DNA of 64,000 nt from Chryseobacterium taklimakanense (lineage in GTDB: Bacteria; Bacteroidota; Bacteroidia; Flavobacteriales; Weeksellaceae). The stretch spans positions 1 to 64,000 of the forward strand of contig NZ_LT906465.1 in NCBI RefSeq assembly GCF_900187185.1. Reading direction: 5' to 3'. Positions 1-64,000 of the stretch are shown in pieces; within the stretch, counting starts at the first letter, position 1, and the number at the start of each line of letters is the position of its first letter. The position numbers and the translations under genes were made by a program. The notes beneath the pieces were generated by a model. It saw only the letters and a list, made by a program, of their open reading frames with translations, searched no databases and was not told the DNA's origin.

Positions 1-1449
1 ATGGATCAAGATTTATCATTGATATGGGAAAAGTGTCTCCTCTTCATGAGGGACAACCTTAATGCTGCAGAAGACAATGATGATCTTAAGAAGCTGGAGA
101 AATCATTTGATCTTTTGTTCGACAAGGTACAGCCTTTATCATTGGTAAACCATAACCTTACGTTGCTGGTTCCCAGTGATTTCTACAAAGAATATATCGA
201 GGACAATTACCTGTCACTGCTTTCAGCTGCCTTAAGAAAAAATATTGGCAAGGGCGTTAAGCTTTGGTATTCGGTTATGGAAAACAAACCTGCCGGAAAA
301 GAAAAACCTATTACCCAAAAAGTGAAAGGTATTTCCACGCCTGCTCCAAAAATTCAGGAGGCGATGCCGAAAGCCAAAAACCTTGTGAATCCGCTTGTTG
401 CCCCGGGCATCAGAAAAGTAAATATTGAGTCGAACCTGATCCCGCACCTGTCTTTTGATAATTTTGTGGAAGGCGAAAGCAACAAGTTTGCCTCTACCGT
501 TGCAAAATCCATTGCGAAAAGGCCGGGAGCTACTGCTTTCAACCCGCTGTTCATTCACGGTGGTGTTGGTGTCGGGAAGACACATCTTGCGCACGCAATC
601 GGTCTTGAAGTAAAAAATAACTTCCCCGAAAAAGTTGTTCTTTACCTTTCGTCAGAAAAATTCATACAGCAGTTTGTATCTGCAGCCAAGGCGCAGAACA
701 AGACCGATTTCCAGAACTACTACCAAATGGTGGATGTTTTGGTGATTGATGATATTCAGTTCCTTTCCGGTAAAGCGGCGACCCAGGATTCATTCTTCCA
801 CATTTTCGATTACCTGCACCAAAACGGCAAGCAGATCGTTTTGACCTCTGATAAGGCGCCGGTGGATATCCAGGATATTCAGGAGCGTATTGTTTCCCGT
901 TTCAAATGGGGGCTTTCTGCAGAAGTGAAGTCGCCGGATTTCGATACCAGGAGAAAAATTATTGTAGACAAACTGAGCCGCGACGGCATTGTGCTTACCG
1001 ATGATATGGTAGATTACCTTGCCGGTGAAGTGAAATCAAACGTTCGTGAACTGATTGGTGTCATCAATTCGGTTATCGCATACTCAACGATTTACAAGTC
1101 TGAACTGAGCCTTGAACTTCTGAAAGATACCATCAACAAGATCGCTTCTACACAGAAAAAGGTCATCAATATTCCTTATATTCAGGAAGTGGTTTGCGAG
1201 TATTTCGGACTGAACCGTGAGCAGCTGCTTTCAAAATCAAGAAAAAGAGATATCGCACTTCCGCGTCAGTTGGCGATGTACTTCTCCAAGGAATTAACCA
1301 ACGCAACCTTCTCTAAAATTGGAGAGGAAATGGGCGGTAAAGACCACTCGACAGTAATGTACGCCGTGGAAACCATTAAAGACGTTTCTAAAATTGATAA
1401 AGAAATCAAGAAGTACGTAAAAGACCTTTCTGAAAGGATGAAACAGTAA
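1..1449 (+). CDS. dnaA: Chromosomal replication initiator protein DnaA
   Basis: DnaA binds DnaA boxes at oriC and melts the origin in its ATP form. The 482-residue protein is full length. It has the N-terminal helicase-loading domain, a variable linker around residues 90-140, an AAA+ core with Walker A GGVGVGKT at 187-194 and Walker B VLVIDDIQF near 245, and a C-terminal DNA-binding domain with the signature DHSTVMYA near residue 448. The ATG is the first base of the window, so the promoter lies outside it. The following order of phosphatase then methylase is familiar from flavobacterial dnaA regions. No DnaA-box cluster was seen in the 88 bp after the gene. Confidence 0.98.
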   Translation: MDQDLSLIWEKCLLFMRDNLNAAEDNDDLKKLEKSFDLLFDKVQPLSLVNHNLTLLVPSDFYKEYIEDNYLSLLSAALRKNIGKGVKLWYSVMENKPAGKEKPITQKVKGISTPAPKIQEAMPKAKNLVNPLVAPGIRKVNIESNLIPHLSFDNFVEGESNKFASTVAKSIAKRPGATAFNPLFIHGGVGVGKTHLAHAIGLEVKNNFPEKVVLYLSSEKFIQQFVSAAKAQNKTDFQNYYQMVDVLVIDDIQFLSGKAATQDSFFHIFDYLHQNGKQIVLTSDKAPVDIQDIQERIVSRFKWGLSAEVKSPDFDTRRKIIVDKLSRDGIVLTDDMVDYLAGEVKSNVRELIGVINSVIAYSTIYKSELSLELLKDTINKIASTQKKVINIPYIQEVVCEYFGLNREQLLSKSRKRDIALPRQLAMYFSKELTNATFSKIGEEMGGKDHSTVMYAVETIKDVSKIDKEIKKYVKDLSERMKQ

Positions 1450-1537
1450 TAATATCACCTACATAATTTGAAAGTGAAGAGTAGAAATATTCTTCATTTT
1501 TTGTTTATATTTAATCACTGAAATTCCAAAAAAAGCT

Positions 1538-1993
1538 ATGAAAATTTTGATGCTCTGCCTCGGAAACATTTGTAGAAGCCCGCTTGCTGAAGGTATTCTG
1601 CGCTCCAAACTGCCTGAAGATTTTGAAATCGACAGCGCCGGCACTATTTCATACCACGAAGGCAAGAAAGCTGATCACCGCTCCATAAAAATTGCCCAGC
1701 AGTACGGCATCGACATCAGTAATCACCGAGCCAGAATTATAACGCCAAAAGATTTGGAGGATTACGACAGGATTTTCTGTATGGATCTGGAAAACTATAA
1801 GGATGCAGTTTCGATGGCGAGTACTGAAGAGCAGTGGCAAAAAATAGGGTTGATTTTAAATGAAGCCGGAAATCATGGCGACCAAATCGAAGTACCGGAT
1901 CCGTACTGGAGTGAGATGGACGCCTTCGACAATGTTTACAAAATGCTGGATGCAGCCTGTGACAGCATCGCCAAAAATTTGACATCCAAATAA
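1538..1993 (+). CDS. Low-molecular-weight protein-tyrosine-phosphatase
   Basis: This is a cytoplasmic cysteine phosphatase of the arsenate-reductase-like LMW-PTP fold (151 aa, normal length). The P-loop CLGNICRSP lies at residues 7-15, with nucleophile Cys7 and phosphate-binding Arg13. The general-acid Asp is in DPYW near residue 121. The physiological substrate cannot be told from sequence; family members dephosphorylate tyrosine kinases or small phosphoesters. It lies 88 bp after dnaA and 30 bp before the methylase gene, so it probably shares a transcript with the latter. Confidence 0.93.
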   Translation: MKILMLCLGNICRSPLAEGILRSKLPEDFEIDSAGTISYHEGKKADHRSIKIAQQYGIDISNHRARIITPKDLEDYDRIFCMDLENYKDAVSMASTEEQWQKIGLILNEAGNHGDQIEVPDPYWSEMDAFDNVYKMLDAACDSIAKNLTSK

Positions 1994-2023
1994 TTATATT
2001 TTTCAGTATTATTAGTAATTAAA

Positions 2024-2722
2024 ATGCTTTTCCTTATTCCTGCTTACCTCTCTGAAGATTCGCCTTCAGAATATTTTGCGCCAGCTGTCAAAGAATATAT
2101 TTTGAAGACCGATTATTTTTTTGTGGAAAATGAAAAGACAGCACGGAAAGTCATCAAATTTTTCTGCCCAGAAAAGAAACAGCCGGATTTGAAGCTTTTT
2201 ATTCTTGATAAATATTCCGAAAATTCTGATCTGAAAGAGGCACAAAATCTGATGAAAGCCGGCCAGGACTTTGGTTTACTTTCAGAAGCCGGACTTCCGT
2301 GCATTGCTGATCCGGGAAACATCATAGTGAAATGGTGCCACGAAAACGACATCCAAGTTGTGCCGGTTAACGGACCAAGTTCCATCATTTTAGCATTGGT
2401 TTCCAGTGGTTTTAATGGTCAGGAATTTACTTTTCATGGTTACTTGCCGATCGATAAATCCCAGAAATCTCAAAAGATTAAATTTTTGGAAACTCAGGTT
2501 CAGAAAACGGGATATTCACAGATTTTTATGGAAACGCCCTATCGCAACAACCAGCTTTTTGAAGATTTGCTGAAGTCGCTTTCACCCAATACAAGACTGT
2601 GTATCGCCGCAAATATCAATCATCCTACTGATGAATTCATCAAAACTTTAAGCATTAAAGACTGGCAAAAAAACAAGCCCGAGTTGCATAAGATTCCGGC
2701 GGTTTTTGTTCTGGGAAAATAG
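2024..2722 (+). CDS. RsmI-like SAM-dependent methyltransferase (tetrapyrrole methylase family)
   Basis: The 232-residue protein belongs to the tetrapyrrole (corrin/porphyrin) methylase superfamily, whose RsmI members 2'-O-methylate C1402 of 16S rRNA. The glycine-rich segment GLLSEAGLPCIADPG at about residues 84-98 is the typical SAM-site region, and METPYRN near residue 168 fits the RsmI-type C-terminal half. It is a little short for canonical RsmI and starts directly with a hydrophobic strand. Flavobacteria often carry both a canonical RsmI and this shorter paralogue, so the rRNA target is likely but not certain. Confidence 0.85.
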   Translation: MLFLIPAYLSEDSPSEYFAPAVKEYILKTDYFFVENEKTARKVIKFFCPEKKQPDLKLFILDKYSENSDLKEAQNLMKAGQDFGLLSEAGLPCIADPGNIIVKWCHENDIQVVPVNGPSSIILALVSSGFNGQEFTFHGYLPIDKSQKSQKIKFLETQVQKTGYSQIFMETPYRNNQLFEDLLKSLSPNTRLCIAANINHPTDEFIKTLSIKDWQKNKPELHKIPAVFVLGK

Positions 2723-2814
2723 TGCGCTGTAGTACACACACATTAAAGTTTAACATCCATTAACACGCCGTTTGCACCATTATTGAAGTTTGTCATCCAA
2801 CTAAAAAATAAGTT

Positions 2815-3192
2815 ATGACAAACAAGAAACTTGCAGGCATTTGGCTTGACACGGAAAAAGCGATTATCGCTAAGAACCACGACGGACAGGAAACTTCAGA
2901 ATTTACCGTTTGCGGAACCGCAAAACACGAAAAGCAACACGGCAATTCCAGCGAAAATACGGCCAACAATTCTGAAATTACGACCAAGACAAAGTTTTTC
3001 AAAGAAATCGATAAAATGCTCGAAAACACCGAGGAACTTTATATTACAGGTCCGGGTACTGTTCAGGAAGAATTGAAATCCTATCTTTTGGATACCGCAC
3101 AGTTCAAAAATCTGAAAATCAGTCTGGATACCGCACAGCAAATGGGTGAAAACCAATTGCTGGACGCTGTAAATTCACATTTTGGACTTTAA
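2815..3192 (+). CDS. Small eRF1 domain 3-like hypothetical protein
   Basis: This is a 125-residue protein of unknown function. The C-terminal half contains a segment ending in ELYITGPGTVQEELKSYL (about residues 72-92), which resembles the eRF1 domain 3 / ribosomal L7Ae-like pattern of an acidic strand, a GPG turn and a helix found in stand-alone bacterial eRF1-like proteins. The N-terminal part (LAGIWLDTEKAIIA) fits the first strand of the same fold. The middle, around residues 35-60, is polar and low in complexity. There is no signal peptide or membrane segment. A strong terminator follows the stop. The family assignment is by eye. Confidence 0.7.
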   Translation: MTNKKLAGIWLDTEKAIIAKNHDGQETSEFTVCGTAKHEKQHGNSSENTANNSEITTKTKFFKEIDKMLENTEELYITGPGTVQEELKSYLLDTAQFKNLKISLDTAQQMGENQLLDAVNSHFGL

Positions 3193-3213
3193 GATTCGCT
3201 CAGGAATCAAATT

Positions 3214-3243
3214 AAATCCTTTCAGTTTCTGAAGGGATTTTTT
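3214..3243 (+). terminator. Rho-independent terminator after the eRF1-like gene
   Basis: A 12-bp stem (3214-3225 with 3229-3240, one G-T wobble) closes a three-base TTT loop and runs into a T-rich tract. It ends the transcript of the preceding gene just before the DUF2891 gene. Confidence 0.88.
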
Positions 3244-3267
3244 GTTAGGATTTACTAATTTTAGAAA

Positions 3268-4335
3268 ATGAAAAAGCTCACAATCCTTTCCGTTTTATTT
3301 TCGGTGGTTCTGTCCGCTCAAACCATGCCGACACTGTCGGATGAAATGGCGGTGAAACTCTCAAAAATGCCGCTTCATTGCATCAATACCGAATATCCGA
3401 ACAAAACCGGCCATATCATCAACAACGAAAAAGATGCGGTAATGACGCCGAAACAGCTGCATCCAAGTTTTTATGGATGTTTAGATTGGCACAGCTCTGT
3501 GCACGGACACTGGATGCTGGTTCGGCTGCTTAAAACCAAGCCGCATCTCGAAAATGCGCAGGAAATTGAAGCTGTTTTAGAAAATTCTTTTCAGAAAGAA
3601 AAACTGAAGGAAGAGGCGCTCTATTTTTCAAAATACCAGTTAGCGGGAACTTTTGAACGCACTTATGGCTGGGCCTGGCTGCTGAAATTGAACGAGGAGC
3701 TCATCACCTGGGACGATGCAAGAGCAAAACGCTGGCACGAAAATTTAAAACCGCTCACTCAAGAAATCATAAACAAATGGAAACTTTATTTACCAAAACA
3801 AACTTACCCTAACAGAACCGGAGTGCACCCTAACACGGCTTTTGCAATGGCTTTTGCACTCGATTGGGCTCGTGCCGCTAACGATAAAGATTTTGAAAAT
3901 CAAATAATTGAAAAATCAAAGTATTTCTACCTGAAAGACAAAAAGGCACCGGCTTATATGGAGCCCGACGGTTCAGATTTCTTTTCACCAAGCCTGAATA
4001 TATCTTACCTTATGAGCAGGATTCTCCCACAAAAAGAATTTGTGATTTGGCTGAATAATTTCTATGATAAGCGTAGCCTGAACAACATTAAACAAATCCC
4101 CGTCGTGAGTGATTTATCTGATTACCAGACCGTTCATTTGGTTGGCCTGTCCTTCAACCGGGCTTGGGATATGAAAGGAATTGCCAAAGCACTGCCAAAA
4201 AATCACAGGCTGAAAAAAGATTTTGAACACACTGCTAATAAATTTATATCCAATGCTTTACCGCTTCTGTTTCAGGGTAACTATGGTGGCGATCACTGGC
4301 TGGCCAGTTTTGCGGTGTATTCTATGAAAGATTGA
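3268..4335 (+). CDS. DUF2891 family secreted protein
   Basis: The 355-residue protein starts with a Sec signal peptide (MKKLTILSVLFSVVLSAQ) and is probably periplasmic. It carries the DUF2891 pattern, including HPSFYGCLDWHSSVHGHWML near residues 68-87, WDDARAKRW near 150, HPNTAFAMAFALDWAR near 190, and GDHWLASFAVY at the C terminus. The repeated His and Trp residues and predicted all-helical make-up suggest an alpha/alpha toroid, as in glycan-active enzymes. That is inference, since no activity is known to me for the family. It is followed by dacB in the same direction. Confidence 0.85.
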   Translation: MKKLTILSVLFSVVLSAQTMPTLSDEMAVKLSKMPLHCINTEYPNKTGHIINNEKDAVMTPKQLHPSFYGCLDWHSSVHGHWMLVRLLKTKPHLENAQEIEAVLENSFQKEKLKEEALYFSKYQLAGTFERTYGWAWLLKLNEELITWDDARAKRWHENLKPLTQEIINKWKLYLPKQTYPNRTGVHPNTAFAMAFALDWARAANDKDFENQIIEKSKYFYLKDKKAPAYMEPDGSDFFSPSLNISYLMSRILPQKEFVIWLNNFYDKRSLNNIKQIPVVSDLSDYQTVHLVGLSFNRAWDMKGIAKALPKNHRLKKDFEHTANKFISNALPLLFQGNYGGDHWLASFAVYSMKD

Positions 4336-4379
4336 TTTTTTAGGAATCTGCTGCGCACTTTCCCTTAGCGTAAATTCGT

Positions 4380-4387
4380 TATATTTG
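4380..4387 (+). promoter_or_regulatory. -7 promoter element of dacB
   Basis: TATATTTG matches the Bacteroidetes TAnnTTTG consensus and lies 17 nt before the dacB ATG. No clear -33 TTTG was found. Confidence 0.55.
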
Positions 4388-4404
4388 AAATAAAAAGCAT
4401 CATA

Positions 4405-5778
4405 ATGAAAAGTACTTTTTCAGTTCTCATATTATCTTCACAATTATTTTTTGCTCAGAATATCGCTCAAAAACTCGAGGCAGCAACCAAGGATTTACTG
4501 AATTCTGCACCGGCGTATTCCGCAAATCTTTCATTTTATGTAGCGGATGAAGCCGGGAATTTTGTCTACGAATATCAGGGGAACAAAGGGCTGTCTACTG
4601 CTTCAACCCAGAAAATTTTTACTGCGGCGACAGCTTTGGAAGCTTTAGGAAAAAATTATCAGTGGACCACCACAGCGTCGCATTCCGGAAATATCTCAGA
4701 TGGAAACCTGAACGGGAATCTTTTCATCAGTTCGAACGGTGACCCCACTTTAGGTAGCTGGCGCTATGAAGGTTATAAACCAGAAAACTTCAGGGATAAA
4801 CTTATTGCTGCACTTAAAACGAAAGGGATTTCAAAAATTTCTGGCGATCTGGTGATTGATGATTCTTACTTCGATTTTCAAACGGTTCCGGGCGGCTGGC
4901 CCTGGGATGATATGGGGAATTATTACGGTGCGGGTGTGTGGAGCGTCAACTGGCGGGAAAATCAGTTCGACATCCATACTACCGGAAAAGACATCAAAAA
5001 CTTCAACATCGAACTTCAAAATGTAAAATGGGTTAACGATCTGAAAACGGCCGGATCATCAGACCAAAGCCTGATTTTCACCGCGCCGCATTCCGAAGTG
5101 GCGCATATCACAGGAACTTTGCCGGCAAAAAATATGACCGTTTCGGGAGCAACGCCAAACCCACCGGTACAACTTGGAGCGGAGATCAAAAAATGGCTGA
5201 AAGACAGCGGAATTGCCTTTAACGGTAAAATTATTACCGCTTCCGCACAAAGAATAAATGGTGAATCGGTGGCACAATACCCAAAAAACAATACTTTTTT
5301 TGAGTACAAATCTCCAACTCTTGACAAAGTGGTTTATTGGTTTTTGAAAAAAAGTGTCAATCTATACGGCGAAACCCTGGTGAAAACCATCGGTAAGGAG
5401 AAGAAAGGCGAAGGCAGTTTCAAAGCTGGTGTAAGTTATATGCAGGATTTCTGGAGAGGAAAAGGCATCAATCAGTATATGATTAATTTTGCCGATGGCA
5501 GCGGGCTTTCACCTCAAAATTACGTGTCGGCGAGGGCAGAAGTGCAGGCATTGCTTTGGGCAAGAAAGCAGCCCTGGTTCAATGAGTTTTTTGAAGGATT
5601 TCCTACACAGGGTAACCAGATGGTGATGAAAAGCGGTACGATGAGGGATACCAAGTCCTTTGCGGGCTATCACACTTCATCCACCGGGAGAAAATATGTT
5701 TTCTCAATCATTATCAACAATTATCAGGGTTCTGATGTGAGCAGCGCGCTGTACAAAGTCCTTAATGTACTGAAATAA
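4405..5778 (+). CDS. dacB: D-alanyl-D-alanine carboxypeptidase/endopeptidase (PBP4 type, peptidase S13)
   Basis: This periplasmic low-molecular-weight penicillin-binding protein trims or hydrolyses peptidoglycan peptide cross-links. A signal peptide ends near AQN at residue 19. All three active-site motifs are present: SxxK as STQK at 67-70, SxN as SVN at 317-319, and KSGT at 409-412. The long insert between the first two motifs is typical of class C PBPs. The length (457 aa) is normal. The stop codon overlaps the histidine kinase start by one base (TAATG), so the two genes are translationally coupled. Confidence 0.94.
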   Translation: MKSTFSVLILSSQLFFAQNIAQKLEAATKDLLNSAPAYSANLSFYVADEAGNFVYEYQGNKGLSTASTQKIFTAATALEALGKNYQWTTTASHSGNISDGNLNGNLFISSNGDPTLGSWRYEGYKPENFRDKLIAALKTKGISKISGDLVIDDSYFDFQTVPGGWPWDDMGNYYGAGVWSVNWRENQFDIHTTGKDIKNFNIELQNVKWVNDLKTAGSSDQSLIFTAPHSEVAHITGTLPAKNMTVSGATPNPPVQLGAEIKKWLKDSGIAFNGKIITASAQRINGESVAQYPKNNTFFEYKSPTLDKVVYWFLKKSVNLYGETLVKTIGKEKKGEGSFKAGVSYMQDFWRGKGINQYMINFADGSGLSPQNYVSARAEVQALLWARKQPWFNEFFEGFPTQGNQMVMKSGTMRDTKSFAGYHTSSTGRKYVFSIIINNYQGSDVSSALYKVLNVLK

Positions 5779-6941
5779 TGCTTCAGAAAAACCTTTTGTC
5801 GAAACTCAACAACTGGATTATTTTCATTCTGTTTACCCTCGTTATCGGCGGCGTGGTAGCCGCTTCCTATTTCCTGATCGATTATTTGAGGAAGGAAGAA
5901 ATCAAACGGATCGAGCTTTTCGCCACTGCCATGAAATACCAGCAGGAAACCTTTATCGAAGATCCTGTGGCACTGGACCTTATTTTGCAGATTTCGGAAA
6001 GTAATACTTCGGTGCCGGTCATTATCACAGATTCCAAAGGCCGAATTATCGGTCCGGAATTTATGCGGAATATTCCCGAAGAGGTGATGAAAAGTCCTGA
6101 AAAGCTGCAGAGAACGCTGGGCGAAATGAAATCGGCCTACCAACCGTTTGAAATAAAACTTCCCGGTGGTAATCAGTACGTTTACTTTAATAACTCTCAG
6201 TTGCTGAATGATTTAAGATATTCGCCTTTGTTTTTGGGACTTTTGGTTTTGGCCTATATTATTTTTTCTTTTTGGTTTTTACGAACGATTAAAAAAACAG
6301 ATGAAGGCTTCCTGTGGGCAGGTTTGGCAAAAGAAACAGCGCACCAGATCGGAACTCCTTTGTCATCAATGATCGGCTGGGTTGAAATTCTGCGGATGGA
6401 AAACGAAAACAGCGTTGGCGTTGCCGAAATAGAAAAAGACATTAAACGGCTGAAAACCATATCGGAACGGTTCTCCAAAATCGGTTCGGTTCCGGAGCTT
6501 AATGATTTGAATTTAAATGAAACCGTGCAGCAGAATTACGATTACCTCAGATCCAGAATTTCCAGAAAAGTTGATTTTAAACTTTCCCTTCCAACCGGGG
6601 AAATTTTAATTCCACATAACAGAATCCTGATGAGCTGGGTGATTGAAAATTTGGTGAAAAATGCCGTAGACGCAATGAAGGGCAGCGGAAAACTTGATAT
6701 TTCCGTTTATGAGAAAAACGCAAATATTTTTATTGATTTCAAAGATACCGGCAGCGGCATGACCTCCCGCAATGCTGCTCGCGCCTTCAAACCAGGATTT
6801 TCGACCAAGAAAAGAGGCTGGGGGTTGGGTTTGTCTCTAGCCAAAAGAGTAATCAGTGAATATCACAAAGGTGATATCCGAATTGCGCAGACCGAAGTCG
6901 GAAAAGGAAGTACGTTCAGGATTATTTTGAAATCTGATTAG
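5778..6941 (+). CDS. Sensor histidine kinase
   Basis: This 387-residue membrane kinase has transmembrane helices near residues 11-35 and 148-170 enclosing a periplasmic sensor of about 110 residues. The H-box KETAHQIGTP has phospho-acceptor His189. The HATPase_c domain follows, with N-box ENLVKNAVDAM around Asn295, G1 DTGSGM from Asp323 and G2 GWGLGLSLAKRV. No response regulator gene is adjacent, so it is an orphan kinase. Coupling to dacB suggests it senses a cell-envelope signal, which is inference. Its 3' end overlaps the convergent M1 peptidase gene by 20 bp. Confidence 0.93.
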   Translation: MLQKNLLSKLNNWIIFILFTLVIGGVVAASYFLIDYLRKEEIKRIELFATAMKYQQETFIEDPVALDLILQISESNTSVPVIITDSKGRIIGPEFMRNIPEEVMKSPEKLQRTLGEMKSAYQPFEIKLPGGNQYVYFNNSQLLNDLRYSPLFLGLLVLAYIIFSFWFLRTIKKTDEGFLWAGLAKETAHQIGTPLSSMIGWVEILRMENENSVGVAEIEKDIKRLKTISERFSKIGSVPELNDLNLNETVQQNYDYLRSRISRKVDFKLSLPTGEILIPHNRILMSWVIENLVKNAVDAMKGSGKLDISVYEKNANIFIDFKDTGSGMTSRNAARAFKPGFSTKKRGWGLGLSLAKRVISEYHKGDIRIAQTEVGKGSTFRIILKSD

Positions 6942-8820
6942 CGGATTTTACCGGGTCATCAAGTTTTATGATTTGGTCACGGCTCACAGAAGTCACACCC
7001 TTTTGCTTTCTGAGATAGGTCATAGCATCATTAATGTTTTTGCCTGAAGGGATCTTGACGGCGAAGCCACCTAACGCATTGTATTCGCTTGAGATCTCAA
7101 GGCCGTATTTCAAAATGGCTTTTTTCACCGCTTCTTTTTTGCCTTTATCGTAAAATAAAATTAGCTTGTCGCTAACAAATTTTTCCTCCGGCAACGCTTT
7201 CTTCATAGAAATCTGGCGATATTCAACATAATAATTTTTGTTAAACCTTACCGGTTCTGAACTGTTCAGGGCAACGGTTTGCCATTCCTGTGTTGGGGCA
7301 ATGGTTTGACTGTCATTGATTCTTAAAGGTAAATTCAAATCTTTAACAGTTTCCGTATATCTGAATTTCAAAATGTTACCATCCTGAGAGTATTCCAGAA
7401 CCGGGATTTTTGTTGTCCTTAAATATTGGTTAAACACAGACGAAAAATCAATGCCCGATTTTTGGGAAATATAATCTTCAACCTGTTTTGTGGTCACGGT
7501 CTGGTGATAGAAATCTTTATTGAGCCCGCGCAGAATCTGTCTGAATTTTTCATCATCATTCATCACAGTTCTGATCGTATGCAACATATTTGCGCCTTTG
7601 TAGTACATGTCACCGCTGCCGGATTTTGCCACGCCGTAGGTCCCGATGATCGGGATGTCGTTGCTGACCGCTTTTCTGGTTCCGATGACGTACGTGTCTG
7701 CCGAATTTCTGTCCAGGTAATTTTCTGTAAACAGCGTCTCGGAATATGCCGTGAAACTCTCATGAATCCACATATCTGCTTTATCGGCGGCAGTAATATT
7801 GTTGGCAAACCATTCGTGGCCGGTTTCGTGGATGATGATGAAATCCCACTTTAATCCAACGCCGGTTCCGGAAAGATCCCTGCCGAGGTATCCGTTTTTG
7901 TAGCCGTTACCGTATGCAACGTTGCTCTGGTGTTCCATTCCCAAATAAGGCGTTTCCACGAGCTTATAGGAATCTTCGTAAAATGGGTAAGGGCCGAACC
8001 AGTATTCAAAGGCTTTCATCATTGGTTTTACCTGTTCGAACTGTTTTTTGGCTTTGTCAATGTTATAGTCCAAAACCCAGTAATCAAGGTCGAGTTTTCC
8101 TTTCTCGCCATTGTAGGTATCCTTAAAATTCACATATTTCCCAACGCTTGGCACGATGGAGTAGCCGTTGATGGGGTTTTTTACCTGCCATGTCCACGCC
8201 AGTTTTCCGTTTTCTTCTTTTTTCGCAATCAGCCTTCCGTTGCCAACTCCCACCATATCTTTTGAAGTGATGATTTTCATGGTAATGCCGTTGTCAGGCT
8301 CGTCATACCAAATATCCTTGGTCGGTAGCCAGTGTGAAACGCCAAGCCCTTCCTGGGCAACGCTCATGAACGGATTGCCGTTATCATCTTTCTTGAACAC
8401 CCAGCCGCCGTCCCAGGGTGCATTTTTAGCGATTTGCGGATTCCCGGCGAAAGTGATGTCTATGCTGTATTTTTCACCTTTTTTAAAATGCTTTTTGGAT
8501 TGGATGAAAATGAAGTCGCCGTCGCGTTTATAGTTGTCAATTTTCGGGAACGAGGTTTTCAGCGCAACGATGTTCATTGGCTGATGAAAATCAATCTGAA
8601 ACACGGGGTTCAGGATATCTTTGGTGATTTCGAAGGAAATTTTATTGCTTCCTGATACTGATTTTTTATCAAAATCCGGCTCTACGGAAAGTTCGTATTT
8701 TTTTACGTCCCAGTAGTTCCTGAATTCTGTATCGGAACCTCTTAGGGTATCAATTTTCGTAAAATTCTGCCCGAAAGCCAGTCCGGACGAAGCAAGAAAA
8801 AGTGCGGCAATTATTTTCAT
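6922..8820 (-). CDS. M1 family zinc metallopeptidase (aminopeptidase N-like), secreted
   Basis: The 632-residue protein has a signal peptide (MKIIAALFLASSGLAFGQ) and the M1 fold. The zinc site HEXXH is HETGH at 331-335, with the third ligand Glu354 at the expected X18 spacing in the motif WIHESF. The exopeptidase GxMEN-like motif appears as LGMEHQ near 296. About 140 residues after the catalytic domain may be an additional beta domain. No type IX C-terminal signal was recognised, so it probably stays periplasmic. The ATG is only 5 nt from a perfect -7 element, predicting a leaderless mRNA. Confidence 0.93.
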   Translation of the reverse strand: MKIIAALFLASSGLAFGQNFTKIDTLRGSDTEFRNYWDVKKYELSVEPDFDKKSVSGSNKISFEITKDILNPVFQIDFHQPMNIVALKTSFPKIDNYKRDGDFIFIQSKKHFKKGEKYSIDITFAGNPQIAKNAPWDGGWVFKKDDNGNPFMSVAQEGLGVSHWLPTKDIWYDEPDNGITMKIITSKDMVGVGNGRLIAKKEENGKLAWTWQVKNPINGYSIVPSVGKYVNFKDTYNGEKGKLDLDYWVLDYNIDKAKKQFEQVKPMMKAFEYWFGPYPFYEDSYKLVETPYLGMEHQSNVAYGNGYKNGYLGRDLSGTGVGLKWDFIIIHETGHEWFANNITAADKADMWIHESFTAYSETLFTENYLDRNSADTYVIGTRKAVSNDIPIIGTYGVAKSGSGDMYYKGANMLHTIRTVMNDDEKFRQILRGLNKDFYHQTVTTKQVEDYISQKSGIDFSSVFNQYLRTTKIPVLEYSQDGNILKFRYTETVKDLNLPLRINDSQTIAPTQEWQTVALNSSEPVRFNKNYYVEYRQISMKKALPEEKFVSDKLILFYDKGKKEAVKKAILKYGLEISSEYNALGGFAVKIPSGKNINDAMTYLRKQKGVTSVSRDQIIKLDDPVKSANQISK

Positions 8821-8825
8821 AATGC

Positions 8826-8833
8826 CAAATTTA
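8826..8833 (-). promoter_or_regulatory. -7 element of the M1 peptidase gene, 5 nt from its ATG
   Basis: On the minus strand TAAATTTG lies five bases before the start codon at 8820. Transcription from it should begin at or within a few bases of the ATG. Confidence 0.6.
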
Positions 8834-8859
8834 GAAAAAATAACTTTAGGGAAATTAGC

Positions 8860-8880
8860 GGCGCGAGCGCAGCGAGCGCC
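8860..8880. repeat. GC-rich intergenic palindrome
   Basis: A 21-bp block beginning GGCGC and ending GCGCC, with a GAGCGCAGCGA centre, stands out in AT-rich intergenic DNA. It has no T-tract, so it is not a normal terminator. It resembles the core of the larger intergenic repeats at 39 kb and 21.6 kb. Confidence 0.5.
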
Positions 8881-9041
8881 AAAGGAGTCGAAAAATTTTA
8901 TTGTGTTTTAAAACATGAACACAATGAAGCTACTAGAAAATGCAGCGATTTTGTATGGGAAATTTTTCTTGTGACGCTTTCGGATGTTGAGGCTCATCTC
9001 TTAAATGAAGCTCAACATTAAATAAATTTGCATTTAAAAGA

Positions 9042-9869
9042 TCAGGAAGTTTTCACAAGTGCGGCTGCTTCTTCCTTCTGAATTCTCTTGTAGGTTCTGC
9101 CACACAAAGCCACACTGAATTCGTAAAGCACCACCAGCGGAATGGCAGCCATCATCATACTTAAAACATCAGCCGGCGTAATTACCGCGGCGATCACTGC
9201 GATAAGGACAATGGAGTGGCGGCGGTAGGTTTTCAGGAATTGCGGCGTGAGGATGCCAATCGTTGTAAGGAAATAAACAATAATCGGAAAAAGGAATACG
9301 ATTCCCATCCCTAAGACGACCTGAAAGAATAGTGCGGTATAATCCGATAAATCATAAAGCGGCTCGATGACGTCTGAAATTTTAAACATCACCCCAAAGT
9401 TGATGGCAAAAGGGAGAATAAGAAAATAACCGCTTAAAATTCCCAGCAAAAACAAAATCCAGACAGAATTGATCAGCATCGCAGAATTTTTCTTTTCTTT
9501 TGGATGCAGGGCGGGAGAGACGAAACGCCAAAGTTCCCAAATGATGTACGGAAATGCCAAAACAATTCCCCCAATCACAGAAACCGACATCATCACGTTA
9601 AACTGCTGCATCAGTTTCTGTGTACGCACCGGAAAATCCTTCGGGATATCGATCGCATTGGTCTGAAAAAACTCCTGAGAAAGATTATTGATCAGCTTAA
9701 ACGTTGGAAAATCATTGCGAACGGGCCCAAAGAAGATTTTATCCATAATCCACTCAATATTGTACCCCACGATAAAGCCACAGATAATAACCGCAATAAT
9801 GCAGCGGATCAGATGCGCGCGCAGTTCGCCAATGTGTCCGATGAGGGACATTTCTTTATCGTCATTCAC
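9042..9869 (-). CDS. tatC: Sec-independent protein translocase subunit TatC
   Basis: TatC is the inner-membrane receptor for twin-arginine signal peptides. The 275-residue protein opens with the typical cytoplasmic MSLIGHIGELRAHLIR-like segment containing the conserved Glu. It has six predicted membrane helices and the conserved FPYIIWELWRFVSPAL stretch near residues 105-120. A periplasmic insertion between TM1 and TM2 (about residues 45-85) is longer than in E. coli TatC, as is common in Bacteroidota. No tatA or tatB gene is in the window. It lies downstream of kdsD in the same direction, a pairing common in flavobacteria. Confidence 0.95.
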   Translation of the reverse strand: MNDDKEMSLIGHIGELRAHLIRCIIAVIICGFIVGYNIEWIMDKIFFGPVRNDFPTFKLINNLSQEFFQTNAIDIPKDFPVRTQKLMQQFNVMMSVSVIGGIVLAFPYIIWELWRFVSPALHPKEKKNSAMLINSVWILFLLGILSGYFLILPFAINFGVMFKISDVIEPLYDLSDYTALFFQVVLGMGIVFLFPIIVYFLTTIGILTPQFLKTYRRHSIVLIAVIAAVITPADVLSMMMAAIPLVVLYEFSVALCGRTYKRIQKEEAAALVKTS

Positions 9870-9947
9870 AATTTTTGCTGTTGTTTTTTGAGTTTGCGAA
9901 ATTAAGAAAAATTTGCATCAAAGTTTGAATTGCAGGAATTAATAAAC

Positions 9948-10907
9948 TCAAATGATGCCTTCATCCAAAAGCCTGTGCAGATCGATAATCCCAAAATATT
10001 TGCCTTCGTCGGTTACAATCAGCTGGCCGATGTTTTTTTCTTTCAGAATTTTCATGGCGTCTTTAGCAAGCTCATTTTTCTCGATGCTTTTCGGTTTTCT
10101 GCTCATAATGTCTTTAGCTAAAATTCCCGAAATATTTTCAGTATTCATCAACATTCGACGCAAATCACCATCGGTAATTACGCCGAGGATTTTATCATTT
10201 TCAGTAACTACCGTAACACCGTGTGTGGAGCTGCTTACCGAAATAATCACATCTTTAACGGGAGAATTTTCAGAAACCTGCGGTTTTTGTGAAGAAAGAA
10301 ACTGTTCCACTTTGGCTGTAAGATTTTTCCCCAGCGTTCCGCCCGGATGAAATTTTGCAAAATCACGGTCTCTAAAGCCTTTCATTTCCATCAGGCAAAC
10401 CGCCATAGCATCGCCCAAAGCCATTTGTACCGTCGTTGAGCTTGTCGGCGCCAGTTTGTTGGGGCAGGCTTCTTTTTCAACAAAAGTGTTTAAGACCACA
10501 TCTGAAAATTCTGCCAGTTTTGAATTTAAATTCCCCGTCATCCCGATTAATGCAGAAGAATAATCTTTCAGAAACGGAACCAAATTCACGATCTCCGGCG
10601 AGTTCCCCGAATTTGAAATACACAGAACCACATCCTGTTTCTGGATCACGCCCAAATCTCCGTGAATGGCTTCCGCAGCATGTAGGAACTGCGCCGGCGT
10701 TCCGGTAGAATTCAGCGTAGCCACAATTTTATTTCCAACGTGCGCAGATTTGCCGATTCCGACTACGATCAGCTTTCCTACAGCATTGTTTATAATTTCT
10801 ACAGCCTTTGCAAAATCTTCTCCGATTCTGTTTTTCAGGTGATTAAGTTCTGCGATTTCGATTTCCAGGGACTGTTTTGCAAGGCTTATGAGAGCAGATT
10901 TTTCCAA
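9948..10907 (-). CDS. kdsD: Arabinose-5-phosphate isomerase (KpsF/GutQ family)
   Basis: It interconverts ribulose-5-phosphate and arabinose-5-phosphate, the first step toward KDO for lipopolysaccharide. The 319-residue protein has an N-terminal SIS domain (residues about 35-170, with GIGKSAHVGNKIVATLNSTG and SNSGNSPE) followed by two CBS motifs (about 205-319). The start used here is TTG at 10907. No in-frame ATG lies near it, so a rare start codon is likely; an upstream ATT at 10922 is the alternative. It is divergent from recQ across about 110 bp. Confidence 0.93.
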   Translation of the reverse strand: MEKSALISLAKQSLEIEIAELNHLKNRIGEDFAKAVEIINNAVGKLIVVGIGKSAHVGNKIVATLNSTGTPAQFLHAAEAIHGDLGVIQKQDVVLCISNSGNSPEIVNLVPFLKDYSSALIGMTGNLNSKLAEFSDVVLNTFVEKEACPNKLAPTSSTTVQMALGDAMAVCLMEMKGFRDRDFAKFHPGGTLGKNLTAKVEQFLSSQKPQVSENSPVKDVIISVSSSTHGVTVVTENDKILGVITDGDLRRMLMNTENISGILAKDIMSRKPKSIEKNELAKDAMKILKEKNIGQLIVTDEGKYFGIIDLHRLLDEGII

Positions 10908-10946
10908 AACGTTTTTAATTTTAAAGAAATTTAACCAAAGAATTGA

Positions 10947-10977
10947 TTGACTTATACTGATTAATTTATTAACTTTG
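10947..10977 (+). promoter_or_regulatory. recQ promoter (TTG-N20-TAACTTTG)
   Basis: A -33 TTG at 10947-10949 is separated by 20 bp from a perfect -7 element TAACTTTG at 10970-10977. This is the spacing of primary sigma-factor promoters in Bacteroidota. The recQ ATG follows 42 nt later. Confidence 0.65.
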
Positions 10978-11019
10978 GTTGATATGCAAATTTAGCAAAC
11001 ATAATAAGAAGAAGTATAA

Positions 11020-13224
11020 ATGAAGACTAAAAACGCCGATTTATCAGATCAATTAAAAAAATATTTCGGTTTTTCTACGTTCAAAGGCCAGCAGCAAGAG
11101 ATTATACAGACTTTGCTGGAAGGCAACGATGTTTTTGTGCTGATGCCCACCGGGGGCGGAAAATCTCTTTGCTACCAGCTTCCGGCACTTATTTCGGAAG
11201 GTACAGCGATTGTGGTGTCGCCGCTTATTGCCCTGATGAAAAATCAGGTGGATGCCGTCAACGGGCTTTCATCCGATGAAGGTGTGGCACACGTCCTCAA
11301 TTCGTCTCTCAATAAAACACAGACCAATCAGGTTTTCAGTGATATAAAAAGTGGTAAAACCAAGCTGCTTTACGTGGCACCGGAATCGTTAATTAAGGAA
11401 GAATATCTGGATTTTCTTAAGGAGGTTAAAATTTCCTTTGTTGCGATAGATGAAGCACACTGTATTTCGGAGTGGGGACACGATTTTCGCCCGGAATACA
11501 GAAACCTCAAACTGATCATCGATAAAATTGCCGAAGTTCCGGTCATTGCACTTACAGCCACCGCAACACCTAAAGTTCAGGACGATATCCAGAAAACTTT
11601 GGGAATGAATAATGCACAGGTTTTCAAGTCCAGTTTCAACAGGCCGAATCTCTACTACGAAATCCGCCCGAAAATAAACATCGATAAAGAAATTGTAAAA
11701 TTCATCAACCAAAGAAAAGGGAAATCGGGAATTGTGTATTGCCTGAGCCGCAGAAAAGTGGAAGAATTTGCCCAGCTGCTGCAGGTGAACGGAATCAATG
11801 CCCTGCCTTATCACGCCGGCCTCGACCAAAAAACGCGCGTCGCAAATCAGGATAAATTTTTGATGGAAGAATGCGATGTGATTGTTGCAACAATCGCTTT
11901 TGGAATGGGAATCGATAAACCGGATGTGCGCTTTGTGATTCATTACGATTTCCCAAAATCCCTCGAAAGTTATTATCAGGAAACGGGTCGCGCCGGCAGA
12001 GACGGCGGCGAAGGCTATTGTCTGGCTTTTTACGATCCGAAAGATATTGAAAAACTCGAAAAATTCCTGGCTCAAAAACCGGTCTCAGAACGGGAAATCG
12101 GCCTTCAGTTGCTGAATGAAGTGGTTGGTTATGCCGAAACTTCGATGAGCCGCCGCCAGTATCTTTTATATTATTTTGGTGAGGAATTCGATCCCCTGAA
12201 TGGCGATGGCGCCAAAATGGACGACAATTCCGTTAATCCGCCAAAGCTTCGCGATGCTACCGCTGATTTGAAATCAGTCCTTAAAATGGTAAAAACCTTG
12301 GATGAAAAATTTAAATCCAAAGACCTGATCAGCGTCGTAATGGGCAAGGAAACCTCTGTGACCAAGTCTTATAAACTGGAAACCACAGAGTTTTTCGGAA
12401 TCGGTAAAAATGAATCCGACAATTACTGGAAATCAATTATCCGTCAGGCCACCGTGCAGGATTTCCTTACAAAAGACATTGAAACCTATGGCGTTCTGAA
12501 AATTTCAGAAAAAGGGCAGAAAGTTATTGACGGAAATTATAAAGAATCCTTCCTCATTGCTGAAGACAAAGAATATGACCTTGAGCAGATAAAATCTGAT
12601 TCTGAAAAAGTTGAAATACAGTCCGGTGGCGGTCTCGACCAAACTCTGTTTAACCAACTGAAAGAACTGCGAAAGAAAGTGGCAAAAAAACACGGAATAC
12701 CGCCTTACACAGTGTTTATGGATCCCAGTCTGGAAGATATGACCACGCAGTACCCCATCACGGTGGAAGAAATTGGAAAGGTTTATGGCGTTGGTGAAGG
12801 AAAAGCAAAAAAATACGGAAAGGAATTTGCGGATTTTATTTCGAAATACGTAGCGGAAAACAATATCGAGCGTACACAGGATATGGTGCTGAAACAGGTA
12901 GCCAACAAATCTAGCCACAAGGTTTTCATCATCCAGAGTACAGACAAAAAAATTGACCTGGAAGATATTGCCAAAGCAAAAAATCTTTCGATGGAAGAAC
13001 TGCTCAAAGAAATGGAACGCATTGTTTATCAGGGAACTAAACTGAATATCGATTATTATATTGAAGATAATTTTGATGAGGATATTGTAGAAGAATTCAT
13101 GGAATTCATGGGAGAAAGTGAAAGCGACAGTATGAAAGTTCTGACTTCAGAATTTGGCGACGAGCTGAGCGATGAGGAACTGCGGATGCTTCGGATAAAA
13201 TTCATTTCGGATGTTGCCAATTAA
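11020..13224 (+). CDS. recQ: ATP-dependent DNA helicase RecQ
   Basis: RecQ is a 3'-5' helicase in recombination and fork repair. The 734-residue protein has motif I TGGGKS from residue 44, DEAH at 144-147, the second RecA domain with [10 protein letters not shown], an RQC zinc/winged-helix region and an HRDC domain (about residues 545-620). A C-terminal extension of about 110 acidic residues lies beyond the HRDC domain, making it longer than E. coli RecQ, as usual in this phylum. The zinc-binding cysteines of the RQC domain are not evident: [18 protein letters not shown] is found where a Cys-rich motif is expected. Confidence 0.95.
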
Positions 13225-13292
13225 TGTTTTCATATTCTGATTTATTCAATGAAAATTTTCCTCAAATTTTTAAATTGAATCTGTGAAATTCT

Positions 13293-14384
13293 GTGCTATC
13301 TGTGGGAAACATTGAAAAAATCTCCATCATTTTTATTCTTCCCGATCTCAATGCCGGCGGCGCAGAGCGCATTGTTACCACGATCGCCAATCATCTTCCC
13401 CGCGAAAAGTTTGACCCCAAAATCATGCTCTTGCGCAAAGAAGGCGGTTATCTGGAAATTTTAAAAGACGATGTGGAAGTTATTGATTTAAAGACGGAAA
13501 GGATCCGCAATGGCCTGAAACCGATTTTAAGTGAAATCCGCAGACGGAAACCTGATATTGTTTTCAGCGGTTTTGGTGAGGTCAATGCATACCTCTCTAT
13601 GTTTTTAAAGTTGTTTCCGAAAACAAAATTCGTCGCTCGCGAAACCAATGTTGTTTCCAAACACGTTACCAGAAGGGAAATCCGTTTTTTCTATAAATTT
13701 TACAACAGTTACGATAAAATCATTTGTCAGAGCGATGATATGATGAATGACCTGCTCGAAAATTTTAAAATTAAAAAAGAAAAAATCGTTAAAATTAACA
13801 ATCCGGTTGATTTTGATTTTATTGAAAGCAAACTGGCTGATTCTGAAAAACCAAAATCTTTTAAAAGTGATTTTAAAAACGTCGTGGCCATCGGGAACCT
13901 GTCTCAAAGAAAAGGTTTCGACAATTTAATGAAGGTTTTTTCGCACGTGAAAAATGAAAAAATTCTGCTGCATATTTTGGGCGATGGCCGCGATAAAGAA
14001 ATGCTGTATCAAATGAAATCTGATTTGGCATTGGAAAATGTCATCTTCCACGGACAGCAGAAAAATCCGTATCAGTTTCTGAAATTTGCGGATTTATTCG
14101 TCCTTTCCTCGCGCTACGAAGGTTTCCCGAACGTTTTGCTGGAAGCCGGCGCGTGCGGCGTGTACGCATTGGCGAACAGTTGTCCGGGCGGAATTGATGA
14201 AATCATTCAGCACAATATCAACGGTGAAATTTCAGATATTGAAAATCACAAAAAATTTGCCGGTAAAATCATTGAGGTTTTACAGGCTCCTCACCATTCG
14301 GAAGCGATTAAAAACTCGATTAAAACGAGATTTTCAAAAGATATTATTTTAAAAAAATATGAAGATTTGCTGGTGTCTTTTTAA
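13293..14384 (+). CDS. Glycosyltransferase family 4 (group 1) protein
   Basis: The 363-residue cytoplasmic or membrane-associated enzyme transfers a sugar from an activated donor to a glycan acceptor. The GT-B fold is shown by the N-terminal DLNAGGAERIV motif and the C-terminal donor site SSRYEGFPNVLLEAGACG (about residues 270-287, EX7E-type). Donor and acceptor are unknown; N-acetylgalactosamine transferases of the PglH type have similar motifs. The start is GTG at 13293; a second GTG at 13302 is possible. It stands alone, with no other polysaccharide genes nearby. Confidence 0.88.
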   Translation: MLSVGNIEKISIIFILPDLNAGGAERIVTTIANHLPREKFDPKIMLLRKEGGYLEILKDDVEVIDLKTERIRNGLKPILSEIRRRKPDIVFSGFGEVNAYLSMFLKLFPKTKFVARETNVVSKHVTRREIRFFYKFYNSYDKIICQSDDMMNDLLENFKIKKEKIVKINNPVDFDFIESKLADSEKPKSFKSDFKNVVAIGNLSQRKGFDNLMKVFSHVKNEKILLHILGDGRDKEMLYQMKSDLALENVIFHGQQKNPYQFLKFADLFVLSSRYEGFPNVLLEAGACGVYALANSCPGGIDEIIQHNINGEISDIENHKKFAGKIIEVLQAPHHSEAIKNSIKTRFSKDIILKKYEDLLVSF

Positions 14385-14423
14385 AATCAGTTAAAAAACG
14401 TGGTTTCTCTACGCAAAAATCCG

Positions 14424-14431
14424 TAATTTTG
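14424..14431 (+). promoter_or_regulatory. -7 element of lpdA
   Basis: TAATTTTG matches TAnnTTTG and gives a leader of roughly 60 nt before the lpdA ATG. Confidence 0.5.
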
Positions 14432-14494
14432 TGCGATTCAATTTCCGGGAAAAAACCTGGATATTTAAACCTTAAACTTTAAACAAAAATTATA

Positions 14495-15898
14495 ATGAGT
14501 CAATTCGATGTTACAGTTATCGGTTCCGGTCCCGGTGGTTATGTGGCGGCGATCCGTGCGGCACAGTTGGGTTTCAAAACTGCAATTATTGAGAAATATC
14601 CTACGATGGGCGGTACTTGCCTCAATGTAGGCTGCATCCCTTCCAAAGCGCTTCTGGACAGTTCGGAGCATTACCACAACGCGGTGCACAGTTTCGCAAA
14701 CCACGGAATTTTGGTGGATGCGCCAAAAGCCGACATCGCCAGAATGGTGGAACGCAAAAACGAAGTGGTAGACCAAATTACTACGGGAATCCAGTTCCTG
14801 ATGGACAAAAACAAGATCACCGTTTACCAGGGCGTGGGAAGTTTCGAGGACGCCACGCACGTAAAAGTGACGAAAGAAGACGGCTCCTCCGAAGTTTTAG
14901 AATCCAAATATGTTATCATCGCGACGGGTTCCAAACCTTCTTCGCTGCCGTTCATCAACATCGATAAAGAAAGAATCATCACTTCGACAGAGGCTTTGAA
15001 TTTAAAAGAAATTCCAAAGAAATTTTTAGTGATCGGCGGTGGTGTGATCGGCCTTGAACTGGGTTCGGTGATGCTGAGACTGGGCTCCGAAGTGACGGTG
15101 ATTGAATATATGGACAAAATCATCCCGGGAATGGACGGTGCTTTGTCGAAAGAGCTTCAAAAAGTACTTAAAAAACAGGGAATGACATTCGAACTTTCTA
15201 CCGCGGTTTCCGCAGTGGAAAGAAACGGCGATACCGTCAAAGTTACCGCTAAAAACAAAAAAGGCGAGGAAGTTTCTTTTGAAGGCGATTATGTACTGGT
15301 TTCTGTGGGCAGAAAACCTTACACAGACGGGCTTGGCCTTGAAAAAGCGGGCGTTGACCTTGACGAAAGAGGAAGAGTAAAAGTGAATGAGCATCTGCAG
15401 ACAAATGTTCAGAATATTTATGCCATCGGTGATGTAATCCAGGGTGCAATGTTGGCGCACAAAGCGTCTGAAGAAGGAGTTTTGGTAGCAGAACAACTGG
15501 CCGGGCAAAAACCTCACATCAATTATAATTTAATTCCGGGTGTGGTTTATACTTGGCCTGAAGTTGCAGGAGTTGGTAAAACGGAAGAGCAGCTGAAAGC
15601 AGAAGGCACAGCGATAAAAGTAGGGAATTTCCCAATGAGAGCTTTGGGAAGAAGCCGTGCTTCAGGCGATATCGACGGTTTCATCAAAATTATTGCTGAT
15701 GAAAAAACCGACGAAGTATTGGGCGTACACATGATCGGAGCAAGAGCTGCAGACATGATTGCCGCTGCCGTAACTGCAATGGAGTTCCGTGCTTCTGCCG
15801 AAGACATCGCAAGAATGTCGCACGCTCACCCAACTTTCGCTGAAGCAATCAAGGAGGCCGCATTGGATGCTACCGGGAAAATTGCGATACACATGTAG
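14495..15898 (+). CDS. lpdA: Dihydrolipoyl dehydrogenase (E3)
   Basis: E3 re-oxidises dihydrolipoamide on 2-oxoacid dehydrogenases and the glycine cleavage system, using FAD and NAD+. The 467-residue protein has the FAD motif GSGPGGYVAAIRAAQLG from about residue 9, the redox disulfide in GGTCLNVGCIPSK (Cys42 and Cys47), the NAD motif GGGVIGLELGS near residue 180 and the C-terminal HAHPTFAEA with the active-site His. Length is standard. It stands as a single gene; an E2 partner and lipB lie 24-27 kb away in this window. Confidence 0.97.
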   Translation: MSQFDVTVIGSGPGGYVAAIRAAQLGFKTAIIEKYPTMGGTCLNVGCIPSKALLDSSEHYHNAVHSFANHGILVDAPKADIARMVERKNEVVDQITTGIQFLMDKNKITVYQGVGSFEDATHVKVTKEDGSSEVLESKYVIIATGSKPSSLPFINIDKERIITSTEALNLKEIPKKFLVIGGGVIGLELGSVMLRLGSEVTVIEYMDKIIPGMDGALSKELQKVLKKQGMTFELSTAVSAVERNGDTVKVTAKNKKGEEVSFEGDYVLVSVGRKPYTDGLGLEKAGVDLDERGRVKVNEHLQTNVQNIYAIGDVIQGAMLAHKASEEGVLVAEQLAGQKPHINYNLIPGVVYTWPEVAGVGKTEEQLKAEGTAIKVGNFPMRALGRSRASGDIDGFIKIIADEKTDEVLGVHMIGARAADMIAAAVTAMEFRASAEDIARMSHAHPTFAEAIKEAALDATGKIAIHM

Positions 15899-15952
15899 AA
15901 TCCGCAGGATTCAATTTGAATATCCGTAGGCGAAACCCGCGGTAAAAGATAA

Positions 15953-15980
15953 AAGAGAAGTCTCGGCTTCTCTTTTTTTT
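15953..15980 (+). terminator. lpdA terminator
   Basis: An 8-bp stem (AAGAGAAG with CTTCTCTT) with a 6-nt loop is followed by nine T residues. It abuts the stop codon of the convergent KTSC gene. Confidence 0.88.
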
Positions 15981-16177
15981 TACTTTCTCCTCACAAACTC
16001 AAATTTCCCCTTGATATGTTTATTTAAAAATGTGCCTTTGGAAAAAGCGCCTCGAAATTCATCATAAACCATTTTCGGAACATCCAGATAATCATATATA
16101 AATCCCGATAAATATTCTATCGTTAGAACCTTTCTCTCAGGATGGTATTCGTATTTTTTGATGACGGTGGAAGGCAT
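15980..16177 (-). CDS. KTSC domain protein
   Basis: The 65-residue protein consists of one KTSC domain, a small beta-alpha module first noted at the C terminus of some lysyl-tRNA synthetases. The sequence from MPSTVIKKYEYHP through LTIEYLSG, IYDYLDVP and FLNKHIKGKF is characteristic. An in-frame upstream Met at 16276 would run into the divergent CvfB-like gene and lacks homology, so the start at 16177 is preferred. Its role is unknown; a nucleic-acid-linked function has been proposed for the family. The stop overlaps the lpdA terminator. Confidence 0.8.
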   Translation of the reverse strand: MPSTVIKKYEYHPERKVLTIEYLSGFIYDYLDVPKMVYDEFRGAFSKGTFLNKHIKGKFEFVRRK

Positions 16178-16215
16178 AAAGACATTTCTGCAATTTCCGT
16201 TCCGCGCAATTGTCT

Positions 16216-16223
16216 TACCTTTG
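16216..16223 (+). promoter_or_regulatory. -7 element of the CvfB-like gene, 4 nt from its ATG
   Basis: TACCTTTG is separated from the ATG at 16228 by only CACC. A leaderless transcript is predicted. Confidence 0.65.
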
Positions 16224-16227
16224 CACC

Positions 16228-17052
16228 ATGAATATTGGTAAAACACAGGCTTTAAAGGTTTCAGAGAAAAATTCATCAGGTTATATGCTCACTAATGATA
16301 TGGACTGGAAGGCGTTCCTTCCCAAAATATTCGTGCGTGAAGAACTGGAAGAAGGTGATGAAATCGAGGTTTTTGTTTATCAGGACGATAACAAACTGAA
16401 AGCAACGACAGAAACTCCGCTTGCCGAGGTGGGAGAATTTGCCGTGATGAGCTGTGTTCAAAGCCTTCCGAGCGGCGCGTTTATGGATTGGGGAATCATT
16501 AAAGATTTATTCATTCCTTACAAACAGCAAAAAGCCAAAATTGTGGAAGGAAAGCGCTATTTGGTTTATGTTTATATTGATGAGCCTACCGGACTCATCA
16601 CCGGAACCACAAAATTTAAGAGAAATCCGCAGTACGAAAATTTGCCGTTCGGAAATGGCGATAAGGTAGATTTGATTTTGATGGGCGAGAGCGAACTCGG
16701 CTGGAATGTGATTATCAACAAAAAATATATCGGACTGATTTATGCTTCCGATGTTTACAAAAAACTCTATCCCCTGTCCGAAGAAACCGGCTATATAAAA
16801 GCCATTCGCGAAGACGGGAAAATTGATGTCACACTTCAGCCTGAAGGTTACGCGCATATTGACGAGTTTCAAAAAATTATTCTTGAAAAACTGGAAGAAA
16901 ATTACGGGCTGCTCTATCTTTCCGACAATTCTTCACCCGAGGAAATAAAGGATGAACTGCAGATGAGTAAGAAGAATTTCAAGAAGGCAATCGGAGGACT
17001 TTACAAGGATAAAAAGATTGAGATTTTGGATGACAAAATAAGATTATTATAA
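16228..17052 (+). CDS. CvfB-like S1 RNA-binding protein
   Basis: This 274-residue protein resembles CvfB/YitL, a regulator with several S1-type OB folds and a C-terminal winged helix. Visible parts are two N-terminal S1-like segments (about residues 1-135, with GAFMDWGIIKDLFIPYKQQ), a third S1 unit with GYIKAIREDGKIDVTLQP near 195, and a C-terminal helix pair ending in KKAIGGLYKDKKIEI. It probably binds RNA; the target is unknown. ATG 16228 was chosen over the earlier in-frame codon at 16210 because the promoter overlaps the latter. A terminator follows. Confidence 0.9.
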   Translation: MNIGKTQALKVSEKNSSGYMLTNDMDWKAFLPKIFVREELEEGDEIEVFVYQDDNKLKATTETPLAEVGEFAVMSCVQSLPSGAFMDWGIIKDLFIPYKQQKAKIVEGKRYLVYVYIDEPTGLITGTTKFKRNPQYENLPFGNGDKVDLILMGESELGWNVIINKKYIGLIYASDVYKKLYPLSEETGYIKAIREDGKIDVTLQPEGYAHIDEFQKIILEKLEENYGLLYLSDNSSPEEIKDELQMSKKNFKKAIGGLYKDKKIEILDDKIRLL

Positions 17053-17058
17053 AAAATT

Positions 17059-17089
17059 AAAGAGCGGTTTAAACTGCTCTTTTTTTTTG
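17059..17089 (+). terminator. Terminator of the CvfB-like gene
   Basis: The palindrome AAAGAGCGGTTTAAACTGC runs on to complete a stem of about 11 bp and ends in nine T residues. It abuts the 3' end of the convergent tRNA-Pro gene. Confidence 0.88.
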
Positions 17090-17163
17090 TCGGGATGACT
17101 GGATTCGAACCAGCGACCACTTGCACCCCATGCAAGTACGCTACCGGGCTGCGCTACATCCCG
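17090..17163 (-). tRNA. tRNA-Pro(GGG)
   Basis: The minus strand folds into a full cloverleaf. The 7-bp acceptor is CGGGATG with CATCCCG, the D arm contains AGCGCAGCCCGGTAGCG, the anticodon stem CTTGC/GCAAG encloses loop ATGGGGT with anticodon GGG (17127-17129), and the T arm contains GGTTCGAATCC. The discriminator base is A. CCA is not encoded, because CAAAAA follows, so it must be added after transcription. GGG reads CCC and CCU proline codons. Confidence 0.95.
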
Positions 17164-17213
17164 CTTGGAACTGCAAAAATAAGAATTTTCCGAAAATTCT
17201 GAAAGCCTGCAGA

Positions 17214-17558
17214 CTAATCTTTTCGAACCAGCAAAATCCAGTCATCTTCCAAATATTTATAACCGATATCATAGACGAAACGGTATTCTGCGCCGTTTTT
17301 GTAAACCCGTAAATTGGTGAAGTAATCGAAATTGAAACCTTCGGAAGTGAGCTTGTTTTTCGTGGTTTTGGCTTTTCCCTCAATATAATTTTGTTCGGAC
17401 AGTATCCGGTGATTTTTGCGCAACTTGTTGTTGATGTTGCGCATCAGATTGGTAGTATCACGGTTGTTTTTATTGTTAAAAGCGTTGCGGCAGCCGTCGC
17501 TGCAGAACTTTTTATCGCTTCTTCCGTGGATTTCATCACCACATTCAAGACAGTTCAT
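17214..17558 (-). CDS. Zinc-ribbon-containing hypothetical protein
   Basis: The 114-residue protein begins with MNCLECGDEIHGRSDKKFC, followed by SDGC. The four-cysteine CxxC-X13-CxxxC treble-clef or zinc-ribbon pattern resembles DUF2116-type ribbons. A basic, Asn-rich middle (about residues 25-60) and a C-terminal domain with FDYFTNLRVY and DDWILLV follow. There is no signal peptide or membrane helix. It is probably a nucleic-acid- or protein-binding small protein, but no function can be assigned. It is convergent with nothing and lies 51 bp upstream of the tRNA gene. Confidence 0.8.
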   Translation of the reverse strand: MNCLECGDEIHGRSDKKFCSDGCRNAFNNKNNRDTTNLMRNINNKLRKNHRILSEQNYIEGKAKTTKNKLTSEGFNFDYFTNLRVYKNGAEYRFVYDIGYKYLEDDWILLVRKD

Positions 17559-17728
17559 AGCAGTTTATTTAATTCAAATATAATTAATTATCCAATTGCA
17601 AACGACTACAAATGAAAATAAATGATTTAAAACCGAATAAATTTTCATCACCGCCGAATCTTTGCATCAGAGATTTGAGCTCCAACGAACGGCTCGGACG
17701 AAGTACAACAATTTAAAATTTAATTATT

Positions 17729-18052
17729 ATGTCAATCAGAAACAGTGTTAACCTTATTGGTAGAGCAGGTGGCGATGTAGAAGTTTTTAATTTCGAAAAA
17801 GGGATGAAGGCAACTTTATCACTCGCTACAAATGATTATTACACCAACGCAATGGGCGAAAAAATCGAAGAAACCCAATGGCACAACATCATTGCGTTTG
17901 GTAAAACTGCCGAAATTTTGCAGAAGTATGTCACCAAAGGCAAAGAGATCGCCATTGAAGGCAAACTGACCTACAGAAGCTATGAAGGAAATGACGGCCA
18001 AAAGCGCTATGTCACCGAAATCCGCGTGAATGAAGTGGTACTGCTTAATTAG
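17729..18052 (+). CDS. ssb: Short single-stranded DNA-binding protein
   Basis: The 107-residue protein is a bare OB fold of the SSB family: SVNLIGRAGGDVEV near the N terminus, EETQWHNIIAFGKTAE near residues 47-62 and LTYRSYEGNDGQKRYVTEI near 85-103. It ends right after the fold at EVVLLN and lacks the flexible linker and acidic tip (DDIPF type) through which canonical SSB recruits partners. A second, full-length SSB elsewhere in the genome is therefore likely. An HRDC protein gene follows 61 bp later in the same direction. Confidence 0.92.
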   Translation: MSIRNSVNLIGRAGGDVEVFNFEKGMKATLSLATNDYYTNAMGEKIEETQWHNIIAFGKTAEILQKYVTKGKEIAIEGKLTYRSYEGNDGQKRYVTEIRVNEVVLLN

Positions 18053-18113
18053 ATATTTTAATGTAAAGTTTTGGTAGACTCCACATTTACCAGACTCCTA
18101 AAAATCACAAACT

Positions 18114-18563
18114 ATGAAAATTAAGGTTCTAAAAATACGCCTGTCTGAAGACTTTCAGGCTGATGATGAAAAATTTGTAAATGATTTCCTGCAAAACCAT
18201 GAAGTTGTAAAAATGGCTTCAAGCCTGGTTGCAGGCACGGAAAATTACTGGTCCGTCATGGTATATTTCGAAGAGGCAAAACAGCATCTCAAAGAGAGCA
18301 AATCTTCAAAATATTCCGCAGATGCGGATACAGAATTGAGTTCTGATGAAGTGAAGATTCTCGATTGCCTGCGGCTTTGGCGGAACGAAAAAGCAAAAGA
18401 GCAAAACCTGCCGTCGTATTTCATTGCAACGAACAAGGAGTTGGTTTCCATCGCAAAATTCAAACCGGTAAAAGTCGAAGAACTAAAAGAGATTAAGGGA
18501 TTCGGAAAACACAAGATTGAAAACTACGGAGAGGAAATTATCGAAATTCTGGAAACCGTCTGA
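18114..18563 (+). CDS. HRDC domain-containing protein
   Basis: The 149-residue protein has an HRDC domain in its C-terminal half (about residues 78-148; LDCLRLWRNEKAKEQNLPSY, IKGFGKHKIENYGEEI), the helical module that helps RecQ and RNase D bind nucleic acid. The N-terminal 70 residues form a small alpha/beta domain with no catalytic motif that I recognise. Lacking helicase or nuclease parts, it may act as a DNA-binding accessory. Its position after ssb suggests a DNA-repair context, which is inference. A strong terminator follows. Confidence 0.88.
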   Translation: MKIKVLKIRLSEDFQADDEKFVNDFLQNHEVVKMASSLVAGTENYWSVMVYFEEAKQHLKESKSSKYSADADTELSSDEVKILDCLRLWRNEKAKEQNLPSYFIATNKELVSIAKFKPVKVEELKEIKGFGKHKIENYGEEIIEILETV

Positions 18564-18590
18564 GTTTCGTGAGCAAAGAACTCCGTTTTG

Positions 18591-18624
18591 AAGCCGTCTC
18601 ACTGCTGGTGAGAACGGCTTTTTT
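18591..18624 (+). terminator. Terminator after the HRDC gene
   Basis: AAGCCGT and ACGGCTT arms, extended by CTCAC/GTGAG with one bulge, close a 5-nt loop and run into six T residues. Confidence 0.88.
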
Positions 18625-18712
18625 GCGTTTTTCATCAATTCCTGATGGAAAGACGTCGTCCTTTAGCCGTTTCTCAACCTTCATCATTTGGCTATGAGAC
18701 GTTTTCTTTTTT

Positions 18713-18720
18713 TATCTTTG
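18713..18720 (+). promoter_or_regulatory. -7 element of the GNAT gene
   Basis: TATCTTTG lies 16 nt before the ATG at 18737. Confidence 0.55.
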
Positions 18721-18736
18721 TTTTAAAAGTTTTACA

Positions 18737-19219
18737 ATGCTTATCAGAAAAATAGAGGAGAGAGACAATGCTGATATCGCTACCGTAATCCGCAGCTGTT
18801 TTGCAGATTTCAATGCGCCGACGAAAGGAACGGTCTTCGAGGATCCTACGACCGATGATCTTTACAACGTCTTTAAAAAGGAAAAATCAGTACTCTACAT
18901 CGCTGAGGAAAACGGAGAAATTGTGGGCTCTTGCGGTATCTACCCAACCGAAAATCTTCCTGAAGATACTGCTGAAATGGTAAAATTTTATTTGACTAAA
19001 AATTCACGCGGAAAGGGAACCGGGCGCGCACTGATGGAAACAGCACTGGAAACAGCCAGAAAAATGGGCTACAGAAAAATATATATCGAAAGCCTCCCGG
19101 AATTCACCAAAGCGCTTTCTATGTATGAGAAACAGGGATTTAAGCTTTTGGAAAAACCTTTGGTCAATTCCTGCCACACCGGCTGCAATATTTGGATGCT
19201 GAAAGATATTGCAGAATAA
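18737..19219 (+). CDS. GNAT family N-acetyltransferase
   Basis: The 160-residue acetyl-CoA-dependent acetyltransferase has the GNAT fold. Motif A is FYLTKNSRGKGTGRALMETAL (written in two parts: acceptor-side strand, then RGKGTG pyrophosphate loop) near residues 85-105, and motif B includes YEKQGFKLLEKP near the C terminus. The substrate is unknown. Two cysteines in CHTGC near the end are unusual and may be structural. It is monocistronic, between the HRDC terminator and hisS. Confidence 0.88.
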   Translation: MLIRKIEERDNADIATVIRSCFADFNAPTKGTVFEDPTTDDLYNVFKKEKSVLYIAEENGEIVGSCGIYPTENLPEDTAEMVKFYLTKNSRGKGTGRALMETALETARKMGYRKIYIESLPEFTKALSMYEKQGFKLLEKPLVNSCHTGCNIWMLKDIAE

Positions 19220-19258
19220 CAGCAGCCAATTCCCGGAAAACACAACTTAAAAAATCCT

Positions 19259-19266
19259 TATTTTTG
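19259..19266 (+). promoter_or_regulatory. -7 element of hisS
   Basis: TATTTTTG precedes the ATG at 19315 by about 48 nt, predicting an ordinary short leader. Confidence 0.5.
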
Positions 19267-19314
19267 TCGTCTTGATGAGCGTTGCTCACCATTAATTACC
19301 TTTTACCATATCCA

Positions 19315-20661
19315 ATGAAGCCAAGTTTAGCGAAAGGAACCCGCGATTTTACCGCCGATGAGGTGGTGAAACGCCGTTTTATCATCAATACGTTACAGAA
19401 AAATTTTGAACTCTTCGGTTACCAGCCACTGGAAACGCCTAGTTTTGAAAACCTCTCAACCCTCACCGGAAAATACGGTGAAGAAGGCGACAGGCTGATT
19501 TTCAAGATTTTAAATTCAGGTGATTTTGCAGCTAAAACCAATAACGAAAACTGGCAGAATAAAGATTCGCAGAAACTTACTTCACAAATATCAGAAAAAG
19601 CACTTCGTTATGACCTTACGGTGCCATTTGCACGTTTCGTTGCGATGAACCACGGCCAGTTGAACTTTCCTTTTAAAAGATATCAAATTCAGCCGGTTTG
19701 GCGTGCGGACCGCCCGCAGAAAGGGCGTTTCAGGGAATTTTATCAGTGCGATGCCGATGTCGTAGGCAGCGAAAGCTTTTGGCAGGAAGTAGAGTTGGTG
19801 CAGCTTTATTTAACATCATTTCAGGATTTAAAAGTTCCTGTGAAACTGCATATTAATAACCGTAAAATACTTTCCGGGCTTGCCGAATTTGCAGGAATCC
19901 CGGATAAACTGATTGATTTCACTGTTGCGCTGGATAAACTTGATAAAATCGGGAAAGAAGGCGTAGTAAAAGAAATGTACCAAAAAGGAATTTCAGAAGA
20001 AGCGATTGCAAAAGTGGACTTCCTTTTCAACCGGGACTTAAAAACCGGTGAAGTCCTCAATATTTTGAAAGAAAACTTTGCGGATACTGAAACCGGTAGA
20101 AAAGGCGTTGAAGATCTGGAGTTCGTGGTTCAAAAATGTAAGGAAATCGGCATTGAAAACCAGTTGGTTTTCGATATCACCCTGGCCCGCGGGCTGGATT
20201 ATTACACAGGAGCAATCTTCGAAGTTAAAGCGGAAGGCGTAGAAATGGGTTCCGTAGGCGGCGGCGGAAGATATGATAACCTCACCGAAGTTTTCGGTGT
20301 GAAGAACGTTCCGGGAATTGGTATTTCTTTCGGGCTCGACAGGATTTACCTCGTGATGGAAGAACTGAATCTATTTCCGCAAAACTCAGGAAATGGCGTG
20401 CAGTTTCTTTTTGCTAACTACGGAGAAAAAGAAGCTCTCGAAGCTACAAAAGTCATTGCAAAACTTAGGGAAAAAGGAATTTCCGCAGAACTTTATCCTG
20501 ATAATGCGAAACTGAAAAAACAGTTTACGTACGCCGAGAAAAAAGGAATCCCAAATCTCGTTTTCTATGGTGAACAGGAAATAGCAGATGGCAATATCAC
20601 GTTCAAGAATCTGGAGAAGGGCGACCAGCAAACGGTTCCGCTTTCCGAATTTTTAAATTAG
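19315..20661 (+). CDS. hisS: Histidine--tRNA ligase
   Basis: This class II synthetase charges tRNA-His. The 448-residue protein starts with [12 protein letters not shown], the usual N terminus, so ATG 19315 is preferred to an in-frame TTG at 19282. Motif 2 is [21 protein letters not shown] near residue 120 (loop RADRPQKGR), the histidine-specific motif is [13 protein letters not shown] near 298, motif 3 is [11 protein letters not shown] near 340, and the last 95 residues form the anticodon-binding domain. The next gene starts 10 bp after the stop, so the two are probably co-transcribed. Confidence 0.97.
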
Positions 20662-20671
20662 GTACTTGAAC

Positions 20672-21088
20672 ATGTGGTGGATTTTCGCATTACTTTCAGC
20701 ACTGTTTGCTGCACTGACGGCGGTCTTTGCTAAAATCGGGGTTGAGAATGTTAATTCCAATCTCGCCACGGCAATCCGTACGGTTGTGGTTTTGGTAATC
20801 ATCTGGCTTATTGTATTCACAAGGGGCGAAGCCAAAGCAGTTTCTGAACTATCGACCAGAAACTGGATTTTCCTTGGGATTTCCGGGGTAGCCACGGGAC
20901 TTTCCTGGATTTTTTATTTCAAAGCATTGCAAATGGGAGAGGTGTCCACAGTTGCCGGTATCGACAAACTCAGTCTTGCACTGACAGTAATTTTCGCAGT
21001 GACCTTCCTTGGTGAAACTCTTACCTGGAAATCCGCTGTCGGTGCTGGATTAATCATCGTTGGAACACTTTTTTTAATCTGGAAGTAA
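20672..21088 (+). CDS. EamA-type half-size drug/metabolite transporter
   Basis: The 138-residue inner-membrane protein is a single EamA unit with about five hydrophobic helices (from WWIFALLSALFAALTAVFA to GAGLIIVGTLFLIW). Full DMT exporters have two such units, so this one probably works as a dimer. The substrate is unknown. ATG 20672 was chosen; an in-frame TTG at 20666 is six bases earlier. It follows hisS by 10 bp. Confidence 0.88.
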   Translation: MWWIFALLSALFAALTAVFAKIGVENVNSNLATAIRTVVVLVIIWLIVFTRGEAKAVSELSTRNWIFLGISGVATGLSWIFYFKALQMGEVSTVAGIDKLSLALTVIFAVTFLGETLTWKSAVGAGLIIVGTLFLIWK

Positions 21089-21127
21089 TTTTACAGCACA
21101 AAATATTTAAAAATTTTCATTTCGAAA

Positions 21128-21167
21128 ACAAAAAAATCCGGCAGATAAATTAATTACCTGCCGGATT
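21128..21167 (-). terminator. Terminator of the YtxH-like gene (possibly bidirectional)
   Basis: A perfect 10-bp stem AATCCGGCAG/CTGCCGGATT closes a 13-nt loop. On the minus strand it is followed by seven T residues, so it ends the YtxH-like transcript. It may also stop readthrough from hisS and eamA. Confidence 0.85.
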
Positions 21168-21208
21168 TACTGTAATATGAATGTGAAAATTAATCCTTTA
21201 GATTTAGA

Positions 21209-21478
21209 TTAGTTGAAAGACTGTTTAGCGTCTGTAGCTACGTCTTCAGCTTTGTTTTCAGCTTTCTTTGCGAACTCATTCGCTTTGTCCTGAACCTGAG
21301 AAGCGACGTTGTTAGCCTTGTCTTTCAGTTCGTTGCCATACTTAGTAAGGTTGTCCTTAGCTGCGTTGATCTTGTCTTTTACTGCCTGTTGCTGCTCTGG
21401 AGTAGAGTTTTTGTATTTCCAAAAAGCCAGTGCACCTAGTCCTAATAAAGCTAATAAGCCATTTGTTTTATTGCCCAT
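21209..21478 (-). CDS. YtxH-like small coiled-coil protein
   Basis: The 89-residue protein has one short N-terminal hydrophobic helix (GLLALLGLGALAFWKY, about residues 7-22). A long, highly charged Ala/Lys/Asp/Asn-rich helix follows (residues 25-89) with repeated KDKINAAKDN and KDKANNVASQ units, like YtxH and late-embryogenesis-type repeats. It is probably membrane-anchored with a coiled coil; such proteins are often stress-linked, but no function can be assigned from sequence. Confidence 0.8.
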   Translation of the reverse strand: MGNKTNGLLALLGLGALAFWKYKNSTPEQQQAVKDKINAAKDNLTKYGNELKDKANNVASQVQDKANEFAKKAENKAEDVATDAKQSFN

Positions 21479-21763
21479 AATTTCTGTTTTTTAATTAATA
21501 ATTTGTTTTTATAAATTTATCTGATGTCTCTGTTAATGTAAAATACGTGCCAACTACAGCGCCCAACTATTAAAATTTTGTTAAAAATAAGAAGCAGAAA
21601 GTTTAGACCTCTGATTTTACGAACGGGCCCGCTTTCCGCACTCGCTTTTTTTGCTGTCTTCGCGAGCTCAGCCACCAAAAAAGAGCTCAAACAGTTGCTG
21701 CAATCGGGTCTATAAAAACGTTTCGGTCCTTCATCAGCCGATTTTTAAACCCGTCTTTAAAAC
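21479..21763. other. Intergenic region holding a hairpin repeat
   Basis: No convincing ORF is present between the YtxH-like gene and porV. The left part is AT-rich and carries the YtxH promoter region. The right part holds the intergenic repeat listed at 21621-21715. Confidence 0.7.
21621..21715 (-). repeat. Bacteroidetes-type intergenic hairpin repeat, copy 2
   Basis: On the minus strand the block reads AGACCCGATTGCAGCAAC, then a T-rich GAGCTC arm, a GGTGGCTGAGCTCGCG centre, an A-rich arm and GCGGAAAGCGGG. The layout (CCCGAT start, pyrimidine/purine arms, GGAAAGCGGG end) matches the copy at 39064-39126 in the opposite orientation. Confidence 0.6.
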
Positions 21764-21792
21764 AAAAAAATCCCGCCAGAATTCCGGTGGGA
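21764..21792 (-). terminator. porV terminator
   Basis: On the minus strand TCCCACCGGAATTCTGGCGG continues to GGA, forming a stem with one mismatch around AATT, followed by seven T residues. Confidence 0.82.
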
Positions 21793-21818
21793 CTTTGAAG
21801 TTTTATTTACCTGTTCGC

Positions 21819-22970
21819 TTAGTAATCCGCGTTTGAAGATTCTTCACCAATATTCCAGGTCAAACCAAATCTTAAGGTATTATCCAAAGCGGTATTTACC
21901 TTTGAAGTGTTGATCAGGTAAGAAAGATCCAAACCAAATGACTGGTATTTTAGCCCAACACCAACGGTTGCATACTGTCTTGCCCCTTGTTGCGCACTCT
22001 CATGAAAGTAACCGGCACGCACCGCAAAAGCATTGTCGTAAGAATATTCCATCGCACCGCTCAACATTACACTTTTCGGGTTGTTGAATGATTTGCCGAT
22101 ACCTTCAATCACACCAACATTTGGGACATCGTAAATAGGATTTCCGTTGGTATCAGTTCCGGATACTTCAGGCCCCGGCACCAAAAGCTTGGAGGCTTCA
22201 GCAGAAACACCAATTTTATTCAGATCATCAATATAGAGGTCATAACCGGCACCCAGTCTTGCCATGGTAGGCAGATAAGAGCGGGATTCCTCATCACCCG
22301 TATAATCCAGTCTGGGCCCCAGGTTCTGAATAGCCCAACCTGCGCGCGCCTGTCCTTCGTACTCACCGAATGACTGGTGTTTTTCACTTTGATAATATCC
22401 GGCAACATCCACAGCAAAAGTATTCGCGGCCTTTAAAGTATTGTCCGAATTAAAACCGCCGGACAAATCTGAACGGATGAAACGTCCTGTAACCGCCATG
22501 GAGTAAGTATCAGCCAGTTTCAGTCCGTATGCAACGTCGATTGCAAATTCATTTGGTTTTGCAGTACCTTCAGATACTACTTCGCTTCCAACAATTTTAG
22601 TAAGGTCTACATCACCCATATTGAAATAATAGATGCTGGCTGAAATGGTCGCACGCTCTTCCTGCCCCAGAAACTGATGGTATGCCCCGTATAGAAGGAA
22701 AACATCGTTCGTAAGCTTGCCCATATAAGGTGTATAGTTTACACCGATTGCCGACGTTGTTTTGCTGAACGGGTATTTGGCGGCATTCCAAAACTGTGAA
22801 AAAGCATCTGTAGAGGTAGAAACACCCTGATCTCCCATTGCTCCTGCTCTTGCGTCCGGTCCAATTCTTAAAAATGGAGCTCCTGTAAGCACTGGCGGTA
22901 CTTCCTGTGCTGTAAGATTTACGGCGATGCCCAGCGAAAGGCCTAAAAAAAGTTTTGATTTTAATTTCAT
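21819..22970 (-). CDS. porV: Type IX secretion system outer membrane protein PorV (LptO)
   Basis: PorV is a FadL-like outer-membrane barrel that carries T9SS cargo from the Sov translocon to the PorU sortase complex. The 383-residue protein has a signal peptide (ending LTAQ) and then PPVLTGAPFLRIGPDARAGAMGD, the hallmark N-terminal stretch with GPDARAGAMG, followed by alternating barrel strands such as GVNYTPYMGKL and a C-terminal LRFGLTWNIG. It lies 18 bp after porU in the same operon. Confidence 0.96.
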   Translation of the reverse strand: MKLKSKLFLGLSLGIAVNLTAQEVPPVLTGAPFLRIGPDARAGAMGDQGVSTSTDAFSQFWNAAKYPFSKTTSAIGVNYTPYMGKLTNDVFLLYGAYHQFLGQEERATISASIYYFNMGDVDLTKIVGSEVVSEGTAKPNEFAIDVAYGLKLADTYSMAVTGRFIRSDLSGGFNSDNTLKAANTFAVDVAGYYQSEKHQSFGEYEGQARAGWAIQNLGPRLDYTGDEESRSYLPTMARLGAGYDLYIDDLNKIGVSAEASKLLVPGPEVSGTDTNGNPIYDVPNVGVIEGIGKSFNNPKSVMLSGAMEYSYDNAFAVRAGYFHESAQQGARQYATVGVGLKYQSFGLDLSYLINTSKVNTALDNTLRFGLTWNIGEESSNADY

Positions 22971-22988
22971 ATACTAGTTTTATTATTT

Positions 22989-25900
22989 TTACTTTAAAAG
23001 TACCATTTTTTCAACTGAAGAAGCGGTTCCCTTGCATTTGTCCTGATTTTGGCTTTTCACGAAAACTTTGTAAATGTAGGTTCCCTTGCCTGCGGTATCG
23101 CCAAAATCATCCTTTCCGTCCCATTCAATGGCCTGTCGCGGCGTTCTGTAACCCTGCATGAAAGGCTCCGAACTTACCGGCAGAGAAATCGTCCTTACCA
23201 GTTTTCCGGTTATGGTGTAGATCTGCACATTCACCTCGAGCACATCATCGCAGTTATGCTCAAAATGGATGTAAGTTTTATCCGTGAAAGGATTCGGCCA
23301 ATTTAGCAATTTATTAATACTCAGTTTTTGCTCGCTTTCGTCCTTTACTACAAAGTTTAACGTTGCGGTGGTTGAATTATTGTTTATGTCCCAAACTTTA
23401 AAGGTAAGCTGGTGCGGCCCCGGCGCCAGATTGCGGAAAGGATAGCTTACAGTGCCTTTCTGATATTCTGCCAATGAGAGGTTTACACATCCGTTTCCTT
23501 CACCGGCAGCAAAGAAATCATTCAAAACCACCGTATTGACGATCTGTCCGTCGAGGATCACCGTGATGTCGTGGCCAACGCCCGAACCTGTGGAATTGAT
23601 TCCGGTATTATCTGTAATGCAGGCCAGAAGCGTTGGGTTCTGGTCGGTAATACCGCCGTCAGCAAAGTTGGTATTGTTCATGAAAAGGCTAACCTTAGGT
23701 GGTTCGTTATCATCAATTCCATTTTCATTGATGCCGCCAACCTTATAGGGCTGATTGCTGTAAACGTCATGTGCATTTGATTTTGCTGTTGCAAAGTTAT
23801 CAGCGTAAAGAAGTATCCTCCCGTCCCCAACTTCGTAATTAATGTCTTTAGGCACATAAAACTCTACTGTATATAGACCGTTTACCGCTTTCCCCGCTGC
23901 TTTTACGATGGCGCTGCCTTCTTCTGTATATTTTAAAAGTGGCAGCATACCACCGGCTTTGTCGTTGTTAAGTGTGGTTTTGTTAAGCCTCTTGTCAAAA
24001 ATATTCGCTACAACGCGACCATTGAATCCGGTATCGACAGAACCGTCTTCTTTCAGGATTGTGCCCGAGATTTTAACAAAATCAAGTGCCCTGATTTGCC
24101 CGTCAACCGGAGTTTTTATTTCAGATGTAATTAATTCTTTCGGGCGACTCAGTTTCGTGGCAGGATCGCCCAGAAAATTAACTTTAAGGTGATTACTGTC
24201 GAAACCTTTTTCCCGTTTCGCCCTCAGGTGTGCATCACCCAATCTGTAAAAGTCATTGTTTGAATTCAGTTCAAAAATAAACTTGGTGAACAGTTTGGTA
24301 AACTCCCTTCCATAGGGTACACCAATAGCGCGGCTGGACGTGATCATTACGGATGCGCCGCCACTTTTAATCTTTATAACCTGCTCACCGGCAGAACTCA
24401 CTTCCGGATTGTCCCATAATGTAAACTCGCAGGTGATGGTTGAAATCAAAGGAAATCTGCTGTAAACGCTGCTAAAATTGTTGAAATTTCTTATTTCATC
24501 TAAAGTTAGAACCCGTTCCTGTGCCCAGCCGTTTATACCTCCGTGTCCAAAATAGAACAGATAAAGGCTGTTTCCCACATCGTTTGAAATGGCTTGGTTT
24601 ACCTGTGGATATCTTTGTCCGCCGGCCGTGGTCTGCGCTTCAAAGGCATCAAGGTAGAGTTTTCTGATGTGATATTCTTTTCTTTCTGTGGTGGATTCGA
24701 AATTACCAGCAATCGTTTCATCCATGATGTTATGGAACGGCCCGCCGCCTTCATAATCATCATCCGCTACAAAATCAAGGTTCATCCGCCACTCTCCGAA
24801 AGGTGAAGACTGGCCCGGAAGCGCATTGTTATAGGCCAAAGTTTTATCAGTTAAAAGTTTAGCTTCTGCAAGGTTGGATGCGGGCAGTCTCCCAATTGGT
24901 AAATCGGGAAGCATAGAGATAAGAAAGGAGTTCGTTTGTGGCGCAGTCATTACAAAGTAATCATCCGTCACATAGCTGCTGGTGACATTACTGCTGTCCT
25001 CGCTTTGATATGAAGGTACAATATTATCATTTCCCGAAGTTTTGTCTTTGTAATCAAAGCTGGTGTCGCCAAGCAGTAGGACGTATTTTAAAGCAGCGCC
25101 ATTTTCGTTTTTAAGTTTGCTCACGAAATCGCGGATGGCAGTAATGTCTTTCCCGCCACTGCTGAATTCGTTATAAATTTTTTCCACGTCCACGACCGCT
25201 GTGCTGAAACCGTTATTTTTGCTGTGATAATCTGCAAGTCTTTGCGCTTCACCCAAGAAGTTCCTGTTGGTGATGATTAAGTAATCGATATTTTGCAGCC
25301 CGCTTAAATCCTGGTTTTCAATTTTTGAAACAAATGCTGGGGAATAGGCCGCAGAATTTTTGAAAGCTACAAATTCATTATTGAAAGTTGGTGAATCTGC
25401 AGTATATGCGGCACTAAAGACGGCACTGTTGCCAGATTTATTAACCTTTCTGGAGACATTCGCAATATCAGAAACATCCCAGACCTGCTCAGCTGTAGAG
25501 CTGTTTGCAAGTGAAAAACCGTACGTGCTTCCAGTGTTTTCAACCCAGTCATAAAACCTGAAATTCATCTGGGAATCGTTGAACGTTAAATCTTCCTTGT
25601 AAATCACTTCGGCATAATCAAAATAGAAAATTCCGTTGGGATTTGCGGAAGTATTTGGAGCGATGTTTATGGTGATGTCATTTCCTGTTATGTTGGTTGC
25701 TGTGCCGCTGTAATTGTTATATTTTAAAAAAACAGCATCTGGATTATTGGGTACAGTTTGGGTAAAATCATTTTGATCGTTAATATTAAATTTTATGTTA
25801 TTGTTCTGCGCCTTGTACGCAACTACGGAAGCACGGTAATAAATTTCATCCTCGGCTCTTGCAGGGGAACGTTTGGTGAATTTTACTGCTAAATCTTTGG

Positions 25901-26918
25901 TTATTGGATCACCTACCCAAATGCGTCCCAGCTTAAGCAAATTGCTTTTTTCTTCGTTGATGAATTTATAATCATCAAACCGGGTCTCCGGCGGGGTTTC
26001 CGGAAAGGCGGTGTCTTTAGTTAAAATTCTTTTGCCGGGTCCCAGATCGAAATTAATGAAGTAATAAGCAAAATCATCATAAATATTAATATGATTATTA
26101 CTTCTGTCGTTGCGCGTTTCTGTTCTGCCGTTTCGGTTGTAGCCTTTGTATCCGCTGCTGTAAAGGTTGAAACCATGGGGACCCTGCGCATAAAAAAGTG
26201 CGTAGTCATCATCATTCCACACGCCGTCTTCTTCACCAATAACCTGTATCGCATTTTCCTGCAACGCTGCATACTTTGTGTCCTTATTAAATTCCGGCAA
26301 AGTTGTCCCACCGTTACCGTAAATTCTGAAATTTTTTGGATTTATAGCAGCTGTATTGATGCCGTTATCAGTCAGGAATTTTTTGGTGATTTTAAAAACG
26401 CCGCTCTTATCAACTTTAATTTTGTAGAATGTCCCGGATTTCAAAGGATTTTCTGAAGTGCCTATTCTTTCAGTAACTGATGCAGTTCGTGCTGTTGTCC
26501 CGTCTGACACGATATCAAAAGAAACCAGCCTGTAAATCTGATTATTCTCAAATTTCAGTGCTGAAATTTTAGCATTAAAAAAGTAACTGTTTTCTTTTGT
26601 GTCATAAAAATAGGAAATGCCTGTACGGTCATATTCTGGAAGTTTCGCATCAATTAAACCGTAGATTTCCTTTCGTGAAACTTTCTCCCAAAGCAAATTG
26701 GTAATTCTGTAATTCGTGCTGTTTGCTTTTGCTTTATAATTGATGTAAACCGTGTTGTCGCCAGCTTCGTAACTGCTGTTGCTGAATTTCGGATAGGTGA
26801 TTTTTTCAAGCCCGTAATCGACCGTTTCGCTGCCTTCCCAGTTAAGTGATATGGTTTGGGAGTGAAGATGTATGCAGAGCAGGCTGAAAAACAAAAACAG
26901 TAAGCTTTTTCTCATCAT
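22989..26918 (-). CDS. porU: Type IX secretion system sortase PorU
   Basis: PorU is an outer-surface gingipain-like (C25) cysteine peptidase. It removes the C-terminal domain of T9SS cargo and attaches cargo to lipopolysaccharide. The 1,309-residue protein has a signal peptide, a beta-rich N-terminal part, and a C25 domain around residues 560-930 with GHGG (His792) and ITCEF (Cys830), the expected catalytic pair. It ends with a domain resembling a type IX C-terminal domain, with PNPFTDKTYIHFEH near residue 1215 and a last strand EKMVLLK. Length is normal. It is transcribed with porV, divergent from gldJ. Confidence 0.96.
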   Translation of the reverse strand: MMRKSLLFLFFSLLCIHLHSQTISLNWEGSETVDYGLEKITYPKFSNSSYEAGDNTVYINYKAKANSTNYRITNLLWEKVSRKEIYGLIDAKLPEYDRTGISYFYDTKENSYFFNAKISALKFENNQIYRLVSFDIVSDGTTARTASVTERIGTSENPLKSGTFYKIKVDKSGVFKITKKFLTDNGINTAAINPKNFRIYGNGGTTLPEFNKDTKYAALQENAIQVIGEEDGVWNDDDYALFYAQGPHGFNLYSSGYKGYNRNGRTETRNDRSNNHINIYDDFAYYFINFDLGPGKRILTKDTAFPETPPETRFDDYKFINEEKSNLLKLGRIWVGDPITKDLAVKFTKRSPARAEDEIYYRASVVAYKAQNNNIKFNINDQNDFTQTVPNNPDAVFLKYNNYSGTATNITGNDITINIAPNTSANPNGIFYFDYAEVIYKEDLTFNDSQMNFRFYDWVENTGSTYGFSLANSSTAEQVWDVSDIANVSRKVNKSGNSAVFSAAYTADSPTFNNEFVAFKNSAAYSPAFVSKIENQDLSGLQNIDYLIITNRNFLGEAQRLADYHSKNNGFSTAVVDVEKIYNEFSSGGKDITAIRDFVSKLKNENGAALKYVLLLGDTSFDYKDKTSGNDNIVPSYQSEDSSNVTSSYVTDDYFVMTAPQTNSFLISMLPDLPIGRLPASNLAEAKLLTDKTLAYNNALPGQSSPFGEWRMNLDFVADDDYEGGGPFHNIMDETIAGNFESTTERKEYHIRKLYLDAFEAQTTAGGQRYPQVNQAISNDVGNSLYLFYFGHGGINGWAQERVLTLDEIRNFNNFSSVYSRFPLISTITCEFTLWDNPEVSSAGEQVIKIKSGGASVMITSSRAIGVPYGREFTKLFTKFIFELNSNNDFYRLGDAHLRAKREKGFDSNHLKVNFLGDPATKLSRPKELITSEIKTPVDGQIRALDFVKISGTILKEDGSVDTGFNGRVVANIFDKRLNKTTLNNDKAGGMLPLLKYTEEGSAIVKAAGKAVNGLYTVEFYVPKDINYEVGDGRILLYADNFATAKSNAHDVYSNQPYKVGGINENGIDDNEPPKVSLFMNNTNFADGGITDQNPTLLACITDNTGINSTGSGVGHDITVILDGQIVNTVVLNDFFAAGEGNGCVNLSLAEYQKGTVSYPFRNLAPGPHQLTFKVWDINNNSTTATLNFVVKDESEQKLSINKLLNWPNPFTDKTYIHFEHNCDDVLEVNVQIYTITGKLVRTISLPVSSEPFMQGYRTPRQAIEWDGKDDFGDTAGKGTYIYKVFVKSQNQDKCKGTASSVEKMVLLK

Positions 26919-27070
26919 TTCTAATCGATTGCAAATTAAACGAAATTTTTAAAAATTTAATATGAAACAAAATAAAATTAAGTAAACAACGTTTCCTAAA
27001 AAAGTTAAAACTTGTTTGATTTTATATAGAATTTATATTTTCTTTGTGCATTGAAATTTTTTTTATAAAT

Positions 27071-28681
27071 ATGAAAAGATTTAAACTGTTTTCCATGTTG
27101 GCTATGAGTTCAGCAGTAATGCTGATAAGCTGTGGCGGAGGCAATACCAAAAGCGGCGGCGGAACAAAACGCTTCGTTAGCAAAACAGGCTGGAAACCAA
27201 ACGATTCCAAAGGTTGGTTTTTTACCGGAAAACAAGAAAAACAGAAGGGTTGGCCAGGGATGGTTTATGTGGAAGGTGGTACCTTTACCATGGGTTTGGT
27301 GAAGGATGACGTGATGCACGACTGGAACAATACCCCGAGAAGAATGCAGGTAAGCTCATTCTTCATAGGCGAAACCGAGATCACAAATTATGAGTACAGA
27401 GAATATGTCACCTGGCTTAAGTATGTGTTTCCACCATCAGATCCTAGTTTGAAGGATGTGTATACGGGGGCTTTGCCAGATACGCTGGTTTGGAACAATA
27501 AACTTTCAAGAAACGATTTTGCAGAAACATATTTCCGTTCTCCTGAATACGATTTTTACCCGGTAGTAGGGGTTTCATGGCTTCAGGCCTCAAGATATTG
27601 TGAATGGCTAACTGACCGTGCCAACGAAAAAGCTTTGATGGATAAAGGCGTGATTTCAAAAGATCTTTATGTAAACGATGCCAACAATCAGGGACAAAGC
27701 TCCTTTACACTGGATAAATACAAAGGCAATGACCCTGCAATGCAGGATTATATTAACCAGCAGAGAGCACAACGGGCAACCGGAATTAAGACCACCAACC
27801 AGAGAATCCTTGCTGCAAACAGAAACGCTACTTCCGGTGTTGTAGAAAAATTCAGACTTCCTACAGAAGTGGAGTGGGAGTTTGCCGCACTTGGGTTACA
27901 AAAGAAAAGGGAGTATAACAACTATACCGAGAAAAAACCTGCTATTGAAGAACTGCGAGGGAAAAAAGGCAGAAACAGGGGGATGTTCCTGGAAAACTTC
28001 AAGTTTGGAAGAGGTGACTATTCCGGGACTTCCGGCTGGAAGAATGACGGCGCCGCGATCACTGCGGATGTAAGGCAATATCCTTCCAATGACTTAGGAA
28101 TTTATGGTATGTTTGGTAATGTGGCTGAGTGGACCGCAGATGTTTACAGACCAATCATCGATCAGGAAGGAAATGACTTTAATTACTACAGAGGAAATAA
28201 AGCTCAGCAAAAGGTTAAAGGTGCAGATGGCAAGTATCAGATTATAGACGGAACAAATATTAAATACGACACACTTGCTGACGGAAGGTTGGTTTACAGA
28301 GGATTGCCTGGGCAGTACCAGAGAGAAACTGTTGAGGATAACAGCAATTACAGAGACGGTGATTTTATGTCATCTCTTGAGGCTGGCTACGGCAGGGATG
28401 CAGACAGTTCTACTTTAAATTATTCCATGTACAATTCGCCGGTAAAACAGTTTGTGGTTGACGATAGAGGCCGTGTTAGAATTCAAAAAGATACTAGGCA
28501 GAGAACATCTCAAATTTCTAACGAAGTTAGAGTAATTAAGGGTGGTTCCTGGTTAGACACAGCTTATTGGCTGGATCCGGGACAAAGAAGGTTCAAAGAT
28601 GAGTCTAAAGCCTACGGTTGGGTCGGTTTCCGTGTTGCACAGGATGCCAAATCACAGGGCAAAGGCAGATCAAAAAGATAG
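27071..28681 (+). CDS. gldJ: Gliding motility / T9SS lipoprotein GldJ
   Basis: GldJ is an inner-leaflet or periplasmic lipoprotein needed for the type IX core complex and, in gliding species, motility. ATG 27071 gives a lipoprotein signal MKRFKLFSMLAMSSAVMLIS followed by Cys21. The 536-residue protein is a formylglycine-generating-enzyme/sulfatase-modifying fold: FYVEGGTFTMG-like start (VYVEGGTFTMG), EITNYEYREYV, FRLPTEVEWEFAA, GMFGNVAEWTADVY and RVIKGGSWLD. Like other GldJ proteins it lacks the catalytic cysteines of true FGEs. Divergent from porU, a conserved T9SS arrangement. Confidence 0.95.
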   Translation: MKRFKLFSMLAMSSAVMLISCGGGNTKSGGGTKRFVSKTGWKPNDSKGWFFTGKQEKQKGWPGMVYVEGGTFTMGLVKDDVMHDWNNTPRRMQVSSFFIGETEITNYEYREYVTWLKYVFPPSDPSLKDVYTGALPDTLVWNNKLSRNDFAETYFRSPEYDFYPVVGVSWLQASRYCEWLTDRANEKALMDKGVISKDLYVNDANNQGQSSFTLDKYKGNDPAMQDYINQQRAQRATGIKTTNQRILAANRNATSGVVEKFRLPTEVEWEFAALGLQKKREYNNYTEKKPAIEELRGKKGRNRGMFLENFKFGRGDYSGTSGWKNDGAAITADVRQYPSNDLGIYGMFGNVAEWTADVYRPIIDQEGNDFNYYRGNKAQQKVKGADGKYQIIDGTNIKYDTLADGRLVYRGLPGQYQRETVEDNSNYRDGDFMSSLEAGYGRDADSSTLNYSMYNSPVKQFVVDDRGRVRIQKDTRQRTSQISNEVRVIKGGSWLDTAYWLDPGQRRFKDESKAYGWVGFRVAQDAKSQGKGRSKR

Positions 28682-28701
28682 AATTCTTTCTTTATATTCA
28701 T

Positions 28702-28733
28702 AAATCCTTCCAGTACTTCGGAAGGATTTTTTT
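28702..28733 (+). terminator. gldJ terminator fused to the murF promoter
   Basis: A perfect 10-bp stem AAATCCTTCC/GGAAGGATTT with an 8-nt loop ends in seven T residues. The last T is the first base of the TATTTTTG element that drives murF. Confidence 0.9.
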
Positions 28734-28740
28734 ATTTTTG
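28733..28740 (+). promoter_or_regulatory. -7 element of murF, 4 nt from its ATG
   Basis: TATTTTTG is separated from ATG 28745 by ACCT. The element overlaps the T-tract of the gldJ terminator. A leaderless murF mRNA is predicted. Confidence 0.6.
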
Positions 28741-28744
28741 ACCT

Positions 28745-30013
28745 ATGAATGTACAGGATTTTTACAGCATTTATCAAAATGCAGGCAAAGTAGTGATCGA
28801 TAACCGAAAAATAGAGAAAGGCGATATATTCTTTGCGTTTTCCGGAGAAAATTTTAATGCTGCAACTTTAGCTGAGAAAGCGGTTGAAGATGGTGCTTCA
28901 GCAGTTATTGTAGAGCAGAAGGAGTTTGAAAATCCTGACAAAAATATTTTCTGCGTTCCATCCACATTAGAATTCCTTCAGGACCTGTCGAGATACCACC
29001 GCAGCAAGATTGCTGTGCCGGTTATTGGCCTTACAGGCAGCAACGGTAAAACAACGACCAAGGAGCTCATCAGTGCTGTACTTTCTGAAAAATATAATGT
29101 TCAGTACACTTATGGCAATCTTAATAATCATATCGGCGTTCCTTTGACATTACTTTCAATAAAACCTGAGCACGATATTGCCGTCGTGGAAATGGGGGCA
29201 AACCATCAGAAAGAAATAGAATTTCTTTGTTCAGTGGCCCGACCAAATTTTGGCTATATCACCAATTTTGGAAAGGCGCACCTTGAAGGTTTTGGTGGTT
29301 TTGAAGGTGTCGTTAAGGGAAAATCTGAACTTTATGATTATCTTATCGCGAATCAGCAGACGGTTTTGGTGAATAAAAATGACGGGTTGCAGGTTGAGAA
29401 AACCAAGAATTATGAGAAGACAATCACGTTTGGCAGCAGTGATGCAGACTATAATTTTGAAAAGTTTTCTGAAGATAATTTTGTTGGATTAATTTATCAA
29501 GGTGAACGGGTGCAAACCAGGCTGACCGGCGATTACAATTTCACAAACCTTTGTGCCGCTGCAGCTTTGGGATTTCATTTCGGTTTGGATTTTAAACAAA
29601 TAAAATCAGCTCTTGAAAGTTATACGCCAACCAATATGCGGTCACAAGTGATGGAAAGAGACGGTAAAACTTTGGTCTTGGATACTTATAATGCCAATCC
29701 GAGCAGCATGTCGGCATCGCTTCAGAATTTTAAAGCTTTTGAGGGCACAAAAACGATAATTATCGGCGATATGCTGGAGCTGGGCGAAGAAAGCAAAGCT
29801 GAACATCAGAATATACTGGAACTGGCAAAATCACTGGGTTTTGAAAATCTTATTACGGTAGGAAATTCCTTTAAAGAAGTACATCCTGAAAGCGCGTTTG
29901 CGAATACAGCCGAGCTGACTGAATACCTTAAAACCAACAAAATAACAAGTAAAAATATCCTGCTGAAAGGCTCTCGCGGAGTAGCCTTAGAAAAAATTAT
30001 TGATTTTCTTTAG
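28745..30013 (+). CDS. murF: UDP-N-acetylmuramoyl-tripeptide--D-alanyl-D-alanine ligase
   Basis: MurF adds D-Ala-D-Ala to the UDP-MurNAc tripeptide, the last cytoplasmic step of the peptidoglycan precursor. The 422-residue protein has the Mur ligase three-domain layout: N-terminal substrate domain with DNRKIEKGDIFFAF, ATP P-loop GSNGKTTTKE from residue 98, central VEMGANHQKEI, and a C-terminal domain with DTYNANPSSM. It is not in a dcw cluster here. Its 3' end overlaps the convergent NUDIX gene by 17 bp. Confidence 0.96.
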   Translation: MNVQDFYSIYQNAGKVVIDNRKIEKGDIFFAFSGENFNAATLAEKAVEDGASAVIVEQKEFENPDKNIFCVPSTLEFLQDLSRYHRSKIAVPVIGLTGSNGKTTTKELISAVLSEKYNVQYTYGNLNNHIGVPLTLLSIKPEHDIAVVEMGANHQKEIEFLCSVARPNFGYITNFGKAHLEGFGGFEGVVKGKSELYDYLIANQQTVLVNKNDGLQVEKTKNYEKTITFGSSDADYNFEKFSEDNFVGLIYQGERVQTRLTGDYNFTNLCAAAALGFHFGLDFKQIKSALESYTPTNMRSQVMERDGKTLVLDTYNANPSSMSASLQNFKAFEGTKTIIIGDMLELGEESKAEHQNILELAKSLGFENLITVGNSFKEVHPESAFANTAELTEYLKTNKITSKNILLKGSRGVALEKIIDFL

Positions 30014-30635
30014 AATCTTCATCTTCCCCATGCATCACAGTGCCGGAGGTCTTCAGGATCAGTTTGATGTTCTGAAATGTTTTCGGAAAAACTTCCTGCT
30101 GAATTTCGTCCTGATTTTTCCAAGAAACTTCAGTAATGCCTTCTTCCGTTTGTGGAACTGGATCTTTTTCTCCCACATAAGACATTTTAAACCAGTAAGT
30201 TGTCTTCAAAATTCTGTCGCCGTTACGCTCTTTGTAAACGTGAAAGGTGTTGTTGACAAATTCTTCCAGAATCAGCTCCTGTAAAGCGGTTTCTTCTTCA
30301 ACCTCGCGCAGTGCAGCCTGTTCCAGCGACTCATCTTTTTCAATTTTTCCTTTAGGCAAATCCCATTTCCCGAGCCGGTGAATGAACAGAATTTTACCTT
30401 CTTTGTTGGAAACAATTCCCCCCGCAGCCTCCACCACACGGAACATATGCGTGAAATCTTCCCAAATTTCCTCAATCTCTTCACCATACACATTCATTTG
30501 GGGACAGGAAGTATTTTCTAAAAGGTCAATGGCAATTTCAAGTGTAGCAAAGCCTTCGTAACGAAGATTTTTTTCAATATCCGCGGGATATTTACTGATG
30601 GTTAATTTTTTCTCGTTCACAAAAACTTTATACAT
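29997..30635 (-). CDS. NUDIX hydrolase
   Basis: The 212-residue protein carries a Nudix box at residues 96-118 (G96, E102, then REVEEE from R110), with Ala117 where the consensus has Gly. It therefore probably hydrolyses a nucleoside-diphosphate-linked substrate, which is not identifiable from sequence. The first 60 residues form an extra domain (MYKVFVNEKKLTISKYP) seen in flavobacterial homologues. A minus-strand TATTTTTG lies about 21 nt upstream of the ATG. It is divergent from the SRPBCC gene across 35 bp. Confidence 0.92.
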   Translation of the reverse strand: MYKVFVNEKKLTISKYPADIEKNLRYEGFATLEIAIDLLENTSCPQMNVYGEEIEEIWEDFTHMFRVVEAAGGIVSNKEGKILFIHRLGKWDLPKGKIEKDESLEQAALREVEEETALQELILEEFVNNTFHVYKERNGDRILKTTYWFKMSYVGEKDPVPQTEEGITEVSWKNQDEIQQEVFPKTFQNIKLILKTSGTVMHGEDEDSKENQ

Positions 30636-30670
30636 TTGCAGGGCATTTAATAATTACAAAAATATAAAAA

Positions 30671-31057
30671 ATGAATTTAGAAGGAAGAAAAATACTTGTA
30701 AATAAATCAGTGGGTGAACTGACGCAAATGCTGAAAAATTCTCAGGATTATGAGCATTTGATGCCGGAGGGTCTTCAGAAATTCGAAGCGCGGGAAGACG
30801 GTTTCAAATTCGCTTTAAAAGGGATGCCCGAAATCGCTCTTAAAATCGATGAGGTTTCGGATCAGCAGGTAGTTTTGAAATCAGCCAGCTCAAGCCTCGA
30901 ATTTGAGTTGAAAGGTTTGATGAATGCCGTAAATGAAAATCAGACAGAAGTTCAGTTGGTTTTCGACGGGAAATTCAATCCGTTCATCAAAATGATGGTT
31001 GAAAAGCCTTTGAAGAATTTCATCGATTCGCTTACGGACAAGATCGAGCAGCTGTAG
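30671..31057 (+). CDS. SRPBCC / START-like small protein
   Basis: The 128-residue protein has the helix-grip pattern of polyketide-cyclase/START-like folds: an N-terminal helix after GRKILVNKSVGELTQML, a beta sheet (GFKFALKGMPEIALKI, TEVQLVFDGKFNP), and a long C-terminal helix (MMVEKPLKNFIDSLTDKIEQL). No catalytic residues are obvious; it may bind a hydrophobic ligand. From memory, flavobacteria often have pyrE between this gene and the NUDIX gene, but here the two are adjacent and divergent. A bidirectional terminator follows. Confidence 0.82.
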   Translation: MNLEGRKILVNKSVGELTQMLKNSQDYEHLMPEGLQKFEAREDGFKFALKGMPEIALKIDEVSDQQVVLKSASSSLEFELKGLMNAVNENQTEVQLVFDGKFNPFIKMMVEKPLKNFIDSLTDKIEQL

Positions 31058-31069
31058 TCGCCCAAACAA

Positions 31070-31109
31070 AAAAATTAACCTTTCAGATTTGAGTCTGAAA
31101 GGTTTTTTT
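31070..31109. terminator. Bidirectional terminator between the SRPBCC gene and anmK
   Basis: A perfect 11-bp stem AACCTTTCAGA/TCTGAAAGGTT with a 6-nt loop has T-tracts on both strands (seven T on plus; seven A before it, read as T on minus). It can end both convergent transcripts. Confidence 0.9.
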
Positions 31110-31128
31110 ATGCATTTTCTAAATGATT

Positions 31129-32154
31129 TTAAAGCAAAATTCCGGTACAGTGATCTGTTGAGCTTCCCGTCGCTGAGCTCAACACATTAATCTCATTTTT
31201 AATCCTTAGAACGCCCATAAAGGCAAAAATTAAAGCTTCTTTAAAATCAACCAAAACAGGATCGGGTATAATGACGTTTGTTTCTGTTTTCTCTCTGATT
31301 TTTGAAATTAAATGCGTGTTGTAAGCACCCCCACCGGTCACCAAAACGTTTTTTAAATGATAGAACCTGAAAACTTCTGCAATTTTTTCTGCTGAATGTT
31401 CGGCAACCGTTGCCAGTGCGTCCTCAGTTTTCATTTGATCCAGTAAAGGGAAAACTTCTTTTACCACCCATTCTCTGCCCAGCGATTTGGGACCTGTGAT
31501 TTTGTAGAATTCCAGATTGTTCAGTGTTTCCAAAATCTCAACATTGACATTTCCGGACCTTGCCAAATCACCGTTCGAATCAAATTTTTTGTTTAGTTTT
31601 TCCGCGTAATGGTTTTGAACAATATTCACCGGGCAAATATCAAACGCAATTCTCTTTCCCTTAAAACTTAACGAAATATTTGAAAATCCGCCCATATTCA
31701 AACAGGCATCATACTCCGGAAAGAGCAACTGGTCGCCAATGGGGACCAGCGGCGCGCCGTTGCCGCCCAACAGGACGTCTTGGCTGCGGAAGTCATACAC
31801 CACCGGAATGTCTGTAACAATTTTTATTGCCCTGCCGTCACCAATCTGGGTCGTAAATCTCTTTTGTGGCTGATGAAAAACCGTGTGGCCTTGGGAAGCA
31901 ACCACATCAACTTGTTGGATTGAATTTTCTCTGATAAATTTCTGAACTTGCTCGCCAAGATAAAATCCGTAATCTGAATTTAATTCCATTAATTCCGTTG
32001 CGGTCGCATTGATAGAATTGAGCAGCTTATCTTCCCACTCCTCAGGATAGGCATAAGTTTCAGTCTTTAGAATTTCAAAATTCCAAACATTGTGTTCTGT
32101 TTTGGTAAATGCAGAATAGCAAAGATCCAGGCCGTCCACGCTGGTGCCGGACAT
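31129..32154 (-). CDS. anmK: Anhydro-N-acetylmuramic acid kinase (start uncertain)
   Basis: AnmK phosphorylates and opens 1,6-anhydro-MurNAc released in cell-wall recycling. The coordinates give the first ATG, but the protein then begins MSGTSVDGLD, inside the ATP-binding motif. Codons upstream are in frame and encode EKISAIGL, which completes the family motif AIGLMSGTSxDG. The real start is therefore upstream, at a rare codon such as CTG 32181 or ATT 32184; no ATG, GTG or TTG precedes the stop at 32197-32199. Later motifs include QGHTVFHQP, the glycine-rich NMGGFSN and VTGGGAYN. Length is otherwise normal. Confidence 0.9.
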   Translation of the reverse strand: MSGTSVDGLDLCYSAFTKTEHNVWNFEILKTETYAYPEEWEDKLLNSINATATELMELNSDYGFYLGEQVQKFIRENSIQQVDVVASQGHTVFHQPQKRFTTQIGDGRAIKIVTDIPVVYDFRSQDVLLGGNGAPLVPIGDQLLFPEYDACLNMGGFSNISLSFKGKRIAFDICPVNIVQNHYAEKLNKKFDSNGDLARSGNVNVEILETLNNLEFYKITGPKSLGREWVVKEVFPLLDQMKTEDALATVAEHSAEKIAEVFRFYHLKNVLVTGGGAYNTHLISKIREKTETNVIIPDPVLVDFKEALIFAFMGVLRIKNEINVLSSATGSSTDHCTGILL

Positions 32155-32213
32155 CAGGCCGATGGCAGATATTTTTTCCAGAATTAAAAATTTAGATCAA
32201 CTAAGTTACGAAT

Positions 32214-32804
32214 TTATTTTCCTGCTGCAGGAATCTGCTTCGAGGGAAAACTGCCGGAATTGTTGTAAAACATATATTCAGAGAAATCGTCTTTGGCAGT
32301 CATGCCGTTAGCGCCAACCAGGACGGAGCCGTCTTTATCGGTCACATAAACCGTGTCCTGGGTGAACATCCTTCTGTTTCTTTTGTCCCAATAGATGGTT
32401 TGCGTGGCAAAAGTCTGGCCTTCGTTCGTCAGGATTTTCACATTTCCCTTTGCGGTATAAAATTCGCGCAGTTCATTCATCCTAGCATAATTTGCCCAGA
32501 TTTTACCGGGGAGCTTCGGCTTTTTCTTGTCGAAATATTCCATATAAATTCCTTTCTTGGCTTCCACATAGGGCGAGTCAATCAATTCATACTTTTCGAT
32601 GATGGGCGCTTTGAAACGAAGCGTCACAAAACCGGAATCCCTTCTTACAATATCGGCCTTGTACACCACCTGCGATGCAAAGTTGGTGTTCTTTTTGGCA
32701 TTCGCCTGCGCAAGGTCCTCTTCACACGAGGTACAGGCAAAAAATATAGCACATCCCAAAAGGGTGGCTATATTTAATCTGTATGTTGCAGCGCAAAGCT
32801 TCAT
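32214..32804 (-). CDS. lptC: LPS export ABC transporter periplasmic protein LptC
   Basis: LptC passes lipopolysaccharide from the LptBFG ABC transporter to LptA. The 196-residue protein has a lipoprotein-type signal with lipobox ACTSC (Cys27). It then has a single OstA/LptC-like beta-jellyroll: VYKADIVRRDSGFVTLRFKAP, FTAKGNVKILTNEGQTFATQTIYWD-type repeats and KDGSVLVGANGMTA. ATG 32804 was chosen because an in-frame Met at 32837 lies inside the upstream gene. It follows the outer-membrane protein gene by 5 bp and shares its operon. Confidence 0.9.
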   Translation of the reverse strand: MKLCAATYRLNIATLLGCAIFFACTSCEEDLAQANAKKNTNFASQVVYKADIVRRDSGFVTLRFKAPIIEKYELIDSPYVEAKKGIYMEYFDKKKPKLPGKIWANYARMNELREFYTAKGNVKILTNEGQTFATQTIYWDKRNRRMFTQDTVYVTDKDGSVLVGANGMTAKDDFSEYMFYNNSGSFPSKQIPAAGK

Positions 32805-32809
32805 TAATC

Positions 32810-34102
32810 TTAGTCGTACTGGCGTTTCATAAACCATTTGTCGGCAAAGTTAAGGCCTATTTTCACATTGATGAAGTTTTGGTTTATCATATTGTTTTCC
32901 TTTGTCCCTCTCTTGCCGAGTTCAAGCCCAAGATCGATACCGCTCATTCTGTTAATATTGGCATTGGCAAACGGAAGCGTCATCCCGGCGGTAATAGCAA
33001 ACTGGTTAACATTTGTAGATGTTGTTGAATTCAGCGGTGCCAAATTCACGTTTCCTTTCTCATAATAAGCTCCGAAACGGTAAATCACTCTGGAGAAGTA
33101 ATTTCTGAAGTTGTTGTAATTTGGAAGATACCACCCACCTGCAGAAACGCGGTACGCATTTTCGTATTTGAATGGCTTTCCTAAAAATTCGCTGTTTTCA
33201 CCTTTTTTAAAGTCAAACTGTGATCCGTAGAACCATTTTCCTTCGTGGCCGAAACCTACACCAATTGATGCTTCCTGTGGAATCAGATTTTTATCCTCGA
33301 AACTCTTTTCTTCGAGAACGGTTTCGTTCTGGTGCTCTTCGGCTGCGGAAAGGTAGTAAGTACTGGCTTTATACGCCGTTGTCATATTTCCTGTTGTACC
33401 GAAAGTATAGGTTGCACCCAAAGTGAGCTTTCGGTCATTTTCGAATTTCTTTTGGTACGTGGTACCAGCGGTAAAATTGAAAGATTTTATCTTATGAGAC
33501 GTCTCATAGCCGCTGATGAGTTCAGCATTAGAGTAAGTTAGCTCTTCGATGTCGTACAGTTTCCCGAAATAGAAATTTGAACGCAGGCCGAGTGCAAAAT
33601 CTTTAGTTAAATTATAAGATATTGCCGCCTGAACTGTGGAAAGTGTTCCTTTGCCGTGGAATCTGTTGGCCTGGCGGGTGTCATTGCCCAAATCTTTGCT
33701 TACCAAAATATCATAAGTTTTGGAGCTGTAAGGCTGGTAACCCAAACCAAATTTTACTTTTTGGGAAATAGGGAAGGCCAATGAAATGTTCGACAGATAG
33801 TTCGAGTGTTTTGTAGACTTCATATCCTGATAATCAGAAGAGTAGAAGTTGTTTTCGTTGTTAGCCTCAATATTGAAGGTTGTAAGCCCTAAATTGGCGT
33901 TGGCAGCAGGGTTGCTGAAATTAAATTTATTGTTGAAATCGTTGATATACGCTGTAGAAACACCTCCCATTGATGTAATATCAACCGTGTTATCATATTT
34001 CACATCACCAATTCCGTAGGCTGCATAAGGAGAGTTACCGATAGATTGAGCTTTGAGCAGGGCGCCTAAAGCGATAAATGACATCAAAGAGATTCTTTTC
34101 AT
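32810..34102 (-). CDS. Outer membrane beta-barrel protein, function unknown
   Basis: The 430-residue protein has a signal peptide (MKRISLMSFIALGALLKAQS) and then SIGNSPYAAYGIGDV. Alternating hydrophobic strands rich in Gly, Tyr and Phe run to the end (for example AFPISQKVKFGLGYQPY, RFGAYYEKGNVNLAP, FINVKIGLNFADKWF). This is the look of a FadL- or PorV-like barrel. The 5-bp gap to lptC suggests a role near lipopolysaccharide or outer-membrane assembly, which is inference. It could also transport a hydrophobic compound. Confidence 0.85.
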   Translation of the reverse strand: MKRISLMSFIALGALLKAQSIGNSPYAAYGIGDVKYDNTVDITSMGGVSTAYINDFNNKFNFSNPAANANLGLTTFNIEANNENNFYSSDYQDMKSTKHSNYLSNISLAFPISQKVKFGLGYQPYSSKTYDILVSKDLGNDTRQANRFHGKGTLSTVQAAISYNLTKDFALGLRSNFYFGKLYDIEELTYSNAELISGYETSHKIKSFNFTAGTTYQKKFENDRKLTLGATYTFGTTGNMTTAYKASTYYLSAAEEHQNETVLEEKSFEDKNLIPQEASIGVGFGHEGKWFYGSQFDFKKGENSEFLGKPFKYENAYRVSAGGWYLPNYNNFRNYFSRVIYRFGAYYEKGNVNLAPLNSTTSTNVNQFAITAGMTLPFANANINRMSGIDLGLELGKRGTKENNMINQNFINVKIGLNFADKWFMKRQYD

Positions 34103-34403
34103 CTAATAAAAATTGAATTCGCAAATATCCTAATTATTACTGAAACCTAAAAATTTAGTGCCGTTAAAGTTTGTTAAGTACGCACACTTTTATTAATCGC
34201 AGTTTACCGCCAGCTTATGCCGGTTCAATACTTTTGAGCGTAGAGATTGCTTATACCATAAAAGTCTTACAATTATAAAATATTTTTAACCCACTTGTGT
34301 TTATTGCCGTTGTAAAAGAGAGAAGCTTTGATCTTTTAAACTCCTCTTGGGTACAGATACATTGAATATCGGTTGTATTCTCATTTTATTGAGCGCAATT
34401 TTT
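34103..34403. other. Intergenic region without a recognised gene
   Basis: The 300 bp between the divergent barrel gene and the delta' gene contain no supported ORF. A minus-strand GATATTTG near 34125-34132 is a weak -7 candidate for the barrel gene. The middle part is moderately GC-balanced (GCCAGCTTATGCCGG) and forms a small hairpin without a T-tract. I recognise no riboswitch or RNA. Confidence 0.5.
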
Positions 34404-34411
34404 TATCTTTG
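34404..34411 (+). promoter_or_regulatory. -7 element of the delta' gene, 5 nt from its ATG
   Basis: TATCTTTG is separated from ATG 34417 by AAAAT. A leaderless transcript is predicted. Confidence 0.6.
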
Positions 34412-34416
34412 AAAAT

Positions 34417-35535
34417 ATGAATTGGGAAGACATCACAGGACAGGAAAACCTTATAAAGCAGCTGAAAGACAGCGTTGCCAACAACAGGGTGAGCCACGCG
34501 CAGCTTTTCATCGGGAAAGAAGGTTACGGGACGTTGCCTTTAGCTCTGGCATATGCGCAGGAAATTCTGAAAAATGAAAACGAAGCCGCAGTATCGAAAG
34601 TCCAGCATCTCAATCATTTGGATCTGCATTTGAGTTTTCCGGTCTTTAGTGAGAAAAGTAAATCACTGAGTAAACGTTTTTACGAGGACTTCCGAAATAT
34701 GATTCTCGAAAATCCATATTCAAGCTTTGATGACTGGACGACTATTCTGGAATCGGAAAACAAACAGTTCTTTATTTCGGTAGATGAAATAGAAGATATT
34801 GGCGGAAAATTCTTGCTGAAAAGCTTTGAAGGCGGTACAAAAATCCTCATCATGTGGTGCGCCAACAAAATGAGTGATGCGGCGTCCAACAAATTTTTAA
34901 AATTTCTGGAAGAACCGCCTAAGAATACATTGATTATCCTCACCGCCGATTCGGATCAGGATTTTCTGCAAACCATACTTTCCCGAACGCAGATTGTGGA
35001 AGTGCCAAGGCTGGGTGATGAAGATGTAAAACAATATCTTTCAGAAAAATACAGTTTTGATCAGGAAAAGATTTCGGAAATTGCCATTCAGTCCCAGGGG
35101 GATTTAAATGTTGCCATAAAACTGGCAGAAAGCGGAGGGATTTCCACAGAATTTGAAGAACTGTTTGTGCAATGGGTTCGCGAAGCGTTTCAGGTAAAAA
35201 AGAAGCCTGAAATGCTAAAGAATATTATTGACTGGGCCAGAGATATTGCCGGCTGGAGCCGAGAAAAACAGAAAAGTTTCCTTGATTATTGTGCAGAAAT
35301 GTTCCGTATGGCACTTCTGCAAAACTATGGAACGCCGGATTTGGTTTATAAGAAAATCAATGTAAGCAACTTCAATTGGGAAAAATTTTCAGAATATATC
35401 CACGGGGCGAATATCGAAGACATACTGCAGGAAATCACCGATTCCGATTACCATTTACAGCGTAACGCCAACGCAAAAATTGTTTGGACGGATATGGGAA
35501 TTAAGTTATCGAGATATATTCACCGAAGTGCTTGA
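34417..35535 (+). CDS. holB: DNA polymerase III subunit delta'
   Basis: Delta' is the stator of the clamp loader that places the sliding clamp on DNA. The 372-residue protein starts MNWEDITGQENLIKQLKDS and continues with RVSHAQLFIGKEGYG, where the Walker A is degenerate as expected for delta'. The Walker-B-like region is followed by the sensor segment NKFLKFLEEPPKNTLIILTA near residue 160 and the SRTQIVEVPRL arginine-finger motif near 190. A C-terminal helical domain follows. The gene is convergent with the rplI operon, sharing a terminator. Confidence 0.93.
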   Translation: MNWEDITGQENLIKQLKDSVANNRVSHAQLFIGKEGYGTLPLALAYAQEILKNENEAAVSKVQHLNHLDLHLSFPVFSEKSKSLSKRFYEDFRNMILENPYSSFDDWTTILESENKQFFISVDEIEDIGGKFLLKSFEGGTKILIMWCANKMSDAASNKFLKFLEEPPKNTLIILTADSDQDFLQTILSRTQIVEVPRLGDEDVKQYLSEKYSFDQEKISEIAIQSQGDLNVAIKLAESGGISTEFEELFVQWVREAFQVKKKPEMLKNIIDWARDIAGWSREKQKSFLDYCAEMFRMALLQNYGTPDLVYKKINVSNFNWEKFSEYIHGANIEDILQEITDSDYHLQRNANAKIVWTDMGIKLSRYIHRSA

Positions 35536-35554
35536 TTTTAAACATAATTAAATA

Positions 35555-35596
35555 AAAAAAGAAAACCGACTCTCATGAATCGGTTTTCTTTTTTTT
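35555..35596. terminator. Bidirectional terminator between holB and rplI
   Basis: An 11-bp stem AAGAAAACCGA/TCGGTTTTCTT with a 10-nt loop has A- and T-tracts on both sides and can serve both convergent operons. Confidence 0.9.
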
Positions 35597-35637
35597 ATGG
35601 TGACGCTTCGGCTGGCTCAGCGTTCCATTTAAAAAAA

Positions 35638-36162
35638 TTAAGCTTCTTCCGCATTTGCTTCTTCAGTAGCAGCTGGCTTGGTTTCTGCTTTTGGAGCAGG
35701 CGCCGCTTCTACTGGAGCGTCAGATACTACATCGAATTCGTAGTTATATTCCACATCTCTGTGCAATCTTACAAGAGCAGTAAATTTACCTGTTCTCTTG
35801 ATGTTGTTACCAGGAATTTTGATGTATTTTCTGTCGATTTCAACACCAGCTTTCGCCAATTCTTCAGATAGGTTAGCATTGTTGATAGAACCGAATAGTT
35901 TATCACCAGTACCCACTTTAGCAGCGATAGTAAGCGGAGTTTTCTTCAGCTGTTCTACTTTAGCCTGTGCATCAGCAACTAATTTTGCTTCTTCCTCTTT
36001 TCTTGCTTCAAGCGTTGCAGCAAGGTTGGCTCTGTTTTTTGGAGTTGCCAAAACTGCATATCCCTGTGGAATAAGGAAGTTTCTTGCGTAACCCGGCTTT
36101 ACGTTCACGGTATCAAACTCAAGCCCTAAGTTTTCAACGTCTTTTTTTAGAATAATGTCCAT
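35638..36162 (-). CDS. rplI: 50S ribosomal protein L9
   Basis: L9 spans the large subunit from the L1 stalk base. The 174-residue protein begins MDIILKKDVENLGLEFDTVNVKPGYARNF (key part VNVKPGYARNFLIPQGYA), followed by the long connecting helix and the C-terminal rRNA-binding domain. About 25 extra residues rich in Ala, Pro, Lys and Glu extend the C terminus beyond the usual 148-150, as in other flavobacteria. It is the last gene of rpsF-rpsR-rplI, after an unusually long 160-bp spacer containing heptamer repeats. Confidence 0.97.
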   Translation of the reverse strand: MDIILKKDVENLGLEFDTVNVKPGYARNFLIPQGYAVLATPKNRANLAATLEARKEEEAKLVADAQAKVEQLKKTPLTIAAKVGTGDKLFGSINNANLSEELAKAGVEIDRKYIKIPGNNIKRTGKFTALVRLHRDVEYNYEFDVVSDAPVEAAPAPKAETKPAATEEANAEEA

Positions 36163-36186
36163 TGTTGTTGTCCTTTTTTAGATTCT

Positions 36187-36213
36187 AGATTTCAGATTTC
36201 AGATTTCAGATTT
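36187..36213. repeat. Heptamer tandem repeat AGATTTC (about 3.9 copies)
   Basis: The plus strand reads AGATTTC three times followed by AGATTT with no interruption. It lies 24 bp upstream of the rplI start codon, inside the ribosomal operon spacer. Confidence 0.85.
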
Positions 36214-36298
36214 TATCTTCGTCATCTTCCGATTTCTAAAAGCAGTTAGAATTTTGATTATTTAATTCAGCAACAAAAATTGCCTGTTTATTTTTTTT

Positions 36299-36318
36299 GT
36301 CTGATGTCTGATGTCTGA
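36299..36318. repeat. Heptamer tandem repeat GTCTGAT (about 2.9 copies)
   Basis: GTCTGAT occurs twice in tandem followed by GTCTGA. It lies 4 bp beyond the rpsR stop codon, at the other end of the same spacer as the AGATTTC tract. Confidence 0.8.
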
Positions 36319-36322
36319 ATTA

Positions 36323-36625
36323 TTACTTCAGCATATCCGCAACATACGGCATCAAAGCCAAATGTCTTGCTCTCTTGATCGCTGCAGATACTTTTCTCTG
36401 ATATTTCAAAGAAGTTCCTGTGTATCTTCTTGGAAGGATTTTCCCTTGCTCGTTTACGAACTGAAGAAGGAAATCAGCATCTTTATAATCTACATGCTTG
36501 ATTCCGTATTTTTTGAATCTGCAGTATTTTTTTTCAGATTTTGTATTGATATCAAGCGGGGTAAGGAATTTTACTTCGGATTCACCACCGGCTGAGGCTT
36601 GTTTTGCCATTTCGTCTATTGCCAT
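36323..36625 (-). CDS. rpsR: 30S ribosomal protein S18
   Basis: S18 binds with S6 on the platform of the small subunit. The 100-residue protein has the signature [18 protein letters not shown], followed by [20 protein letters not shown] and [10 protein letters not shown]. An N-terminal extension of about 20 residues precedes the conserved core, which is usual for the phylum. It starts 29 bp after rpsF. Confidence 0.97.
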
Positions 36626-36654
36626 TGTCTTGTTTTTTTTTGTGGGATTAAAAA

Positions 36655-36996
36655 TTAAGCTTTTGCAGTTTTGTTTTTCGCTCTTCTGGTTACGGCGTAA
36701 TCTACTGCGTGTTTGTCAAGTTTTGTAGTCAGGTAACGGATTACTCTTTCGTCACGCTTGTAAGCAGTTTCCAGATCTGCCACTACAGTACCTTCACCTT
36801 TGAATTCGATCAAAGTGTAGAACCCATTCTTTTTCAGTTGGATAGGGTAAGCAAGTTTTTTTAGTCCCCAATTTTCTTTGGCAACGATTTCGCAACCTCT
36901 TTCTTTTAAAAGGTCTTCAAATTTTTTCACTGCTTCCTCCACCTGTGCGTCAGATAGAACGGGAGTTAAAATGAAAACAGTTTCGTAATTGTTCAT
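36655..36996 (-). CDS. rpsF: 30S ribosomal protein S6
   Basis: S6 is the primary partner of S18 in 30S assembly. The 113-residue protein starts [16 protein letters not shown] and has the ferredoxin-like alternation of strands and helices, with [20 protein letters not shown] and [20 protein letters not shown]-terminal basic tail ([10 protein letters not shown]) follows. It is the first gene of the operon and has a perfect -7 element about 32 nt upstream. Confidence 0.97.
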
Positions 36997-37028
36997 GTTA
37001 ATAAATATTTGTTAATTATTTCGAGGTG

Positions 37029-37036
37029 CAAAAGTA
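37029..37036 (-). promoter_or_regulatory. -7 element of the rpsF operon
   Basis: TACTTTTG on the minus strand matches TAnnTTTG and lies 32 nt before the rpsF ATG. Confidence 0.6.
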
Positions 37037-37134
37037 AAAATATTTTATTGAATACACAATGTTTCAAGAAATTAACTTCGTGGAATATTTTTAAAAGTTT
37101 TTTTTCAAATTTAATTAAAATCTAAAGACGGAAA

Positions 37135-38529
37135 TTAGTCCGCTTTATTTCCCAGATCTTCCAGTTTAATTTTGATCCTTTTGGTTTTTTCTTCAATTTC
37201 AGTCATATAGATTAATTTCAGTCTGTCGTACAGAGAATGTCGGCTCACGGTAAGCGATATCAGCGATGAAGCCATTCCCGCAACCATCAAATAAAATATG
37301 AGGGAATGTCTGTCCGTCATTTCCAGTACCAAAATCGCAGACGTGAACGGCGCACGGGTAATTCCGGTAAGAAACGCCACCATTCCCGCCAAAATCACCA
37401 CATTGGTTTCATTGCTCTGCAGGTCCATAATTCCTGAGAAAAACGCACCGAAACTGGCCCCCGCACTCAAAGCCGGAGCGAAAATTCCACCGGCACCACC
37501 CGAAGTGAACGAAAGGGCAGGCCCAATCATCCGTAATAGCGGCACGTACCATTGTTCCTCTTTATTAGTGGTAAAAAGTACGCGCTCAATAATGCCTTTC
37601 CCGGAACCGACCGTCTCCCAGTTCACGAAATAGGCGAGTGATGCAATGATCCAGGCGCTGATGACCAGGAAAATGATATTTTGGGTATCGCTTTTAAGTC
37701 TTTTTTTCAAGCGGTTGATTCTGAGCATAATTATTGAAAGATTGCTGCTTAAAAGTCCGCAGGCCAGCGAAACCGCCAGAACCGGAAAAATAATACCGAC
37801 TGAAACACCGGCCGTTTTTGGGTAACCCAAATACAGATACGAACCTGCCAACCACTGCGCGGTGAGACCCGCGACAATGACGGCGGTAAACAATGCGGTT
37901 TTAAAATGATTCAGGTGAACCTTTGCCAGTTCTTCCACTGCGAAAACAATTCCCCCGAGCGGTGTGTTGAATGCCGCTGAAAGCCCGGCCGCAGCACCGG
38001 TCATAATCATATTCTGAATTGAAATTTTCGGCCACCATTTCGGCAGCAGTTGATTGACGAACCTGAAAATCGAGCCTGCAATCTGAATCGTAGGCCCTTC
38101 GCGCCCCACAGCGCCGCCGCCAAGAACCAGCACGATACTCGAAATGATTTTGATGACTAAAATCTTATAACTTAAAAGGTATTTCAGTTTGTACCGGTCT
38201 CTCGGACCGGCGAGGTCTACGGAGGCCATCACCTGCGGAATTCCGCTGCCTTTGGCGTAAGGCGCATATTTTTTTACCAGCCACCAGGAAAGTATGAAAC
38301 CAAGCGGCGCGACAATAAAAATGGCCAGCGCATTCCATCTGATGATGAACTGCAAGGCGTCTTCCGCCCACTGAAAGAGTTTGGCATACATGACCGCCGC
38401 AACTCCTGTGAGAAATGAGGCTACCCAAAACGGAACCGCCTGAAGCATGTTGTGCTTCAGCTGTTCGTTCCGGATGTTATCGAATGCGTGTTTCATCCGA
38501 TAGCGTAAGTACCTCAGCGTTCTCTTCAT
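37135..38529 (-). CDS. ClC-family chloride channel/antiporter
   Basis: The 464-residue inner-membrane protein has the ClC layout of many helices and the anion-pore motifs GSGIP (94-98), GREGP (142-146, gating Glu144) and GGIFAPAL. It also keeps a Glu pair at 199-200 (VEEL), at the place of the internal proton glutamate of E. coli ClC. That suggests a Cl-/H+ exchanger rather than a channel. There is no C-terminal CBS pair. Its start overlaps the stop of the upstream GNAT gene by one base (TAATG), so the two are coupled. Confidence 0.93.
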   Translation of the reverse strand: MKRTLRYLRYRMKHAFDNIRNEQLKHNMLQAVPFWVASFLTGVAAVMYAKLFQWAEDALQFIIRWNALAIFIVAPLGFILSWWLVKKYAPYAKGSGIPQVMASVDLAGPRDRYKLKYLLSYKILVIKIISSIVLVLGGGAVGREGPTIQIAGSIFRFVNQLLPKWWPKISIQNMIMTGAAAGLSAAFNTPLGGIVFAVEELAKVHLNHFKTALFTAVIVAGLTAQWLAGSYLYLGYPKTAGVSVGIIFPVLAVSLACGLLSSNLSIIMLRINRLKKRLKSDTQNIIFLVISAWIIASLAYFVNWETVGSGKGIIERVLFTTNKEEQWYVPLLRMIGPALSFTSGGAGGIFAPALSAGASFGAFFSGIMDLQSNETNVVILAGMVAFLTGITRAPFTSAILVLEMTDRHSLIFYLMVAGMASSLISLTVSRHSLYDRLKLIYMTEIEEKTKRIKIKLEDLGNKAD

Positions 38530-39005
38530 TATAAAGCGGCTAAATCATTGATTTCCTGTTCGGTCATCCGGTAAACCGTCCATTCATCCATTGGTTTTGC
38601 GCCGAGAGATTTGTAAAACTCGATGGAGGGCGTGTTCCAGTTGAGGACGCTCCACTCCAAGCGGCCGCAGTTTCTTTCTTTAGCGATTCTGGCGAGTTCA
38701 GCCAGGAGATTTTTGCCGTAGCCTTTGCCGCGGTGCTCCACTTCCACGAAAAGATCTTCGAGGTAAATGCCCGGTTTTGAAAGAAAAGTAGAATAGTTGT
38801 GGAAAAATAAAGCGAAACCAACCGTTTGCCCGTCTTCTTCACCGATGATGACTTCGGCGTAATTCTGCACGAAAATGGTTTGTTTCAAGGTTTCTTCTGT
38901 TGCCACGACTTCGCGTTCCAGTTTTTCATAAATGGCTAGCTGGGTGATGAGATGAAGGATGGTCGGGATGTCGTTTTCGGTGGCTTTTCGAATGGTGAAG
39001 GACAT
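38529..39005 (-). CDS. GNAT family N-acetyltransferase
   Basis: The 158-residue acetyltransferase resembles the diamine/spermidine acetyltransferase branch: FTIRKATENDIPTI start, PGIYLEDLFVEVEHRGKGYG acetyl-CoA motif near residues 77-97, and ERNCGRLEWSVLNWNTPSIEFYKSLGA. The WSVLNWN-type stretch is typical of SSAT-like enzymes that act on polyamines or thialysine. The substrate is still a guess. It is coupled to the ClC gene. Confidence 0.9.
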   Translation of the reverse strand: MSFTIRKATENDIPTILHLITQLAIYEKLEREVVATEETLKQTIFVQNYAEVIIGEEDGQTVGFALFFHNYSTFLSKPGIYLEDLFVEVEHRGKGYGKNLLAELARIAKERNCGRLEWSVLNWNTPSIEFYKSLGAKPMDEWTVYRMTEQEINDLAAL

Positions 39006-39063
39006 ATATAAATGTTATTGAACTTTTATTTTACCCAAAAATAGAAAAATATAGACAAATCCC

Positions 39064-39126
39064 ATAGCCCCGAGTGCAGCGGCATCCTTTTGTGGAGCGC
39101 AGCGGAACAAAAGATACAGCGGAAAG
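39064..39126 (+). repeat. Bacteroidetes-type intergenic hairpin repeat, copy 1
   Basis: The block reads AGCCCCGAGTGCAGCGGCAT, an ATCCTTTTGT arm, a GGAGCGCAGCGG centre, an ACAAAAGAT arm, then ACAGCGGAAAGCGGG. The two inner arms can pair. This layout is common in flavobacterial intergenic DNA from memory. A diverged copy lies at 21621-21715 on the other strand. Confidence 0.65.
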
Positions 39127-39208
39127 CGGGAAAAAGCTCCTGAAAAAAATAAAGAAAAATACAAAAAAGATTACTGAGATTGCGTCGTGCCTTACCATGG
39201 TACTGCAT

Positions 39209-39237
39209 AAAAAAACCTCCGAAAAATCGAAGGTTTT
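39209..39237 (-). terminator. Terminator of the E2 gene
   Basis: On the minus strand AACCTTCGA/TCGGAGGTT form a 9-bp stem with one wobble around TTTT, followed by seven T residues. Confidence 0.88.
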
Positions 39238-39272
39238 TACTTTCTGTCTGCGGACTATCGCCCTGGGACTTT

Positions 39273-40604
39273 CTAAATTTCTGTATTAAGATCCCAGTTT
39301 TCCAGGTAATCGTGAACGTGTTTCAGGAACATACCGCCAAGGGAGCCGTCCACCACACGGTGATCGTAGGAGTGAGACATAAACATCAACTGACGGATCG
39401 CAATGACATCGCCGTCCGCAGTTTCCAGAACTGCAGGCTTCTTCACGATGGCGCCAATCGCCAGAATTGCGACCTGCGGCTGCGGAATAATCGGCGTTCC
39501 CATCAGGTTTCCGAAACTTCCCACGTTGGAAATTGTGTAAGTTGCACCTTGGGTATCCTCCGGCTTCAGTTTTTTGTTTCTGGCTCTGTGCGCAAGGTCG
39601 TTGATGGCTTTTGCAAGTCCGGAAAGTGAGAGCTGGTCGGCATTTTTAATAACCGGAACGATAAGGTTGCCGTCCGGCAGAGCGGTTGCCATACCGATAT
39701 TGATGTTTTTCTTTTTGATGATTTTGTCGCCGTCAACCGAAACGTTGATGAGCGGATAATCCTGGATGGCCTTCACCACGGCTTTAACGAAAATCGGCAT
39801 GAAGGTGAGTTTTTCGCCTTCGCGTTTTTCGAAAATCGCTTTGTTTTTGGCGCGCCATTTCACCACGTTCGTTACATCGGTTTCGATGAAAGAAGTGACG
39901 TGGGGCGAAATGCGTTTTGAATTCACCATGGCATCGGCAATAATCTTGCGGACACGGTCCATCTGGATGATTTCGTCGCCTTCGCCTACCTGCACAGGAA
40001 CCGCCTCCACGGGAGCGCTTTCAGCCTGAACCGGTTGTGCAGCGGGAGTTTGATCAACTTTAGGCTCCGCCTTCACCTGACCTCTGTTGGAAACGTATGC
40101 TAATATATCTTCTTTGGTAATTCTGCCTTCCAGTCCGCTGCCTTTGATGGATTTCAGTTCCGTTTCAGAAATGTTTTCCTGCTGCGCAATAGATTTTACG
40201 AGTGGTGATAAGTATAAATCTCCCGAAAACTCTGCTGCTGGTTGGTTCTGGAGCGGCTTTTCAAGTTCTCTGATGTCTTCGGCAGTTGGCTGTGGCAGCT
40301 CTGTTTTTACTTCTTCGGCAGTTTTCGGCTGCTGTGGTTGTTGGGCAACGGTTTCACCTTCGCCGGCAATTTCGAGGATGGCAATGGCTTCGCCCACTTT
40401 TGCCACTTCGTCTTTTTGTTTCAGGATTTTTACGATTTTCCCGGAAACCGGTGTCGGTACGTCGGAATCTACCTTGTCGGTGGCAATTTCTACCACGGAA
40501 TCATCTTCTTTTACGGAATCGCCTTCGTTGAACAACCAGCTGATGATGGTTGCTTCCATCACGCCTTCTCCCATGCTTGGAAGTAATAGTTTATATTCTG
40601 CCAT
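39273..40604 (-). CDS. Dihydrolipoamide acyltransferase (E2) of a 2-oxoacid dehydrogenase complex
   Basis: E2 forms the core of a 2-oxoacid dehydrogenase. The 443-residue protein has one lipoyl domain with lipoyl-Lys44 in TDKVDSD, an Ala/Pro/Glu-rich linker, a peripheral subunit-binding domain (about residues 131-168, LSPLVKSIAQQ), a second linker and the catalytic domain with SHSYDHRVVDGS near the C terminus. The single lipoyl domain and the end of the protein resemble branched-chain or generic E2 subunits rather than E2o (sucB). E1 genes are not in the window. LipB, 1 kb away, could lipoylate it. Confidence 0.92.
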   Translation of the reverse strand: MAEYKLLLPSMGEGVMEATIISWLFNEGDSVKEDDSVVEIATDKVDSDVPTPVSGKIVKILKQKDEVAKVGEAIAILEIAGEGETVAQQPQQPKTAEEVKTELPQPTAEDIRELEKPLQNQPAAEFSGDLYLSPLVKSIAQQENISETELKSIKGSGLEGRITKEDILAYVSNRGQVKAEPKVDQTPAAQPVQAESAPVEAVPVQVGEGDEIIQMDRVRKIIADAMVNSKRISPHVTSFIETDVTNVVKWRAKNKAIFEKREGEKLTFMPIFVKAVVKAIQDYPLINVSVDGDKIIKKKNINIGMATALPDGNLIVPVIKNADQLSLSGLAKAINDLAHRARNKKLKPEDTQGATYTISNVGSFGNLMGTPIIPQPQVAILAIGAIVKKPAVLETADGDVIAIRQLMFMSHSYDHRVVDGSLGGMFLKHVHDYLENWDLNTEI

Positions 40605-40625
40605 TTTTCTTTTTTTGGAATTTTA

Positions 40626-40633
40626 CAAATATA
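40626..40633 (-). promoter_or_regulatory. -7 element of the E2 gene
   Basis: TATATTTG on the minus strand lies 21 nt before the E2 ATG. Confidence 0.55.
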
Positions 40634-40725
40634 TAAATTTTTTGGCACTAAAATTATGAATTCAATAATTCGTAAATTATGGCACGTATTTTTAAATATG
40701 ATGTAACACCCAAATCTAAACTGAA

Positions 40726-41598
40726 ATGAAAAAATCGGCAGAAGAAATTAAAACCATGATTTTGAATTTTGCTCAATTAAATTCGAGCATCAGGGCGGTT
40801 TATCTGGAAGGTTCACGGGTAAATCCAAACTTTCCTCCCGATGAATTTCAGGATTATGATGTGGTTTTTGTAGTACAGGATTTCGAAAATTTCATAACAA
40901 ATGATTCATGGACCAATATTTTTGGTGAAAAAATCATCGAGCAACAACCCGAAACATTTTCTTTTGGTGATAAACTGGATAATTTTTTCAGTTATCTTAT
41001 TATTTATAAAGAAGGTTTTAGAATTGATTTTTCTATCATTCCGATTGAGAAAAGGACTGATTTTAATGACAGTTTAAGGGAAATTTGGCTCGATAAAGAT
41101 GGACTTTACACCAATACACCTGCAAGTTCAGATCAGGATTATTGGGTGATAAAGCCGAACGAGAAGTGGTTTCAGGAGGTTTGCAATGAATTTTGGTGGG
41201 TTTCAACTTATGTCGCAAAAGGTTTGGCGAGAAACGAAATTCCGTATGCTATAAAACATCAGGAGGAAATTCTCCGCCCAATGTTGATGCAAATGCTCGA
41301 CTGGAAGATAGGTATTGAACAAGATTTTCAGGTTTCTACTGGGAAATCGGGCAAGTTTTATCCCAAGTATTTGAGTGAAGAATATTATCAAAAATTCTTA
41401 AAAACCTATTCTGATTCTGAAAAAGAAAATATTTGGAAATCTCTGTCTATAATGATTGAAATTTTTTCCGAAACTGCAAAAAATATTGCTGAAACATTAA
41501 ATTTTAATTACAACTTGGCAGAAGAATCCAATATTTTAAAATACTTAAAAGAAATACGACAAAAAGCTACACAAACTCAGCCCCAAACACTTCCTTAA
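40726..41598 (+). CDS. AadS-like aminoglycoside 6-adenylyltransferase
   Basis: The 290-residue protein belongs to the streptomycin 6-adenylyltransferase (AadE/AadS/AadK) family. The nucleotidyltransferase core has YLEGSRVNPN near residues 26-35 and the metal-binding DYD in EFQDYDVVFVV near 45. WWVSTYVAKGLARNEIPYA and LMQMLDWKIG near residues 155-190 fit the C-terminal helical domain. Chromosomal homologues occur in Flavobacteriia and may be weakly expressed. It is on the opposite strand between the E2 gene and lipB, with no mobile element beside it, and its end overlaps lipB by 32 bp. Confidence 0.9.
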   Translation: MKKSAEEIKTMILNFAQLNSSIRAVYLEGSRVNPNFPPDEFQDYDVVFVVQDFENFITNDSWTNIFGEKIIEQQPETFSFGDKLDNFFSYLIIYKEGFRIDFSIIPIEKRTDFNDSLREIWLDKDGLYTNTPASSDQDYWVIKPNEKWFQEVCNEFWWVSTYVAKGLARNEIPYAIKHQEEILRPMLMQMLDWKIGIEQDFQVSTGKSGKFYPKYLSEEYYQKFLKTYSDSEKENIWKSLSIMIEIFSETAKNIAETLNFNYNLAEESNILKYLKEIRQKATQTQPQTLP

Positions 41599-42289
41599 AG
41601 TGCTCTTTGATTTTTTCTTTTACTTCTAAAACTTCTGTTTCAGTAAATTTTCTTTCAAGTTCTCTTGCTAAAGATGTCACCGATTTATCCTTAATTCCGC
41701 AGGGAATAATGTATTCAAAATAACGTAAATCTGTATTCACATTCAGGGCAAAACCGTGCATGGTTACCCATTTTGATGTTTTTACGCCCATGGCGCAGAT
41801 TTTTCGTGCATAAGGTTTTCCCACATCCAGCCAAACGCCGGTTTCGCCTTCGCTGCGTTCGCCTTTCAGCCCGTATTCGGCAATCACGCGGATGATCACC
41901 TCCTCCAAATTGCGCATGTAAAGATGAATGTCCGATTTAAAATTATCCAGATCCAGAATCGGATAGCCCACAATCTGGCCAAAACCGTGATAGGTGATGT
42001 CGCCGCCGCGGTTCGTTTTTACAAAAGTTGCGCTGATCTGTTTGAGTTTTTCCTCGTTGGCGAGCATGTTATGTTCATCGCCGGATTTACCTAAGGTATA
42101 AACGTGCGGATGCTCTACAAACAAAAAATAATTCGGTGTTTCCTCATAAATTCCGTCGGTGCGGTCGCGGTTTTTCAGTTTTAAATCGATGATGGATTTC
42201 ATCAGATTTTCCTGATATTCAAAGGCAGGGAGATAATCCATCAAACCCAGGTCGCGGAATTCTAAAGTTTTATTTTGGGTAATTAACAT
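41567..42289 (-). CDS. lipB: Octanoyltransferase (lipoyl-protein ligase B)
   Basis: LipB moves octanoate from acyl-carrier protein to lipoyl domains, after which LipA inserts sulfur. The 240-residue protein has the LipB motifs GGDITYHGFGQIVGYPI near residues 94-110, KICAMGVKTSKWVTMHGFALNVNTDL in two parts near 165-190, and the catalytic CGIKDKSV with its Cys near 200. Length is normal. A -7 element lies 13 nt before the ATG. The 3' end overlaps the convergent aadS-like gene. Confidence 0.96.
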   Translation of the reverse strand: MLITQNKTLEFRDLGLMDYLPAFEYQENLMKSIIDLKLKNRDRTDGIYEETPNYFLFVEHPHVYTLGKSGDEHNMLANEEKLKQISATFVKTNRGGDITYHGFGQIVGYPILDLDNFKSDIHLYMRNLEEVIIRVIAEYGLKGERSEGETGVWLDVGKPYARKICAMGVKTSKWVTMHGFALNVNTDLRYFEYIIPCGIKDKSVTSLARELERKFTETEVLEVKEKIKEHFKEVFGAEFV

Positions 42290-42302
42290 TTGAAAATTTT
42301 AA

Positions 42303-42310
42303 CAAATTTA
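42303..42310 (-). promoter_or_regulatory. -7 element of lipB
   Basis: TAAATTTG on the minus strand lies 13 nt before the lipB ATG. Confidence 0.55.
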
Positions 42311-42345
42311 TGAAAGAAAAAGTATAATGTATAGCATAATATTGA

Positions 42346-42987
42346 TTATTTTAAGCCGTATTTTTCATAAGCAAAATCAATAACGTCGTCGATAACGCAA
42401 GCCATAACCTCACGATCATCTTTGTCGTGGATGTCAAGACCACAGAATTTACTGCCATTGGAATCTGCATGAATGTTCAAATAGTAAGTTGATGAAATAA
42501 GTAAAGCCAGTATAGCACGGTATTTTTTATGGTTTTCCTCGAAGTATGGATGCATGAATTTTTGAAACATTTCATCGCCAAGCCTTTCGCGGTGATCGCA
42601 AAGTTCTCGAAGGATATCGTTATACTCATACAGTTCCCAAACTATGATCTTTTGAAGTTCAGGGTTTGCGGATACGGCGCTGTACATTTCTTTCAAAAGA
42701 TTTTTCGATAACGTTTTTCCGTTGTCTTTAAGGCCCTCTTCTTTATATTCAGAACTGTTCATGCTGCTGCCAAAATCCAGATTGCGCAGGTACTGATTGA
42801 TAAGATTTTCAACCGAACCAAAATAGTTGTAGATTAATTTTTTATCAACAGAGGCTGTTCTTGCAATATTTGTTATTTTCAGACTGTGGAAACCTTTGGT
42901 GCTGATGATTTTCCCAACACTTTTAAGCAGTTTCTCTTTTGTCCTTTCCTTGTTCCTCACCGGGCCGCTTACGGTTTTTCTTGCCAT
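42346..42987 (-). CDS. TetR/AcrR family transcriptional regulator
   Basis: The 213-residue protein has an N-terminal TetR helix-turn-helix (about residues 14-60; KLLKSVGKIISTKGFHSLKI, IARTASVDKKLIYNYFGS) and a ligand-binding C-terminal domain without known relatives. The basic start (MARKTVSGPVRNKERTK) is longer than usual. The neighbouring upstream DNA holds a divergent promoter with an inverted repeat TCACA-N4-TGTGA on its -33 box, a possible target or autoregulatory site. The regulated genes and the inducer are unknown. Confidence 0.92.
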   Translation of the reverse strand: MARKTVSGPVRNKERTKEKLLKSVGKIISTKGFHSLKITNIARTASVDKKLIYNYFGSVENLINQYLRNLDFGSSMNSSEYKEEGLKDNGKTLSKNLLKEMYSAVSANPELQKIIVWELYEYNDILRELCDHRERLGDEMFQKFMHPYFEENHKKYRAILALLISSTYYLNIHADSNGSKFCGLDIHDKDDREVMACVIDDVIDFAYEKYGLK

Positions 42988-43027
42988 ATTTTATGCTGTA
43001 TTTACTATTTCTTTTGACAAAAAGTAT

Positions 43028-43041
43028 TCACATCTTTGTGA
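43028..43041. promoter_or_regulatory. Inverted repeat, possible TetR operator
   Basis: TCACATCTTTGTGA is a perfect 5-bp inverted repeat with a 4-bp spacer. It covers the TTTG -33 element of the divergent small-RNA promoter, 41 bp from the tetR start. Binding by the neighbouring TetR protein is a hypothesis. Confidence 0.4.
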
Positions 43042-43066
43042 GTTATTCATTTTATTCTTAACTTTG
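43035..43066 (+). promoter_or_regulatory. Strong promoter TTTG-N20-TAACTTTG, divergent from tetR
   Basis: TTTG at 43035-43038 and TAACTTTG at 43059-43066 are separated by 20 bp and match the Bacteroidetes sigma consensus at both boxes. No annotated gene lies downstream on this strand. Confidence 0.7.
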
Positions 43067-43071
43067 CCATA

Positions 43072-43139
43072 CACAAATGAGGAAAAAATTCCAACATTAA
43101 AGAGCGGTTGTTTATTCGACTGCTCTTTATTTTTTTAAT
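43072..43139 (+). ncRNA. Candidate small RNA between tetR and trpA
   Basis: The region is bounded by a consensus promoter and by a strong intrinsic terminator, predicting a transcript of about 65-70 nt with no downstream gene. The only ORF inside is seven codons (ATG 43077, peptide MRKKFQH), whose stop touches the terminator stem. The product could therefore be a regulatory RNA or a minimal leader-like transcript. No known RNA family was recognised. Confidence 0.45.
43098..43139 (+). terminator. Terminator of the candidate small RNA
   Basis: A 12-bp stem (AAAGAGCGGTTG with CGACTGCTCTTT, two wobbles) closes a TTTATT loop and is followed by TATTTTTTT on the plus strand. On the minus strand no T-tract follows, so it serves the plus-strand transcript rather than the trp operon. 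Confidence 0.85.
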
Positions 43140-43181
43140 TAAATTGAATTTGCGTATTTGACAGGTAAATTTACGGAAAAT

Positions 43182-43916
43182 TCAATCGCGAAGATTTTTA
43201 ATAAAACCTTCCGCCGCTTTTTCCCAGTTTTCATGCTCCAAAAGGATCTGCACGAAGCTTGTTCCTATTATTCCGCCTGCAGCACGTTGGGTCACCGTTT
43301 GAAAATCATGTTTATCCTTAATTCCAAAGCCGATGAATACAGGGTTTTTCAGTTTTAAATTTCCTATGCGGTTAAGATATTCTTCATTATTGATGGCTTT
43401 TGAAATGTTCCCGGTCGTAGAGGAAGAGCTCACCGCGTAAAGGAAACCTGAACTCAGGCTGTCGAGGTATAAAATGCGCTCATCAGGCGTTTCAGGCGTA
43501 ATCAGAAAAATAAAATTAAGTCCGTATTTTTCGGTGATTGCTCTGTATTTTGTTTCAAATTCATAGGGCGGAAGATCAGGGATAATTAAGCCGTAAATGC
43601 CGTTTTCAGCACATTTTTCACAAAAATTTTCGAAGCCAAACTGCATCACAGGATTCAGATAACCCATCACAATTTTTGGAATGGTCACCGAGTCTTTGAT
43701 TTCTGAAAGTTGCTGGAATAGAATTTTCAGATTCATGCCGTTCTGCAACGCTTTTAGATGCGCCTCCTGAATCACCGGCCCATCGGCAACCGGATCAGAA
43801 TAGGGAATCCCGATTTCCATAAAATCAGCACCGCTGTCCTGGATGAGTTCGGCAATTTTTCCGGTATCATTCAGCTGTGGAATTCCGGCGGTGAAGTAGA
43901 TATTCAGTTTTTTCAT
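43182..43916 (-). CDS. trpA: Tryptophan synthase alpha chain
   Basis: TrpA cleaves indole-3-glycerol phosphate to indole, which passes to TrpB. The 244-residue protein starts [15 protein letters not shown]; the in-frame upstream Met at 43982 lies inside trpB. Catalytic Glu is in [18 protein letters not shown] near residues 30-47 and the catalytic Asp in [10 protein letters not shown] near 120. The phosphate loops follow (SSSTTG, GFGIKD). Its ATG overlaps the trpB stop by 4 bp (ATGA). It is the last gene of the operon. Confidence 0.97.
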
Positions 43917-45106
43917 TTTGTTATTTCCTTTAATGCTTTCAAATAAGTTTCCATATCCTTGTCGCCGCGCCCGCTGAGGCAAATAACCACGGTATTGTTA
44001 TTCTCAAATTTCAGCTTGTTCAAAACCGCTAATGCATGAGCACTTTCAAGCGCGGGAATGATTCCTTCAGCACGCGTGAGCTCGAAAGCGGCTTCCAAAG
44101 CCTCATCATCATTAATGCTAAAAAACTGGGCGCGTTTTTTAGCAAATAAATTCGCATGAAACGGACCGATTCCCGGATAATCAAGCCCGGCGGAAATAGA
44201 ATGCGGTTCGGTAACCTGTCCGTCTGCATCCTGCATTACCAGGCTTTTGCTGCCGTGCAGAACGCCTGTTGTTCCTAGAAATGTAGTCGCTGCAGATTGA
44301 CCGCTTTGCAGCCCGTGCCCGCCGGCTTCGGCTGCGATGATTTTCACCTTCTCTTCATCCACAAAATGGTAAAAAGCCCCTGCAGCATTGCTTCCGCCGC
44401 CAACGCAGGCAATGACGTAATCCGGATTTTCTGAACCGGAAATTTCTTTCAGTTGCGCCTTAATTTCCTCAGAAATTACACTTTGGAACCTCGCCACCAA
44501 ATCCGGAAACGGGTGCGGGCCTACCACGCTGCCGATGATATAATGTGTGGTGGTGGCATTGTTAATCCAGTCGCGGAGGGCTTCATTTACCGCATCTTTT
44601 AAAGTCCTGGAGCCCGAAGTGGCGGGCACAACTTTCGCGCCGAGCATTTCCATTCTGGCAACGTTTGGCGCCTGGCGTGCGATGTCGATCTCGCCCATAT
44701 AAACGATGCATTCAAGACCCAGAAGTGCGCAGGCAGTGGCGGTGGCTACGCCATGTTGGCCGGCGCCGGTTTCGGCAATGATTCTTTTTTTACCAAGGCG
44801 TTTTGCCAAAAGCGCCTGTCCCAGCGCATTGTTAATCTTATGCGCGCCGGTGTGGTTCAGGTCTTCACGTTTCAGGTAGATTTTTGCGCCGTATTTTTCA
44901 CTTAAATTTTTGGCCAGATATAAAGGTGTTTCGCGGCCGACATAGTTTTCCAGCAGTCCGCGGAACTCGGTTTGGAACGCTTCGGAACCGATAATTTCAA
45001 GGTAATTTTCCTGAAGTTCTTTCACATTCGGATAGAGCATTTCGGGTATGAAAGCGCCGCCGAATTCACCGTAATATCCGTGTTCATCAGGGTTTTTAAA
45101 GGTCAT
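43913..45106 (-). CDS. trpB: Tryptophan synthase beta chain
   Basis: TrpB joins indole and L-serine with pyridoxal phosphate. The 397-residue protein has the PLP lysine in [12 protein letters not shown] near residue 90, the carboxylate site [12 protein letters not shown] near 113, the phosphate-binding loop [10 protein letters not shown] near 230 and [14 protein letters not shown] near 280. Length is standard. Its start overlaps the trpF end by 11 bp, and its stop is coupled to trpA. Confidence 0.98.
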
Positions 45107-45755
45107 GATTTCTTAAGGTATTTTGAAATGATTTTATTTTGTCTAAATTTTTAATGCCCGGTTCAATTTCGAATTTTGAATTGATGTCGAGGGCGAAAGG
45201 TTTTTGGATAATTGTTTTGATTTCCCCAATATTTTCCAACGAAATTCCGCCGCTCAGGAAAAAAGGTTTTGGAATTTCAATTTGGTTTAAAATTCGCCAG
45301 TCGAAGGTTTTTCCGGTGCCGCCAAATGCGGAAGAATCGGTATCGAAAAGGAAATAGTCCGGCGTTTCTGAAAAATGGCTTATAATATTTTGCAGTTCTT
45401 CCTGATTTTGATTCCCAATTCTGATGACTTTAATGATTTCTATATTTTTTCCTGATTTTGTTTTTAAATCAATAATAAACTGTCGGTCTTCGTCACCATG
45501 CAGTTGAATTAAATTTAACTGTGCGTCATGAGCGATTTCTACAATCTTGTCCAGTTCTTCGTTGACGAAAACACCAACTTTTTTCAAATGCGGGATTTCT
45601 GCGATTTCCTTTAGGCTTAAAGAGTTCAATACAAAACGGGGAGATTTCTCATAAAAGATAAAGCCAAGAAAATCAATGCCCGAATCCGTTAAACTGTGCG
45701 CCTGATAAGTTTGCGTCAGTCCGCAGACTTTTATTTTTGGTGAGGCATGGTTCAT
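45096..45755 (-). CDS. trpF: Phosphoribosylanthranilate isomerase
   Basis: TrpF converts phosphoribosylanthranilate to its deoxyribulose form. ATG 45755 gives [18 protein letters not shown], with the family motif KVCGLT whose Cys is the general base. It then has [22 protein letters not shown] near residue 80 and [11 protein letters not shown] near 180. The 219-residue length is normal. An in-frame Met at 45803 overlaps trpC and was not used. It starts 1 bp after the trpC stop. Confidence 0.96.
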
Positions 45756-45756
45756 T

Positions 45757-46530
45757 TTAAAGTGATTTAACAAATTCGGCAAACGCATCGCCGGGATTTT
45801 CATTTTTCATAAAATATTCGCCCATCAGGAAACCGTCAAAGCCTTTTTCCTTTAAAAATGTAAAATTTTCTTTTGAATAAATGCCGCTTTCTGCGACGGA
45901 CAGAACGTTTTCCGGAAGCAAATTTTTTAAATCCACCGAATGCTGCAAATCAACTTCAAAATTTTTCAGATTCCGGTTGTTGATGCCCACCAAATCTATA
46001 ATTGGATTGAAATGTCTAAGTTCTTTTTCGGTATGAATTTCCAATAAAACTTCCAGGCCAAGCTCATGTGAAAGTTCCGTAAACTCATGAACCTGAGCCG
46101 GCGAGAGGCAAGCCGCGATAAGTAAAACTACGTCTGCTCCCATAGCTTTCGCTTCGTAAAACTGAAATTCATCCACCATGAAATCCTTTCGTAAGATTGG
46201 AATTTCAACAGAATTTCTCACAGCAAAAATATCTGTCGAACTTCCGCCAAAATATTCTTGGTCCGTCAAAATCGAGATCGCGCTGGCACCGTTGTTTTCG
46301 TAACTTCTAACAACATCTTTAATTTCAGAATGAGCATTAATGATGCCTTTCGACGGTGATTTTCTTTTAAACTCAGCGATGATACCGCTTTTGGTTTTTA
46401 AATTTTGTTTTAAAGAAAAAGTTTTTCGCCCAAAAAATTCTGAATCTTTCAGTTCAGAAAGGCTTTTCAGCTTTTGCGAGGCTGCAATTTCCTGTTTTTT
46501 GGTTGCAATAATTTTATCGAGGATGTTCAT
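45757..46530 (-). CDS. trpC: Indole-3-glycerol phosphate synthase
   Basis: TrpC makes indole-3-glycerol phosphate in a (beta/alpha)8 barrel. The 257-residue protein starts MNILDKIIATKKQEIA and has the signature IIAEFKRKSPSKG near residue 53 with its catalytic Lys, LRKDFMVDEFQFYEAKAMGAD in two halves near 110-130, GINNRNLKNFEVD near 175 and AESGI near 210. ATG 46530 is preferred to the codon at 46539, which lies inside the end of trpD. It starts 1 bp after the trpD stop. Confidence 0.97.
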   Translation of the reverse strand: MNILDKIIATKKQEIAASQKLKSLSELKDSEFFGRKTFSLKQNLKTKSGIIAEFKRKSPSKGIINAHSEIKDVVRSYENNGASAISILTDQEYFGGSSTDIFAVRNSVEIPILRKDFMVDEFQFYEAKAMGADVVLLIAACLSPAQVHEFTELSHELGLEVLLEIHTEKELRHFNPIIDLVGINNRNLKNFEVDLQHSVDLKNLLPENVLSVAESGIYSKENFTFLKEKGFDGFLMGEYFMKNENPGDAFAEFVKSL

Positions 46531-46531
46531 T

Positions 46532-47518
46532 TTAATCAATTAAAGATTGCAGGGTTTTTAATGCTTTTTTTCCGAACAAGCTGTCTTTTGCCATTTCCAG
46601 ACAATCTGTATAACGGCCGTGTTTTCCGGTGTTTTGCAGGGCAAGAGCGGCATTGGCAAGTACGACGCTGTTCTGCGCTTCACTGCCTTTTCCTTCGAGG
46701 ATTTTTACAAAAATGTCTGATGCAGCCTGCTGAGTCTTTCCCCCGAAAATTTCTTCAGCATCTATGTTTTTGAAATGAAGGTCTTCTGCTGAATAGATTT
46801 TTTCACCGTGTTTATCGATAATTTTGGTATCGGAAGTGAGGCTGATTTCGTCGTAGCCGTCCAATGAGTTTACGATCATAAAATTGGCGTTCCGGTTTTG
46901 AAGAAGATACTGATAAATACGCCCGATTTCGGGATTTGCCACGCCAATCATGCTGTATTTCGGCCTGGCGGGATTTATCAACGGTCCGAGGAGATTGAAA
47001 AACGTTTTCAAACCGAGATTTTTTCGCAAAGGCGCCACAGAGCGCAATGCCGTGTGAAAAACCGGTGCGTGGAGAAAGCAGAAATTAGCCTTTTTCAGAT
47101 CATTTTTAAGGTCTTCTTCGTTGTTTTTGAATTTATAACCCAGATTTTCCAGAACATTGGAAGCGCCGCTTACGCTGGAAGCACCGTAATTTCCCTGTTT
47201 CGCAACTTTTTGTCCGGCACCTGCCACCACCAGGCTCGCCAACGTTGAAATATTGAATGTATCCTTGCCGTCGCCGCCGGTTCCTACGATATCAACAAGG
47301 TCATCCGTACCCAGATTTACGGGCTGAGCCAACTGCAGAAGCGCGCTGCTGAAACCCTCGAGTTCATCAAGCGTGATGCTCCGCATCAGAAATACCGTGA
47401 CGAAAGAAGTGACTTCATTTTCGTTGAACTTGCTGTTGGCAATTTCAATCATGATCGATTTTGCTTCCGCCTTCGAAAGGGTCTGGTGATTAAAAAGGTA
47501 TTGTAATATTTCCTTCAT
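46532..47518 (-). CDS. trpD: Anthranilate phosphoribosyltransferase
   Basis: TrpD transfers phosphoribose from PRPP to anthranilate. The 328-residue protein has the glycine-rich VDIVGTGGDGKDTFNIST near residues 74-91, KQGNYGASSVSGASNVLENLG in two halves near 104-124, and LRKNLGLKTFFNLLGPLINP near 150-170. It is a stand-alone enzyme and is not fused to trpG. It starts 2 bp after the trpG stop. Confidence 0.97.
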   Translation of the reverse strand: MKEILQYLFNHQTLSKAEAKSIMIEIANSKFNENEVTSFVTVFLMRSITLDELEGFSSALLQLAQPVNLGTDDLVDIVGTGGDGKDTFNISTLASLVVAGAGQKVAKQGNYGASSVSGASNVLENLGYKFKNNEEDLKNDLKKANFCFLHAPVFHTALRSVAPLRKNLGLKTFFNLLGPLINPARPKYSMIGVANPEIGRIYQYLLQNRNANFMIVNSLDGYDEISLTSDTKIIDKHGEKIYSAEDLHFKNIDAEEIFGGKTQQAASDIFVKILEGKGSEAQNSVVLANAALALQNTGKHGRYTDCLEMAKDSLFGKKALKTLQSLID

Positions 47519-47520
47519 TT

Positions 47521-48090
47521 TTAGGGGCGTAAGAAGTTTTCCATTATTTTTTTTCCTTCCGGTGTCAGGATGCTTTCAGGATGGTACTGCACACCGTGCA
47601 CATCGAATTTTTTGTGCTGCAGCGACATGATCATATTTTCTCTGTCAACGGAGGTGATTTCAAGTTCGTCGGGGAAGAACTCAGGATCCACAGCCCAGCT
47701 GTGATATCGGCCCACTTCGATGGTCTCAGGCAAACCACTCAGCAGTTTCACGTCCGTTTTTGTTTTTTTTGCTTCGGTGGCCACGCCGTGGTAAATTTCT
47801 TTTAAGTTGATAAGTTTTCCGCCAAAAGCTTCTGCAATTGCCTGCTGACCAAGGCATACGCCGAAAATGGATTTCGTGGGCGCATAAGTTTTTATCACGT
47901 CCAGTAAAATTCCGGCTTCGGAAGGTATTCCCGGACCGGGAGACAGGATGATTTTGTCGTATTCCGCGATTTTTTCAAGCGGAATTTCATCATTCCTGTA
48001 AACATCGACTTTATGCCCGACAATCTGCTCAATCATCTGAACGAGGTTGTAGGTGAAACTGTCGTAATTATCAAATACCAGTATTTTCAT
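47521..48090 (-). CDS. trpG: Anthranilate synthase component II (glutamine amidotransferase)
   Basis: TrpG supplies ammonia from glutamine to TrpE. The 189-residue class I amidotransferase has DNYDSFTYNLVQ at the start, the nucleophile Cys in FGVCLGQQAIAE near residue 79, and the His-Glu pair in HGVQYHPESI near 167. Genome context gives the anthranilate role, but such proteins can also serve 4-amino-4-deoxychorismate synthase (PabA). It is 11 bp after trpE. Confidence 0.96.
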   Translation of the reverse strand: MKILVFDNYDSFTYNLVQMIEQIVGHKVDVYRNDEIPLEKIAEYDKIILSPGPGIPSEAGILLDVIKTYAPTKSIFGVCLGQQAIAEAFGGKLINLKEIYHGVATEAKKTKTDVKLLSGLPETIEVGRYHSWAVDPEFFPDELEITSVDRENMIMSLQHKKFDVHGVQYHPESILTPEGKKIMENFLRP

Positions 48091-48101
48091 TGTTGTTTTT
48101 A

Positions 48102-49520
48102 TTAAATTTTTTCAGCTTTCCTGATGGCTGATTTTAAGGCGTTGAGTTTGTTATTGACCTCCTGAAGTTCATTTTCCGGAGAAGATTTTGCTACAATACC
48201 GGCACCTGCCTGATAAAAAAGCGTATTGTTTTTGCTGAGAAATGTACGGATCATAATGGCCTGGTTGCAGCTCCCATCGAAGCCTACAAAACCGATGCAG
48301 CCGCCGTAGTAGCTGCGTGGGCTTTTCTCGTATTCGTCGATCAGCTGCATCGCACGGTATTTTGGCGCACCGCTTAAGGTTCCCTGTGGGAATGTAGCGG
48401 CAATCACCTCAAACGGATTCTGTTCTTCGGCTAGATCGGCCGTCACTTCACTGACCAAATGGATGACGTGAGAAAAGAAATGGATTTCCTTCAGTTTCGT
48501 AACCGTGGTATTTTTTCCGTAGATGCTTAAGTCGTTGCGCGCGAGATCTACAAGCATGGTATGTTCGGCGTTTTCTTTGGCATCTTTTTTTAGATTTTCG
48601 GCCGATGCAAGATCGGTTTCCGTATCGCCGGTTCTGGCAAAAGTCCCTGCGATTGGGTGGATCACCGCTTTTGAACTGTTGATGATGAGCTGGCTTTCCG
48701 GGCTGGAACCCATCAGTTTATAATCGCCGTAATCAAAATAAAAAAGGTATGGCGACGGATTGATATTTCTGAGTGCACGGTAGACATTGAAATCGTCACC
48801 ACGGAATTTCTGTTCGAAACGCCTGCTCAAAACCAGCTGGAACACATCGCCGCGATAACAGTGGTACTTGGCTTTTTCCACCAAATTTTTATATTCTGCA
48901 TCGCTTAGATTTGAAGTTTCTTCTTCAATGGTTTTGAAGGGAAAAACGGGCGCATTTTTTTGATAAATAATATTCTGAAGTTCGAGGGAGTCAGATTTTA
49001 GCCCCGGAATTTGGTTTTCAATCAGAAACATCTCATCATTGAAATGGTTGATTGCAATCACGTACTGGTAGAGCCTATAGCGCAGCAGTGGAATCTGGTT
49101 TCGGTCAGTCTTTTCTTTAAATTCGATATTCTCAAAAAACGGCACCGCATCATAAGCTGTGTAACCGAAAAGCCCCTGCGCAGTTTTTCCCAGCGGATGG
49201 TTTGGAACTTCACAGCTGAAATTTTTAGAAAAACTGTAAAGTAAATCCGTCAGTTTCACCTCTTTTAGCTTAATTTTTTCAGGATTTTCGAGCGGGAATT
49301 TTATTTCAGCTTCATTCTGGTTGCTGATTTCAATTCCGGCAATGGCATTCACGGCAATGTAGGAGAAATTGTTTTCGCTGTTTTGGTTTCCGGCACTCTC
49401 AAGCAGAACCGTGTCGCGGAATTTGTCGCGGAGTCTGAGGTAGATGCCCACCGGGGTGAAGAGGTCGCTCATCACCACTTTTACCGTGGTTTTTACGGAA
49501 ATATTTTTTTGAGTTTTCAT
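48102..49520 (-). CDS. trpE: Anthranilate synthase component I
   Basis: TrpE converts chorismate to anthranilate. The 472-residue protein has the chorismate-binding domain with DVFQLVLSRRFEQK near residue 227, IHPIAGTFARTGD near 290, AEHTMLVDLARNDL near 315 and TLSGAPKYRAM near 380. In the N-terminal allosteric part, VLLESAGN (about residues 34-41) resembles the LLES tryptophan-binding motif, so feedback inhibition is likely. It is the first structural gene, preceded by an attenuator with a Trp-rich leader peptide. Confidence 0.97.
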   Translation of the reverse strand: MKTQKNISVKTTVKVVMSDLFTPVGIYLRLRDKFRDTVLLESAGNQNSENNFSYIAVNAIAGIEISNQNEAEIKFPLENPEKIKLKEVKLTDLLYSFSKNFSCEVPNHPLGKTAQGLFGYTAYDAVPFFENIEFKEKTDRNQIPLLRYRLYQYVIAINHFNDEMFLIENQIPGLKSDSLELQNIIYQKNAPVFPFKTIEEETSNLSDAEYKNLVEKAKYHCYRGDVFQLVLSRRFEQKFRGDDFNVYRALRNINPSPYLFYFDYGDYKLMGSSPESQLIINSSKAVIHPIAGTFARTGDTETDLASAENLKKDAKENAEHTMLVDLARNDLSIYGKNTTVTKLKEIHFFSHVIHLVSEVTADLAEEQNPFEVIAATFPQGTLSGAPKYRAMQLIDEYEKSPRSYYGGCIGFVGFDGSCNQAIMIRTFLSKNNTLFYQAGAGIVAKSSPENELQEVNNKLNALKSAIRKAEKI

Positions 49521-49532
49521 ATCATTTTAAAT

Positions 49533-49566
49533 AAAAAAAAGACTTCAACGCTATCGTCAAAGTCTT
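49533..49566 (-). terminator. trp attenuator terminator
   Basis: On the minus strand AAGACTTTGACG pairs with CGTTGAAGTCTT (12 bp, two G-U wobbles) around ATAG, followed by eight T residues. It lies 13 nt upstream of the trpE ATG and 29 nt after the leader-peptide stop. Its 5' arm (49555-49565) can instead pair with 49606-49615. Confidence 0.92.
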
Positions 49567-49632
49567 ACTTATGCTATTGCAAACAGGATACACGGTTAGT
49601 GCGCCAGACCCGACGAGAGTTTGAGCGGCCAC
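49555..49632 (-). promoter_or_regulatory. trp attenuator: competing pause and antiterminator segments
   Basis: Segment 1 (49626-49632, GTGGCCG) overlaps the Trp codons and can pair with segment 2 (49599-49606, TGGCGCAC, one bulge). Segment 2 continues at 49606-49615 (CGTCGGGTCT), which can pair fully with the terminator 5' arm AGACTTTGACG at 49555-49565 with one bulged U. A ribosome stalled on the Trp codons would free segment 2 and form the antiterminator. Pairings were found by eye. Confidence 0.75.
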
Positions 49633-49661
49633 CACCAAGTATTGTTTGTGATTGCTTTCAT
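49596..49661 (-). CDS. trpL: trp operon leader peptide
   Basis: A 21-codon ORF (ATG at 49661, TAA at 49596-49598) starts MKAITNNTWWWPL. It carries three consecutive TGG codons at residues 9-11 (49629-49637). Three Trp residues in 21 is far above chance, and the ORF sits between a -7 promoter element and an intrinsic terminator ahead of trpE. Its function is to report charged tRNA-Trp to the attenuator, as TrpL does in enterobacteria. It is too short for ordinary gene callers. The ATG lies only 5 nt after TATATTTG, so the transcript may be nearly leaderless. Confidence 0.9.
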   Translation of the reverse strand: MKAITNNTWWWPLKLSSGLAH

Positions 49662-49666
49662 TGGGA

Positions 49667-49674
49667 CAAATATA
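49667..49674 (-). promoter_or_regulatory. -7 element of the trp operon, 5 nt from the leader-peptide ATG
   Basis: TATATTTG on the minus strand is followed by TCCCA and then the leader ATG. No clear -33 TTTG was found. Confidence 0.65.
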
Positions 49675-49940
49675 AAAATGATTTTGGATTTTAAAAATAA
49701 AAATTAAAAGTTTTTTATTCCTCCTTTTTAAAATTCAGAATGATTTTAAAGTGATGACTGAGTCGGAAAAAAGAATAATGCTGCAATCTCCAATTATCAC
49801 AGGGCAAAACATATTTTGCGATTTTTTAAAACTTTTATGTTCTTTAAGAGACAGAACTTTTCACTTTTTGTTTAAAATAACTTTTTGCGGTTAAAGAAAG
49901 GCAATAGGTTATTCTTTTCTGGCCTTTCTTTAAAAATCAC
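49675..49940. other. Intergenic region between the trp promoter and the lysS promoter
   Basis: The AT-rich stretch holds no supported ORF. One long inverted repeat, AAAGAAAGGC (49894-49903 area) with GCCTTTCTTT (about 49922-49931), lies just before the lysS promoter. It lacks a T-tract in either direction, so its role is unclear. Confidence 0.5.
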
Positions 49941-49948
49941 TATTTTTG
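49941..49948 (+). promoter_or_regulatory. -7 element of lysS
   Basis: TATTTTTG gives a leader of about 20 nt before the lysS ATG at 49971. Confidence 0.55.
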
Positions 49949-49970
49949 CAAGTCTAAAAATTTAAATAAA

Positions 49971-51668
49971 ATGTCTTTATCCGAACAGGAAATCATCCGC
50001 CGCGAAAAGCTACAGAAACTTACGGCAATAGGAATCGACGCGTTCCCGGCAGCTGAATATAAGGTAACTAATACCACTAAAACCATCAGGGAAAATTTTG
50101 AAGAAGGAAAATCCGTGAAAATCGCGGGCAGACTCATGTCTAGAAGGATTCAGGGGAAGGCGAGTTTTGCAGAGCTGCAGGACTCTGAAGGCAAAATTCA
50201 GGTCTATTTCAACCGTGATGAGATTTGCCCGGGTGAGGATAAAGAACTGTACAACGAGGTTTACAAACACCTTTTGGATATTGGTGATATCATCGGAATT
50301 GAAGGCGAACTGTTCAAAACTCAGGTTGGCGAAATGACGGTAATGGTGAAGAATTTTACGCTATTAACCAAATCTTTAAGACCTCTTCCGCAGGCAAAAA
50401 CCGATGAAAACGGCGTTGTTCACGATGCATTCAACGATCCGGAACTTAGATACAGACAGCGTTACGTAGATTTAACGGTAAATCCGCAGGTGAAAGAAGT
50501 TTTTGTGAAAAGAACAAAAATGTTCAACGCAATGCGCACGTTTTTCAATGATGCCGGTTATTTTGAAGTGGAAACCCCAATTCTGCAGTCTATTCCTGGA
50601 GGTGCTGCTGCAAGGCCGTTCATCACGCATCACAATGCGCTCGACATCCCGTTATACTTACGAATTGCGAATGAACTGTATTTGAAAAGACTGATCGTAG
50701 GGGGTTTTGATGGTGTTTATGAATTTTCCAAAAACTTCAGAAATGAAGGGATGGACAGAACCCACAATCCGGAATTTACGGCGATGGAAATTTACGTTGC
50801 CTACAAAGATTACAATTGGATGATGGATTTCACCGAGAAACTGCTCGAATTCGTGGCTGTTTCGGTAAACGGAGCCGCAGAATCAACATTCGGTGAACAT
50901 AAAATCAACTGGAAAGCACCTTACCCGCGGATTTCCATGACGGAGGCCATACAGAAATATACAGGTTTCGATATCACCGGAAAAACAGAGCAGGAACTGT
51001 ACGATTTTGCGAAATCAATTGGTATTGAAGTGGATGAAACCATGGGCAAAGGAAAACTCATTGATGAAATTTTCGGTGAAAAATGCGAAGGAAATTTCAT
51101 TCAGCCGACTTTCATCACAGATTATCCGATAGAAATGTCGCCGCTTACCAAAAAGCACCGCAGCAAAGAAGGCCTGACCGAACGATTCGAGCTAATGGTT
51201 TGTGGTAAAGAAATCGCAAACGCATATTCCGAGTTGAACGATCCGATAGACCAGAGAGAACGTTTCGAAGCGCAGCTTGCGCTTTCCGAAAGAGGAGACG
51301 ACGAGGCCATGTTTATCGACAACGATTTCCTTCGTGCTTTGGAATACGGAATGCCGCCAACGTCCGGATTGGGTATCGGAATGGACCGCCTGATTATGTT
51401 TTTAACCAACAGTGCCTCCATCCAGGAAGTGTTGTTCTTCCCGCAAATGAAACCTGAGAAAACCACGTCTCAAATAGATTTGGGCGAAGATGAAAAAGTA
51501 ATCATCGAAATTCTGAATGCTCAGGAACAGCCGATGCAACTTTCAGAGGTAAAAGAAAAAAGCCAGCTTTCCGGCAAGAAATGGGATAAAGCCACGAAAA
51601 ATTTAACCAAAAGTAATGTTGTGAAAGTGGAAAAAGTAGGCGAGGATCTGGTGATGGTGAAGATTTAA
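49971..51668 (+). CDS. lysS: Lysine--tRNA ligase (class II)
   Basis: LysRS charges tRNA-Lys. The 565-residue protein has the N-terminal OB-fold anticodon domain (about residues 50-145, [14 protein letters not shown]), motif 2 [18 protein letters not shown] near 265, and motif 3 [11 protein letters not shown] near 465. A C-terminal extension of about 70 residues after the catalytic core ([19 protein letters not shown]) resembles a winged-helix module seen in Bacteroidota LysRS. It is followed within 11 bp by a hairpin repeat element rather than by a normal terminator. Confidence 0.97.
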
Positions 51669-51678
51669 AAGAGAAAAT

Positions 51679-51730
51679 TCCCCTCCTCTGGAGGGGTGGC
51701 AATCGCCTATAGCGATTGACGGGTGGTTTA
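51679..51730 (+). repeat. Left inverted hairpin repeat of the DUF559 cassette
   Basis: CCCCTCCTCTGGAGGGG forms a 7-bp hairpin (51680-51696), then CAATCGC/GCGATTG forms a second (51700-51718), and the block ends GGGTGGTTTA. The right repeat at 52169-52207 is its inverted counterpart. Confidence 0.75.
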
Positions 51731-51753
51731 CAATAATATCTATCTGCAACAAA

Positions 51754-52220
51754 ATGGAACAAAGAATTCAAACCCATATCAAGGGAATTTCTATCCAAAA
51801 GGAATTTTGTTGAAAATCTACCCTATAATCCCGAACTTAAAAAACTCCTTCCGGGAAAAAGAAAGGCAGGAATTCTTTCGGAAGTTCTTTTTTGGAAGCA
51901 AGTCAGAAACCGCCAGTTTCATAGTATTGATTTTGACCGACAGAATCATCGGTAATTACATTGTTGAATTTTATGTAAAAACCTTAGGATTAGTTATTGA
52001 AATCGACGGAACAAGTCATAATCTGAAAGAAGATTATGATCTCGCAAGGCAGGAATTTTTGGAGAATTTGGGTTTAAGGGTCTTCCCGATTACAGATTTC
52101 GATATAAAAATTGATCTTTCTGTTGTCATGCGAGATTTGGAAGATTTTATTGTGCAAAAATTTCTTTATAAACCATCACACCTTCGGCACCCCTCCAAAG
52201 GAGGGAAATGCCCCGCATAA
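51754..52220 (+). pseudogene. DUF559 endonuclease-like gene with two frameshifts
   Basis: Three reading frames join into one DUF559 (Vsr/restriction-like fold) protein. ATG 51754 encodes MEQRIQTHIKGISIQKEF. After an extra base near 51803-51812 the next frame reads ENLPYNPELKK, then KAGILSEVLFWKQVRNRQFH and SIDFDRQ. After a two-base loss near 51941-51944 the last frame reads RIIGNYIVEFYVKTLGLVIE, then IDGTSHNLKEDYDLARQEFL to the C terminus. The catalytic-type segment with EIDG survives, but no single ORF encodes the whole. Its last codons run into the right hairpin repeat. It is probably inactive unless the sequence has errors. Confidence 0.82.
52169..52207 (-). repeat. Right inverted hairpin repeat of the DUF559 cassette
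   Basis: Read on the minus strand it is TTCCCTCCTTTGGAGGGGTG followed by a shorter middle stem and GTGATGGTTTA. It matches the left repeat in its outer hairpin and inner GGTTTA end but differs in the middle. Confidence 0.75.
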
Positions 52221-52243
52221 AATTAAAGTCAGACATAACCAAT

Positions 52244-53386
52244 TCACAGGCCGTTCACAAAACTGCGTATTTCTTTTTCCAGAATTTCCGGAACTTCCAT
52301 CGCTGCAAAGTGGCCGCCTTTGCTGGGTTCGTTCCAATAAGTAACATTAAAAAACCGTTCCGCAAATTCGCGCGGCGGGTGGGAAATATCTTTCGGGAAA
52401 ATTGAAAATCCTGTGGGTACCGTAACTTTCTCATCAGAATGGTTCACCGGATTTATTTTTTCCAGCGGGTTATATTTGTCGTTCATCATGTCTTTCATTG
52501 CGTTCAGGTAAATTCTTGATGCTGAGCCAAAAGTATTTGTAAACCAGTATATTGAAGCATTTGTAAGTAAATCGTCTTTACTGAAGCTGTTTTCAAAATC
52601 ATCCGACCAAACTTTAAATTTTTCTAAAAGCCATGCGGCAAGACCTGCCGGCGAATCATTCATTGCCGGAGCAAGGGAATTTGGTTTTGTACTCTGGATC
52701 ATCGCATAGGCACCTGCGGTCTGCTGCCATTTTTCAACTTTTTTAATAAATTTCTTTTCGGCTTCGGATGCGTCCTCAGGCTCCTCCATCGAGTGGCTGA
52801 ACGGAACATCGGTTAAATGCAGCCCAACAAGATTTTCTCCGTGATACTGGGCGATTTTCTCACCGATGGAAGTGCCCCAGTCGCCGCCGTGTACCAAGTA
52901 CTTTTTATAATTTAAAATATTGTGCATCAGCTCATTGAAAATTTTAGCAATTTTCAGAGGGCTGTTTTCATTGCGGTTTGTGGAAAAACCAAAACCTGGA
53001 ACTGAAGGAATTACCAGCGTGAAGGACATTCCGTTTCCGTCGGCTTCCGTAAGAAGCGGAATCATTTTTTTAAACCTTAAAAAGCTGTCGGGCCAGCCGT
53101 GAATCAGCAGCAGCGGAATGTTATTATCACCCTTACCTTCTATTAAAATAAAATGAACCGCTTCGCCGCTGATCGGTGTAATATAGTTGGGAAATTGATT
53201 GATTTCCGTTTCATGTTTGCGCCAGTCGTAGGAATTTTGCCAGTAGCTGCAAATTTCTTTCAGGTAACTTTCGTCGGTTCCTGCTTTAAAATCGCTTTCC
53301 GGCAGATTTGCAAAGCGCGTTTTGGCAAGTCTTTGTTTTAAGTCTGAAATTTCTTCGTCGCTGATCTGAATTTTTAATTTTTCCAT
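52244..53386 (-). CDS. Epoxide hydrolase family alpha/beta hydrolase
   Basis: The 380-residue protein matches microsomal-type epoxide hydrolases. It has an N-terminal EHN domain (residues about 1-100, with ISDEEISDLKQRLAKTRF), oxyanion motif HGWP at 96-99, nucleophile Asp169 in HGGDWGTSIG, cap residues and a catalytic His359 in SKGGHFAAMEVPE. It probably opens an epoxide or related ester; the natural substrate is unknown. There is no signal peptide, so it is likely cytoplasmic. The gene stands alone and is divergent from gyrB. Confidence 0.92.
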   Translation of the reverse strand: MEKLKIQISDEEISDLKQRLAKTRFANLPESDFKAGTDESYLKEICSYWQNSYDWRKHETEINQFPNYITPISGEAVHFILIEGKGDNNIPLLLIHGWPDSFLRFKKMIPLLTEADGNGMSFTLVIPSVPGFGFSTNRNENSPLKIAKIFNELMHNILNYKKYLVHGGDWGTSIGEKIAQYHGENLVGLHLTDVPFSHSMEEPEDASEAEKKFIKKVEKWQQTAGAYAMIQSTKPNSLAPAMNDSPAGLAAWLLEKFKVWSDDFENSFSKDDLLTNASIYWFTNTFGSASRIYLNAMKDMMNDKYNPLEKINPVNHSDEKVTVPTGFSIFPKDISHPPREFAERFFNVTYWNEPSKGGHFAAMEVPEILEKEIRSFVNGL

Positions 53387-53516
53387 AATTTTGTCGGATT
53401 GGTCTACGGCGAATTTACAGTTTTTTTAAATTCTACCGTTACCAGAGCATCAGTTTAAAAAAAAATTAACACCAAAATCTAATACTTTTTAACTTTCATA
53501 CCCCATTAAAATTTCG

Positions 53517-53524
53517 TATTTTTG
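53517..53524 (+). promoter_or_regulatory. -7 element of gyrB
   Basis: TATTTTTG lies 28 nt before ATG 53553. Confidence 0.55.
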
Positions 53525-53540
53525 TAGTATTTTAATTTAA

Positions 53541-55514
<1,974 letters not shown>

Positions 55515-55531
55515 TAATTTAAATTAATATT

Positions 55532-55561
55532 AAAATGCTTCCAGAAACGGAGGCATTTTTT
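55532..55561 (+). terminator. gyrB terminator fused to the next promoter
   Basis: A 9-bp stem AATGCTTCC/GGAGGCATT (one wobble) with a 6-nt loop ends in six T residues. The last T begins the TATTTTTG element of the lipid-kinase gene. Confidence 0.88.
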
Positions 55562-55568
55562 ATTTTTG
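55561..55568 (+). promoter_or_regulatory. -7 element of the lipid-kinase gene, 5 nt from its ATG
   Basis: TATTTTTG is separated from ATG 55574 by CAGAC and overlaps the gyrB terminator T-tract. A leaderless transcript is predicted. Confidence 0.6.
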
Positions 55569-55573
55569 CAGAC

Positions 55574-56425
55574 ATGCTGCAGGTGGCCTTCATCATCAAT
55601 CCGTTTTCAGCCAGGAAAAATTACCATCCTTTTTTGAATGAACTCAAAAAGAAGGTTGAAAATCCGAATTTCTATATTTCGGAATCCATTGAAGGTACCG
55701 ATGAATTCATTAAAGACAATTTCGAGAATACCGAAATTTTTGTAGCCATTGGTGGTGACGGTACCATTTCAACGGTAGCAAAAAATATCATCCATACCGA
55801 AAAAATTCTCGCAATTTTTCCCGCGGGCTCTGGTAACGGTTTTTCAAATGAGACCAATTTTCACAAGAACCTGGATGAACTTCTGGAAAAAATCAAAACT
55901 AAAAACTCGCGGCAAATCGATACTTTTACCGTAAACGGCAGGCTTTCTATTAATGTCTCGGGGACCGGTTTCGACGGAAAAGTGGTGAAGGAATTCGAGA
56001 AAACTTCCCGCGGTTTTAAAAATTACATTAAAGTATCCATTCAGACTTTTTTTAATTATAAGCCGATTAAAGTAAAGTTTTCGGATGAAAAATACCATCA
56101 GTACAACGGCAAATATCTGATGCTGAATATTGCAAACACCCGTCAGTTTGGCAATAACGCTTACATTGCACCCAACGCGAGCAAAAGCGACGGTTTGGTG
56201 GATGTGGTTTTAGTAAAGAAATTTCCGCTGTCCTATTCACCTTTATTCGCCTTCAGAATGTTCACCAAAAAACTGAAGGACGACGACTATGTGACTTATC
56301 TTCCGGTCTCTGAAATTGAATTTGAAGTGAATACCAAAAACTGGCATCTCGACGGTGAATTCAATAAAATAAAATCTCCGGTCTCTATAAAAGTGTTGCC
56401 GAAAAGTTTAAGGATCTTGTTTTAA
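55574..56425 (+). CDS. Diacylglycerol kinase family lipid kinase
   Basis: The 283-residue protein belongs to the DAGK catalytic-domain family (YegS/DgkB/BmrU). ATG 55574 gives MLQVAFIINPFSARKNY; an in-frame Met at 55535 lies inside the gyrB terminator. The nucleotide motif GGDGTISTVAKN lies near residue 58 and the PAGSGNGFSNE loop near 84. The C-terminal beta domain includes WHLDGEF. It probably phosphorylates diacylglycerol or another lipid at the inner membrane; the exact lipid is unknown. Confidence 0.93.
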   Translation: MLQVAFIINPFSARKNYHPFLNELKKKVENPNFYISESIEGTDEFIKDNFENTEIFVAIGGDGTISTVAKNIIHTEKILAIFPAGSGNGFSNETNFHKNLDELLEKIKTKNSRQIDTFTVNGRLSINVSGTGFDGKVVKEFEKTSRGFKNYIKVSIQTFFNYKPIKVKFSDEKYHQYNGKYLMLNIANTRQFGNNAYIAPNASKSDGLVDVVLVKKFPLSYSPLFAFRMFTKKLKDDDYVTYLPVSEIEFEVNTKNWHLDGEFNKIKSPVSIKVLPKSLRILF

Positions 56426-56431
56426 TCCTTT

Positions 56432-58123
56432 TTAAGGAGCTTCCACAGCTACAGAATCATCACCTCTGCCGTCCGCCACGCCGATAATATTTCCCTTTTC
56501 ATCAATCACGATCATTTCCGTTCTGCCGATTTGGGAAATTCTTTCGATTTTGTAATTCATTTTTTCAAGATCAGAAATCGTGGTTTCGGGGAAGTTCTTT
56601 TCTACCGAAACACTTTCGGGAAGCCATTGGTGATGGAATTTAGGCGCGTTAACTGCCATATTTGGTGATAATTTAAAATCTATCGTGTTCACGATGGACT
56701 GGTAAACCGAAGTCGGAATCGTCGTTCCACCGGGAGTTCCCACAATGATATAGGGTTTTCCTTTTTTCAGAACGATCGTTGGTGTCATCGACGAAAGCAT
56801 CCTTTTTCCCGGCTCAATTTTATTCGCTTCGCCGCCTACTGCGCCAAACATATTCGGCACCCCTGGCTTTATGGAGAAATCGTCCATTTCATTATTAAGG
56901 AAGAATCCAGCGCCGGAAACAACAACCTTGCTGCCGTACAGCCCGTTGAGAGTGGTGGTAACTGCCGCAGCATTGCCGGCCTTGTCAACCACAGAAATGT
57001 GGGTCGTTTCTGTACTTTCTTTTGCAGGATTGATGATTTTTCCTACATCGCCGCTTCTTGTGGCCTGAGTTGGACTGTAGGATTTCCAGCGGTTTTTCAG
57101 GTAGTCATCAGAAATCAGCATAGCCGTTTTATCATTGATGAATGCCGGATCGCCCATGTATTCTGCACGGTCTGCAAAAGCGCGTCTTTCCGCCTCAATC
57201 ATGATTTGGACGGCTTTTGCGGAATTGTGCTGGTATTTTTCAATATTCTCAAAGCTGCTCATTTTCAACATTTGAGCCAGAATAATCCCTCCGGAAGAAG
57301 GTAGAGGCATTGTTACAATTTCATGGCCTTTATAATCAAACTTCATCGGTTTTCTTTCAGCGACTTTGTAGTTTTTTAGGTCTTTTAAAGAAATAATTCC
57401 GTTCCCCCGTTTCATTTCGGCAACGATCAGTTCAGCGGTTTTACCTTCGTAGAAACCTTTCATACCGTCTTTTTGGATGCGTTTCAGCGTTTCCGCGAGT
57501 TCCTTTTGAACCAGAAGATCACCGGCTTTCCATTTCTCATTCTTTACGAAAGCTGTTTTGCTGATGTTGTGTTTCAGAAATTCATCCCGCAAAGAATTCA
57601 AAAGATTGGCCTCCCGCTCAGTAATCGCAAATCCCTGTTCTGCTAAGTCAATTGCCGGCTGAATCAATTGATTCATAGGTAGATTACAGTGTTTCAAAGT
57701 GGCATAAAAGCCTGCCACAGAGCCCGGAATTCCGACTGCGAGCCTGCCGTTTTGTGAAAGGTCGGTGTTTGCATTTCCTTTTTTATCGAGGTACATATCG
57801 CGGGACGCCTTTTCCGGTGCGGTCTCGCGGTAATCGAGCGTGAATTTTTCTCCGTTGTTTTTCACGCCAACCAAAAATCCGCCGCCACCGATATTTCCCG
57901 CCTGTGGATAAACGACAGTGAGTGCATACTGGGTCGCAACGATGGCGTCATAAGCATTTCCGCCCATTTTCAGGATTGTAGCACCGGCTTCACTCGCCAG
58001 CGGATGCGCCGAAACTACAACGCCTTTATTTTTTACCCTGACTTCTTTTACGGTATTGAAATTCGTAAACTGAGCAAAGGTAAGCTGCGAAATTAATATC
58101 AGAAGAAAGTGGAATTTTTTCAT
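56432..58123 (-). CDS. ggt: Gamma-glutamyltransferase
   Basis: Ggt cleaves gamma-glutamyl peptides such as glutathione in the periplasm. ATG 58123 gives a signal peptide MKKFHFLLILISQLTFAQ; an ATG six codons earlier (58141) is less likely. The 563-residue proenzyme has the self-cleavage site before Thr in ESTETTHISVVD, the NLNGLYGS-like stretch TTTLNGLYGS, SSMTPTIVLKKGKPY near residue 460 and the large-subunit region GNAYDAIVATQYALTVVYPQ. Length and motif order are standard. It is convergent with the lipid-kinase gene, with 6 bp between stops. Confidence 0.96.
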   Translation of the reverse strand: MKKFHFLLILISQLTFAQFTNFNTVKEVRVKNKGVVVSAHPLASEAGATILKMGGNAYDAIVATQYALTVVYPQAGNIGGGGFLVGVKNNGEKFTLDYRETAPEKASRDMYLDKKGNANTDLSQNGRLAVGIPGSVAGFYATLKHCNLPMNQLIQPAIDLAEQGFAITEREANLLNSLRDEFLKHNISKTAFVKNEKWKAGDLLVQKELAETLKRIQKDGMKGFYEGKTAELIVAEMKRGNGIISLKDLKNYKVAERKPMKFDYKGHEIVTMPLPSSGGIILAQMLKMSSFENIEKYQHNSAKAVQIMIEAERRAFADRAEYMGDPAFINDKTAMLISDDYLKNRWKSYSPTQATRSGDVGKIINPAKESTETTHISVVDKAGNAAAVTTTLNGLYGSKVVVSGAGFFLNNEMDDFSIKPGVPNMFGAVGGEANKIEPGKRMLSSMTPTIVLKKGKPYIIVGTPGGTTIPTSVYQSIVNTIDFKLSPNMAVNAPKFHHQWLPESVSVEKNFPETTISDLEKMNYKIERISQIGRTEMIVIDEKGNIIGVADGRGDDSVAVEAP

Positions 58124-58229
58124 TAGTATACTTAAGTTCATTTTTTTGTAAAGTGCGTACAGGATCTTTTGTGCTTTGTTTTGTCCCTTTCAAAATTAAA
58201 TAAATGTTTCCGAAACTTATTAATTTTTT

Positions 58230-58237
58230 TAAATTTG
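58230..58237 (+). promoter_or_regulatory. -7 element of the threonine dehydrogenase gene
   Basis: TAAATTTG gives a leader of about 40 nt before ATG 58279. Confidence 0.55.
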
Positions 58238-58278
58238 CTATACACACACTTAATTCAAAAAAAAATCAATCGCTACAT

Positions 58279-59241
58279 ATGGAATCTTCCACGGAAAAAA
58301 TTTTGATTACCGGTGCTTTAGGACAGATCGGGACCGAACTTACCAACAGGTTAGTCGCTATTCATGGAAAGGAGAATGTCGTCGCTTCCGGGCTCGACCG
58401 GTTTGATAAAAACCTGACCTCGGCAGGCTATTACGAAAGGATGGATGTGACGAATACACAGTTGGTACGCCAGGTCATTAAGGAATATGAAATTACAACC
58501 GTGTACCATTTGGCGTCACTGCTTTCAGGAACTTCGGAAAAACAGCCGCTTTTCGCGTGGAAGCTGAACGTAGAGCCGCTGATCAATTTCTGTGAAATGG
58601 CCCGCGAAGGTTTGATTAAAAAGATTTTCTGGCCTAGTTCCATAGCTGTTTTCGGGAAAGGAATCCCCAAGGAAAACGTAGGACAGGACGTGGTTTTGAA
58701 TCCCACAACCGTTTACGGAATCTCGAAACTGGCGGGTGAGAAATGGTGTGAATATTATTTTGACAAGCACGGCGTAGATGTAAGGAGCATTCGGTATCCT
58801 GGACTCATTTCCTGGAAAACGCCGGCGGGCGGCGGCACAACAGACTATGCCGTAGAGATTTATTACGAAGCCATTGAAGAAGGAAAATACACCAGTTTCA
58901 TCTCAGAAAATACAGCAATGCCGATGCTTTATATGGATGATGCCATTAATGCGACTTTAAAATTAATGGAAGCCCCGAAAGAAAATATCACGGTTCGTTC
59001 ATCTTACAACTTGGGCGGTATGTCATTTACGCCGGCAGAACTTGCAGCGGAAATAAGGAAGGAAATTCCGGAATTTAAAATTGATTATAAACCGGATTTC
59101 CGTCAGGCGATTGCAGATTCGTGGCCGGCATCAATTGATGATTCAGTGGCGAAAAAAGATTGGGGATTAACCTATGATTTTGACATTACGGAAATGACAA
59201 GGGATATGATTAAAAATCTTAAAACGAAATTAAAACCATGA
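58279..59241 (+). CDS. L-threonine 3-dehydrogenase (short-chain, epimerase-like)
   Basis: The 320-residue protein is an extended short-chain dehydrogenase like the NAD-dependent threonine dehydrogenase of Flavobacterium frigidimaris. It has the Rossmann motif TGALGQIGTE (about residues 11-20), SSIAVFGKG near 120, the catalytic YGISK near 143-147, and the subfamily-specific PDFRQAIADSWPASIDDS near 275-292. It oxidises L-threonine to 2-amino-3-ketobutyrate. ATG 58279 was chosen because the earlier in-frame codon at 58204 precedes the promoter. No kbl gene is adjacent. Confidence 0.92.
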   Translation: MESSTEKILITGALGQIGTELTNRLVAIHGKENVVASGLDRFDKNLTSAGYYERMDVTNTQLVRQVIKEYEITTVYHLASLLSGTSEKQPLFAWKLNVEPLINFCEMAREGLIKKIFWPSSIAVFGKGIPKENVGQDVVLNPTTVYGISKLAGEKWCEYYFDKHGVDVRSIRYPGLISWKTPAGGGTTDYAVEIYYEAIEEGKYTSFISENTAMPMLYMDDAINATLKLMEAPKENITVRSSYNLGGMSFTPAELAAEIRKEIPEFKIDYKPDFRQAIADSWPASIDDSVAKKDWGLTYDFDITEMTRDMIKNLKTKLKP

Positions 59242-59316
59242 ACAATAGCTTTAAATAAAAATTTTAGCATTTTGTTCAACAGGTACTTATAAATTTTATA
59301 TCAAAAAAAGGTTTAA

Positions 59317-60069
59317 ATGATTCTTTTAACGTTCAATATCCTGAATAACTCCGGAATTTCCAGAAACGGAAGAGTATTGAGCGACACAGAACTTTTAGAA
59401 ATTACGCACAGAAATACTTTTTCAATTCTCAGAACTTTAGAAAATCACGATGTGAAATCTACGTTTTTCATCGACATTTCTATCGCTGAAAAAAGCACAG
59501 AACTATTAAAAAAAATAGTTTCCAAAGGCCATGAAGTTGCGTTCTATAACAGGAATTCGTCGTTAAAAGAAATCGAAAATGCGAAAAAACATGTTGAAGC
59601 AATTCTGGAGAAACCAGTCCGCGGAATCCGGCAGAAAGACGTCACAATATCTGTAAATGAACTTAAACTGCTTGAGTTCACTTACATCTCTAATATCGAA
59701 AATTCAAACATACTATTTCCTTTTAAAAGGTTGCAGCGCAGCACTGATATTTTGGAAGATCAGGGGTTGAGCATCGTTCCGGAAAGTATTTCGCCATATT
59801 CGCAGTTGCCCTATAATGATTTTGTCTTTCAGGCAGTTCCGATGAAATATTATCAGGGAATGGTAACAGAAACGCTGAAGAATGACGAGTTCGTTTTAAT
59901 CTATTTAAATACCTTTCAATTTACGGAAGGTCAGGATTTTAATATTAAAATGCCTTTCTACAGAAAATATAATTTAGGCAAAAAAATGGAGGATAAGCTT
60001 GAAGATTTTTTGGCGTGGACCAATGAAAATGAACTGGCGACAGCGCGTATGAAAGATTACATTTTATAG
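59317..60069 (+). CDS. Polysaccharide deacetylase-like protein with degenerate active site
   Basis: The 250-residue protein follows the NodB fold of the PEP-CTERM-type deacetylase subfamily. It has a first strand ILLTFNILNN, then STFFIDISIAEKSTELLKKI, SKGHEVAFYNRNSS, PVRGIRQKD and a C-terminal strand region FVLIYLNTFQF. In active NodB proteins the first strand ends in an Asp pair (TFDD or TFDVED) and GHE is followed by an HxxxH-type metal site. Here these read TFNILNN and AFYNRN, so the metal ligands are missing. It is likely non-catalytic or altered in function. Confidence 0.78.
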   Translation: MILLTFNILNNSGISRNGRVLSDTELLEITHRNTFSILRTLENHDVKSTFFIDISIAEKSTELLKKIVSKGHEVAFYNRNSSLKEIENAKKHVEAILEKPVRGIRQKDVTISVNELKLLEFTYISNIENSNILFPFKRLQRSTDILEDQGLSIVPESISPYSQLPYNDFVFQAVPMKYYQGMVTETLKNDEFVLIYLNTFQFTEGQDFNIKMPFYRKYNLGKKMEDKLEDFLAWTNENELATARMKDYIL

Positions 60070-60096
60070 CTGGAATTCGATAAATGTGAAAAGCAC

Positions 60097-60104
60097 TATC
60101 TTTG
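60097..60104 (+). promoter_or_regulatory. -7 element of the DEAD-box gene, 4 nt from its ATG
   Basis: TATCTTTG is separated from ATG 60109 by CCGC. A leaderless transcript is predicted. Confidence 0.62.
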
Positions 60105-60108
60105 CCGC

Positions 60109-61464
60109 ATGGATCCATATACTTTTGCTGAATTTGGTTTACCGGAGAAAATCCTTGATGTGCTGGCTGATTTAGAGCTTTTTGTGCCGACGCCTATCCA
60201 GGAGAAAAGCTTTAAACCTATTTTATCGGGACGAGATATCATGGGAATTGCACAGACGGGCACCGGAAAAACGTTGGCTTACCTTCTTCCTGTTTTGAAG
60301 CAGTGGAAGTATAACAAAAACGGGAATCCTACGGTTTTGGTGTTGGTTCCCACGCGCGAGCTTGTGGTGCAGGTCACCGAAATCCTTGAAAAACTTACCG
60401 AAAACATAACGGCAAGAGTGATCGGCGTTTATGGCGGTAAAAATATCAATACGCAGAAACTGCTTTTTAACGACGGCTGCGATATTTTGGTTGGCACGCC
60501 TGGCCGCGTGATGGATCTGGCGATTGACAATGCAATTTCCCTGAAAGAAGTTCAGAAACTAATCATCGATGAGTTTGATGAAATGCTGAATTTGGGCTTC
60601 CGTCCCCAGCTGACGCACATTTTTGAGATGATGCGTGAAAAACGCCAGAACATTCTCTTTTCCGCAACCATGACCGAAGCGGTGGATGATATGCTGGAGG
60701 ACTATTTCGCCAGCCCCATAGAAATTTCCCTCGCAAAGTCCGGAACGCCTCTCGAAAAAATTGAACAGACCGGGTACAAAGTTGAAAATTTCAACACAAA
60801 AATAAATCTTTTAAAGCATCTTCTTGAGACTGAAAACGACCTTTCCAAAGTATTGATTTTCAATAATAACAAGCGTCACGCAGATTTGCTTTTTAATAAA
60901 ATTGATGAGCTTTTCCCGGGGCAGTTCGATGTGATCCATTCCAATAAATCCCAGAACTACCGTCTGAAAGCGATGAAATCCTTTGAAAATGAGTTAATTC
61001 GCGGACTGATTACAACGGATGTGATGGCGAGGGGCCTTGATATTTCTGATATCACGCACGTCATCAATTTTGAGGTGCCTGAAGTGCCGGAACAGTATAT
61101 TCACAGAATCGGCCGAACCGGACGTGCAGATAAAGATGGTAAGGCAATTACTTTTGTGACGAAAAAAGAAGAACCTTTACTGCTTGAGATTGAGGTTCTT
61201 ATGGATAAGGAATTAACTTTCATTGATTTCCCTTCGGAAGTAAAAATCGATCCAAAGAAAATTGCTTCCGAGCAGGAAGACGTGAAGATGAAAAACGCCC
61301 ATACCGTGAAACTGGAAGAAGGCGGCGGCGCATTCCACGAGAAAAAGGATAAGAATAAAAAAGTAAACCTCGGCGGACCGAAAGCGCGCTACAAACCAAA
61401 ATCAAAACCCGGCGGTAACCGGGCTCAGGCAAAATCAAAATCTAAGGCAAAACGAAAAAAATAA
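60109..61464 (+). CDS. DEAD-box RNA helicase (DEFD variant)
   Basis: The 451-residue protein has two RecA-like domains with Q motif (PTPIQEKS), Walker A AQTGTGKT at 48-55, PTREL, GTPGR, motif II DEFD at 154-157 in place of DEAD, motif III SAT, and HRIGRTGRA. A basic Lys/Gly/Ala-rich tail of about 80 residues follows. It probably remodels RNA in cold adaptation, ribosome assembly or decay. The DEFD box is a conservative change known in some relatives, so activity is likely retained. Confidence 0.94.
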   Translation: MDPYTFAEFGLPEKILDVLADLELFVPTPIQEKSFKPILSGRDIMGIAQTGTGKTLAYLLPVLKQWKYNKNGNPTVLVLVPTRELVVQVTEILEKLTENITARVIGVYGGKNINTQKLLFNDGCDILVGTPGRVMDLAIDNAISLKEVQKLIIDEFDEMLNLGFRPQLTHIFEMMREKRQNILFSATMTEAVDDMLEDYFASPIEISLAKSGTPLEKIEQTGYKVENFNTKINLLKHLLETENDLSKVLIFNNNKRHADLLFNKIDELFPGQFDVIHSNKSQNYRLKAMKSFENELIRGLITTDVMARGLDISDITHVINFEVPEVPEQYIHRIGRTGRADKDGKAITFVTKKEEPLLLEIEVLMDKELTFIDFPSEVKIDPKKIASEQEDVKMKNAHTVKLEEGGGAFHEKKDKNKKVNLGGPKARYKPKSKPGGNRAQAKSKSKAKRKK

Positions 61465-61472
61465 ACAGGCAA

Positions 61473-61499
61473 ACTCCCGAAACCTGTTGGGATTTTTTC
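61473..61499 (+). terminator. Weak terminator after the DEAD-box gene
   Basis: A short TCCC/GGGA stem with flanking pairs is followed by six T residues. The stem is weak, so confidence is modest. Confidence 0.45.
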
Positions 61500-61520
61500 A
61501 TTAACTCTTAAGCTGTCTTT

Positions 61521-62177
61521 TCATTTCATATAAGGTCTCATCGTTCGTGCCCAAATTTCATACCCTGCCGGGAGCATGTGCAGCATATCGCCGAGGAAGA
61601 GGTCTTTCCGCACGCTGCCGGTTCCATCTTCCATGGGTTTCACGATGTCTATATATTCCGAATTGGCTTTCCGGTTCATAAAACGCTCAATTTTAGCATT
61701 GGCTTTTTCTATTTCCGGCCAAAGGTGTTCACGGCTTGGTGAGCGCTTCATCGAAATATAATCAACTTCAATGTTCGGATATTTACTCCGTATGGTTCGG
61801 TAGAATTGTTTAAACCTTTTAAAAGCCGCTGATGCGGTGGTTTTCTCTTTGTCGTAAGCCATGTCGTTTTCACCACAGTAGATGATGATCTGTTTCGGGT
61901 GGTACGGGTTTAATAGATCTTCTGCATAAAAATTAAGATCAGCAATCCGCGATCCGCCAAAACCACGGTTGATAATGGGCCTATCAGGAAAATAACTGTA
62001 TACATCGCGCCAATTCGTGAAAGATGAACTTCCGATCAGCAAAATAGCATCTTTCGGAGGTGGGTTCAGGCTGTCCTGTTTTTTAAATTCCTGGATGTCA
62101 TTCCAGAAATCCGGTTTCTGCTGAGCAAACAGGCCCGAGAATATCAATATTGAAAAGAAGAACAGTAATTTTTTCAC
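61521..62177 (-). CDS. Secreted SGNH/GDSL-type hydrolase
   Basis: The 218-residue protein has a signal peptide (KKLLFFFSILIFSGLFAQ) and the SGNH blocks: LLIGSSSFTNW with the nucleophile Ser near residue 50, GGSRIADL near 74, GENDMAYD near 102, and the catalytic Asp-His in GDMLHMLPAGY near 196-206. It probably deacylates a lipid or glycan in the periplasm; the substrate is unknown. The start codon is GTG at 62177. It is downstream of the iron alcohol dehydrogenase gene on the same strand, with a hairpin between them. Confidence 0.9.
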   Translation of the reverse strand: MKKLLFFFSILIFSGLFAQQKPDFWNDIQEFKKQDSLNPPPKDAILLIGSSSFTNWRDVYSYFPDRPIINRGFGGSRIADLNFYAEDLLNPYHPKQIIIYCGENDMAYDKEKTTASAAFKRFKQFYRTIRSKYPNIEVDYISMKRSPSREHLWPEIEKANAKIERFMNRKANSEYIDIVKPMEDGTGSVRKDLFLGDMLHMLPAGYEIWARTMRPYMK

Positions 62178-62200
62178 AGTTAAAGATCAAATTTTGAATT

Positions 62201-62242
62201 AAAAATAAAATCCGTTCCAGCTCGCGAAATGGATTTTTATTT
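62201..62242 (-). terminator. Terminator of the iron alcohol dehydrogenase gene
   Basis: On the minus strand AAATAAAAATCC pairs imperfectly with GGATTTTATTT around a 17-nt loop and runs into TTTTTAATT. The long loop and AT-rich stem make it moderate evidence. Confidence 0.5.
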
Positions 62243-62250
62243 ACACACTT

Positions 62251-63414
62251 TTAATAACTCATTTCCACGATTTTGTAGGCATCCTGTGGCGTGAGCTTTC
62301 GGTATTCGCCTTGCCCAAGCCAGTTTCTGTCGGTAAATGCCTGCTCAACTTTTTTCGCGGTATCTTTATAATCGTCGGTATATTCCGAAAGTTTGGTTTT
62401 AATGCCTAAACTTTGGAAGAATTCTTCCATTTTCTGGATGCCTTTTTCGGCTTTTTCTTCCAGAGTGCCTTCAGTGATATTCCACACGCGTTCAGCATAT
62501 TGCGCCAGTTTTTCTTTTTTGGAATTAAAATTATAACGGTAGTGGGACGGCGCGATGATAGCCAGCGTCCTTGCGTGGTCAATTCCGTACTGTGCCGTTA
62601 GTTCGTGTCCCATTCCATGAACAGCCCAATCGGTCGGAACGCCTTTGGCAATCAGTCCGTTAAGTGCCATTGTGCAGCACCACATAAAGTTGGCAGCAGC
62701 ATCATAATCAAATTCTTCATTCATAACTTTTGGAGCGACTTCCTGCAAGGTTTGTAAAATGCTTTCAGAAAATCTGTCCTGTAAAGTCGCTGCAGTTTTA
62801 TAAGTCATATACTGTTCCAGCACATGGGTGTAGGCGTCCGCAATCCCGTTTGCAATCTGGTTTTTCGGGATGGAGCGCACCACTTCCGGATCTAAAACTG
62901 AAACCACCGGAAAAAGCCCGGGTCCGCCGCTGGAAAGTTTTTCGCCGGTTCCTCGTCTTGAGATGACGTAGCCCGAATTCATTTCAGAGCCGGTTGCCGG
63001 CAAAGTAAGTACGGTTGCAAAAGGCATTCCCTGGCCTTCGAAAGTTCTTACAGGTTTTCTCAGGATATCCCACGGTTCGCCATCGTAGTTGGCTGCGGCT
63101 GACAAAAATTTGGTCCCGTCGATTACCGAACCGCCACCTACTGCAAGTAAATAATTGATATTCTTTTCTTTAATTATTTTTAAAGCCTCCATCAGAACTT
63201 CATATTCCGGATTGGCAGGGATACCGCCGAATTCTTCGATTTTATGGCCTTTCAGGGCATCTTTTACCTGATCGTAAACACCGTTTTTCATAATACTTCC
63301 GCCGCCGTATAGCATCAGGATATTGGCATCCTGTGGAATTTCTTTTGCAAGTTTTGCAATTTCACCTTTACCGAAAAGGATTTTGGTAGGATTTTTCAAT
63401 TCAAAATTGAGCAT
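62251..63414 (-). CDS. Iron-containing alcohol dehydrogenase (YqhD/BDH type)
   Basis: The 387-residue protein reduces aldehydes or ketones with NAD(P)H and resembles YqhD and NADH-dependent butanol dehydrogenases: LYGGGSIMKNGVYDQV, AVGGGSVIDGTKF near residue 93, TLPATGSEMNSGYVI near 138, and iron ligands in GIADAYTHVLEQY near 190, GMGHELTAQYGIDHA near 268. YqhD-type enzymes handle toxic aldehydes; the true substrate is unknown. A -7 element lies 16 nt before the ATG. Confidence 0.93.
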   Translation of the reverse strand: MLNFELKNPTKILFGKGEIAKLAKEIPQDANILMLYGGGSIMKNGVYDQVKDALKGHKIEEFGGIPANPEYEVLMEALKIIKEKNINYLLAVGGGSVIDGTKFLSAAANYDGEPWDILRKPVRTFEGQGMPFATVLTLPATGSEMNSGYVISRRGTGEKLSSGGPGLFPVVSVLDPEVVRSIPKNQIANGIADAYTHVLEQYMTYKTAATLQDRFSESILQTLQEVAPKVMNEEFDYDAAANFMWCCTMALNGLIAKGVPTDWAVHGMGHELTAQYGIDHARTLAIIAPSHYRYNFNSKKEKLAQYAERVWNITEGTLEEKAEKGIQKMEEFFQSLGIKTKLSEYTDDYKDTAKKVEQAFTDRNWLGQGEYRKLTPQDAYKIVEMSY

Positions 63415-63430
63415 AACTTTAATTTTTATC

Positions 63431-63438
63431 CAAATTTA
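63431..63438 (-). promoter_or_regulatory. -7 element of the iron alcohol dehydrogenase gene
   Basis: TAAATTTG on the minus strand lies 16 nt before ATG 63414. Confidence 0.55.
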
Positions 63439-63516
63439 AGGAATATTAAAGCGTTTAAACGGTTTGGGATTATAAATATTTCCTAAAATTAACTTAGATA
63501 AATGTTTAAAATCGCA

Positions 63517-63524
63517 TAAATTTG
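63517..63524 (+). promoter_or_regulatory. -7 element of ppc, 4 nt from its ATG
   Basis: TAAATTTG is separated from ATG 63529 by TTAG. A leaderless transcript is predicted. Confidence 0.6.
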
Positions 63525-63528
63525 TTAG

Positions 63529-64000
63529 ATGCTAAACGAACAGTTAAAAGAAAAATTCCGGCAGGTAGTAGAGAATAAATTCCAGATTTATAACTCCCTT
63601 TTCATGAGCCTGCCATACGATAAAATGACCAATATCGGGATGCTGCTCCCATTTTTATACGAAGAAAGCAAAGCCGGTTACGAAGCCGGGAAAGATCCGC
63701 TGCAGATTGTGGAAGAATTCTTTACCAAACATACCGAACTGCGGACCGAGGAGCAGAAACTTGAACTTTTGTTTAAGATCATCCAGTACATCGAGAGACA
63801 GGTTGTGCTTTTTGACAGTATCGAGGATGCCGCTTTCTCAAAGCTGCATTCCGAAAGCGATGCCGGGACGGTGATGCAGCTCCACGAACGCAGTGTTCAG
63901 GAAAACAAGCTGGACGAAATTCGTGCAAAGATGAAGGATTTTGCGGTAAGAGTGGTTTTCACTGCGCACCCGACTCAGTTTTATCCTAATGCTGTTCAGG
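63529..64000 (+). CDS. ppc: Phosphoenolpyruvate carboxylase, 5' part (runs off the window)
   Basis: The 157 codons present are the N-terminal part of a Bacteroidota-type PEP carboxylase, which adds bicarbonate to phosphoenolpyruvate to refill oxaloacetate. The reading frame is open to the window end. The family's TAHP motif appears as VFTAHPTQ with the catalytic His147; Gln replaces the more usual Glu after TAHPT. An N-terminal helical part (EKFRQVVENKFQIYNSLF) precedes it. The rest of the gene, including the GRGGS-type sites, lies beyond the window. Confidence 0.88.
   Translation, partial: MLNEQLKEKFRQVVENKFQIYNSLFMSLPYDKMTNIGMLLPFLYEESKAGYEAGKDPLQIVEEFFTKHTELRTEEQKLELLFKIIQYIERQVVLFDSIEDAAFSKLHSESDAGTVMQLHERSVQENKLDEIRAKMKDFAVRVVFTAHPTQFYPNAVQ

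Follow-up and report, generated by a model that had tools for sequence, protein, structure and literature searches.

The trp operon of Chryseobacterium taklimakanense lies on the minus strand of the window (the whole 64,000-nucleotide stretch that was analysed, positions 1 to 64,000 of contig NZ_LT906465.1), where a promoter element, a short leader ORF rich in Trp codons and an intrinsic terminator precede seven trp genes:

49674-49667, minus strand: -7 promoter box TATATTTG (consensus TAnnTTTG)
49661-49596, minus strand: leader peptide ORF MKAITNNTWWWPLKLSSGLAH-stop, 21 codons plus TAA
49648-49580, minus strand: 1:2-type hairpin, predicted by folding, whose 5' arm carries the Trp codons and whose apex lies close to segment 2
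49637-49629, minus strand: three consecutive Trp codons inside the leader ORF, the putative sensor
49615-49606, minus strand: segment 2, CGUCGGGUCU, 5' strand of the antiterminator
49566-49539, minus strand: intrinsic terminator hairpin of 12 bp with loop AUAG, from folding and covariation
49565-49555, minus strand: segment 3, AGACUUUGACG, partner of segment 2 or segment 4
49540-49533, minus strand: terminator U-tract, eight T, read from the sequence
49520-48102, minus strand: trpE, anthranilate synthase component I (ATG at 49520), first of the seven trp genes
48090-43182, minus strand: trpG, trpD, trpC, trpF, trpB and trpA, with overlaps or gaps of ≤12 nt

A preliminary description of this DNA had proposed the -7 box, the 21-codon ORF with three Trp codons, and the 12-bp terminator with eight T residues, all of which were located on the minus strand; the distance from the terminator T-run to the trpE ATG is 12 nt, not the 13 nt given there. 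Its antiterminator, formed by 49615-49606 with the 5' arm of the terminator, was correctly placed and comprises 10 pairs with one bulged U. The further pairing that it drew between 49632-49626 and 49606-49599 is, in the predicted fold, only one portion of a longer hairpin, where the three Trp codons pair with approximately 49601-49593. The identities of the seven downstream genes also agree with that description, and because these genes overlap or lie ≤12 nt apart, all seven (E, G, D, C, F, B, A) are likely to be carried on one transcript. The leader region folds 3.4 SD below shuffled sequences (0 of 200 shuffles). The string TGGTGGTGG occurs 42 times on both strands of the 2.76 Mb genome; among the 30 occurrences read, only the one in the trp leader lies within a mini-ORF that has a T-run hairpin and then a gene downstream.

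Conservation of the leader was assessed upstream of TrpE homologues from 80 named genomes (Kaistella, Chryseobacterium, Epilithonimonas, Elizabethkingia, Halpernia, Cloacibacterium, and others) and from 30 places in the genome of the window and in its relatives. Where both ORF and terminator were identified, 101 distinct leaders were obtained, and all of them have adjacent Trp codons (WWW in 92, WW or WCW in 9), the outcome of a conservation check that had been named beforehand. Since the leader ORF finder demanded adjacent Trp codons, the fair denominator is the 110 loci, and a leader with adjacent Trp codons was found at 109 of these. At the remaining locus (L107), where trpB is the first gene of the operon and trpE therefore has no such leader, a WWW leader with a GTG start, VKTILNISWWWCFQFQKL, is instead present before trpB (4145-4268, minus strand). 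The leader thus moves with the operon. The 90 distinct leaders of the window's own group encode peptides of 17–28 residues, and their Trp codons begin after 7–9 codons. At two loci from another Flavobacteriales family (L103 and L106), two WWW leader ORFs lie in series upstream of trpE, each with its own intrinsic terminator; these are apparent tandem trp attenuators.

Both alternative pairings covary. They were scored in an alignment of 42 sequences, drawn mostly from a single family, so that many of the changes share ancestry. For the terminator, 97.6% of cells are paired and 8 of the 12 pairs carry two-sided changes, a level of covariation reached by none of 500 shuffles. For the antiterminator, the same alignment has 87.8% of cells paired, and 4 of 10 pairs carry two-sided changes (18 cells). 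No shuffle among 500 had as many antiterminator cells changed on both sides; the counts of pairs with a two-sided change and of further pair types were equalled or exceeded in 63 and 95 of the 500 shuffles, respectively. Sliding the partners caused a sharp drop for terminator and antiterminator alike, and in two divergent leaders (L097 and L098) segments 2, 3, and 4 have all been replaced together. The 1:2 hairpin is paired in 58.6% of the alignment, and its covariation is above slid controls and weak in detail. Tested locus by locus against shuffled sequences, the antiterminator reached p 0.05 in 77 of 96 cases, with some Kaistella leaders weak (p 0.1–0.2). For the loci of other families (L099–L109), a simple duplex search performed no better than shuffles in most cases, and claims for the antiterminator are therefore limited to the window's group. 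RNAalifold returned zero consensus pairs for the 5' half of the leaders, and for this reason the profile model of the clade (R1) uses sequence only.

The dependence of the 2:3 pairing on the ribosome was modeled by folding transcripts that end before segment 4, with the ribosome absent, on the first Trp codon, or on the stop codon. For the window, the expected number of 2:3 pairs is 0.6 with no ribosome, 11.1 with the ribosome stalled on Trp, and 2.5 with the ribosome at the stop codon. The contrast between stalled and stop-codon states is the same in 88 of the 90 distinct leaders of the group; free RNA has clearly fewer 2:3 pairs than stalled RNA in only 45 of the 90, and thus the protection afforded by the 1:2 hairpin varies. 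In equilibrium folds the terminator prevails in almost every leader, including when a ribosome sits on the Trp codons, so under this model the switch must be kinetic, as is assumed for other attenuators too. The locus therefore has the parts of a classical trp attenuator: an ORF with tandem Trp codons and an intrinsic terminator lie ahead of the first gene, and in silico folding yields an antiterminator whose formation depends on where the ribosome stands and is incompatible with the terminator.

The conserved Trp codons, the covariation, the folds in the three ribosome states, and the lack of TrpR, TRAP, and T-box candidates together make ribosome-mediated transcription attenuation the best explanation, and we assign a probability of about 95% to the reading of this leader as a classical attenuator controlling trpEGDCFBA, as the preliminary description had also held. 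We infer the start of transcription, ribosome stalling, the efficiency of termination, and the response to tryptophan as follows. RNA polymerase would start at approximately 49662, and translation of the leader ORF, probably on a leaderless message, would begin immediately. With ample Trp-tRNA, the ribosome would pass the three Trp codons and reach the stop codon, thereby covering segment 2; the 3:4 terminator would then form, and transcription would end near 49533. With Trp-tRNA in short supply, the ribosome would stall on the Trp codons and open the 1:2 hairpin, and segment 2, thus freed, would pair with segment 3 before segment 4 has been made, allowing the polymerase to read into trpE.

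In the transcription start site (TSS) map of Flavobacterium psychrophilum, the flavobacterial -7 box spans -12 to -5 (PMC9723704). The box in the window ends 5 nt before the leader AUG, which places the predicted TSS at approximately 49662, 1 nt before the AUG. A spacing of 4–5 nt between box and leader ATG is found in 75 of the 90 leaders of the window's own group, by comparison with 5 of 49 crude ORF starts in the window; this implies that the leader ORF is likely to be leaderless, and the spacing is one mildly new feature of these leaders. At one locus (L047, at about 2318), the leader ORF appears to start with GTG rather than ATG, right after the -7 box. It is reasonably probable, though well short of the confidence attached to attenuation itself, that the attenuator of this family works from a leaderless message starting at or 1 nt before the AUG, which a 70S ribosome would bind as soon as its 5' end is exposed, so that coupling is tight in a phylum where Shine–Dalgarno sequences are hardly used, and that the leader is the operon's main tryptophan sensor.

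A less probable variant, to which we give roughly a one-in-five weight in our judgement, is attenuation as described but with a 5' untranslated region ahead of the leader ORF. It would fit the leaders outside the window's group, where the distance from box to AUG is mostly 7–19 nt, the 15 of 90 leaders inside the group that lack the 4–5 nt spacing, and the rarity of leaderless mRNAs in F. psychrophilum (only 5.5%; PMC9723704). It is opposed by the 5-nt gap in the window, by the 4–5 nt gap in 75 of the 90 relatives, and by the absence of any further TAnnTTTG in the 50 nt that precede the window's leader AUG. Far less plausible is a plain intrinsic terminator, constitutive and partial, that fixes the level of trp expression and does not respond to tryptophan, with an incidental WWW ORF: in almost all folds no element is more stable than the terminator, but this reading was rejected, as it gives no role to the adjacent Trp codons, which all 101 leaders conserve, or to the covariation between segment 2 and the 5' arm of the terminator. 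Control of the same leader by a T-box, TRAP, or a TrpR-like repressor, all established controllers of trp operons elsewhere, was likewise rejected as the least credible reading, since neither TrpR nor the TRAP family has a match in the genome (one contig, 99.97% completeness) and no T-box RNA was found in the window.

Ribosome-mediated attenuation at this locus represents a well-supported attenuator for the family (Chryseobacterium, Elizabethkingia, Kaistella, and relatives) that is missed by the existing Rfam model. Attenuation dependent on transcription–translation coupling is likely to be the main form of tryptophan control in that family, and the leaders collected here include a series of leader ORFs from Bacteroidota that are probably leaderless. 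In a search of the genome for other amino-acid attenuators, hisG and ilvD were not found, which suggests auxotrophy for His and branched-chain amino acids despite retention of a full trp operon. Elsewhere in the window, a Flavo-1 RNA (RF01705), a motif of unknown function, scores above threshold at 39062-39137 on the plus strand.

The closest described relative is Bacteroid-trp (RF01692), the "Bacteroidete tryptophan peptide leader RNA" (Weinberg 2010; PMC2864571). It likewise has a leader ORF with Trp codons and a 1:2 hairpin over those codons, and lies before trp genes in Flavobacteriales; it differs in the sequences of segments 2, 3, and 4, with GGCUUGUC where the window leader has AGACUUUGACG. 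Its model scores the window leader at 25.4 bits, below the gathering threshold of 49, and this is the only match in the genome. Orthologous leaders above the cut-off are L100, L101, L104, and L107; they come from other Flavobacteriales and from one genome that the sampler placed in the window's family (L104 from G021, L107 from G016). Among 198 sampled genomes of the phylum, RF01692 had no match in the window's family, and all of its matches fell in a single other family (f3). The clade sequence profile finds RF01692 members with E of about 1e-6 to 1e-3, the similarity lying for the most part between ATG and WWW, and this match suggests, short of proof, common descent of the two. The proteobacterial Trp_leader (RF00513) was absent among covariance-model matches of the window up to E 10.

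The trp attenuator of Escherichia coli (TrpL) shares with the window leader its tandem Trp codons and an antiterminator and terminator that have a strand in common; it differs in having two Trp codons rather than three, whereas the window's genome lacks TrpR and its leader has a probable leaderless start and no Rfam Trp_leader match. A comparative study by Vitreschak and others in 2004 reportedly predicted attenuators in Bacteroidetes too. For Sinorhizobium meliloti trpL (rnTrpL), the RNA starts at the leader ATG and trpLE(G) is without transcriptional repression (PMC7298713), which provides a precedent for both aspects, albeit in another phylum, with no sequence similarity expected and with control of trpE(G) only. 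In F. psychrophilum, from the same order, leader-peptide attenuation has been inferred upstream of amino-acid operons, and promoters are likewise of the TAnnTTTG type; the main text of that study does not name a trp leader and describes none from the window's family (PMC9723704). The window leader is, by these comparisons, part of a divergent clade, missed by Rfam, of a known kind of attenuator.
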